A stretch of DNA of 37,477 nucleotides, taken from positions 1 to 37,477 of the forward strand of contig CANJDH010000041.1 in NCBI GenBank assembly GCA_947473125.1, written 5' to 3'. Under the pieces are notes generated by a model that did no database searches, had not been told where the DNA came from, and saw only the letters and a program-made list of their open reading frames with translations. This DNA is from Burkholderiales bacterium. GTDB lineage: Bacteria; Pseudomonadota; Gammaproteobacteria; Burkholderiales; JAEUOS01. Position 1 is the first letter of the stretch. Each line of letters starts with the position of its first letter. Both the position numbers and the translations under genes were made by a program. Below are positions 1 to 37,477 of the stretch, piece after piece.

Positions 1-2
1 AT

Positions 3-860
3 TACGCACTGTGGCCGCACATGACGGTGCGCGACAACGTCGCCTTCGGCCTGGTGGAACGACGCTGGAAGCGCGCCGACATCGATGCCAAGGTGGGCGA
101 AATGCTCGACCTGGTCGGCCTTGCCGACTACGCGACGCGCCGCCCGAACCAGCTCTCCGGCGGCCAGCAGCAGCGCGTCGCCCTGGCGCGCACGCTGGCG
201 ATCAACCCGCGGGTGCTGCTGCTCGACGAGCCGCTCTCCAACCTCGACGCCGGGCTGCGCGTGCAGATGCGCGAGGAACTCAAACGCCTGCAGCGCAAGC
301 TCGGCAGCACCACCATCTTTGTCACCCACGACCAGGAAGAAGCCCTGACCACCGGCGACCGCATCGCCGTGATGGACGCCGGCATCGTGCAGCAGGTGGG
401 CCGCCCCGACCAGCTCTACGACGACCCGGTGAACCGCTTTGTTGCGCATTTCATCGGCACCATCAACCTGCTGCCGGCGCGGATGCAACGCGCCGCCGAT
501 GATGCCGACCCGGTCACGCGCACGCTGCGCGCCGTAAAGGTCGAGTCGGACGTGTTCGGCGCCATGACGGTGCCCACCAGTGCGATCCCGCTGGACGATG
601 CGCCGGGCGAGCTCGCACTGCGCCCGCTGGCGATGCATCTCGCACCCGAAGGCACCGCGGCACGGCCCGACGACATCGTCGTGCCCGGGCTGGTGGAAGA
701 ATGCGAATTCATGGGCGAATACGTGCGTTACCGGGTGCGCAGCGGCACCACCATGCTGACGGTGGACCAATCGCACCGCGCCCATACGCCGGTGCTGGCG
801 CCGCAGTCACGGGTACGCATTGCCGTGTCACCGCGAGAATTTCGCTACCTGCCATCGTGA
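3..860 (+). CDS. ABC transporter ATP-binding protein, PotA/FbpC type (5' partial)
   Basis: Cytoplasmic ATPase of an importer of the polyamine/iron/thiosulfate class. The open frame runs in from the left edge (YALWPHMTVRDNVAFGL), so the first ~80-90 residues with Walker A are outside the window. The Q-loop region is followed by the signature LSGGQQQRVALARTL (about nt 153-197), Walker B LLLDEPLSNLD and the H-loop FVTHDQEEAL. The ~120-residue C-terminal part looks like the TOBE regulatory domain of this subfamily. Its permeases and binding protein must lie upstream, so the substrate cannot be named. The stop codon is the first element of a nested inverted repeat (860-924). The ATG at 21 is internal, not the start, because conserved residues precede it. 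Confidence 0.93.
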   Translation, partial: YALWPHMTVRDNVAFGLVERRWKRADIDAKVGEMLDLVGLADYATRRPNQLSGGQQQRVALARTLAINPRVLLLDEPLSNLDAGLRVQMREELKRLQRKLGSTTIFVTHDQEEALTTGDRIAVMDAGIVQQVGRPDQLYDDPVNRFVAHFIGTINLLPARMQRAADDADPVTRTLRAVKVESDVFGAMTVPTSAIPLDDAPGELALRPLAMHLAPEGTAARPDDIVVPGLVEECEFMGEYVRYRVRSGTTMLTVDQSHRAHTPVLAPQSRVRIAVSPREFRYLPS

Positions 861-924
861 AAATCCTTGGTGGGTGCGGGTTTTCAGGCATGTTCGCCTG
901 TGAGGCGCATGCACCAAGGGTTTT
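860..924 (+). repeat. Nested inverted repeat after the ABC ATPase; carries a copy of the TTGGTG palindrome family
   Basis: Positions 860-872 pair with 912-924 (13 bp, one G-U wobble at 864/920), and inside the loop 885-889 (CAGGC) pairs with 896-900 (GCCTG) around a 6-nt loop. The outer right arm ends in four T. The left half (856-889) resembles the repeats at 20849, 22123 and 32501. It could end transcription of the ABC operon or form a leader structure ahead of the Bug protein. The structure is visible; the role is inferred. Confidence 0.45.
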
Positions 925-998
925 GGCGACATCTGCATTTTGATAGAGTCATCGACACCCGTTACCCATCCTCCCCACACCATCCAACCGGACCAAAC

Positions 999-1988
999 AT
1001 GCCAATCCTTAGCAAACACACGATGCACTCCTTCCTGAGTCGATCCGCCCTAGCCGCCGCGGTGGCGCTACCGATGGCTGCAACCGCCGCAGACGACTAC
1101 CCGACCCGCCCGATCCAGATGATCATTTCCTTCGCCGCCGGCGGCGGATTCGACCAGACCTCGCGCAACTTCGCCCGTGCCTTTTCCGAAGCGCTCAAGC
1201 AGGCGGTCGCGCCGGTCAACATCGACGGCGCCGCCGGCAGCATCGGCCTCTCCAAGCTGGCCGGCGCCTCGGCCGACGGCTACACCATCGGCATCACCCC
1301 GGCGGTGTCGCTCACCAGCGAGCCGCACCGCAACAAGGGCGTGACCTACAACCTCGATTCGTTTCGCTACGTGTGCCAGGTGTTCGACAACATCTTCTCG
1401 ATCGCGGTGCCGAAGGATTCACCCTACAAGACCATCGGCGAGCTTGTTGCCGATGCCAAGCGCAACCCGGGCAAGCTCAGCTACGGCACGTCGGGCACCG
1501 GCTCGATCCCGCATCTCGCGATCGCCGACATCGAAGCCGCCACCGGCGTCGAAATGACCCACATCCCATATCGCGGCGACGGGCCGATGCAGCTTGACCT
1601 GTTGCAGGGGCGCCTAACGTTCGGCGGCGTGCTGCCCAGTTCCTTCCTGGGCCAGGTGAAGGCCGGCAACCTGCGCCTGCTGGCGATGCTGCCGGAGCGC
1701 CGCCATCCGGCCTTCCCGGACGTACCGACACTGCGCGAGTCCGGCATCCCGGTGGTGCAGTCGAGCTTCGGCGGCGTGATCGTGCCCGCCCAAACGCCGC
1801 CTGCAATCGTTGCCACGCTTGAAGCGGCTTGTGAAAAAGCCGTGGGCTCTCCGGCCATGCAGGCCTGGGCGGCCGGGGCCAGCCAGGTGCTGGCCTACGC
1901 AAATGGCGCCACCTTCGCGGCGCGAATCAAGCAGGACAGTAGCGCCAAGGCTGCGACCCTCAAGCGGCTCAAGCTCACCGCGGAGTGA
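999..1988 (+). CDS. Bug/TctC-family tripartite tricarboxylate transporter substrate-binding protein
   Basis: Periplasmic receptor of the Bug family, which binds small carboxylates or other anionic organic compounds. A basic N-terminus and hydrophobic stretch (SALAAAVALPMAATAA) form a signal peptide, and the mature protein would begin near DDYPTRPIQ. The family's anion-binding loop appears as SFAAGGGFDQTSRNFA, a variant of the usual PGGxxDxxAR. Length is 329 aa, normal for the family. ATG 999 is chosen because the sequence upstream has no secretion character; ATG 1023 (MHSFLSRS) is an equally good start giving a shorter signal peptide, and neither has a strong ribosome site. No TctA/TctB membrane subunits are present, as is common for orphan Bug genes. 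It converges on the Bug gene at 2009-2983. Ligand unknown. Confidence 0.88.
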   Translation: MPILSKHTMHSFLSRSALAAAVALPMAATAADDYPTRPIQMIISFAAGGGFDQTSRNFARAFSEALKQAVAPVNIDGAAGSIGLSKLAGASADGYTIGITPAVSLTSEPHRNKGVTYNLDSFRYVCQVFDNIFSIAVPKDSPYKTIGELVADAKRNPGKLSYGTSGTGSIPHLAIADIEAATGVEMTHIPYRGDGPMQLDLLQGRLTFGGVLPSSFLGQVKAGNLRLLAMLPERRHPAFPDVPTLRESGIPVVQSSFGGVIVPAQTPPAIVATLEAACEKAVGSPAMQAWAAGASQVLAYANGATFAARIKQDSSAKAATLKRLKLTAE

Positions 1989-2000
1989 AGCCGCGGTGAG
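1974..2000. terminator. Perfect 10-bp inverted repeat between convergent Bug genes
   Basis: CTCACCGCGG (1974-1983) and CCGCGGTGAG (1991-2000) flank a 7-nt loop that holds the TGA of the first Bug gene. There is no T-run on either side, so intrinsic termination is uncertain, but the location between convergent genes fits a bidirectional transcription block. Confidence 0.4.
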
Positions 2001-2008
2001 GGCACGCA

Positions 2009-2983
2009 CTAGTCGATTTTCGCGCCCGACTTCTTCACCACCTCGGCAAACTTGGTGATTTCCGCCTTGATGAAGGCGGTGTACTGCTCGGGGCTCATCG
2101 ACCCGGCGTCGGCACCGAGGTTGACCAGCTTCTCGCGCATCTCCGCCGTTTGCAGGATGCGGTTGATCTCGGTGTTGAGGCGGCGCACCAGTTCCGGCGG
2201 CGTGCCGGCCGGCGCGAATACGCCCTGCCACGAGGTGATCGAATAACCCGGCAGGCCGCCCGCGTCGGCAATGGTCGGGATGCCCGGCAGCGCGGCGGAA
2301 GGTTTGTCTGCCGTGATGCCGAGGGCGCGCAACTTGCCGGCCTTGACGTGGGGCACCGCGATCAACGCGTTGTCCCACATCATCTGCACCTCACCCGACA
2401 GCACCGCGCCGATGCCCGGCGCCGAGCCCTTGTAGGGGATGTGCTGGATCTCGGTGCCGGTCATCGACTTGAACAATTCGCCCGACATGTGCTGCGAGGT
2501 GCCGTTGCCGGCCGAGGCGAACGAGAGCTTCGCCGGATTGGCTTTGAGGTGTGCAATCAACTCTTTGACATTGTTCGCGGGCACCGCCGGGTTCACCACC
2601 AACACGTTGGGCAGGGTCGCGATCAGGGCGACGTGGGCGAAGTCCTTCAGCGGGTCGTAGGGCATCTTGGCGCCGTACAGGCTGACGTTGATCGCGTGCG
2701 AGCTGACCGTGCCGCCGCCGATGGTGCAGCCGTCGGGCCGCGCCTTGGCGAGGATCGCGGCGCCGACGTTGCCGCCGGCCCCCGGGTGGTTCTCGATCAC
2801 GATGTTGACGCCCAGCGCCTTTTGCAGCTCAGGTTGCAGCATGCGCCCGAGCAGGTCGGTGGTGCCGGCCGCTGCGAAATTGACGATGTACTTGATGGTC
2901 GGGCACGGCCATGCTTGAGCCTGGGCCGTGGCGGGTGCGGCGGCGGCGAGAGCCATTGCCGTGAGGGCAAGCAGTCGTTTCAT
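2009..2983 (-). CDS. Bug/TctC-family tripartite tricarboxylate transporter substrate-binding protein
   Basis: Second periplasmic Bug receptor, 324 aa. The signal peptide MKRLLALTAMALAAAAPATAQA is textbook, with maturation near AQAWP. The ligand loop reads NFAAAGTTDLLGRML, and conserved blocks such as HPGAGGNVGAAILAKA and PGIPTIADAG follow. An AAGGAG ribosome site sits 7 nt before the ATG. It lies 61 nt downstream of the HpcH/HpaI aldolase gene on the same strand, so the two probably form an operon in which the receptor captures a carboxylate that the aldolase pathway degrades. That substrate link is an inference from position only. It is clearly diverged from the Bug protein encoded at 999-1988, so this is not a recent duplication. 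Confidence 0.92.
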   Translation of the reverse strand: MKRLLALTAMALAAAAPATAQAQAWPCPTIKYIVNFAAAGTTDLLGRMLQPELQKALGVNIVIENHPGAGGNVGAAILAKARPDGCTIGGGTVSSHAINVSLYGAKMPYDPLKDFAHVALIATLPNVLVVNPAVPANNVKELIAHLKANPAKLSFASAGNGTSQHMSGELFKSMTGTEIQHIPYKGSAPGIGAVLSGEVQMMWDNALIAVPHVKAGKLRALGITADKPSAALPGIPTIADAGGLPGYSITSWQGVFAPAGTPPELVRRLNTEINRILQTAEMREKLVNLGADAGSMSPEQYTAFIKAEITKFAEVVKKSGAKID

Positions 2984-3044
2984 GTTTTCTCCTTGTTAAT
3001 TGACTGGGAATGGCGCCGCTTCTGTGGCGGCTTGCCAGTGGTGA

Positions 3045-3812
3045 CTACTTCTTGAATTTTTTCGCGAGATTGGTCGCGCCCATGCGCAACACCCCGACAT
3101 CGCTGCCGACGGCGACGAACAGCGCGCCGGCGTCGAGCATGCGCTGGCCGTCGGCTTCACCGACCAGGATGCCCGGCGCCTTGCCGTTGGCGCGGATGCG
3201 CTTGATCGAATCCATGATGGTGCTCTGCACTTCCGGATGCGGGATGTCGCCGAGGTGGCCGAGGTCAGCCGCCAGGTCGTTCGGGCCGATGAACACGCCG
3301 TCAATGCCGTCGACCTTGCAGATTTCGTCTAGGTTGTCGAGTGCCAAGCGGGTTTCGGTCTGCACCAGCACGCAGATTTCGCGATTGGCTTTTTTCAGGT
3401 AATCCTTGATCCAGCCGTATTGCGCGGCGCGCGAACTGCCGGCGACGCCGCGAATGCCTTCGGGCGGGAAGCGCGTTGCCGCGACTGCCGCGGCCGCTTC
3501 CTCGGCGTTCTGCACATAGGGCAGCAGCAGCGTCTGTGCGCCCGCGTCGAGGTAGCGCTTGATCAGCACCAGGTCGTTCCAGGCGGGGCGCACCACCGCC
3601 TGCGCGGTGCTGCGTTCGTTCTGCATCGCCATCAGCTGCATGCTCACATGCGCCGGGTCGTTCGGGCAGTGCTCGGTGTCGAGCAGCATCCAGTCAAAGC
3701 CGGCCGGGGCACAGCTCTCGACCACCTGCGGCGACCAGTAGCTCATCCACAGGCCGATCTGCGGCTTGCCCGCGAGGATGTTTTTCTTGAAATGGTTGAC
3801 GGGCAATTCCAC
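3045..3812 (-). CDS. HpcH/HpaI aldolase family protein (2-oxo-3-deoxy acid / 4-hydroxy-2-oxoheptanedioate type)
   Basis: Class II, divalent-metal-dependent pyruvate aldolase that cleaves 4-hydroxy-2-oxo acids to pyruvate plus an aldehyde. The 255-aa protein shows the family residues in the right order and spacing: catalytic His48 (LLDTEHCPND), Arg75, Gln151 and Glu153 (VQTETRLALDN) and Asp179 (IGPNDLA), the last two being metal ligands. The start is GTG at 3812, with AAAGGAG about 8 nt upstream. It precedes a Bug receptor gene on the same strand. The exact substrate (4-hydroxy-2-oxoheptanedioate, 2-keto-3-deoxy-sugar acid or other) cannot be told from sequence; HpaI, GarL and YfaU types are all possible. 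Confidence 0.88.
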   Translation of the reverse strand: MELPVNHFKKNILAGKPQIGLWMSYWSPQVVESCAPAGFDWMLLDTEHCPNDPAHVSMQLMAMQNERSTAQAVVRPAWNDLVLIKRYLDAGAQTLLLPYVQNAEEAAAAVAATRFPPEGIRGVAGSSRAAQYGWIKDYLKKANREICVLVQTETRLALDNLDEICKVDGIDGVFIGPNDLAADLGHLGDIPHPEVQSTIMDSIKRIRANGKAPGILVGEADGQRMLDAGALFVAVGSDVGVLRMGATNLAKKFKK

Positions 3813-3828
3813 GGTGAAGCTCCTTTTA

Positions 3829-4005
3829 TCAAACAGAATGCGATGCGTAACGGGGGTTGGCGCTATTTCTTCGGTTCTTTAGGCCGCCATGACTGCCGCC
3901 CTTCAAACTTGAGGTTGCAAATTGCAGCCTCAAGTTGGCGAACTCAGCTTCATTGAGCTGAAACATGAAATCATTGGGAAAGCGTTCGAGGTTGCGTGTG
4001 GGCAT
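3829..4005 (-). pseudogene. Relic of an ORF6N-domain (phage/mobile-element) protein
   Basis: A 58-codon frame reading from ATG 4005 contains RNLERFPNDFMFQLNEAEF followed by NLRLQFATSS. This matches my recollection of the core of the ORF6N DNA-binding domain (typically R-N-x-x-RFPxDFMFQLTxxE, then LRxQxxTSS). The normal ORF6N N-terminus (the segment before RNxxRFP) is absent, with an in-frame TGA at 4015-4017. After ATSS the expected GGRRYxPYAFTEQG segment is scrambled, ending in RYASHSV and a stop. This is therefore a truncated decayed fragment squeezed between greB and the aldolase. ORF6N proteins are typical of prophages and mobile elements, so it marks a past insertion. A short expressed peptide is unlikely. 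Confidence 0.7.
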
Positions 4006-4028
4006 CGATTGATCTCAGCGTACTTCGC

Positions 4029-4574
4029 CTAGCGATAAGCGATCCGAATAATTTCAAGTTCTTCGCGGCCGGCCGGCGTCATCAGGTGCACCAGGTCGCC
4101 TTCGCGCGCCTTGAGCAGGGCACGTGCCACCGGCGAAATCCAGCTGATCTTGCCCTTGAGCGGCTCGGCCTCGTCGACGCCGACAATCTGCACCGTGTTC
4201 TCCATGCCGCTGGCCGGCGCATAGGTCACGGTGGCGCCGAAAAACACCTGCTCGGCATTTTCCTGGCGCGCCGGGTCGACCACTTCGGCGGCTTCAAGGC
4301 GTTTCGACAGGAAGCGAATGCGGCTGTCAATCTGGCGCAGGCGCCGCTTGCCGTAAATATAGTCGCCGTTTTCCGAACGATCGCCGTTGGACGCTGCCCA
4401 AGTAATGGTTTCGACCAGTTTCGGACGCTCGACGCGGAACAATTCGTCAAACTCGGCCCTCAAACGCGCGTAGCCCTGCGGTGTGATGTAATTCTTCGTT
4501 CCCAGCGGCAGTTGCGGGGCGTCGAATTCCTCTTCCTCCTGGTCTTCGCGCTCTTTGGTAAAGGCCTTGCTCAT
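4029..4574 (-). CDS. greB: Transcription elongation factor GreB
   Basis: Binds the secondary channel of RNA polymerase and stimulates cleavage of backtracked RNA. The 181-aa protein has the N-terminal coiled-coil block starting at GTKNYITPQGYARLRAEFDEL, the GreA/GreB hallmark AASNGDRSENGDYIYGKRRLR with the acidic tip, and a C-terminal FKBP-like domain ending in RIAYR. The YIYGKRRL variant distinguishes GreB from GreA. An acidic N-terminal tail (EREDQEEEEFD) makes it about 20 residues longer than the E. coli protein; I recall similar tails in betaproteobacterial GreB. It is divergent from the M16 peptidase gene, with 56 bp between starts. Confidence 0.95.
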   Translation of the reverse strand: MSKAFTKEREDQEEEEFDAPQLPLGTKNYITPQGYARLRAEFDELFRVERPKLVETITWAASNGDRSENGDYIYGKRRLRQIDSRIRFLSKRLEAAEVVDPARQENAEQVFFGATVTYAPASGMENTVQIVGVDEAEPLKGKISWISPVARALLKAREGDLVHLMTPAGREELEIIRIAYR

Positions 4575-4630
4575 GATGTGATGCGGGCAACGCAGTTGAC
4601 GTCCATCCTTTATTCTAACCGCCCCCTCTC

Positions 4631-7363
4631 ATGACTCTTATGAATCGCCCATTTCCGAGACTGCTGACGCAGTTGCTTTTCCTGATTGCCGTCGCCGTCG
4701 CTGGCGCAGGCCTCGCCCATGCCCAGCTTCCCGCGGGCGTCACGGCGGGCCCGAAAATGGGCGGCGCAGAGGAATACCAGCTGGCCAACGGCTTCAGGGT
4801 GCTGCTGCTCGAAGACCGCTCGCAGCCGTTGATCACCACCAACATCACCTACCTGGTCGGCTCGCGCCACGAGGGCTATGGCGAGGCCGGCATGGCGCAC
4901 CTGCTCGAACACCTGGTGTTCAAGGGCACGCCGAAGCACCCGGACATCAAGGCCGAGTTCACCGCGCGCGGCGCACGCTGGAACGGCACCACCTACTACG
5001 ACCGCACCAATTACTTCCTGACGTTCGCGGCGAACCGCGCCAACCTCGAATGGGCGCTGGAGCTTGAAGCCGACCGCATGGTCAATTCGCACATTTCGCG
5101 CAGCGACCTCGACAGCGAGATGACAGTGGTGCGCAACGAATTCGAAAACGGCGAAAACAACGTCGGCGGCGTGCTGGCGCAAAAAGTCGCACGCATCGCC
5201 TACCAGTGGCACAACTACGGGCGCCCGACCATCGGCAGCCGCTCCGACATCGAGAACGTGCCGATCGACCGGCTCCAGGCGTTTTATCGCAATTACTACC
5301 AACCCGACAACGCCGTGCTGGTGATCGCAGGGGACATCGACCCGGCGGCGACGCTGGCTCTGGTCAACCAGCGGTTCGGGATGCTGCCCAAGCCGACTCG
5401 CGCGCTGCAGCGTACCTACACCGATGATGCGCCACAGGACGGCGAGCGCGAGGTGCGTCTGTCGCGCACCGGCGAAAACCGCATTGTCATGGCGTTCTAT
5501 CACGCGCCTTCGGGCACCCATCCCGATTACGCGGCAATCGATGTCCTGGCGCTGGTGTTGGGTGACACGCCCACCGGGCGTTTGCACAAGGCCCTGGTCG
5601 AGACCAAGATCGCCACCGGCGTGTCGGGGTCCGACATGATGCTCGCGGAACGCGGCGGGTTGCGCTTTGCCGCCTCCGCGCCGAAGAGCGCCAGCCCGGG
5701 CCCGATGCGCGAGGCACTGCTCAAAACCATCGAAGGGCTGGCGGCCGACCCGATCCGCACCGATGAAGTCGAGCGCGCCAAGCAGCGCATCCTGACGCAG
5801 ATGGACGTCGAGCTGACCAAGACCCATTCGTTTGCCACCGGGCTCACCGAATGGATCGCGCTGGGCGACTGGCGCCTGTTTTTCCGCTATCGCGATTACC
5901 TGCATGCCGTGACGGTGGAGGCGGTGAACCAGGCGGCGCGTACCTACCTGATCCCGTCGAACCGAACCCTCGGCCAGTTCGATCCGGTCGACCAGGTGCC
6001 GCAGCGCGCCGCCCTGCCGGCGCGACCCGACCTTGCCGCCGTGCTCAAGGATTACGCCGGGCCGCCCGGCATTGGCGGCGGCGAAGCCTTTGATCCGTCA
6101 CCGGCGCACATCGAGTCGCGCACCTCGCGCTTTGTGCTGGCCAACGGCATGAAGGTCGCGTTCCTGCCCAAGAAATCGCGCGGCGGCATGGTGAGTGCGG
6201 CGCTCTCGTTCCAGTACGGCGATGCACAGTCAAAATTTGGCCGCGCCCAGGCGTGCGGCTATGCGGGCGCGATGCTGATGCGCGGCACGACCACAAAAAC
6301 GCGCGAGGCGATCCGCAACGAAATGACCGCTCTGCGCGCCAATCTCTCGGTGGGCGGCGGTGGGGCCAGTGTCGAAGTGCCGGCGGCCGGGCTGGAGGCA
6401 AGCCTCGCGCTGATCGCCGAGATGCTCAAGCAGCCGCGTTTCGACCAAGCCGAGTTCGAACAACTCAAACGGCAGTCGATCGCCGGCATCGAGGCGGCGC
6501 GCACCGAACCGGCGTCGGTCTCAAGCCTCGCGCTGGCGCGGCATCTGAATCCGCATCCGCGCGGCCATTGGGCCTACACCGCTTCGCTCGAAGAGCAACT
6601 CGAAGACGCGCGCAAGGTATCGCTTGCCGAAGCGCGCCGCTGCCATGAAGATTTCTTCGGCTTGTCGCAGGCACAACTCGCCATCGCCGGAGATTTTGAT
6701 GCCGACAAGCTGCGCCCGGTTCTCGCCAGCCTGTTTGGCGACATCCGGCGCAGCGCGCCCTACACGCGAATCCCGGGACAGACCCGCAACGCGCCGCCCC
6801 TGACCGATGAATTGGTCACGCCGGACAAAGCCAACGCCACCCTGCGCGCCGTGATCCCGCTGGACCTGCGCGACGACGACGCCGACTACCCGGCGCTGGC
6901 GCTGGCCAACTACCTGTTCGGCGGATCGATCGATGCGCGCCTCGCCAAACGCATCCGCGAAAAGGACGGCCTGTCGTATTCAGTCGGCAGCGGCCTGTCG
7001 GTAGCGAGCCTGGACCGTGACAGCCGCTGGAATGCCTCGGCGATCTTTGCGCCGCAAAACCGGGCGCGCGTCGAGGCCGCGTTTCGTGAAGAGATCGATC
7101 GCGCCCGGCGCGACGGATTCAGCGACGATGAGGTCGCCAAGGCCAAGGACGCGATCCTGCAGTCGCGCAGGCTGGGTCGCACTTCCGACATGAGTCTGGC
7201 CGGAAAACTGGCCGCAGACCTCTATTACGGGCGCACCTACGAATGGGATGCGGCACTGGAAGAAAAGATCAAGGGCATATCGCCCGCCGCCGCGCAGGCA
7301 GCGTTCGTCAAGCACATCGACCCGGCCAGACTGAACCTGGTGAAGGCAGGGGACTTCCGCTAG
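4631..7363 (+). CDS. M16 family zinc metallopeptidase, two-lobed, secreted
   Basis: 910-aa zinc endopeptidase of the pitrilysin/PqqL family. A signal peptide covers residues 1-31 (LLFLIAVAVAGAGLAHA), placing it in the periplasm. The inverted zinc motif is His90-LLE-His94 with Glu93 as base, and Glu170 sits 76 residues after His94, exactly the M16 spacing. Residues about 45-250 and 250-450 form the active half. The second half (about 490-905) repeats the fold but has no HxxEH, its equivalent region reading YAGAMLMRGTTT, as expected for the inactive lobe. A full-length, single-chain two-lobe architecture points to PqqL/YmxG-like enzymes rather than split M16B pairs. ATG 4640 is an alternative start. 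No PQQ biosynthesis genes are near, so substrate is unknown. Confidence 0.93.
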   Translation: MTLMNRPFPRLLTQLLFLIAVAVAGAGLAHAQLPAGVTAGPKMGGAEEYQLANGFRVLLLEDRSQPLITTNITYLVGSRHEGYGEAGMAHLLEHLVFKGTPKHPDIKAEFTARGARWNGTTYYDRTNYFLTFAANRANLEWALELEADRMVNSHISRSDLDSEMTVVRNEFENGENNVGGVLAQKVARIAYQWHNYGRPTIGSRSDIENVPIDRLQAFYRNYYQPDNAVLVIAGDIDPAATLALVNQRFGMLPKPTRALQRTYTDDAPQDGEREVRLSRTGENRIVMAFYHAPSGTHPDYAAIDVLALVLGDTPTGRLHKALVETKIATGVSGSDMMLAERGGLRFAASAPKSASPGPMREALLKTIEGLAADPIRTDEVERAKQRILTQMDVELTKTHSFATGLTEWIALGDWRLFFRYRDYLHAVTVEAVNQAARTYLIPSNRTLGQFDPVDQVPQRAALPARPDLAAVLKDYAGPPGIGGGEAFDPSPAHIESRTSRFVLANGMKVAFLPKKSRGGMVSAALSFQYGDAQSKFGRAQACGYAGAMLMRGTTTKTREAIRNEMTALRANLSVGGGGASVEVPAAGLEASLALIAEMLKQPRFDQAEFEQLKRQSIAGIEAARTEPASVSSLALARHLNPHPRGHWAYTASLEEQLEDARKVSLAEARRCHEDFFGLSQAQLAIAGDFDADKLRPVLASLFGDIRRSAPYTRIPGQTRNAPPLTDELVTPDKANATLRAVIPLDLRDDDADYPALALANYLFGGSIDARLAKRIREKDGLSYSVGSGLSVASLDRDSRWNASAIFAPQNRARVEAAFREEIDRARRDGFSDDEVAKAKDAILQSRRLGRTSDMSLAGKLAADLYYGRTYEWDAALEEKIKGISPAAAQAAFVKHIDPARLNLVKAGDFR

Positions 7364-7371
7364 TCGCCGCT

Positions 7372-7407
7372 GGGCAAGGCAGCGCAGCCACGATTGCGCT
7401 GCTGCCC
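7372..7407. terminator. Imperfect hairpin between convergent genes
   Basis: GGGCA-AG-GCAGCGCA (7372-7386) pairs with TGCGCTGC-TGCCC (7395-7407), 13 bp with a 2-nt bulge, in the 47-bp gap between the M16 gene and the hybrid kinase, which converge here. There is no T-run; a bidirectional stop is inferred from its position. Confidence 0.35.
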
Positions 7408-7410
7408 CGA

Positions 7411-10400
7411 TCAGCCTTTAGGGGCCTTGGCCAGGGCCTGGAGCGCATCTCGCGCTTCCAGGTAGCGTGCATCGAGTTCGTCAAGCCAGCCCGCCATCGA
7501 GCTGTCGTCCTTGTCGCGCGCGGCATGCTCGAGGCGCCGCGCGACTTCCGCGACGCGAATCGCGCCAAGGTTGGCACTGGCTCCCTTGAAGCTGTGCGCC
7601 ACACGGCCAACCTCGTCGAGGTCGCCGGCGGAAAACGCCACGCGCAGGGCGGCAAGCCGTTCCGGCGCCTGTTCGGTATACATGCCGACAAAATCAACCA
7701 GGACACCCAGCGTATCGTCGAGTGAGATCAACTCTCCGACTTGCTCCATGTCGAGCGTGGCGTCCTGCTCATGCGGTGCCGCCGCGATCGCGGTGTGCGC
7801 CGGAATTTCAAGCTGCACCTGAGGATAATTCTCTTCGCGCCGTGCCTTGAATTCGGCCGCATGCGCCAGTGCCTCGGCCAGTGCGCGCATCTGGATCGGT
7901 TTGGAAACGTAGTCGTCCATGCCGGCGTTAAGGCACATCGCCCGATCGCCGGCCATCGCATTCGCCGTCATGGCAATGATGTAGGGCTGGCGTGCGAGAT
8001 CTATCCCGCCGCGAATGCGCCGCGTGGCCTCGAGCCCGTCGATCCCCGGCATCTGCACGTCCATCAGTACGCAATCGTAGGATTGCGCCATGGCCGCATC
8101 CACAGCCTGCAGTCCGTCGTCCACGCGCGTCGCACTGCGTCCCAGGCGTTCCAGCATTTTCTGGGCGAGCTTGGCATTGACATCATTGTCCTCCGCCAAC
8201 AGGATCAGCAGGCTGCCGGTCTGCGCGGCCAGTGCCGGCCTGACCGGCACTGACTCATCGCGCGTCAGGTCAAACGGACGGTCGGGCGCCAATGCGTCCT
8301 GCAAGGCATTGAAAATTTGCGACTGGCGCGCCGGCTTGAGCAGGTAGGCGCTAACCCAATTGGGCGGAACCTGGCGGCCATCGAAAGCCTCGGCACGCGG
8401 CGCGGACGACAGGATGATCACCGGCAGCCGGGTGTTATGGCGCTCGCAATGGGCGGCAATCGCCGCCGCGAGGTCAAGCCCGTCCATGTCGGGCATGGCC
8501 ATGTCGGTGATCACGGCGGCATACGGATTGCCCGACGCATGCGCATCTTCGATCATCGCCAATGCCGCGAGCGCGTCACCCGCCGACGTGGTGGTCAGCC
8601 CCCAGCCGGCACATTGCGCCGCGAGAATGCGCAGGTTGGGCGGGTAATCGTCGACCAGCAACAGTTGGTGCGGCAGCAGACCGGCTTCGCGAATCCGGCG
8701 GTGCGGGGCATTGCGGTCGACCGCCTTGGTACGGACGGTGAAAACAAAGCTGGTGCCTTCGCCGAAGGTGCTTTCGGCGTGGATCGCCCCGCCCATCAAT
8801 TCGACCAGGCGCCGGCAGATGGCGAGGCCCAGGCCGGTGCCGCCATACTTGCGCGTGGTCGACGCGTCGACCTGCGTAAAGGCATGGAACAGGCGGTCGA
8901 GCTTGTCTCCCGGAATCCCGATGCCGGTGTCGTGGACTGAAAACTCCAGGAGCAACGCATCGCCACTGCGTTCAGCCACCCTGCAGGCAATGCGCACTTC
9001 GCCCCGTTCGGTGAACTTGAGCGAGTTGCCGACCAGGTTGATCAACACCTGGCGCAGGCGCGTAATGTCACCGGCGATGAACGGCGGCACCCCCGGTTCA
9101 ATTTCGTAGAGCAATTCAAGGTTCTTGCGCCGCGCGCGGTCGCCAACCAGTTCGAGCGCATCCTCGATCATGCCGGCTACTTCGAGGGGCAGGTCCTCGA
9201 GCTCCATATGGCCCGATTCGATTTTCGAGAAATCGAGGATGTCGTTGATCACCACCAAAAGCTGGTCACCCGACAAGCGGATCGTATCGACAAAATCGTG
9301 CTGGTCGGGCGTCAGGGGCGTATCAATCAACAGCCCCGCCGAACCGAGAATACCGTTCAGTGGCGTACGGATTTCATGGCTCATGGTGGCCAGGAAGGCC
9401 GATTTCGCCTGCGCCGCCTCGGTGGCGCGCGCGTTCGCTTCGATCAACGCAAATTCGGCAGCCTTGCGTTCATCGATGTCGATGATCGAACCGGTAAAGC
9501 GCTTCGGCTCGCCGCCCGGGCCGAATTCGGCAACACCGCGCCCCATCACCCACAGATACGAGCCGTCAGCGCGTCGCAGCCGGTATTCGGAGGCGAAATA
9601 GGGGGTCTTGCGCACAAAGTGGGCGTCGCGCGCCGCTTCGACGCGCGCGCGATCCTCGGGGTGCACGAGTTCGCCGTGCAACAGCATCGGGTTGAGGTGG
9701 GTATCGCGCGGAAAGCCCAGCATTTCGCAATAGTGCGGCGAATAGTAGGAGCGGCCATCGGGCAACTCGCGATCCCAGATGCCGGCCTGCGCCGACTGGT
9801 TCACCAGTTCGAGCATCTCGCGCTGGCTCGCCAGTTCCTCGGCCAGCCGTTTGGATTCGGTAAAGTCGGTCACGGTCCCGATGATGCCCACCACGGTGCC
9901 GTCGGCGCGCCGCACCGCCGCCTTGCTGACGATGACATCAAACGCATGGCCGTCGGTTGCGACAATTTTGGTTTCCTGCCGGTCGACCCGTTCGGGGTTT
10001 TCGATCAGAGCCCGATCCTGGTCGAGGTAGCGATCCGCCTGGTCGGGTGAATGGACCTCTTCATTGCGCTTGCCGATCCAGTCCGAGCGCTTGCGCCCGG
10101 TCAGGCGCTCCCAGGCGCGATTGAAACTGACATAGCGGCCATCGAGGTCCTTGCGGAACATCGGGTTCGGGTTGAGTTCGACCAAGTCCTCGGAAAACTT
10201 AACCTGGTCGGACAACTCGCGCGTCATGCGCTCAGCAATCTCGGCGGCACGCCGTCGGGTGCGCATCAGAGACCACGCCAGGCCAAACAAGAGGAACGAA
10301 CCGGACAGCCCGCCGAACAGGATCCAGTAGGGACGGCGCGTTTCGAGCAGGCCGTCAAGCGCCGGGCTCGATTCGAACACCAGGCTCCAGACCTGGCCGT

Positions 10401-11136
10401 CCAGCACGGCGGTGGTGGTCTTGGCAAATTTGGCGACACCTTCTCCTTGTGCCGGGGCAAAAATCACGCTTTTGTCGCCGACCTCCCGCCCTTCATAGAC
10501 GCGCAGCCTGAAGTAGCCGGCATCGGCACGTGAGACCTGGGCCGCCAGTTCGTCAAGGCGCACACCGGCAAACACATAACCGGTGGTGCGCCGGCCCTGG
10601 CGCACCGGCAAAACCAGAAACGCCCCGGGCCCGACGCCAACTCGCCCGGGCATGCCCTCGATCTTTCGCGTCAACGCGGGCAGGCCATCCGTCTCGGCTT
10701 GCCGCATCGCGTCGCGAACCTCGGCACGGGCGTCCAGACGCTGCCCCGCCATCGAGTGGCGCGACCCGCTCAGGGTCGCCACAAGTTTGATCTCCGCTTC
10801 GGCAGGCCCCCTGTCGCCCGTCAGCTTCGCATAGCCGAGCTCGACCAGGCTCACGGGGGCATCCTTCTGCGTCAGGCCGGCGACAAATTGCGACCATTGC
10901 GCCTGGTCCGGTTCCCCGACCACGAATAACCCTGCCGCGCTGAACAGGTGCTGCTCCACGTCGCTGACGCCGGCCCCCAGCTCGCGGATCTTGCGGTTGA
11001 CCAGTTGGTCAAAGTACAGCGTCGAATCTTCGTGACCTTCCTCATACGTGAGGTAGGTGGCGGCGCCAGTAATGCACAACCCGGCGACGAGAACCAGCCA
11101 GTGAAGTGTGTGCCTGACCCGGATGGCCAAATTCAT
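7411..11136 (-). CDS. CHASE-PAS-PAS hybrid sensor histidine kinase with two receivers and HPt
   Basis: Inner-membrane sensor of 1241 aa. Order: TM helix (~12-30), periplasmic CHASE domain (~40-260, with the [13 protein letters not shown] and FLVLPVRQG blocks), second TM (~271-290), PAS (~315-435), PAS-PAC (~440-560), HisKA with His587 ([13 protein letters not shown]), HATPase with N-box Asn704, DTGIG at 736-740 and GGTGLGL, receiver 1 (Asp878, Lys934), receiver 2 (Asp1026 in [11 protein letters not shown], Lys1079) and a C-terminal HPt with His1181 ([11 protein letters not shown]). All catalytic and phosphoacceptor residues are intact. It starts 84 nt downstream of the receiver-cyclase-kinase gene on the same strand, which makes that protein's receiver the obvious final phosphoacceptor. 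CHASE domains sense small extracellular ligands; the ligand is unknown. Confidence 0.95.
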
Positions 11137-11220
11137 GAGCGCTTCCCGTCACATCGATGAGCTCGCATCCGCACCCGTCGTAGCATGTCAGCCGGTTCCG
11201 GTCCGCACGCCGTGCCGTGG

Positions 11221-13359
11221 TCAGGCGCCACGCGCCAGTCCCGAGCCGATGATGTACTCGATCAACTGGTTGGCATTTTCAAAGCGGTCGACCGGCTTCT
11301 TGGCCATCATCTTGTCGACCACGCCCTGGTACACCTCCAGGCCTGCCGGCAAGCGCGGGATCGGTGCATTGACGTGTTGGTACATCAGGGCCTGGGCGTT
11401 GTCCGCCTGAAACGGCCGGCGGCAGGTGAGCATTTCGAAGAACAACACGCCAAGGCTGTAGATGTCGGTACGCTGGTCCACCGGCAAACCGAGCGCCTGC
11501 TCCGGCGCCAGATAGTAGGGCGTGCCGAACACTTCACCGTGCTTGGTACGGTTGAAATTTGAATCAAGCTGCTTCGCAATCCCGAAATCAGCGAGCCCCA
11601 GGCTGCCGTCGGCGCGAATCATCACGTTGTCGGGCTTCATGTCGCGATGCACGATGCCCTGCGCGTGGCATGCCGTCAGCGCGCCTGCGATCTGCAGGAG
11701 AATCGCCACCGCCACGTCGGGCGCGATGCCGCGCGCGATCAGCTCGCGCAGGTCGCCGCCCGGGAAATACTCCATCGCGATGTAGGCGTGGTGCTCGGTA
11801 AAGCCCTGGTGGTGGATGCGCGCCACGTTCGGGTGATCGATCTGCGAAACCAGTGCGAATTCCTGCAGGAAGCGATCCATCATTTCGCCGCCGACCGGGT
11901 CGCCGTCTGCAGCGATCGGCAACATTTTCAGAACGTGCTGCGCGTGGGTTGCCAGCTCCTCGGCCAGGAACACCTCGGACATGCCCCCTTCACCGAGCTT
12001 CTTGACCAGCGAATAGCCTTCGACATTGATCGGCATGTTTCGCGTGACTTCGCCGGAAATCGAGTTCATGCGCTGCTGGGAACCCATCGCACTCTTGTGT
12101 GCGGAGGTGATCACGGCGGTATTGGCGGCAATCGCGGCGCCAACCATGTCGTAAAACTGGGTGTCCGCGCCGGGGCGGGCAGTGAGGCCGGCGATTTCGA
12201 CAATGTCCACCGTGCCGGTGCGGCCCTTGACCGTCAACTGACCGCTCTTACCGGGAATGAAACGGTGCCCCGCCGAAGTGGCGGTACCCTTGCTGGCGAC
12301 GATGCTCCAGCCCAACTCCTTGGTCTTGCCTTCCAGCCGCGATGCGATATTGACGGTGTCGCCGATCACGGTCGTTTCGCTGGCCGCCCCGCTGCCCATG
12401 CGGCACACCGAGACATTGCCGGTGTGCACGCCGACACCGATGGCAAATTCAGGCAGCTGGTGTTTTGGAAACTTTTCCTTGATCCAGGGCTTGAACCGGT
12501 GCGCCGCTACCACCATGAGCACCGCTGCCTTAAGGGCGCGTTCCGCGTGGTTCGGCCCGCCGGTTCGCCCGTCAAACATGGCCACCAGGCCGTCACCGAG
12601 AAATTTGACGATCCACCCACCCTGGTCGAGGATCGGTTCGCAAGCCTGCCCGAAAAAGGCGTTCAGGAATTCCACCGTTTGCTCGGCCGTCAGGATTTCC
12701 GATACGGTGGTGAAGTTGCGGATATCGGCAAACAGCACCGTACCGACGACATTCTCACGGTCGGAAATCGTACCCGAATCCGGAGGAGATCTCTCGTCAA
12801 CATCGAGCGACAAGCGATCCCGAAAATCGAGTCCGCGCCGGTTGCGTACCTTCGGGGCCGACACACCCGTTGTGAGCACCCGATTCGCCGACGTCACCGC
12901 ATTTACCCGATCCGCCGTTGCCAGCGCAGCGCCCTCGGAACCGGCGTCGGCAATCGCCACCTGCGGCAGCAGGCCCGACTGACGCAGCCCCTCCACCCGC
13001 TTGAGGCGCCCGGTAATGGCGTTGAGGAGATCGGCGCGCTTGACCGGCTTGGTCAGGAAATCATCGGCGCCCAGGTTCATGCTCTTGCGAAAGTTTTCGC
13101 GATCGTCAAGCGCCGTGAGAAAAATCACCGGGATCGAGGAAGTCTGCTCGTTTGCACGCACGGCGGCGAGCATGCCGAAACCGTCCATGTTGGGCATCTG
13201 CACATCGGAGACGATCACATCGGGGCGATTGGTCACCGCGTACTGCAGCCCCTGCAAGCCGTCCACCGCAGTGATGACGTCGTAACTCGCCGAGGCCAGG
13301 TGCAGGCGCACCAGCTCCCGAATGGTCGGATCATCCTCAACTACCAGAATGCTTGCCAC
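11221..13359 (-). CDS. Response regulator fused to class III adenylate cyclase and Ser/Thr protein kinase
   Basis: 712-aa cytoplasmic three-output fusion. Receiver domain ~1-120: phosphoacceptor Asp52, Lys104. Linker ~125-200. Class III cyclase ~204-390: metal-binding Asp212 (LFADIRNFT) and Asp256 (KFLGDG), adenine-selecting Lys252 and Thr335, transition-state Asn337 and Arg341 (DTVNIASR). The full residue set predicts an active ATP-specific (class IIIb-like) enzyme. Second linker ~395-445. Ser/Thr kinase ~447-710: Gly-loop GEGGMSEV (456-463), Lys478, HRDMKPDN (571-578), DFG (591-593), APE (618-620), all intact. No PASTA repeats or TM helix. It is the first gene of a pair with the hybrid kinase downstream. 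A weak promoter candidate is CACCAA/ATTGTA at 13457-13462/13433-13438 (reverse strand, 18-bp spacer). Confidence 0.95.
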   Translation of the reverse strand: MASILVVEDDPTIRELVRLHLASASYDVITAVDGLQGLQYAVTNRPDVIVSDVQMPNMDGFGMLAAVRANEQTSSIPVIFLTALDDRENFRKSMNLGADDFLTKPVKRADLLNAITGRLKRVEGLRQSGLLPQVAIADAGSEGAALATADRVNAVTSANRVLTTGVSAPKVRNRRGLDFRDRLSLDVDERSPPDSGTISDRENVVGTVLFADIRNFTTVSEILTAEQTVEFLNAFFGQACEPILDQGGWIVKFLGDGLVAMFDGRTGGPNHAERALKAAVLMVVAAHRFKPWIKEKFPKHQLPEFAIGVGVHTGNVSVCRMGSGAASETTVIGDTVNIASRLEGKTKELGWSIVASKGTATSAGHRFIPGKSGQLTVKGRTGTVDIVEIAGLTARPGADTQFYDMVGAAIAANTAVITSAHKSAMGSQQRMNSISGEVTRNMPINVEGYSLVKKLGEGGMSEVFLAEELATHAQHVLKMLPIAADGDPVGGEMMDRFLQEFALVSQIDHPNVARIHHQGFTEHHAYIAMEYFPGGDLRELIARGIAPDVAVAILLQIAGALTACHAQGIVHRDMKPDNVMIRADGSLGLADFGIAKQLDSNFNRTKHGEVFGTPYYLAPEQALGLPVDQRTDIYSLGVLFFEMLTCRRPFQADNAQALMYQHVNAPIPRLPAGLEVYQGVVDKMMAKKPVDRFENANQLIEYIIGSGLARGA

Positions 13360-13525
13360 GTTTGAATTATCCGGCCTTGTAACGAGGGAAAATGAGGGGT
13401 ATCAACGCCACTGCGATAGTTCGCGACTGCTGATTGTAGCAACCGGCAGGCCGCCACACCAAACCAGTGGTTCGCAAAGCATTAAATTTTGTGTCGATGG
13501 ACCGGACCGGCGCCTGCCGACGCGC

Positions 13526-14074
13526 TCAGAATGCCGGCTTTTTCTTGGCCTTCGCGTAGCGCTCCACCCCGGACATGATCGATTTGGCCGCATCCTTGGG
13601 GCCACCCCAGCCTTCCACCTTGACCCATTTGCCTTTTTCAAGGTCTTTGTAATGCTCGAAAAAATGGCGAATCTGCATCAGGCGCTCGGGCTGCATGTCC
13701 TGCGGCTTTTTCCAGTGCCGGTAGATCGGCAGGCTCTTGTCGGTCGGCACTGCCAGCAATTTTTCATCGCCGCCGGCTTCATCGGCCATTTTGAGCACGC
13801 CGATCGGCCGACAACGCACCACGACCCCGACCACCAGCGGAAACGGCGTGATCACCAGCACGTCAACCGGATCACCGTCGTCGGACAAGGTGCGCGGGAT
13901 ATACCCGTAGTTGCACGGGTAGTGCATCGACGTCATCATGAAGCGGTCGACAAACAGCGCGCCGGTGGCCTTGTCGACCTCGTATTTGACCGGGTCGGCA
14001 TTCATCGGAATCTCGATGATGACATTGAATTCATTGGGCAGGTCACGCCCGGCGTCGACACGGTCAAGATTCAT
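13526..14074 (-). CDS. ppa: Inorganic pyrophosphatase (family I)
   Basis: Cytoplasmic Mg2+-dependent enzyme hydrolysing PPi to two phosphates, pulling nucleic-acid and acyl-CoA/aminoacyl synthesis forward. At 182 aa it has the normal bacterial size. The signature DGDPVDVLV with its three metal-binding aspartates is present, as are the N-terminal [12 protein letters not shown] block, YPCNYGYIP and the C-terminal [19 protein letters not shown] block. The start is ATG 14074, which has AGAGGG 8 nt upstream; the frame is open further upstream but that part is not conserved. A perfect TATAAT lies 37 nt upstream. Divergent from the peptide transporter operon. Confidence 0.96.
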
Positions 14075-14110
14075 GGAAATCCCTCTGTTAAATGCCTGTT
14101 TCAGGGATGA

Positions 14111-14116
14111 ATTATA
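14111..14116 (-). promoter_or_regulatory. Candidate -10 element for ppa
   Basis: Reads TATAAT on the minus strand, 37 nt upstream of the ppa start. No good -35 hexamer lies 16-18 bp further upstream, so this is a partial promoter call resting on the perfect -10 and its location. Confidence 0.35.
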
Positions 14117-14256
14117 AGGTGGGCGCCGCACCCTACGGCGACATGTTGCAACGCGGCTAACGGACCACGCCCGCAAAAAAGCGATAATCGCAGCGCTGTC
14201 TTGCACCAGCCTTGAACTGCACCGCACTGCACTTCCCTGCCCGAAACCCCCAAACC

Positions 14257-15234
14257 ATGTCGGTCTTCATCATTCGTCGCCTGCTGCAAAGCGTGTTGGT
14301 GCTGGTCGTCATGTCGATGTTGGTGTTTGCCGGTGTCTACGCCGTCGGCAACCCGATCGACATCCTGATCAGCCCCGATGCAACGCAGGCAGACCGCGAC
14401 GCCACCATCCGCGCCATGGGCCTGGACCGGCCAATGTGGCTGCAATATGCGTATTTCGTCAAGAATGCGCTGGCCGCCGACCTTGGCAAATCGTTTGCCT
14501 TCAACGTCCCGGCGATCGAGCTGATCCTGGAGCGTATGCCGGCCACACTGGAGCTTGCCAGTTGCGCAATGCTGATGGCCGTGGTGATCGGTCTGCCGCT
14601 CGGCCTGTACGCCGGCCTCAAGCCGAAATCATTTGCCGGCAAGACCATCATGACCCTGTCGATTTTCGGGTTCTCGCTGCCGACATTCTGGATCGGCTTG
14701 ATGCTGATCATGATTTTTGCGGTATTTCTCGGCGTCCTGCCCTCGAACGGACGAGGCGCCACCGCGCTGCTGCTGGGCATACCGGTCAGCTTCCTGACAT
14801 GGGACGGCCTGCGCCACCTGGCCCTGCCGGCCTTCACCCTGGCGCTGCTCAATATCGCGCTCATCATCCGCCTGGTGCGCTCCGGCACCCAGGAGGCGCT
14901 GTTGATGGATTACGTCAAATTTGCCCGCGCCAAGGGGCTGTCCGACGCGCGCATCATCGGCGTCCATGTGCTCAAGAACATCATGATCCCGATCGTGACC
15001 GTAATCGCCCTGCAGTTCGGCTCGGTGATCGCCTTTGCGGTGGTCACCGAAACCATCTTTGCCTGGCCCGGCATGGGCAAGCTGCTGATCGATTCGATCA
15101 ATGTCCTGGACCGCCCGGTAATCGTGGCATACCTGCTGATCATCGTCACCCTGTTCATCTTCATCAACCTGCTCGTTGACATCGCCTACTCGCTGCTCGA
15201 CCCGCGCGTGCGCCTCGGCGAGAGCGACTCCTGA
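14257..15234 (+). CDS. Dipeptide/oligopeptide ABC transporter permease, DppB type
   Basis: 325-aa inner-membrane permease with about six TM helices. N-terminal [20 protein letters not shown] and the following [12 protein letters not shown] periplasmic stretch are typical of DppB/OppB. The cytoplasmic EAA loop reads [23 protein letters not shown]; the C-terminus [18 protein letters not shown] is also family-typical. The ATG at 14257 begins the conserved RRLL block; an open stretch upstream is not conserved. It opens an operon continuing with a small membrane protein, the DppC-like permease, two ATPases, argE and a MetE-like gene. No substrate-binding protein is in the window, so peptide specificity (versus nickel, glutathione or other Opp-family cargo) is unresolved. 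Confidence 0.93.
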
Positions 15235-15247
15235 GGGACCGGCGGCG

Positions 15248-15655
15248 ATGGAAGTCATCTTTGAATTGCTGTTCGAGCTATTCGGCGAATACGTGCTCGC
15301 GTTCATTTTTGAAGTCCTGACGCGTCTGGTCGGATGGATGGCCTCACCATGGTCGACGGCCTTGCGCGAGCGCAGCGCGCCGGTCACCAAAGGCCTGCGC
15401 GCGGTCCTTTATGTCGGCGCCGGCACGCTGTGCGGATGGCTCTCGCTCCTGATCATGCCCGAGTCCCTGGCGCGCACCCTCGATACGCGTGTCGCCGTCC
15501 TGATCGGCGTACCGATCCTGTGCGGCCTGTCGATGGCCCTGATGGGCTACGTGCGCAAGCAGCGCGGCAAGGAGGCGGCAGCGCTTGAATCGTTCGGCTA
15601 CGGCTTCCTGTTTGCCCTGAGCCTGTCGCTGTTCCGCTTTATCAAGGCGGCATGA
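15248..15655 (+). CDS. Small integral membrane protein of unknown function, inserted in the peptide transporter operon
   Basis: 135 aa, not recognised as a known family. Residues ~1-30 are hydrophobic with acidic residues spaced along them (MEVIFELLFELFGEYVLAF), followed by an Arg-rich cytoplasmic-looking stretch (~40-51) and three hydrophobic segments at ~52-70, ~82-101 and ~114-131. So it is probably a three- or four-pass membrane protein. ATG 15248 has GAGGGACC about 10 nt upstream; the frame upstream overlaps the DppB gene and is not used. Its TGA overlaps the ATG of the DppC-like gene (ATGA), so the two are translationally coupled. Genes between dppB and dppC are unusual. It could be an accessory subunit or an unrelated passenger; sequence does not decide. 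Confidence 0.75.
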   Translation: MEVIFELLFELFGEYVLAFIFEVLTRLVGWMASPWSTALRERSAPVTKGLRAVLYVGAGTLCGWLSLLIMPESLARTLDTRVAVLIGVPILCGLSMALMGYVRKQRGKEAAALESFGYGFLFALSLSLFRFIKAA

Positions 15656-16533
15656 GCATGGAACAAACGCCGTTTCGCCGCTTCCTGTCGGATTACTGTG
15701 AGAGCCGCCTGGCGGTCGGTGCCTTGATCGTACTGGTGGTGATTCTGTTCATCGCCGTGTTTGCGCCGCTGATATCGCCGCAGGACCCCTATGACCTGCG
15801 GCAGCTTGATGTCATGGACGCGCGCCTGGAGCCCGGCGCCAGTCTCGGCAACGGTACGATCGCGCGGCTCGGCACCGATGACCAGGGGCGCGACATGTTG
15901 TCGGGGATTTTTTACGGCGTGCGCATTTCGCTGTTCGTCGGTTTCAGCGCCACCCTGCTCGCGCTCCTGCTCGGCGCCACCGTCGGGATGACCGCCGCCT
16001 ACGTCGGCGGGCGCACCGACAGCCTGCTGATGCGCATCGCCGACATTCAACTGTCCTTCCCGCCGATCCTGATCGCCCTGATCCTGCTAGCGCTCCTCGG
16101 GCAGGGCCTGGGCAAGATCATTGCCGCGCTGGTGACGGTGCAGTGGGCCTACTACGCGCGCACCATCCGCGGTGCGGCACTGGTCGAACGCCGCAAGGAA
16201 TACATCGAGGCTGCGCAGGTGCTCGCCCTGCCGGCTTCGCGCATCGTGTTTCGGCACCTGCTGCCCAATTGCCTGCCGCCGCTGATCGTGATCGCCACCG
16301 TGCAAATGGCCTCGGCCATCACGCTCGAAGCGACGCTTTCGTTCCTCGGCCTCGGCCTGCCGATTACCGAACCCTCGCTGGGCCTGCTCATCGCCAATGG
16401 CTTCAACTACCTGCTGTCGGGGAAATACTGGATCAGCATGTATCCGGGCCTAGCCTTGCTGATGATGATCGTCGCCATCAACCTGGTGGCGGACCAACTG
16501 CGCGACGCACTCAACCCGCGCCTGCAGAAATGA
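15652..16533 (+). CDS. Dipeptide/oligopeptide ABC transporter permease, DppC type
   Basis: 293-aa inner-membrane permease. The N-terminal cytoplasmic tail and first TM (ALIVLVVILFIAVFAPLISP) followed by the DPYDL and GTDDQGRDMLSGIFYGVRISLFVG blocks are diagnostic of DppC/OppC. The EAA loop is EYIEAAQVLALPASRIVFRH. Its ATG overlaps the upstream stop, and its own TGA overlaps the ATG of the next ATPase gene, so translation is coupled at both ends. It should form a heterodimer with the permease at 14257-15234. Confidence 0.94.
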   Translation: MSMEQTPFRRFLSDYCESRLAVGALIVLVVILFIAVFAPLISPQDPYDLRQLDVMDARLEPGASLGNGTIARLGTDDQGRDMLSGIFYGVRISLFVGFSATLLALLLGATVGMTAAYVGGRTDSLLMRIADIQLSFPPILIALILLALLGQGLGKIIAALVTVQWAYYARTIRGAALVERRKEYIEAAQVLALPASRIVFRHLLPNCLPPLIVIATVQMASAITLEATLSFLGLGLPITEPSLGLLIANGFNYLLSGKYWISMYPGLALLMMIVAINLVADQLRDALNPRLQK

Positions 16534-17558
16534 GCCAACAGCCAGCCTTGTCGACGGCCACACCGGTTCTGCAGGTCAGCGGGCTCGAGACCCACTTTGC
16601 CGCGCGCAACGGCATCGTCAAGCCGGTAAACGGCGTGTCGTTCTCGGTCAGCCGCGGCAAGATCATGGGACTGGTCGGCGAATCAGGCTCGGGCAAGTCG
16701 ATGACCGGTTACTCGATCATGGGCCTGATCGACGCGCCGGGCAAGGTCGTGGGCGGCAGCATCCTCCTCGACGGCCGGGAAGTGCGTGGCCTCGACGCCG
16801 AATCGCTGCGCGCGCTGCGCGGCAACCGCATCGCGATGATCTTCCAGGATCCGATGATGACGCTCAACCCGGTCTTGCGCATCGATACCCAGATGGTCGA
16901 GGCGATCCAGGCGCATGAGGACGTCGGTCGACACGCCGCGCTTGACCGTTGCCGGGCGGCCCTGGCGCAGGTGGGGATTGCCTCCCCGGATCAACGCCTC
17001 AAGTCGTATCCGCACCAGTTTTCCGGCGGCATGCGCCAGCGCGTCGCCATTGCCATTGCCATCCTGCTCAAACCCGACGTGATCATTGCCGACGAACCGA
17101 CCACGGCGCTCGATGTCACGATCCAGGGGCAGATCCTGGCCGAGATGCAAAAGCTGTGTCGCGAATCGGGTACGGCGCTGATCTGGATCACCCATGATCT
17201 GTCGGTGATCGCCGGCCTCGCCGACCAGGTGTGCGTGATGTACGCGGGGCGCATCGTCGAGCGCGGCAGCGTCGATGACGTACTCGACAGTACCGCCCAC
17301 CCCTATACCCTGGGCCTGCTCAATTCGGTGCCGTCGCGCAACCCACGCGGGCAACGTTTGCGCCAGATCCCCGGCATGACGCCCTCCTTGCTCAACCTGG
17401 CGCCGGGCTGCCCGTTTCGTGAACGCTGTGCCCACGCCACCAGGGAATGCCTCGAAGATCCGCTCCTGGAGCCGGTCTTGGGCCATCCCACCGATGCAGC
17501 CAGCGCCGCCCACCAGGTCAGCTGTCACCACCCATTGCAGACGGGCATATCGACATGA
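16530..17558 (+). CDS. Oligopeptide ABC transporter ATP-binding protein, DppD type
   Basis: 342-aa ATPase. Walker A GESGSGKS (50-57), signature FSGGMRQRVAIAIAI, Walker B VIIADEPTTALD and H-loop WITHDLSVIAGLAD are complete. The C-terminal extension with PxxLGLLNSVPS and the Cys-bearing GCPFRERCAHATREC segment is the oligopeptide-type tail found in DppD/OppD. Start at 16530, overlapping the DppC-like stop by ATGA; the long frame upstream of it lies inside the permease gene and is not real. It pairs with the DppF-like ATPase immediately downstream. Confidence 0.95.
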   Translation: MSQQPALSTATPVLQVSGLETHFAARNGIVKPVNGVSFSVSRGKIMGLVGESGSGKSMTGYSIMGLIDAPGKVVGGSILLDGREVRGLDAESLRALRGNRIAMIFQDPMMTLNPVLRIDTQMVEAIQAHEDVGRHAALDRCRAALAQVGIASPDQRLKSYPHQFSGGMRQRVAIAIAILLKPDVIIADEPTTALDVTIQGQILAEMQKLCRESGTALIWITHDLSVIAGLADQVCVMYAGRIVERGSVDDVLDSTAHPYTLGLLNSVPSRNPRGQRLRQIPGMTPSLLNLAPGCPFRERCAHATRECLEDPLLEPVLGHPTDAASAAHQVSCHHPLQTGIST

Positions 17559-18556
17559 GCGCCCTGCTGGAAATCAGGGGCGCTTCAAAACGTTTCGTCA
17601 AGAGACTCGATGCGGCGGCCAAGATCGGCAACCTGTTCGGCGCCGGCCTGCGCGAAGAGGTGGTGCACGCGGTCGACAAGGTGAGCCTCGCCATCGCCCC
17701 GGGAGAAGTCGTGGGCCTGGTCGGCGAGTCCGGTTGCGGCAAGTCGACCCTGGGACGCATGGCGGTCGGCCTGCATTCCCTGACTGAAGGCGTGCGCCTC
17801 TACAAGGGCCGCGACATGGCAAGCCTGTCAGCGCAGGAAACCAAAGCGGCACAACTGGGAGTCCAGATGATCTTCCAGGATCCCTACGCCTCGCTCAACC
17901 CGCGCATGCGCGTGGACGACATCATTGGCGAGGCGCCGGTGGTGCACGGCATCGTGCCGGCACGGCAGAAAAGCGACTATGTGGCCGACCTGTTGACCCA
18001 AGTGGGTCTCGATGACGGCTTTGCGCGCCGCTTCCCGCACCAGTTTTCCGGCGGGCAGCGCGCCCGCATCGGCATCGCCCGGGCGCTCGCAGTGAAGCCT
18101 GAATTCATCGTCTGCGACGAAGCCGTGGCGGCCCTCGACGTATCGATCCAGGCGCAGGTGCTCAACCTGTTCATGGATTTGCGCGAACGGTTTCACCTCA
18201 CCTACCTGTTCATCAGCCACGACCTGGGCGTGGTGCGCCATCTGGCGGACCGCGTCGTCATCATGTATCTCGGGCGCATCGTCGAAATCGCACCGACCGA
18301 CGCGATCTACGCCGATCCGAACCACCCCTACACCCGGGCGCTGTTGTCCGAGGTGCCGGACCTGACCAAACGCCGCCGCGCCTACATTCCGATTCGCGGC
18401 GAAATTCCCTCCCCCCTCAACCCGCCGGGCGGCTGCCATTTCCACCCGCGCTGCGAACATGCCGGGCCGCGCTGCGCCGTCGAGCAGCCGGCACTGCGCG
18501 AGGTGGCCCAAGGTAGACTAGCGGCTTGCCATCTCAACGATGGTGGAACCGGATGA
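17555..18556 (+). CDS. Oligopeptide ABC transporter ATP-binding protein, DppF type
   Basis: 333-aa ATPase, the second nucleotide-binding subunit. Walker A GESGCGKS (57-64), Q-loop MIFQDPYASLNPRM, signature FSGGQRARIGIARAL, H-loop FISHDLGVVRHLAD and the C-terminal CHFHPRCEHAGPRC tail are present. Walker B reads IVCDEAVAALD, where the usual proline of DEPVSALD is alanine; the catalytic Glu is retained, so it is probably still active. A ~25-residue insertion (KRLDAAAKIGNLFGAGLREE) before the first conserved block is common in DppF-like proteins. ATGA overlaps couple it to the genes on both sides. Confidence 0.94.
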   Translation: MSALLEIRGASKRFVKRLDAAAKIGNLFGAGLREEVVHAVDKVSLAIAPGEVVGLVGESGCGKSTLGRMAVGLHSLTEGVRLYKGRDMASLSAQETKAAQLGVQMIFQDPYASLNPRMRVDDIIGEAPVVHGIVPARQKSDYVADLLTQVGLDDGFARRFPHQFSGGQRARIGIARALAVKPEFIVCDEAVAALDVSIQAQVLNLFMDLRERFHLTYLFISHDLGVVRHLADRVVIMYLGRIVEIAPTDAIYADPNHPYTRALLSEVPDLTKRRRAYIPIRGEIPSPLNPPGGCHFHPRCEHAGPRCAVEQPALREVAQGRLAACHLNDGGTG

Positions 18557-19785
18557 ATCACATCATGAAAACCCCCAATACCTCGCCGAAAGCGACCAGC
18601 GTCACACCCGCATCAATGGCCATGATCGAACGCCTGATCTCGTTCGACACCACCAGCCGCGATTCCAACCTGGGCCTGATCGAATCAGTGCGCGACTGGC
18701 TCAAGCCCCAGGGGATCGATTCGACGCTGGTCTACAACGCCGACAGCAAGAAGGCCAACCTGTTCGCCACGGTGTGGGGCAAAAACGGCCCGCCATCAGT
18801 GAAAGCCGGGCACGCAGCCCGGCCCGGCATCGTGCTCTCGGGCCATACCGACGTGGTGCCGGTTGACGGCCAGCTCTGGGATACCGACCCGTTCAAGGCC
18901 ACCATCAAGGACGGCCGCCTGTTCGCGCGCGGCGCCTGCGACATGAAAGGGTTTCTCGGTATCGCCCTGGCAATGACGCCGCGCTTTGTCGCCGCAGACC
19001 TCAAGGCGCCGATCCACTTTGCGCTCTCCTACGACGAGGAAGTCGGCTGTGTCGGCGTGCGCGGGCTGATCGAACTGCTCTCGAAACAGGGTTTCAAGGC
19101 GGCCGGCGTGATCGTCGGCGAACCGACCTCGATGCAGGTGATCACCGCGCACAAGGGCAAGCGCTCGTTCCGATGCACCGTGCACGGCAAGGAAGCGCAT
19201 AGCGCCCTCACCCCGCAGGGCGTCAACGCGATCGAATACGCCGCGCAGGTCATCACCTACATCCGCCACATGGCGGAGCGCATGACGCAACTGGAAACGC
19301 GCGATAACGGTTTCGACGTGCCCTTCACCACCATGATGACCGGCACCATCAAGGGCGGCACCGCGCAGAACATCGTGCCCGGCAAATGCGTGTTCGACTG
19401 GGAGTTCCGCTACCTGCCGGGCGCCAACCCCGACGCGATCGAAGGCGAAGTGCGCAGCTACGCGGCGTCGCTCCTGCCGGCGATGAAAAAGGTCTCGGCG
19501 GAAGCCGGCATCGAGATCATCACGTCTTCGGATGCCCCCGGCTCCTACACCGACGACGCGCATGCGATCACGCAGCTGGCGATCGCCCTGGCGCGCAACG
19601 ACAAGACCGCCAAGGTCGCGTATGCCACCGAAGCCGGGCTGTTCGAAAAAGCCGGCCTGCCGTCGATCATCTGCGGCCCGGGATCGATCGAGCAGGCGCA
19701 CAAGCCAAACGAGTATTGCGATTTGTCGCAGCTCGCCCAGTGCGAGGCCTTCATGGACCGCCTGCTCGACAACATGACGCAATAA
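18553..19785 (+). CDS. argE: Acetylornithine deacetylase (M20 peptidase family)
   Basis: 410-aa di-zinc deacylase that would hydrolyse N2-acetylornithine to ornithine and acetate. Metal and catalytic residues: His98/Asp100 (LSGHTDVVP), Asp130 (RGACDMKGF), Glu162-Glu163 (SYDEEVGCVGVR), Glu190 (VGEPT) and His383 (QAHKPNEY). The dimerisation insert with HGKEAHSALTPQGVNAIEYA is typical of ArgE rather than DapE. The ATG at 18553 overlaps the DppF-like stop (ATGA), the fourth such overlap in this operon. That argues the in vivo substrate may be an N-acyl amino acid or peptide brought in by the transporter rather than, or as well as, the arginine intermediate. Family call is firm, physiological substrate is inferred. 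Confidence 0.88.
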   Translation: MNHIMKTPNTSPKATSVTPASMAMIERLISFDTTSRDSNLGLIESVRDWLKPQGIDSTLVYNADSKKANLFATVWGKNGPPSVKAGHAARPGIVLSGHTDVVPVDGQLWDTDPFKATIKDGRLFARGACDMKGFLGIALAMTPRFVAADLKAPIHFALSYDEEVGCVGVRGLIELLSKQGFKAAGVIVGEPTSMQVITAHKGKRSFRCTVHGKEAHSALTPQGVNAIEYAAQVITYIRHMAERMTQLETRDNGFDVPFTTMMTGTIKGGTAQNIVPGKCVFDWEFRYLPGANPDAIEGEVRSYAASLLPAMKKVSAEAGIEIITSSDAPGSYTDDAHAITQLAIALARNDKTAKVAYATEAGLFEKAGLPSIICGPGSIEQAHKPNEYCDLSQLAQCEAFMDRLLDNMTQ

Positions 19786-19820
19786 GCATCGACACCAAAC
19801 CAAAAACAACGGAGACCCCC

Positions 19821-20843
19821 ATGCTGTTCCCCACCACCCTCGTCGGCAGCTACCCGCAACCGGAATGGCTGATCGACCGCCAGAAACTTGCTGGCCGCTT
19901 CCCGCCGCGCACCCGTGCCAAAGAGCTCTGGCGCATCCCGGCCGAATTCCTCGAAGAAGCGCAGAACGACGCGACCCTGATCGCGATCCGCGCCCAGGAA
20001 CAGGCCGGCATCGACATCATCACCGACGGCGAGATTCGCCGCGAAAGCTATTCGAACCGCTTTGCCACGGCACTGTCAGGCATCGACTTAGACAACCCCG
20101 GCACCGCGCTCGACCGCAGCGGCCACCCGAACCCGGTGCCGCGCATCGCCGGCCCGATCAAGCGCATGCACCCAGTCGAAGTCGATGACCTCAAGTTCCT
20201 CAAGGCGCACACCACACGCAAGGTCAAGATCACCGTGCCGGGCCCGTTCACCATGAGCGAACAGGCGCAGAACGACTATTACAAGTCGCCCGAAGAAGCC
20301 TCGCTCGCCTACGCCCAGGCCGTCAACGAGGAAATTCGCGACCTGTTCGCCGCCGGCGCAGACGTGGTGCAGATCGACGAGCCCTACATGCAAGCCCGCC
20401 CCGAGCGCGCCCGCCAGTACGGTCTCGCCGCACTCAACAAGGCCCTCGAAGGGATCACCGGCGAAACGGCAGTGCACATCTGCTTCGGCTATGCGGCGGT
20501 AATCCACGCGCGCCCGAGCGGCTACTCGTTCCTGCCCGAAATGCGTGGCTGCACCTGCAAGCAGGTCTCGCTCGAAACCGCACAGTCCAACCTCGACTGC
20601 TCGGCCTTTACGCAAATCGACAACAAGAAAATCATGGTCGGCTGCGTGGATCTGGCCGACATGGCCATCGAAACCCCGCAAACCATCGTCGCGCGCATCA
20701 AGCGCGCCTTGCCTTACGTGAAAAAAGAGAACGTGATCCTGGCACCAGACTGCGGCATGAAATACCTGCCGCGCGACGTGGCGGACGGAAAATTGCGTTC
20801 CATGGTGCAAGCCGCGCACCTGTTGCGCGCCGAGTTCGCGTAG
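19821..20843 (+). CDS. MetE-like stand-alone cobalamin-independent methionine synthase catalytic domain protein
   Basis: 340-aa zinc methyltransferase-like protein corresponding only to the C-terminal barrel of MetE (full MetE is about 750 aa). It has the N-terminal TTLVGSYPQPEWL block, DGEIRRESY, QIDEPYM around Asp186, and Zn-ligand candidates His219 and Cys221 (VHICFGY), Glu252 and Cys311 (APDCGMKYLPR). ATG 19821 follows a GGAGA ribosome site; the open frame upstream lies inside argE. It is 35 nt downstream of argE, probably in the same transcript. Single-domain MetE homologues include core methionine synthases and enzymes acting on other thiols or methyl donors; folate specificity cannot be assumed without the N-terminal domain. 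Confidence 0.88.
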   Translation: MLFPTTLVGSYPQPEWLIDRQKLAGRFPPRTRAKELWRIPAEFLEEAQNDATLIAIRAQEQAGIDIITDGEIRRESYSNRFATALSGIDLDNPGTALDRSGHPNPVPRIAGPIKRMHPVEVDDLKFLKAHTTRKVKITVPGPFTMSEQAQNDYYKSPEEASLAYAQAVNEEIRDLFAAGADVVQIDEPYMQARPERARQYGLAALNKALEGITGETAVHICFGYAAVIHARPSGYSFLPEMRGCTCKQVSLETAQSNLDCSAFTQIDNKKIMVGCVDLADMAIETPQTIVARIKRALPYVKKENVILAPDCGMKYLPRDVADGKLRSMVQAAHLLRAEFA

Positions 20844-20848
20844 CGCCT

Positions 20849-20891
20849 AGGCGGCCTGAAACCGTTGGTGCAAGCGGATTTCAGGCCGCCT
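20849..20891. repeat. 43-nt palindrome with 13-bp perfect arms (TTGGTG repeat family)
   Basis: Arms AGGCGGCCTGAAA (20849-20861) and TTTCAGGCCGCCT (20879-20891) are exact inverse complements around a 17-nt loop containing CGTTGGTG. It lies between the convergent MetE-like and ThDP-enzyme genes and may stop transcription from both sides, although there is no T-run. The loop and inner arms recur at 22123, 32501 and, more weakly, 856. Confidence 0.6.
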
Positions 20892-20898
20892 CACTCCA

Positions 20899-21519
20899 TC
20901 ACATCGACGCCATTCCCAGCACTGCGCGAAACCGGTTCTTGAGATAGGTGCCGTCTCGCGGTGGCAGCACGCGCGGCAAGTCATCGGGCCTCACCCTGAC
21001 TTGCGCGAGCAGGCAGCCGGCACGCGCGTTGATGCGCATTGCCAGAGCGTCCAACGCGCCAAGGTCGGTCACTTCGGCAGCATCGGCGATGCCGCACGCG
21101 CGCGCCACCGCCGCGAGGCTGGTGCCCTGGCTGGTGTGGCTGCGCTGCGCGCCGGTTTCGCCATACAGGCCGTTGTCGAGCACGACGATGCTGAGGTTGT
21201 TTGGCTGCTGCGCGCCAATCGTGGCAAGTGCTCCCATGCCCATCAGTTGTTCGCCGTCACCGGTGATGACGAGCACCGAGCGAGTCGGCTGGGCAATGGC
21301 GATACCGAGGGCCATGACGGCGGCGCCGCCCATGGCGCCCCACAGGTAGAAGTTTTCGTCGCGGTCGCCTGCAGCAAAGACGTCGTAGGCCGGTGAACCC
21401 AGGCCGGTGACCACCAGCGCCTGCGGGCAGGCCGCGAGAAGCTTGGCGACGAAGCTGCGGCGCTCAATGGTGCCAGGCTTGGGGGCTGCGCCGGGACCGG
21501 CGTTCGGTGCGGTGCTCAT
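20899..21519 (-). CDS. ThDP-dependent decarboxylase, beta subunit (sulfopyruvate/phosphonopyruvate decarboxylase type)
   Basis: 206-aa pyrophosphate-binding (PP) half of a split thiamin-diphosphate enzyme. The ThDP/Mg motif begins at GDGEQLMGMG (87-96) and ends around LDNGLYGETG (115-124), the usual spacing. The LWGAMGGAAVMALGIA block is typical of the sulfopyruvate decarboxylase ComE and phosphonopyruvate decarboxylase group. The ATG at 21519 overlaps the alpha-subunit stop (ATGA), so the subunits are translationally coupled. An upstream open stretch inside the alpha gene is not part of the protein. The substrate should be a 2-oxo acid with a second anionic group, but sulfopyruvate itself is not proven: no sulfolactate or coenzyme M genes are near. 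Confidence 0.86.
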   Translation of the reverse strand: MSTAPNAGPGAAPKPGTIERRSFVAKLLAACPQALVVTGLGSPAYDVFAAGDRDENFYLWGAMGGAAVMALGIAIAQPTRSVLVITGDGEQLMGMGALATIGAQQPNNLSIVVLDNGLYGETGAQRSHTSQGTSLAAVARACGIADAAEVTDLGALDALAMRINARAGCLLAQVRVRPDDLPRVLPPRDGTYLKNRFRAVLGMASM

Positions 21520-22055
21520 TTGGTTTCTCCCCATTTTTTCCGGCCGATGAGGCTTTGCGATAACAGGATGGCGATGGCTTCTCCGCCTTCGAACGCGGCA
21601 TCCAGGCCGGCGCTGACAGTCTCCAGCACTTCTTCGGGTTTGCTTACGCGCAGCACGGTGATGCCCATCATTTCCATGGACTGCTGCGTGGCACGGCCCA
21701 TCGGCCCTTGCCACGGGTTGAATTCGGCCCATTCACCGCGCATGGTGATGAGAGCGAGAAACGGGAAGCGGCAGTTTTCAATCAGCGAGAACATGTTGAC
21801 GCAGTTGCCCACGCCGCTGCTTTGCATGAGCATGGCAGCACGCTGCCCGCCCAACCAGGCGCCGCAAGCCATGGCGACACCCTCTTCTTCGGTAGTCATG
21901 ACGACCCCGCGCATGTCGGGATCGGCGTGGATGCGCCGAATCACGTGAGCATGGCCGGCGTCGGGTACGTAAGGCACTTGTTTGATGCCGCCACGCTTGA
22001 GGACGTTGAAGATGTCGTCCTGCCAGGCTGGCGCCGTGATGACCGTGTTGCTCAT
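21516..22055 (-). CDS. ThDP-dependent decarboxylase, alpha subunit (sulfopyruvate decarboxylase type)
   Basis: 179-aa pyrimidine-binding (PYR) half of the split enzyme. The catalytic Glu that activates ThDP is in TTEEEGVAMACGAWLGG (Glu56-58). The block ITMRGEWAEFNPWQGPMG followed by RATQ is what I recall as characteristic of ComD-like subunits. It would form the active sites together with the protein from 20899-21519 at the subunit interface. Upstream is a 137-bp gap with two repeat elements, then the FAD oxidoreductase gene on the same strand. Full-length single-chain decarboxylases of this group are ~375 aa; together these two add up to 385 aa. Confidence 0.86.
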   Translation of the reverse strand: MSNTVITAPAWQDDIFNVLKRGGIKQVPYVPDAGHAHVIRRIHADPDMRGVVMTTEEEGVAMACGAWLGGQRAAMLMQSSGVGNCVNMFSLIENCRFPFLALITMRGEWAEFNPWQGPMGRATQQSMEMMGITVLRVSKPEEVLETVSAGLDAAFEGGEAIAILLSQSLIGRKKWGETK

Positions 22056-22122
22056 GATTCAAGCTTCCTTGTAGTAGTAAATGAAGGCAGCGCTGACGCG
22101 TGTTGCACGCTCCGGCGGGTGG

Positions 22123-22200
22123 GTCGCCTGAAATCGTTGGTGGGAGAAGGTTTCAAGAGGCATGGGGCCAAACTCGTTGGTACGGGCGGCTGTCAGGCCG
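22123..22200. repeat. TTGGTG-family palindrome and an adjacent degenerate copy
   Basis: The first copy, 22123-22161, reads GTCGCCTGAAATCGTTGGTG and then GGAGAAGGTTTCAAGAGGC; GCCTGAAA and TTTCAAGAGGC are its imperfect arms. A second, weaker copy (22169-22200) has CTCGTTGGTACGGG and TGTCAGGCCG and overlaps the stop codon of the FAD oxidoreductase. The first copy shares about 22 of 28 positions with the minus strand of 32501-32541. It lies in the 137-bp gap within the minus-strand cassette. Confidence 0.5.
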
Positions 22201-23638
22201 GCGCATCGGCCGGCACCGGCGCAGGACGCAGATGCACGCCTTGCGCAATCAGTGCCGCCTGCAACCGCGGTACGTCCACGTCCCGCGGTTGCACGCCGGC
22301 ATTGGCGGCCAGCGCAGCGGCGGCACCGGCCGCCTGCCCGGTAATCCAGCATTGCGGAATTTCGCGCATGAAGCCGTGGGTGTTGACGTCGCAAGACAGA
22401 TGGCGCCCGCAGGCGAGCAGGCCGTCGAGCTGCACCGGCACCAGTGCGCCGTACGGCACCGAAATGTTCGGAAACGCCTGCGACAGGCTGGGTGACACGC
22501 CGACCTCGTCGGGCAACGCGATACCGCCGGGCCACTGCGAGCGCTCCATCCGGCCAACCCCTACCAGCCGGCGCGTGTGGCGCACCCCGATCTGCGGCGC
22601 GCTCAGGACCATATAGGCGCCTTCGAAACCCGGCGCATGCTGGCGGTAAAACGCCAGGTGCGCGGCCATCAGGCGATGGGATCGCGCATCGACGTGGGTA
22701 AGGTCATCAACGTCGAGGCCGGAGTAGCCGGCCTGGCGCGGCCCCATGAACAGGGCGATGTCGTTGCGCCACGATACGAACGGGCGTTCAAACAGCCCGC
22801 AACGCTCGCGCCCCAGCATCATGAACTGCTGGTATTGCTCCTGCGCTTCGGAACGGAACCGGATCCAGCGTTCCATGTCGACGCCGCCGAACAGCCACGC
22901 GGTGTTCATGCAGTGGTGGATGTCGTCCTTTTCGATGTCTGATTCGAACGCCGCGCCGGCGCGCGCAAACATGTCGCCATCGCCGGTCGCGTCGATTACC
23001 ACCTTGGCGCGGATCGCCTGGCGTCCGCCCTTGCTCTCGAACACCACCCCCTTGACTGCACCGTCGGCCATGATCGGGTCCGCGGCCCACGCGTGGTACA
23101 CCAACCGCACGCCGTGCTCCTGCACCATCTCTTGCGAGAGCAGCTTGAGCCGCTCCGGATCAATCGTCGGCGCCCAGGTAACAATGCCGCGATGCGCCGA
23201 GGTGCGCTGCTGCCAGTATTCGACGCGCGCCGCGTCGCGCGAGCCCCACTCCTCGCGCGCCGGCCCGGCTACGGCATCGGCCGGCAGGCGCGACAGCAGT
23301 TCCTCACCGAGCCCGCGAATCACCAGATTGCCGTCCCAGTCGCTCATGCGATCGATCCAGATCACCAGGCCGCCGGTGGACAGGCCGCCAAGATGGTTAT
23401 AGCGCTCGAGCAGGATCACCTCTGCCCCCCCGCGCGCAGCCGCGATCGCTGCCGCCGTACCAGACGGGCCGCCACCGACCACCAGCACGTCGCAGCTGCC
23501 GTACACCGGCGTGTCGCGCGCGGCTTCGTGAATCGACTCGCCGGTTTTCTTGCGGCGCACGCGGGCTTCGGCGTCGCTGAAAATCGCCGAGGTCATGATC
23601 CGCTCGTCGCTGCGGATCGGCTTGGTGAACGAGGTCAT
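22193..23638 (-). CDS. FAD-dependent oxidoreductase (FAD_oxidored/PF12831-like)
   Basis: 481-aa flavoprotein. The Rossmann motif VLVVGGGPSGTAAAIAAARGG is at ~51-71, followed by the acidic ribose-binding residue in VILLERYNHLGGLST; a second FAD contact is VIDATGDGDMFARAGA. The GGLSTGGLV block and the VNTHGFMREIPQCWITGQAAGAAAALA C-terminal block are typical of the family in which FAD caps a substrate-specific insert. The ATG 23638 overlaps the stop of the cyclase gene (ATGA); ATG 23596 (MTSAIFS) is a possible shorter start. Co-transcription with the cyclase and probably the ThDP decarboxylase suggests a catabolic pathway. Substrate unknown; no iron-sulfur motif or signal peptide seen. Confidence 0.88.
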   Translation of the reverse strand: MTSFTKPIRSDERIMTSAIFSDAEARVRRKKTGESIHEAARDTPVYGSCDVLVVGGGPSGTAAAIAAARGGAEVILLERYNHLGGLSTGGLVIWIDRMSDWDGNLVIRGLGEELLSRLPADAVAGPAREEWGSRDAARVEYWQQRTSAHRGIVTWAPTIDPERLKLLSQEMVQEHGVRLVYHAWAADPIMADGAVKGVVFESKGGRQAIRAKVVIDATGDGDMFARAGAAFESDIEKDDIHHCMNTAWLFGGVDMERWIRFRSEAQEQYQQFMMLGRERCGLFERPFVSWRNDIALFMGPRQAGYSGLDVDDLTHVDARSHRLMAAHLAFYRQHAPGFEGAYMVLSAPQIGVRHTRRLVGVGRMERSQWPGGIALPDEVGVSPSLSQAFPNISVPYGALVPVQLDGLLACGRHLSCDVNTHGFMREIPQCWITGQAAGAAAALAANAGVQPRDVDVPRLQAALIAQGVHLRPAPVPADAPA

Positions 23639-24438
23639 GCGGCCTGCACGGCGCTGAAAATGGCGTCGTCAAAAATCGCCACGGCGCGGGTCCAACCGGC
23701 AGACGCGCCACGTATCTTGTGCGGAAAGCAGCTGATGACGAAACCTTCCGCGGGCAAGGACTCCAGGTTGTGCAGTTTTTCAAGATGGCAGTAGCCGATG
23801 TCGCGCCCGGCCTTGTGCCCCTCCCAGATCAGCGACGCATCCTGGGTGTCGGCGTACTTCTTGGCCGTGTGGACAAACGGCGCATCCCAGCTCCAGGCGT
23901 CGGTGCCGGTGAGGCGCACGCCGCGCTCGAGCAGGTACATGGTGGCGTCGTAGCCCATGCCGCACCCGGCGCTGACAAAGTCGTTGTGCCCGTAGCGCGA
24001 GCCGGCACGGGTGTTGACCACCACGATCTCCAGCGGCTTGAGCGTGTGCCCGATGCGCTTGAGTTCGGTCTCGACATCGGCGGCGGACACCACATAGCCG
24101 TCGGCAAAATGCCGGAAGTCGAGTTTGACGCCGGGCTGGAAACACCAGTTGAGGTCGACTTCATCGATGGTGATCGAACGCTCACCCTTGTTCATGGTCG
24201 GGTGGAAATGGTAGGGGGCATCGAGATGCGTGCCGTTGTGCGTCGACAGGGAAATTTGCTCGACCGCCCACACCGCGGAATCGGGCAGGTCGGATTGCTT
24301 CAGGCCCGGAAAGAACGGTTCCATCTGGTGGAACGAATTCTCGTGGTTGAAGTACTCGATCTTCGGTGCAAACGACGGCGGGTCGGAGACCACGTCATTT
24401 TCGAGATAAATCGACAAATCCACAAACTTGCGCGGCAT
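23635..24438 (-). CDS. Cyclase family protein (metal-dependent hydrolase, kynurenine-formamidase-like)
   Basis: 267-aa member of the cyclase/KynB superfamily (PF04199). The signature HxGTHxDxPxH is complete at His67-Asn-Gly-Thr-His71-Leu-Asp73-Ala-Pro-Tyr-His77, supplying the metal ligands. Known members hydrolyse N-formylkynurenine, isatin or related amides and lactones. The ATG at 24438 has GGGGGA about 5 nt upstream; an open frame beyond it is not conserved. It is the first gene of the minus-strand cassette, coupled to the FAD oxidoreductase by an ATGA overlap. No tryptophan-pathway genes (kynA, kynU) are nearby, so kynurenine metabolism is not supported by context. Confidence 0.88.
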   Translation of the reverse strand: MPRKFVDLSIYLENDVVSDPPSFAPKIEYFNHENSFHQMEPFFPGLKQSDLPDSAVWAVEQISLSTHNGTHLDAPYHFHPTMNKGERSITIDEVDLNWCFQPGVKLDFRHFADGYVVSAADVETELKRIGHTLKPLEIVVVNTRAGSRYGHNDFVSAGCGMGYDATMYLLERGVRLTGTDAWSWDAPFVHTAKKYADTQDASLIWEGHKAGRDIGYCHLEKLHNLESLPAEGFVISCFPHKIRGASAGWTRAVAIFDDAIFSAVQAA

Positions 24439-24488
24439 GCTGTTCCCCCGGTACCGGCTAGCGCCTTGTGCGTGCGTCAACCAACGTG

Positions 24489-24514
24489 AAAAAGGCCGGG
24501 AAATTCCCGGCCTT
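24489..24514 (-). terminator. Rho-independent terminator of the CoA-transferase operon
   Basis: On the minus strand the arms AAGGCCGGGA and TCCCGGCCTT (24514-24492) enclose a 3-nt loop and run into five T. It lies 41 nt after the end of the CoA-transferase beta-subunit gene, in the right orientation to end the thioesterase-AACS-CoA transferase transcript before the cyclase cassette. Confidence 0.85.
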
Positions 24515-24554
24515 CAATTCGATTCCATTGTAACGGCCATTCCCGAAACCCCGC

Positions 24555-25205
24555 TCAGACCCCGCTGACATCCAGCGGCGCACCGGTCTTGTCCTGGATT
24601 TCCTGCTTGGTCACGCCCGGCGCCAGTTCCACCAGTTTCAACCCTTTGGGGCTGATGTCAATCACCGCTAGATCGGTAATGATCTGGTTGACGACACCGA
24701 CGCCGGTCAGCGGCAGGTTGCAGTGCTTGAGGATCTTGAGGTCTTCGCTGCCGTCCTTTTTCTTGGCCGTGTGCTCCATCAACACCAGCACGCGGCTTAC
24801 GCCCGCGACCAGGTCCATCGCGCCGCCCATGCCCTTGACCATCTTCCCGGGGATCATCCAGTTGGCCAGATCGCCCTCGGCACTGACCTGCATCGCACCG
24901 AGGATCGCCAGGTTGATGTGCCCGCCGCGAATCATTGCGAACGAATCGGCTGACGAAAAAGTCGAGGAGCCGGCCAAGGTGGTGACGGTCTGCTTGCCGG
25001 CATTGATCAGGTCGGCGTCAATCGTCGCTTCGGTGGGAAACGGGCCAATGCCGAGCAGGCCGTTTTCCGACTGCAGCCAGACTTCCATGCCGGCCGGCAC
25101 ATGGTTCGCCACCAGGGTCGGCAGGCCGATGCCGAGATTGACGTAAAAGCCGTCCTGCAGTTCTTTCGCCGCGCGTGCGGCCATTTCATCACGTGTCCAT
25201 GCCAT
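24555..25205 (-). CDS. scoB: 3-oxoacid CoA-transferase, subunit B
   Basis: 216-aa beta subunit that transfers CoA from succinyl-CoA to a 3-oxoacid (acetoacetate, or 3-oxoadipate in the Pca version). The catalytic glutamate is Glu47 in the SENG motif ([14 protein letters not shown]). [15 protein letters not shown] and [19 protein letters not shown] are family blocks. It is separated from the alpha subunit by 12 nt. Association with acetoacetyl-CoA synthetase rather than pca genes favours acetoacetate as substrate. Confidence 0.93.
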
Positions 25206-25217
25206 GTTCTGGTCCCC

Positions 25218-25919
25218 CTATTTCGCTGCGGACAGCGTGCGCTGCTCGATGCGCTTTTCCGGATTCGGATTGCACACGATGCGCTGCACGAAAATGCCCG
25301 GCGTGTGGATGTGGTCCGGATCGAGGGTGCCGTTCTCGACGATTTCCTCGACTTCGGCAATCGTGACCCTGCCTGCCATCGCGCACATCGGATTGAAATT
25401 GCGCGCTGTGTAACGGTAGATCAGGTTGCCGGATTTATCCGCCTTCCACGCCTTGACGAGGCCGACATCGGCGCGCAACGAGCGCTCCATCACGTATTTC
25501 TGGCCATCGAACTCGCGAATCTCCTTGCCTTCGGCCACGACGGTGCCAACCCCGGTCTTGGTGAAGAACGCCGGAATGCCGGAACCGCCGGCACGCAGCT
25601 TCTCGGCAAGCGTGCCCTGCGGGGTGAATTCGAGCTCAAGCTCGCCAGCCAGGAACTGGCGCTCGAATTCCTTGTTCTCACCCACGTAGGAGGCAATCAT
25701 TTTCTTGACCTGGCGCGTCTGCAACAGGATGCCGAGCCCAAAGCCGTCGACCCCGGCATTGTTCGAAATCGCCGTGAGATTGACCACGCCGCTGTCGCGT
25801 ACGGCCGCGATCAGGGCCTCGGGAATACCGCACAGCCCAAAACCGCCCACCGCAAGAATCTGGTCATCGGCAATCACGCCCGATAGCGCCGCCTCTGCCG
25901 ACGGATAAATCTTGTTCAT
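25218..25919 (-). CDS. scoA: 3-oxoacid CoA-transferase, subunit A
   Basis: 233-aa alpha subunit. It begins MNKIYPSAEAALSGVIADDQ and carries the CoA-transferase family 1 signature GGFGLCGIPEALI near the N-terminus, then the SNNAGVDGFGLGILLQTRQVKKMIASYVGEN block. It forms an alpha2beta2 enzyme with the product of 24555-25205. It is 47 nt downstream of the acetoacetyl-CoA synthetase gene, same strand. Confidence 0.93.
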   Translation of the reverse strand: MNKIYPSAEAALSGVIADDQILAVGGFGLCGIPEALIAAVRDSGVVNLTAISNNAGVDGFGLGILLQTRQVKKMIASYVGENKEFERQFLAGELELEFTPQGTLAEKLRAGGSGIPAFFTKTGVGTVVAEGKEIREFDGQKYVMERSLRADVGLVKAWKADKSGNLIYRYTARNFNPMCAMAGRVTIAEVEEIVENGTLDPDHIHTPGIFVQRIVCNPNPEKRIEQRTLSAAK

Positions 25920-25966
25920 TCGCGTATTTCCTTCACGTTGGTCACTGTCGCGGCGCGTCGCCTGCC

Positions 25967-27985
<2,019 letters not shown>

Positions 27986-28047
27986 GATTCGGTTCGGCTC
28001 AGTCATTCTCATCAATTGCACCGCTTTGGTTGGTTCAGGTAGCGCCT

Positions 28048-28485
28048 CTATTTCAGCCGCCGCCTCAATTCGTCCGGAAACGACACCGGCTTGCCTGTCA
28101 CATTGCTAATCCAGACAAACAGCGCGTCACCGGTCGCATACACTGTGTCGGGGTCGTCAGCACGCCGGATTTCGTAGTACGTCGGCAGGCTCGACCGCCC
28201 GATCCTTCCCGCAAACAGCCGGATCTCAATTGACCCCGGGTACTTCAGCGGCCGTCGAAACTGGCAGGAGGCCGTCGCAACTACCGGCCCCTCTTCGGCA
28301 TCTGCCCCGCCCGAACTGGCCCACGTGTCCATCCAGCTGATGCGCGCCTGCTCCATATAGCGGAAATACACGGTATTGTTCACGTGCATCATCGCGTCCA
28401 TGTCGCCCCAGCGGATGGGCATCATTTCCGTATGCACCAAATTGGCATCATCCGGCCTGGACTCCTTCCTGGGCGCGTCAGTCAT
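28048..28485 (-). CDS. Acyl-CoA thioesterase, 4HBT/YbgC hotdog family
   Basis: 145-aa single hotdog-domain thioesterase. The motif RWGDMDAMMHVNNTVYFRYMEQAR (split here as RWGDMDAMMHVNN at 25-37 and TVYFRYMEQAR) holds the catalytic Asp and the helix that caps the active site. Family members hydrolyse short- to medium-chain acyl-CoAs or 4-hydroxybenzoyl-CoA. It is the first gene of the operon leading into acetoacetyl-CoA synthetase (62 nt gap to its start) and has a good promoter at 28621-28648. Specificity is not deducible. Confidence 0.88.
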   Translation of the reverse strand: MTDAPRKESRPDDANLVHTEMMPIRWGDMDAMMHVNNTVYFRYMEQARISWMDTWASSGGADAEEGPVVATASCQFRRPLKYPGSIEIRLFAGRIGRSSLPTYYEIRRADDPDTVYATGDALFVWISNVTGKPVSFPDELRRRLK

Positions 28486-28620
28486 CGTCGCTCAGTTTTC
28501 TTCGGTTATCGTCGCGCTCACGTCGCGCCAAGCACCGCGGCAACCCCGGATTTTCGGGTCGGCCCCAGCCAACTGGCCGGTTGCGACCACTTCGGTTGTT
28601 GCTGTGCGGCAAAACCTGAA

Positions 28621-28648
28621 AGTATATGCATTTTTGCCTAAAAAACAA
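28621..28648 (-). promoter_or_regulatory. Sigma-70-type promoter of the thioesterase/acetoacetate operon
   Basis: On the minus strand TTGTTT (28648-28643), a 16-bp spacer and TATACT (28626-28621). The surrounding DNA is AT-rich compared with its neighbours. The -10 is 136 nt upstream of the thioesterase start, leaving a leader of ~130 nt in which I see no recognised riboswitch. Confidence 0.5.
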
Positions 28649-28682
28649 TCATTTAATCTTCTCCCTGCCTATTGACAAGGCG

Positions 28683-28704
28683 AAAAAAAGGGGCTCGAAG
28701 CCCC
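28683..28704 (-). terminator. Rho-independent terminator of the SDR gene
   Basis: On the minus strand GGGGCT-TCG-AGCCCC (28704-28690) followed by seven T, 37 nt after the SDR stop codon. Clear GC stem, tight loop and T-run. Confidence 0.85.
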
Positions 28705-28741
28705 CGCAAATCAACCACTTGGCAGCTTTTGGCGGGGCCCG

Positions 28742-29503
28742 TTACCCGGCCGACATGCCGTCGTCCGCTGCAATCGCCGCACCATTGACGAACCCCGATG
28801 CATCAGATGCGAGCATCATCAACAGTGCGTCGAGGTCTTCAGGTTTACCGACACGGCGGCGCGGCAACATGTTGACCAGTTTCTGCCCCGCTTCCGTCTG
28901 AAAGTGTGCGGCGTTGATTTCCGTTTCAATATAGCCGGGGCAGATAGCATTGACGTTGATGCCGTAACGCCCCCACTCGAGGGCCATCGCCCGGGTCATG
29001 TGGATCACCGCTGCCTTGGACATGCAATACACCGACAACTGCGATAGCACGCGCATTCCCGCCACCGACGCAATGTTGATGATCCGTCCGGGGGTTTTCT
29101 TGGCAATCATCACCTTGCCTACTTGCTGCGCGACAAAATAGGCACCCTTGGCATTTGTATCCATCACGAAATCGAAATCGGCTTCGCTCGTATCGGTTAT
29201 GCGTGAGGTCGCCGAGACACCCGAATTGTTGACCAGGATGTCGATTTTCTTGAGGTCATTTTCCACCTCGGCAATGCAGCCGCGCACGCTGGCCAGGTCG
29301 GTGACGTCAAGCTGGTACACATGCGCCTCACCGCCCTCGGCATCAATTTCGGCACGCAGTTCCTTGAGGCGCTCCACCCTTCTTGCAGCCAGCGCCACCG
29401 TCGCTCCGGCGTCAGCCAGCACCCGCGCAAAACGCGCGCCCAAGCCGCTCGACGCCCCGGTCACCAGCGCCACTTTGCCCGATAAATCGATTTCGTAAGC
29501 CAT
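28742..29503 (-). CDS. SDR family NAD(P)-dependent oxidoreductase
   Basis: 253-aa classical short-chain dehydrogenase. Cofactor motif TGASSGLG (15-22), NNSG (92-95), catalytic Ser146, Tyr159 and Lys163 (YCMSK), and the PG motif at 189-190. Basic Arg41-Arg42 after the second strand favour NADP(H). The ATG at 29503 follows GGTGGA; the frame upstream is not conserved. It has its own promoter and terminator and is divergent from the Old Yellow Enzyme homologue. Substrate unknown; the acetoacetate genes nearby invite a 3-hydroxybutyrate or 3-oxoacyl-CoA role, but the N-terminus is not that of BdhA. Confidence 0.92.
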   Translation of the reverse strand: MAYEIDLSGKVALVTGASSGLGARFARVLADAGATVALAARRVERLKELRAEIDAEGGEAHVYQLDVTDLASVRGCIAEVENDLKKIDILVNNSGVSATSRITDTSEADFDFVMDTNAKGAYFVAQQVGKVMIAKKTPGRIINIASVAGMRVLSQLSVYCMSKAAVIHMTRAMALEWGRYGINVNAICPGYIETEINAAHFQTEAGQKLVNMLPRRRVGKPEDLDALLMMLASDASGFVNGAAIAADDGMSAG

Positions 29504-29531
29504 GATGTTCCACCACGATTGAAAGGTGTGG

Positions 29532-29559
29532 AGTGTAATGGCAATCGGAGCCGTTACAA
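29532..29559 (-). promoter_or_regulatory. Candidate promoter of the SDR gene
   Basis: On the minus strand TTGTAA (29559-29554), 16-bp spacer, TACACT (29537-29532), with the -10 29 nt before the start codon. Each box matches the sigma-70 consensus at four or five of six positions. Confidence 0.35.
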
Positions 29560-29622
29560 TTCCGCGCTGCACGCGCAGGGCAGGCTGCCACGCCCGCCCT
29601 GATCCATTTTTCTCATCCCTTC

Positions 29623-30762
29623 TTGACTGTTCCCACGTTGCCTTCAGCCCTGTTTTCTCCCCTCCGCCTCGGCGAGCTCAACTTGCCAAACCGCATCGTC
29701 ATCTCGCCAATGTGCCAGTACTCCGCCGTCGACGGCAGCGCCCAGGACTGGCATTTGATGCACCTCGGCCAGCTTGCGATCTCCGGCGCCGGCATGCTCG
29801 TCATTGAAGCAACTGCCGTCTCGGCAGAAAGCCGCATCACCCCGGGATGCCTGGGTTTGTACTCGGACGCCAACGAGGCCGCGCTGGCACGGGTGCTCCG
29901 GGCAATTCGCAGCACCTCGGACATTCCGGTGGCAATGCAGATCGGCCACGCCGGGCGCAAGGCGTCGAGCCGCGAGCCGTGGAACGGCGGCCAGCTGATC
30001 CCGCCCGGCGAACCCGGTGCCTGGCTGCCGTCCGGTCCTTCGGCGCTGTCGCACATGCCCGGCGAAGCCCCGGTGCATGCAATGACCGCCGATGAAATTG
30101 CCGCGCTGATCACCCAGTTTGCCGCCACCGCACAACGTGCCGACCGCCTCGGCATCGACGCGCTCGAACTGCACGGCGCGCACGGCTACCTGCTCCATTC
30201 GTTCCTGTCTCCCCTCGCCAACCAGCGTACCGATGCCTACGGCGGTTCGCTCGCCAACCGCATGCGCCTGGTGCTGGAAGTATTCGATGCGGTGCGCGCG
30301 GTCTGGCCCGCGCACAAGCCTCTGGGCGTGCGCATCTCTGCCTCGGATTGGGTCGAGGGCGGTTGGGATCTGGATCAATCGATCACACTGGCCCGCGAAC
30401 TGCACGCGCGCGGCTGCAACTGGCTCGACTGCTCGTCGGGCGGGTTGGCACCGGCCCTGCAAAAAATCACCCTCGGCCCGGGCTATCAGGTGCCGTTTGC
30501 CGAGGCGATTCGCAAGGCGGTGCCCGGGTTGCCGATCATGGCCGTAGGCTTGATCACCGATCCGCACCAGGCGGAAGCGATCATCGCTTCGGGCCAGTCG
30601 GACATGGTGGCGCTGGCGCGCGCCATGCTCTACAACCCGCGCTGGCCGTGGCACGCTGCCGCCGCGCTGGGGGCCTCCGTGAGCGCGCCAAAACAATACT
30701 GGCGCTGTGCGCCGCGCGAGTTTCCCGACGTGCTCGGCAAGGTCAAAACCGGCCAGCGCTGA
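29623..30762 (+). CDS. NADH:flavin oxidoreductase, Old Yellow Enzyme family (YqjM/NamA type)
   Basis: 379-aa FMN-dependent ene-reductase. The N-terminal block NRIVISPMCQYS carries Cys31 and Tyr33, the YqjM-type active-site pair; HLGQLAISGAGMLVIEATAVSAESRITP is the FMN/substrate region; the paired histidines lie in ELHGAHGYLLHSFLSPLANQRTDAYGGS. The C-terminal PKQYWRCAPREFPD is typical. No ATG precedes the conserved region, so the start must be a TTG (29623, or 29638); no clear ribosome site is seen. It reduces activated C=C bonds of enones; physiological substrate unknown. Divergent from the SDR gene. Confidence 0.9.
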   Translation: MTVPTLPSALFSPLRLGELNLPNRIVISPMCQYSAVDGSAQDWHLMHLGQLAISGAGMLVIEATAVSAESRITPGCLGLYSDANEAALARVLRAIRSTSDIPVAMQIGHAGRKASSREPWNGGQLIPPGEPGAWLPSGPSALSHMPGEAPVHAMTADEIAALITQFAATAQRADRLGIDALELHGAHGYLLHSFLSPLANQRTDAYGGSLANRMRLVLEVFDAVRAVWPAHKPLGVRISASDWVEGGWDLDQSITLARELHARGCNWLDCSSGGLAPALQKITLGPGYQVPFAEAIRKAVPGLPIMAVGLITDPHQAEAIIASGQSDMVALARAMLYNPRWPWHAAAALGASVSAPKQYWRCAPREFPDVLGKVKTGQR

Positions 30763-30846
30763 ACCCACGACCGGCACAGCCCTTTCGATTGCCTGCTCTA
30801 ACGGTACTCGCGACAATGTAAGCTGCGATCTCGGAGAGAATCCACC

Positions 30847-32493
30847 ATGACCCGCGAAGTAATGGAATACGACGTGCTCATCGTCGGCGGCGGCCCGGCC
30901 GGCCTGGCCGCGGCGATTCGCCTCAAGCAGCTGGCGGTAGACAAAGGCACCGAGGTCAACGTTTGCCTGATCGAAAAAGGCTCCGAAATCGGCGCGCACA
31001 TTCTGTCCGGCGCCGTGATGGATCCGATTGCCATCAATGAGCTCTGGCCGACCTGGAAGGAAGACGGCGCACCGCTGAACCAGCCGGTCACGGAAGACCG
31101 GTTCCTGTTTCTGTCTGAAGGCGGCGGCTTCAAGGTACCCAATTTCGCCCTGCCCGGCAATTTCCAGAATCACGGCAATTACGTCGTCAGCCTCGGCAAC
31201 GTGTGCCGCTGGCTCGGCCAGAAGGCAGAAGAGCTGGGCGTCGAGATTTACCCGGGCTTTGCCGGCGCGGAAGTGCTGTTGACGGACGACGGCGCGGTCA
31301 ACGGCGTGGCCACCGGCAACATGGGCCTCGGGCGCGACGGCGCACCCACCGACGCCTTCCAGGAAGGCATGGAACTGCACGCCAAATACACCGTGTTTGC
31401 CGAAGGCTGCCGCGGCCATCTGGGTAAACAACTGATGGATCGCTTCAAGTTGCGCGAGGGCGTCGATCCGCAGGTCTACGGCATCGGCTTGAAGGAGTTG
31501 TGGGAAGTCGAACCCGCCAAACATGTGCCCGGCCTGGTGGTCCACACCGCCGGCTGGCCGCTCAATACGTCTACCTACGGCGGCTCATTTTTATACCACC
31601 TCGAAAACAATCTGGTAGCCGTCGGGTTCGTGGTCGGCCTGGCCTATGAAAATCCCTACCTGAGCCCGTTCGAAGAGTTCCAGCGCTACAAACTGCATCC
31701 GCAGATCAAGCCGTTCTTTGAAGGCGGCAAGCGCATCGCCTACGGGGCGCGTGCCATCACCGCCGGCGGCATATTGTCGCTGCCGAAACTGAGCTTCCCG
31801 GGTGGGGTGCTGGTGGGTGACGATGCCGGTTTCCTCAACGCCTCGCGCATCAAGGGAAGCCACGCGGCCCTCAAGACCGGCATGATGGCCGCCGAAGCGG
31901 CGTTCGACGCGCTCGGCACCGGCCGTGCCAACGACGACCTGACCACCTACCCCGAAAAATTCAAGGCAAGCTGGCTGCATGCCGAGCTCGACAAGGCGCG
32001 CAATTTCAAACAGTGGATGTCCAAAGGCCTGTACACGGGCACACTGATGGTGGGTATCGAGCAAAAACTGTTCGGCAGGAAAGTGCCCTGGACCCTGCAT
32101 CACCAGCATGCCGACCACGAATGCCTGAAACCGGCCAGCGATTTCACGCCGATCGTCTACCCCAAGCCGGACGGCAAGATCACCTTTGACCGCCTCTCGT
32201 CGGTGTTCATCTCGAACACCAATCACGAGGAAAACCAGCCGATCCACTTGACGCTCAAAGACGCGTCGGTCCCGGTCAGCCTCAATCTCGCCAGATTCGC
32301 CGGGCCGGAGGCGCGCTACTGCCCCGCCGGGGTATACGAGTTCGTCAAGAACGAAGACAACTCGGATCGCCTGCAGATCAACGCACAAAACTGCGTACAT
32401 TGCAAAACCTGTGACATCAAGGACCCGAGCCAGAACATCCACTGGGTGGTACCGCAGGGCGGCGAAGGGCCGAATTACCCGGGCGGGATGTAA
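30847..32493 (+). CDS. Electron transfer flavoprotein-ubiquinone oxidoreductase (ETF-QO)
   Basis: 548-aa membrane-associated iron-sulfur flavoprotein passing electrons from reduced ETF to ubiquinone, the exit of acyl-CoA dehydrogenase electrons into respiration. FAD motif VGGGPAGLAAAIRL begins at ~13. The single 4Fe-4S cluster is ligated by Cys492 (YCPAGVYEF) and Cys516, Cys519 and Cys522 (CVHCKTCDIKDP). The C-terminus IHWVVPQGGEGPNYPGGM is invariant in the family. The ATG follows GGAGAG. etfA and etfB are not in the window. The gene fits the fatty acid/acyl-CoA theme of 24.5-28.5 kb. Confidence 0.97.
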   Translation: MTREVMEYDVLIVGGGPAGLAAAIRLKQLAVDKGTEVNVCLIEKGSEIGAHILSGAVMDPIAINELWPTWKEDGAPLNQPVTEDRFLFLSEGGGFKVPNFALPGNFQNHGNYVVSLGNVCRWLGQKAEELGVEIYPGFAGAEVLLTDDGAVNGVATGNMGLGRDGAPTDAFQEGMELHAKYTVFAEGCRGHLGKQLMDRFKLREGVDPQVYGIGLKELWEVEPAKHVPGLVVHTAGWPLNTSTYGGSFLYHLENNLVAVGFVVGLAYENPYLSPFEEFQRYKLHPQIKPFFEGGKRIAYGARAITAGGILSLPKLSFPGGVLVGDDAGFLNASRIKGSHAALKTGMMAAEAAFDALGTGRANDDLTTYPEKFKASWLHAELDKARNFKQWMSKGLYTGTLMVGIEQKLFGRKVPWTLHHQHADHECLKPASDFTPIVYPKPDGKITFDRLSSVFISNTNHEENQPIHLTLKDASVPVSLNLARFAGPEARYCPAGVYEFVKNEDNSDRLQINAQNCVHCKTCDIKDPSQNIHWVVPQGGEGPNYPGGM

Positions 32494-32500
32494 ATCCTGA

Positions 32501-32541
32501 GTCGCCGCGCAGATCGTCTCCCACCGACGGTTTTGGGCGAC
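32501..32541. repeat. 41-nt palindrome of the TTGGTG family (minus orientation)
   Basis: GTCGCC (32501-32506) and GGCGAC (32536-32541) are its outer arms. Read on the minus strand it begins GTCGCCCAAAACCGTCGGTG then GGAGACG, matching the copy at 22123 at about 22 of 28 positions. It begins 7 nt after the ETF-QO stop, the same kind of position as the copies at 856 and 20849. Confidence 0.5.
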
Positions 32542-32657
32542 TTCCTCTGCACTGTTTTGCCTGCTGTCGGCATCAGCGGCCACTTTGCCCCGTCAGCGAC
32601 ACGTAAGCCCGCAATGCTCAAATGGTTACCAATCTACCCAATTTCCGGAGTCAACCC

Positions 32658-32996
32658 ATGGTTTTTCCCTACACGCGCGCTCTTCACAAAGTTTTATCGA
32701 TTGGTGTCTGTGCAGCGCTCCTGCTGGTAGTGGGGTGTTCCGGCGATTACGGCTATTCGCGCAGTGTGTTCCAGGGAAAAGTCGTGGATCGCAATGCAGC
32801 GGACATTGAGTCATTCGCCGGCAAACCGGATGCCGTCGACGCGCTCGCAACAGGTGAAATAGTCTGGACGTTCAACAAGCGCACCTTCGACTCGGAAAAC
32901 GCCAACGCCAACGACGCGGCGGCCAAGGTCACGCTCAAGAAAGACCCGAAGTCCGGAGCCTTGATGTATGCGGGCATCGATTTCGTGCCGCAGTAG
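32658..32996 (+). CDS. Small lipoprotein of unknown function
   Basis: 112-aa putative outer- or inner-membrane lipoprotein. The signal peptide ends in the lipobox LVVGC with Cys27 as the lipidated residue; CSGDYGYSRSVFQGKV follows. The mature part is ~85 residues, hydrophilic, with VDALATGEIVWTFNKRTF and an Asn/Ala-rich stretch (ENANANDAAAKV). I do not recognise the family. ATG 32658 is chosen because CCGGAG lies 9 nt upstream and it begins a normal lipoprotein signal; an ATG at 32622 would add 12 residues without signal character. An intrinsic terminator follows at 33031. Confidence 0.8.
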   Translation: MVFPYTRALHKVLSIGVCAALLLVVGCSGDYGYSRSVFQGKVVDRNAADIESFAGKPDAVDALATGEIVWTFNKRTFDSENANANDAAAKVTLKKDPKSGALMYAGIDFVPQ

Positions 32997-33030
32997 CGGC
33001 GAAGCTTGCGGCTCCGGCCACAAACCAAAG

Positions 33031-33051
33031 CCCCGCACAAGCGGGGTTTTT
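33031..33051 (+). terminator. Rho-independent terminator of the lipoprotein gene
   Basis: CCCCGC-ACAA-GCGGGG followed by five T, 34 nt after the lipoprotein stop. The rest of the 301-bp gap to the toxin gene holds an imperfect inverted repeat (33090-33102 with 33126-33136) and a second terminator facing the other way; no gene is seen. Confidence 0.85.
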
Positions 33052-33171
33052 CATGTCGCAGGGAAACGGAAATTGGGCCAACCGCAGCGCGCTCCGCTGA
33101 GGAACTTGCACGTCCCGCCCGCGCACCTCAGGAGCGGACAAACCGTTTATTCGTTTCCGCCCCTAAGAGGG

Positions 33172-33192
33172 AAAAACGCCCTGTTCAGGGCG
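33172..33192 (-). terminator. Rho-independent terminator of the toxin-antitoxin operon
   Basis: On the minus strand CGCCCT-GAAC-AGGGCG followed by five T, 106 nt downstream of the GNAT toxin stop. Orientation fits only the minus-strand genes. Confidence 0.65.
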
Positions 33193-33297
33193 CTTGTATT
33201 CTGGCGGGCCAGAACGGATCACTGAAACAAATCGCTTTGGTCCCCGGGAACTAATTTCTGACCGACAACCAGGATTCGAGAAGTGCTGCCGACTTCA

Positions 33298-33807
33298 TTA
33301 CTTTCTAACCTGTGCCTTAATGTCCTTCAATAGAAGGAACAGATGGAACGGGTCAGACGCGCTCGGCTCAAACTCCCACTTCAGGTACCACTGCCTCGCG
33401 GACTCGTCTTTTGCATGAACCAACAATGCTCGAATCCCGGCAATATCTGCTGCCTGTTTGGTGCGTAGCAGTGCATCCTTGAGAAGCGCTTTGCCAAGAC
33501 CTGCGCCTTGGTGCTGCAAGTCAACAGCAAGCCGCGCCAAAATCATTACTGGCACTGGGTGTTGTGGAATGCCTTTGATCACGCGCGGAGCAGCTGTTGC
33601 CGGCTCAACGCTGCCAACCACCAGACTGTAGAAACCAACGACCAAGCCTCCACAGCAACTTACATAAGTCTGCGCGCTGTTGGACTTTTGGTTGACCAGC
33701 GCAAAACGCTGCAAAAACTGATTCAGTGCGGGCTGGCCACAGTCGAACAAATCGACCGCGTCAGAGGCATCCAGTTTACGAACTGCCTCGTAGGTGAGAG
33801 AACTCAA
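33298..33807 (-). CDS. GNAT-family N-acetyltransferase, TacT/AtaT-like toxin
   Basis: 169-aa acetyltransferase of the type II toxin class that acetylates the amino group of charged aminoacyl-tRNA and blocks translation. The acetyl-CoA motif is RLAVDLQHQGAGLGKALLKDALLR; the catalytic-region block HAKDESARQWYLKWEFEPSASDP with its Tyr and the closing FHLFLLLKDI are family marks, as is the opening LDASDAVDLFDCGQPALNQFL. The start is TTG 33807, which overlaps the antitoxin stop as TTGA. This coupled weak start would keep toxin below antitoxin. Partner gene immediately upstream is DUF1778. Neighbouring DNA is less GC-rich than the metabolic regions, suggesting acquisition. Confidence 0.92.
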   Translation of the reverse strand: MSSLTYEAVRKLDASDAVDLFDCGQPALNQFLQRFALVNQKSNSAQTYVSCCGGLVVGFYSLVVGSVEPATAAPRVIKGIPQHPVPVMILARLAVDLQHQGAGLGKALLKDALLRTKQAADIAGIRALLVHAKDESARQWYLKWEFEPSASDPFHLFLLLKDIKAQVRK

Positions 33808-34082
33808 CCAAGTAACGCCGGCTCAGCCAGAAGCTTCTTGAGCTTGGGCTTCGAGCCAATCGGCTGGTCCAGCGCAATCTGAAACGCCAGCCACTTCTCG
33901 GCACTCAGTTCAAAACGTGTTCGATCTGCCAGGGTTTGATTGGCGGCAATGATGCCAGCATCCAGTAAAAATTCGCTCACATTCTTGTGGGCCACACGCG
34001 CGGCCTCCTGAAGCAACTGTTTCACGGGAGTGCTGGCACGCACATCGATGCGCTCAGATTTGGAATGGATGGCAGCGGACAT
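33804..34082 (-). CDS. DUF1778 ribbon-helix-helix antitoxin
   Basis: 92-aa antitoxin. The N-terminal KSERIDVRASTPVKQLLQEAARVAHKN is the DUF1778/RHH DNA-binding segment, followed by VSEFLLDAGIIAANQTLADRTRFELSAEKWLAF, and a C-terminal toxin-neutralising tail. The ATG at 34082 is preferred: the promoter at 34111-34139 lies just upstream, so the longer frame to 34139 cannot be fully transcribed. It represses its own promoter with toxin, as known for TacAT-type systems; here a GTCCGGAC palindrome sits between the promoter boxes. Confidence 0.9.
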   Translation of the reverse strand: MSAAIHSKSERIDVRASTPVKQLLQEAARVAHKNVSEFLLDAGIIAANQTLADRTRFELSAEKWLAFQIALDQPIGSKPKLKKLLAEPALLG

Positions 34083-34110
34083 GGTGGACCCATTTCTAAG
34101 AAGATGCGCC

Positions 34111-34139
34111 ATCATAACGTCCGGACAACGTACTGACAA
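34111..34139 (-). promoter_or_regulatory. Promoter and probable operator of the toxin-antitoxin operon
   Basis: On the minus strand TTGTCA (34139-34134), 17-bp spacer, TATGAT (34116-34111): five of six matches in each box at ideal spacing. The perfect palindrome GTCCGGAC (34119-34126) lies in the spacer next to the -10, where a ribbon-helix-helix antitoxin would block RNA polymerase. The start codon is 29 nt past the -10. Confidence 0.7.
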
Positions 34140-34445
34140 GCATTGCTTTACAGATTAGCCCCGAGAACGCCGTAGTCAGAAGCCAGCAATAAAGAACCCC
34201 GCACGAGGCAAGGTGCTGTATTACAGGCGACGCAGAGGCTGCTACATCACAAACTGCCCAAGTTCAAATCAGGCTGAACAATCAAGCCTTTGGGTTCCCG
34301 AGCGGGAGTTAACAGGGATGTTCGGCGCAACCACTCGCCATCAGCGGCGGTTGCGCTGCGAGGCAAGTCGTGTTTTTATTTTGGCGTGTCGCTTGGAGGG
34401 GCAGAGTTTCGAACTGACTGGAGAACCGCATGGATACTAGATATT
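34140..34445. other. Gene-free stretch between the toxin-antitoxin promoter and tRNA-Ser
   Basis: No conserved reading frame is recognisable on either strand. An 8-bp perfect inverted repeat, GCGCAACC (34325-34332) with GGTTGCGC (34349-34356), has a 16-nt loop and no T-run. The base composition is visibly less GC-rich than the metabolic genes. Function, if any, is unknown. Confidence 0.5.
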
Positions 34446-34536
34446 TGGCGGAGAGACGGGGATTCGAACCCCGGGTAGGCTATGAACCTACACACGCTTT
34501 CCAGGCGTGCGACTTAAACCGCTCATCCATCTCTCC
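34446..34536 (-). tRNA. tRNA-Ser (anticodon GGA)
   Basis: Minus-strand 91-nt class II tRNA. Acceptor arms GGAGAGA and TCTCTCC pair perfectly, with discriminator G and an encoded CCA (34448-34446). The anticodon stem CACGC/GCGTG encloses CTGGAAA, giving anticodon GGA (reads UCC/UCU). A long variable arm (TGTAGGTTCATAGCCTACC) marks it as serine, and the T-arm reads CGGGG-TTCGAAT-CCCCG. Confidence 0.97.
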
Positions 34537-34595
34537 GGAAATGCAATTTTAGCATCGCCCCGCTGAAACGAAGCAAAAGAAGCCTCCAATAAAGC

Positions 34596-34628
34596 AAAAA
34601 GCCCCGGCCACCTTGCGGTGGCCGGGGC
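34596..34628 (-). terminator. Rho-independent terminator of the symporter operon
   Basis: On the minus strand a perfect 12-bp stem GCCCCGGCCACC/GGTGGCCGGGGC (34628-34601) with a 4-nt loop, followed by five T. It lies 55 nt after the symporter stop codon and before tRNA-Ser, so the tRNA is probably not transcribed from the symporter promoter. Confidence 0.88.
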
Positions 34629-34683
34629 CAGAGGTATCGGGACGAACCCGAAGCCCTCCTCCTAAACGTTTACGTCATCTGGG

Positions 34684-36768
34684 TTACGTAGCTTCGGTGC
34701 TGATATCGGTGGCAAGATGCGGATACCGCACGTGCTCGATCAACTCTTGGGTCTTTTGGTCGGGCGCAGGTGTGATCAAGCTGACAACGATCATCACTGC
34801 GAATCCCAATGGCACGCCAAAGACGCCGGCAGAAATCGGCTGGATGCCCCACCAGATGTTCTCGGCAATCGGCGAGGTTACACCGAAGATGCCGCGTAAC
34901 CATGGTTGCGTGATGGCCATGTAGTAAAACGTAATTCCCAAGCCTGACGACATCCCCAGCACTGCCCCCCAGGAACTGGCGCGTTTCCAGAAAATCCCGA
35001 GCACCAGCGCCGGGAAGAACCCGGCCGCTGCCAGCGAGAACGCCGCCGACACCAGGAACAGGATGTCCGCCGGTTTTTGCGCCGCCACCGATGCTGCCGC
35101 CAGCGCTACAACTAGCAGCAAGACCTTGGAAATGGTTACACGGCGGGCCGTGGAAGCATTCGGGTCGAGCATCTTGTAGTAAAGGTCGTGCGACAAGGCA
35201 TTGGCGATGGTGAGCAGCAGGCCGTCAGCCGTCGAGAGTGCAGCAGCCAGACCGCCTGCAGCAACCAGGCCGGAGACAACATAAGGCAGGCCGCCGATTT
35301 CCGGCGTGGCCAGCACAATGATGTCGCCGCCGATGGCGATTTCTGCCAACTGCACGATGCCGTCCTTGTTGATGTCTACTACTGACAACAGCGATGCGTC
35401 GACCTTGGTCCACGACGCCACCCAGGCCGGAAGTTTTGCGTACTCCGAACCGACCAGTATCGTGTAGACGTCGAACTTGGCCAGTACCGCCAGCGCCGGC
35501 GCCGTGAAGTACAGCAGGAAGATGAAGAACAGCGACCAGAATACCGACTCGCGCGCTTCCTTCACCGAAGGCGTGGTGTAGTAACGCATCAGGATGTGCG
35601 GCAATGCAGCCGTGCCCACCATCAGGCAGAACACCAGTGCCAGGAAGTTGCGCCGTGACACATCACGTGCCGCTTCATCCTTGCCCGGAAATACGGCTGC
35701 GTGCTGCAGTGGCGGCGCGGCACGCGCGCCCACAGCTGCGTCCTTGGTCCAAGCGGATTTGGCAGCAGCGGCATCTTTCGGGAAGGTCTGCAGCGCTTTT
35801 TCCGCCGCCTGAATCTGCGTCAACGGGGCATTGGCGGCTTTGAGGTCATCCACCGACTTCTGCACCTTGGCGCGCTCGGTATCGACCGACCCGGGCAATG
35901 CCTTGATCTTGTCGTTGGCGGCTTTGGCGCGGTCAGCAAAGATCTGGCGAACTTCTTTTTCCTTCGGATCGTTGATCAACTGCTTTTCGCGCTCGGTCAC
36001 TTTTTGCAGCACGCTGCCGTAGACCAGTTGCGGGATCGGGATGCCGGTATGTTTCACCGACAGCCACACCACCGGGATCATGTAGGCCACGATCAGGATG
36101 ATGTACTGCGCCACCTGGGTCCAGGTCACCGCCTTCATGCCACCGAGGAAGGAACACACCAGGATGCCGCCGAGGCCAAGGAAAATTCCCAGTTCAAACG
36201 AGACGCCGGTAAGGCGCGTGGTGATCAGGCCGACACCGTAGATTTGCGCCACCACGTAGGTGAACGAGCACACGATCGCCGCAATGATGCCGATGGTACG
36301 GGCAAAGTTGCCGCCGTAGCGTTCGCCGAGAAAATCGGGAATCGTGAACTGCCCGAACTTGCGCAGGTAGGGCGCGAGGAACAGTGCCACCAGGCAGTAA
36401 CCGCCGGTCCAGCCCAGGATGAAGGCCAGGCCATTGAAGCCGGTGAGGTACAGGGTACCCGCCATGCCGATGAACGACGCGGCCGACATCCAGTCAGCCC
36501 CGGTCGCCATGCCGTTGAACAACGCCGGTACGCGACGCCCCGCCACGTAATACTCGGAGGCGTCCGAAGTGCGGCTCATGATGCCGATGCCGGCGTAAAG
36601 GCCGATGGTGGCGATCAGGAACAGGTAGCCGATCCAGTTGCGCGGCAGGCCCATTTGCTCCATGACCGCAAGCACGGCCACGAAAATGATGAAGCCGCCG
36701 GTGTACCAGGTGTAGGCTTTCTTGAGTGATTGGAAAAACGCACCGCGTTCTGCTTTTGAGGATGCCAT
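34684..36768 (-). CDS. Sodium:solute symporter, large subunit, VC_2705 subfamily (ActP-like)
   Basis: 694-aa inner-membrane SSS-family transporter, related to acetate permease ActP. N-terminal half shows TM helices with SEYYVAGRRVPALFNGMATGADWMSAASFIGMAG, the sodium-site signature region. After about TM6-7 an unusual hydrophilic stretch of ~115 residues (~255-370) rich in Lys, Ala and Asp (VTEREKQLINDPKEKEVRQ onward) looks helical/coiled-coil and cytoplasmic or periplasmic; helices then resume. ATG 36768 has AAGGAG 6 nt upstream, so the longer frame is not used. The DUF4212 small-subunit gene lies 10 nt upstream, the standard partner of this subfamily. Likely carries a small monocarboxylate; substrate not proven. 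Confidence 0.92.
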   Translation of the reverse strand: MASSKAERGAFFQSLKKAYTWYTGGFIIFVAVLAVMEQMGLPRNWIGYLFLIATIGLYAGIGIMSRTSDASEYYVAGRRVPALFNGMATGADWMSAASFIGMAGTLYLTGFNGLAFILGWTGGYCLVALFLAPYLRKFGQFTIPDFLGERYGGNFARTIGIIAAIVCSFTYVVAQIYGVGLITTRLTGVSFELGIFLGLGGILVCSFLGGMKAVTWTQVAQYIILIVAYMIPVVWLSVKHTGIPIPQLVYGSVLQKVTEREKQLINDPKEKEVRQIFADRAKAANDKIKALPGSVDTERAKVQKSVDDLKAANAPLTQIQAAEKALQTFPKDAAAAKSAWTKDAAVGARAAPPLQHAAVFPGKDEAARDVSRRNFLALVFCLMVGTAALPHILMRYYTTPSVKEARESVFWSLFFIFLLYFTAPALAVLAKFDVYTILVGSEYAKLPAWVASWTKVDASLLSVVDINKDGIVQLAEIAIGGDIIVLATPEIGGLPYVVSGLVAAGGLAAALSTADGLLLTIANALSHDLYYKMLDPNASTARRVTISKVLLLVVALAAASVAAQKPADILFLVSAAFSLAAAGFFPALVLGIFWKRASSWGAVLGMSSGLGITFYYMAITQPWLRGIFGVTSPIAENIWWGIQPISAGVFGVPLGFAVMIVVSLITPAPDQKTQELIEHVRYPHLATDISTEAT

Positions 36769-36778
36769 GTCGTTCTCC

Positions 36779-37048
36779 TTAGTCGTCGCCTTCGGCGACT
36801 CCGTACTCTTCGTCAAGTTTGCCCATCGCCCTGGCGTAGTACCAGATGATCAGCACGTAGATGATGAGCGAACCCTGCGCGCCCATGTAGAACGAGAGCG
36901 GCCAACCGAAGAAGTTGATCTCGGCCAGCTCCCTGGCGTAGTAGCCCATGATGAATGTGGACGCGAACCAGATGAACAGAAGAATCCCCGTGATTCTGAG
37001 ATTTTTCCCCCAGTACTCCTTGTGTTTCTCGCTGACAACGATTGCCAT
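36779..37048 (-). CDS. DUF4212 protein, small subunit of the sodium:solute symporter
   Basis: 89-aa membrane protein with two TM helices (~19-37 and ~52-70). It begins MAIVVSEKHKEYWGKNLRIT and contains WFASTFIMGYYARELAEINFFGWPLSFYMGAQGS, both typical of the DUF4212 (solute:sodium symporter small subunit) family. AAGGAGG lies 7 nt before the ATG. It is always found beside the VC_2705-type large subunit, here 10 nt downstream. Confidence 0.94.
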   Translation of the reverse strand: MAIVVSEKHKEYWGKNLRITGILLFIWFASTFIMGYYARELAEINFFGWPLSFYMGAQGSLIIYVLIIWYYARAMGKLDEEYGVAEGDD

Positions 37049-37110
37049 GGATTGCCTCCTTTTATGGTGGGTACTGCTGAACTACAAACTACAACTTCGG
37101 TAAAGCTGTC

Positions 37111-37477
37111 TTACACACTCAATGTCGAGCTGCCCGACGAGTCCATCTGCGCCTTGAGTTTTTGCGTATCGTTGTCGAGCATGTAGGCGATCTTCGGGTT
37201 GAATTTGAGGGTGTGGTTCTTGAGGCCATCGAGCTCCGTCAGTTCGCCCAGCACAAAATGCGTCATGCCCAGCTGATACCAGCCGTGCATGTTCATCGGT
37301 TCGATGCGCACGACTTCCTGAAATGCGGCTTTTGCGTCCTGGTGCCGGTTGTATTTGACGTGGATGATGCCGGTGCCATACCAAGCGCGGTCAATGTGCG
37401 GATTGATCTCGATGGCGCGCCTGAAATGCGCCAGGGCGGCTTCATGCAGGCCTTGCTGGTCACAGACCCATCCGACA
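37111..37477 (-). CDS. TPR-repeat protein (5' partial)
   Basis: The C-terminal 121 codons of a protein whose start lies beyond the right edge. Two tetratricopeptide-like repeats are visible: EAALAHFRRAIEINPHIDRAWYGTGIIHV and NRHQDAKAAFQEVVRIEPMNMHGWYQLGMTHF, followed by a third degenerate one and a Ser-rich end (SSGSSTLSV). TPR arrays mediate protein-protein contact. It is 62 nt upstream of the DUF4212 gene on the same strand and may belong to the symporter operon. The apparent start at 37311 is an internal GTG. Confidence 0.85.
   Translation of the reverse strand, partial: VGWVCDQQGLHEAALAHFRRAIEINPHIDRAWYGTGIIHVKYNRHQDAKAAFQEVVRIEPMNMHGWYQLGMTHFVLGELTELDGLKNHTLKFNPKIAYMLDNDTQKLKAQMDSSGSSTLSV

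Follow-up and report, generated by a model that had tools for sequence, protein, structure and literature searches.

The sequence analyzed here (hereafter, the window) comprises 37,477 nt of contig CANJDH010000041.1 from the Burkholderiales assembly GCA_947473125.1 and encodes a 712-aa protein in which a phospho-receiver, a class III cyclase and a Ser/Thr kinase follow one another in a single chain, an order referred to below as the triad (Table 1). An inorganic pyrophosphatase gene lies 166 nt upstream on the same strand, and the next gene downstream encodes a hybrid histidine kinase. The gap between the triad gene and the hybrid kinase gene is free of terminator-like sites, and a promoter and terminator scan of positions 10950-13650 yielded no candidates, fewer than in shuffled sequences.

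Table 1 Features of the receiver-cyclase-kinase locus, in window coordinates
Feature	Coordinates	Strand	Residues	Remarks
Hybrid histidine kinase gene, likely phosphodonor	7411..11136	-		1241 aa; CHASE-PAS-PAS-HisKA-HATPase-REC-REC-HPt (Pfam); next gene, 84 nt downstream
Receiver-cyclase-kinase gene	11221..13359	-		GTG start; 712 codons and stop
Receiver domain	13015..13350	-	4-115	Pfam Response_reg 5e-28; D9, D10, D52, T82, K104
Linker	12766..12975	-	129-198	Predicted disordered, pLDDT <50; poorly conserved
Class III cyclase domain	12184..12762	-	200-392 (Pfam 207-380)	Guanylate_cyc 1.2e-13; D212, K252, D256, T330, N337, R341
Cyclase-kinase joining helix	12058..12162	-	400-434	Confident to ~residue 420; bears Asn413
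Ser/Thr kinase domain	11284..12015	-	449-692	Pfam Pkinase 7.2e-46; K478, D573, K575, N578, D591

Each of the three domains exceeds the curated cutoff of its Pfam family and has its active-site residues in place, bearing out the original prediction, made from the letters alone, of three intact signaling modules in one polypeptide; the residues listed there (D52, D212, K252, D256, T335, N337, R341, K478, D573, and D591) all stand at those positions in the translation. The receiver possesses the phospho-Asp D52, the acidic pair D9/D10, T82, and the conserved K104 of response regulators, whereas the kinase, for which StkP and PknB are the nearest solved chains by sequence, carries the complete Hanks-type set of Lys (K478), HRD Asp (D573), Asn (N578), and DFG Asp (D591). 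The class III adenylyl cyclase set is complete as well, with D212 and D256 presumably serving as the metal-binding Asp residues, K252 and T330 in base selection, and N337 and R341 at the transition state. The earlier inclusion of T335 among the cyclase residues stands only insofar as a Thr is found there: this is the T of GDTVN, but what we take to be the substrate-selecting position is T330 (TVIGDTVN), also a Thr, and Lys at 252 combined with Thr at 330 is, on the same assumption, the adenylyl-type pattern. A simple hydropathy analysis detects a single hydrophobic stretch, residues 540-567, inside the kinase domain.

The full-length AlphaFold model, based on 19 aligned sequences, consists of confidently predicted domains, the low-confidence linker 129-198, and the long helix 400-434; with a full-length pTM of 0.44, it does not predict the placement of the domains relative to one another. 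In a PDB search with the whole model, the best 50 matches were kinases only, and the cyclase was therefore modeled alone (residues 200-432; pLDDT 92.4, pTM 0.90), yielding a class III fold that matches the solved structures of Cya2 (Z 24.6), OaPAC (24.1), CyaB (23.9), and CyaC (22.9). As modeled, the flexible linker of ~70 residues suggests tethering and local concentration rather than a rigid rod.

The adjoining hybrid histidine kinase contains the H-box, receiver, and HPt motifs, and two hydrophobic stretches flank its CHASE part. The partner HPt invoked in the original prediction thus has a good candidate next door: the succession of triad gene, homologous hybrid kinase gene, and convergent M16 peptidase gene seen in the window recurs in 4/4 same-family genomes (L009-L012), in each of which the best match to the window's hybrid kinase is the neighbor of the triad gene, and on this comparative evidence the hybrid kinase is the likely phosphodonor. 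The search for homologous hybrid kinases covered 18 genomes, 13 of which matched at 1e-100. The window's hybrid kinase groups loosely (85/90) with those neighboring G179, L025, and L027, but four controls fall in the same group, which thus gives no clear support for a common lineage; G328 and G388 have neighboring kinases of a different type. A point against the leading interpretation given below is that in Derxia a histidine kinase gene lies nearby although the receiver Asp is lost.

Proteins colinear with the 712-aa protein are encoded in the same-family genomes L009, L010, L011, and L012 (best segments 72, 70, 70, and 74% identical, respectively), among which are MAGs and of which L012 has the gene cut by its contig end. 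Given these relatives, with the same gene adjoining, the ORF is not a chance one; the presence of the same domain order in several genomes rules out both a chance ORF and an assembly fusion. In a sample of 399 genomes from the same order, probably Burkholderiales given that the named loci belong to Derxia, Nitrotoga, and Burkholderiales MAGs, 15 genomes matched at E <= 1e-90, and in 14 of the 399 a single ORF contains receiver, cyclase, and kinase regions in the order seen here, so that the architecture is not unique to this genome. Besides the genome under study, 10 of the 14 were scanned with Pfam, and three (G001, G002, and G004) were assigned by BLAST and alignment. The receiver of G042 falls just below the Pfam cutoff and that of G127 just above it, the cyclase region of G179 is recognized by BLAST only (25%) and missed by Pfam, and G003 is counted by a second copy on contig C82, its operon copy being cut by the contig end. 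The fifteenth matching genome, G309, a Nitrotoga, encodes a cyclase-kinase without a receiver.

No triad was added by a sample of the class (369 genomes, E <= 1e-90), in which the only match was the genome under study, or by one of the phylum (398 genomes, E <= 1e-60), in which 10 genomes matched, although very diverged triads could escape these thresholds and, with the broader homologue list covering 79 of 539 loci, triads may also occur in other phyla. The 10 genomes were the one under study, the already known G293, and eight others with matches that fall within the kinase region or terminate there; a tblastn search with the cyclase domain at 0.01 gave no match in those eight loci (~1.5 kb flank).

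Several related gene arrangements were observed alongside. Nine loci (L014-L016 and L018-L023; eight from Candidatus Nitrotoga and one from a betaproteobacterium) encode cyclase-kinases of 588-591 aa without a receiver; in the three Nitrotoga-type rows that were aligned, HRD is changed to HCD and K252 to Arg. At L016/L112, receiver, MCP, and CheA-like genes come after the cyclase-kinase gene, and PP2C and FHA genes are oriented divergently. In Derxia, Nitrotoga, and G375, the gene for the triad or cyclase-kinase is followed by one for a receiver protein (L013:10175-10978, L016:9548-10483, and L118:5701-6591); these proteins are homologous and share an N-terminal part that is conserved but unassigned, and the Derxia receiver looks degenerate. 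At L093:1474-3794 (G019), a receiver-cyclase gene and a receiver-kinase gene adjoin, placing the two outputs in separate proteins.

Among characterized systems, CyaC of Spirulina (Arthrospira) platensis is similar in that it, too, is a class III adenylyl cyclase with this fold and under His-Asp control. It has its own histidine kinase, is reportedly activated by autophosphorylation and phosphotransfer (Kasahara and Ohmori, 1999, by its title), and has, to our knowledge, no Ser/Thr kinase output; in the window, a gene of its own encodes the histidine kinase, and the cyclase is followed in the same chain by a Ser/Thr kinase. The TOMM kinase/cyclase fusion family (TIGR03903), judged by its name, likewise joins kinase and cyclase in one chain, but the 712-aa protein scores 130.1 against a cutoff of 705.75, with a match confined to the kinase at the start of the 1267-position profile; its domains are also arranged differently and include a receiver. 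Nor does the protein belong to the PASTA PknB/Stk1 family (NF033483; 240.8 against 450, covering only positions 9-263 of 563). Closer to hand, the receiver-cyclase L134 and the tandem receiver-kinases L122 of the same genome, the Variovorax receiver-cyclase L027, and the betaproteobacterial receiver-kinase L025 share the input domain but have one output each. Pkn2 of Myxococcus xanthus also combines a Ser/Thr kinase and a cyclase-like domain in one chain, in the order kinase, cyclase, transmembrane segment, and the passages on it in PMC1262709 name no receiver; the 712-aa protein differs in its reversed order and in having its sole hydrophobic stretch within the kinase domain. Pairwise fusions (receiver-cyclase, receiver-kinase, and kinase-cyclase) are thus already known or were found in this analysis, in agreement with the earlier statement that receiver-cyclase and cyclase-kinase pairings exist separately, and the three-part order, of which searches of the open-access literature listed no description, is a new combination of known modules.

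Conservation was compared across 15 full-length triads, namely the window's own, L009, L010, L011, two from Derxia, G042, G127, G328, G143, G388, G375, G003b, G293, and G179, leaving out the contig-cut L012. The kinase residues K478, D573, K575, N578, and D591 are intact in all 15, the six cyclase residues in 12 (partly lost in G003b and G293, entirely in G179), and the receiver pair D52 and K104 in 11 (lost in both Derxia, G042, and G127); all three sites are intact in 8/15. Ser replaces G458 in G042 and G127, and Ala replaces T82 in G003b. By these counts, what stays constant is the kinase, and cyclase residues may disappear from proteins that retain the junction. Since cyclase and receiver residues are missing from 3/15 and 4/15 triads, respectively, neither is needed family-wide, a point against the two-output interpretation given below.

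In the three full-length relatives from the same family, the receiver (83-88%), cyclase (80-81%), and kinase (79-81%) are similarly conserved relative to the 712-aa protein and no domain is relaxed; the linkers are only 22-51% identical (22-27% for residues 121-200). A lost site goes with a relaxed domain in the Derxia pair (receiver 80% vs 93-94% for the other domains), in G042/G127 (receiver 59% vs 82-83%), and in G179 compared with the window's own protein (cyclase 24% vs 52-54%). This does not hold as a rule, because G003b and G293 show no clear relaxation (cyclase 43 and 36% vs 45-49 and 40-43% for the other domains) despite their lost residues. In G328/G143, although no site is lost, conservation is lowest in the cyclase (54% vs 70% for the receiver and 60% for the kinase); like the case of G003b and G293, this counts against the two-output interpretation.

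In the helix that joins cyclase and kinase, Asn413 is identical in 20/20 cyclase-kinase rows (16 triads including the truncated one, three Nitrotoga-type proteins, and Ram_L026), and two more alignments of 19 rows each agree. It is kept in G003b, G293, G179, and Ram_L026, all of which have lost cyclase residues. Among receiver-kinases that lack a cyclase, the position is Glu in L025 and gapped in L024, and by eye the stretch before the kinase contains no Asn413-type motif in the remaining receiver-kinase rows. Retention of Asn413 where cyclase residues are lost, without such a motif in receiver-kinases, suggests that coupling to the kinase is a role of the cyclase fold separate from catalysis.

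On the kinase tree, triads, cyclase-kinases, and receiver-kinases constitute one group of 32 rows (100/99), apart from six other kinases of the genome under study. A single triad clade on that tree (16 triads and 3 cyclase-kinases vs 19 other kinases) is disfavored (p-AU 0.026), and with it a single origin of the whole triad. On the cyclase tree, 20 triad and cyclase-kinase rows together with the Variovorax receiver-cyclase form one group of 21 rows (99/99), to which the CHASE2 cyclase of the same genome (contig C50) is sister (100/98); holding the 20 rows together without the Variovorax protein is not rejected (p-AU 0.126). The cyclase group, combined with the result against one triad clade, favors one cyclase gain followed by later losses, a history to be read with caution because the very long branches of G179, Ram_L026, and Var_L027 weaken it.

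Elsewhere in the genome, 12 Guanylate_cyc and 27 cNMP_binding matches were detected, and at least four Ser/Thr kinases possess a C-terminal cNMP-binding domain in a PKA/PKG-like layout (L130:1905-3179, L128:5508-6779, L131:2074-3465, and L132:1297-3885, on contigs C17, C101, C53, and C16), so that a path from cAMP to a protein kinase exists on paper. A cyclase-hemerythrin gene (L128:1988-3406) is located 2.1 kb from the kinase gene on C101. On contig C77 (L129:2283-10992), Pfam identifies genes for a CHASE2-kinase, a CHASE2-cyclase, and a cNMP-binding/rhodanese protein clustered together; two genes in between resemble, by eye, the Nitrotoga PP2C and FHA genes. The tandem receiver-kinase genes on contig C1 (L122:7099-9725) encode close relatives of the kinase of the 712-aa protein, and two further kinases of this genome (L123 and L124) have weak receivers.

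Our leading interpretation, to which we assign not quite an even chance, is that the 712-aa protein functions as a soluble response regulator whose two outputs are both enzymatic: a phosphorelay would feed Ser/Thr phosphorylation, and an intact adenylyl cyclase would act both as the second output and as a probable dimer scaffold. The CHASE-domain hybrid histidine kinase encoded by the next gene would sense a ligand outside the cell, and phosphate would pass from its His to its own receiver(s), on to its HPt, and from there to Asp52. The phosphorylated receiver would favor self-association of the protein, the class III cyclase domains would form a homodimer and make cAMP, and the cyclase dimer, by way of the Asn413 helix, may unite the two kinase domains at the C termini so that they phosphorylate each other in trans. 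The output common to the whole family would then be Ser/Thr phosphorylation, with cAMP as a second output in this lineage. Joint control of both outputs by the receiver is the least certain of these steps.

The residue counts across the triads and the persistence of Asn413 where cyclase residues are lost also fit a receiver-controlled Ser/Thr kinase as the only output, with the cyclase mainly a dimerization or ATP-sensing part making little or no cAMP. There are receiver-kinase relatives that have no cyclase, including the tandem pair in this very genome, and one such protein, L025, also adjoins a hybrid kinase with an HPt; but the window's own family keeps all six cyclase residues, with a cyclase as conserved as the other two domains, and we consider a kinase-only output rather unlikely. 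Asn413 bears differently on the possibility that cyclase and kinase share a tether and nothing more, the receiver gating only one of them or merely localizing the protein: an invariant helix argues for a selected junction. The long disordered linker behind the receiver is compatible with such independence, as is G019, where the two outputs reside in separate adjoining genes, but the G019 cyclase falls outside the triad cyclase clade and so is not a split descendant, and we regard two independent outputs as improbable. That the protein mainly serves to make cAMP, with the kinase an autoregulator phosphorylating its own cyclase or receiver, as the intact cyclase of the own family and the genome's complement of class III cyclase and cNMP-binding matches might invite, appears very improbable in view of a family-wide constant kinase and a dispensable cyclase.

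Two-component, cyclic-nucleotide, and Ser/Thr kinase signaling are usually studied as separate networks, and a conserved soluble protein joining the three would make joint gating of a cyclase and a kinase by one receiver directly testable; its interest rises if both activities are real. More speculatively, and with a chance we put well below even, the cyclase may be an enzyme and a coupling dimer scaffold at once, fused a single time and, on several later occasions, either lost or reduced to a pseudo-enzyme, with the kinase retained throughout. A His-Asp relay would thereby feed cAMP and Ser/Thr signaling from one switch, and the cAMP would be sensed by the cNMP-binding Ser/Thr kinases of the same cell, as a bacterial counterpart of the cyclase-to-PKA chain. 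The natural relatives, in each of which a single activity appears to be missing, could show how a cyclase may turn into a scaffold.
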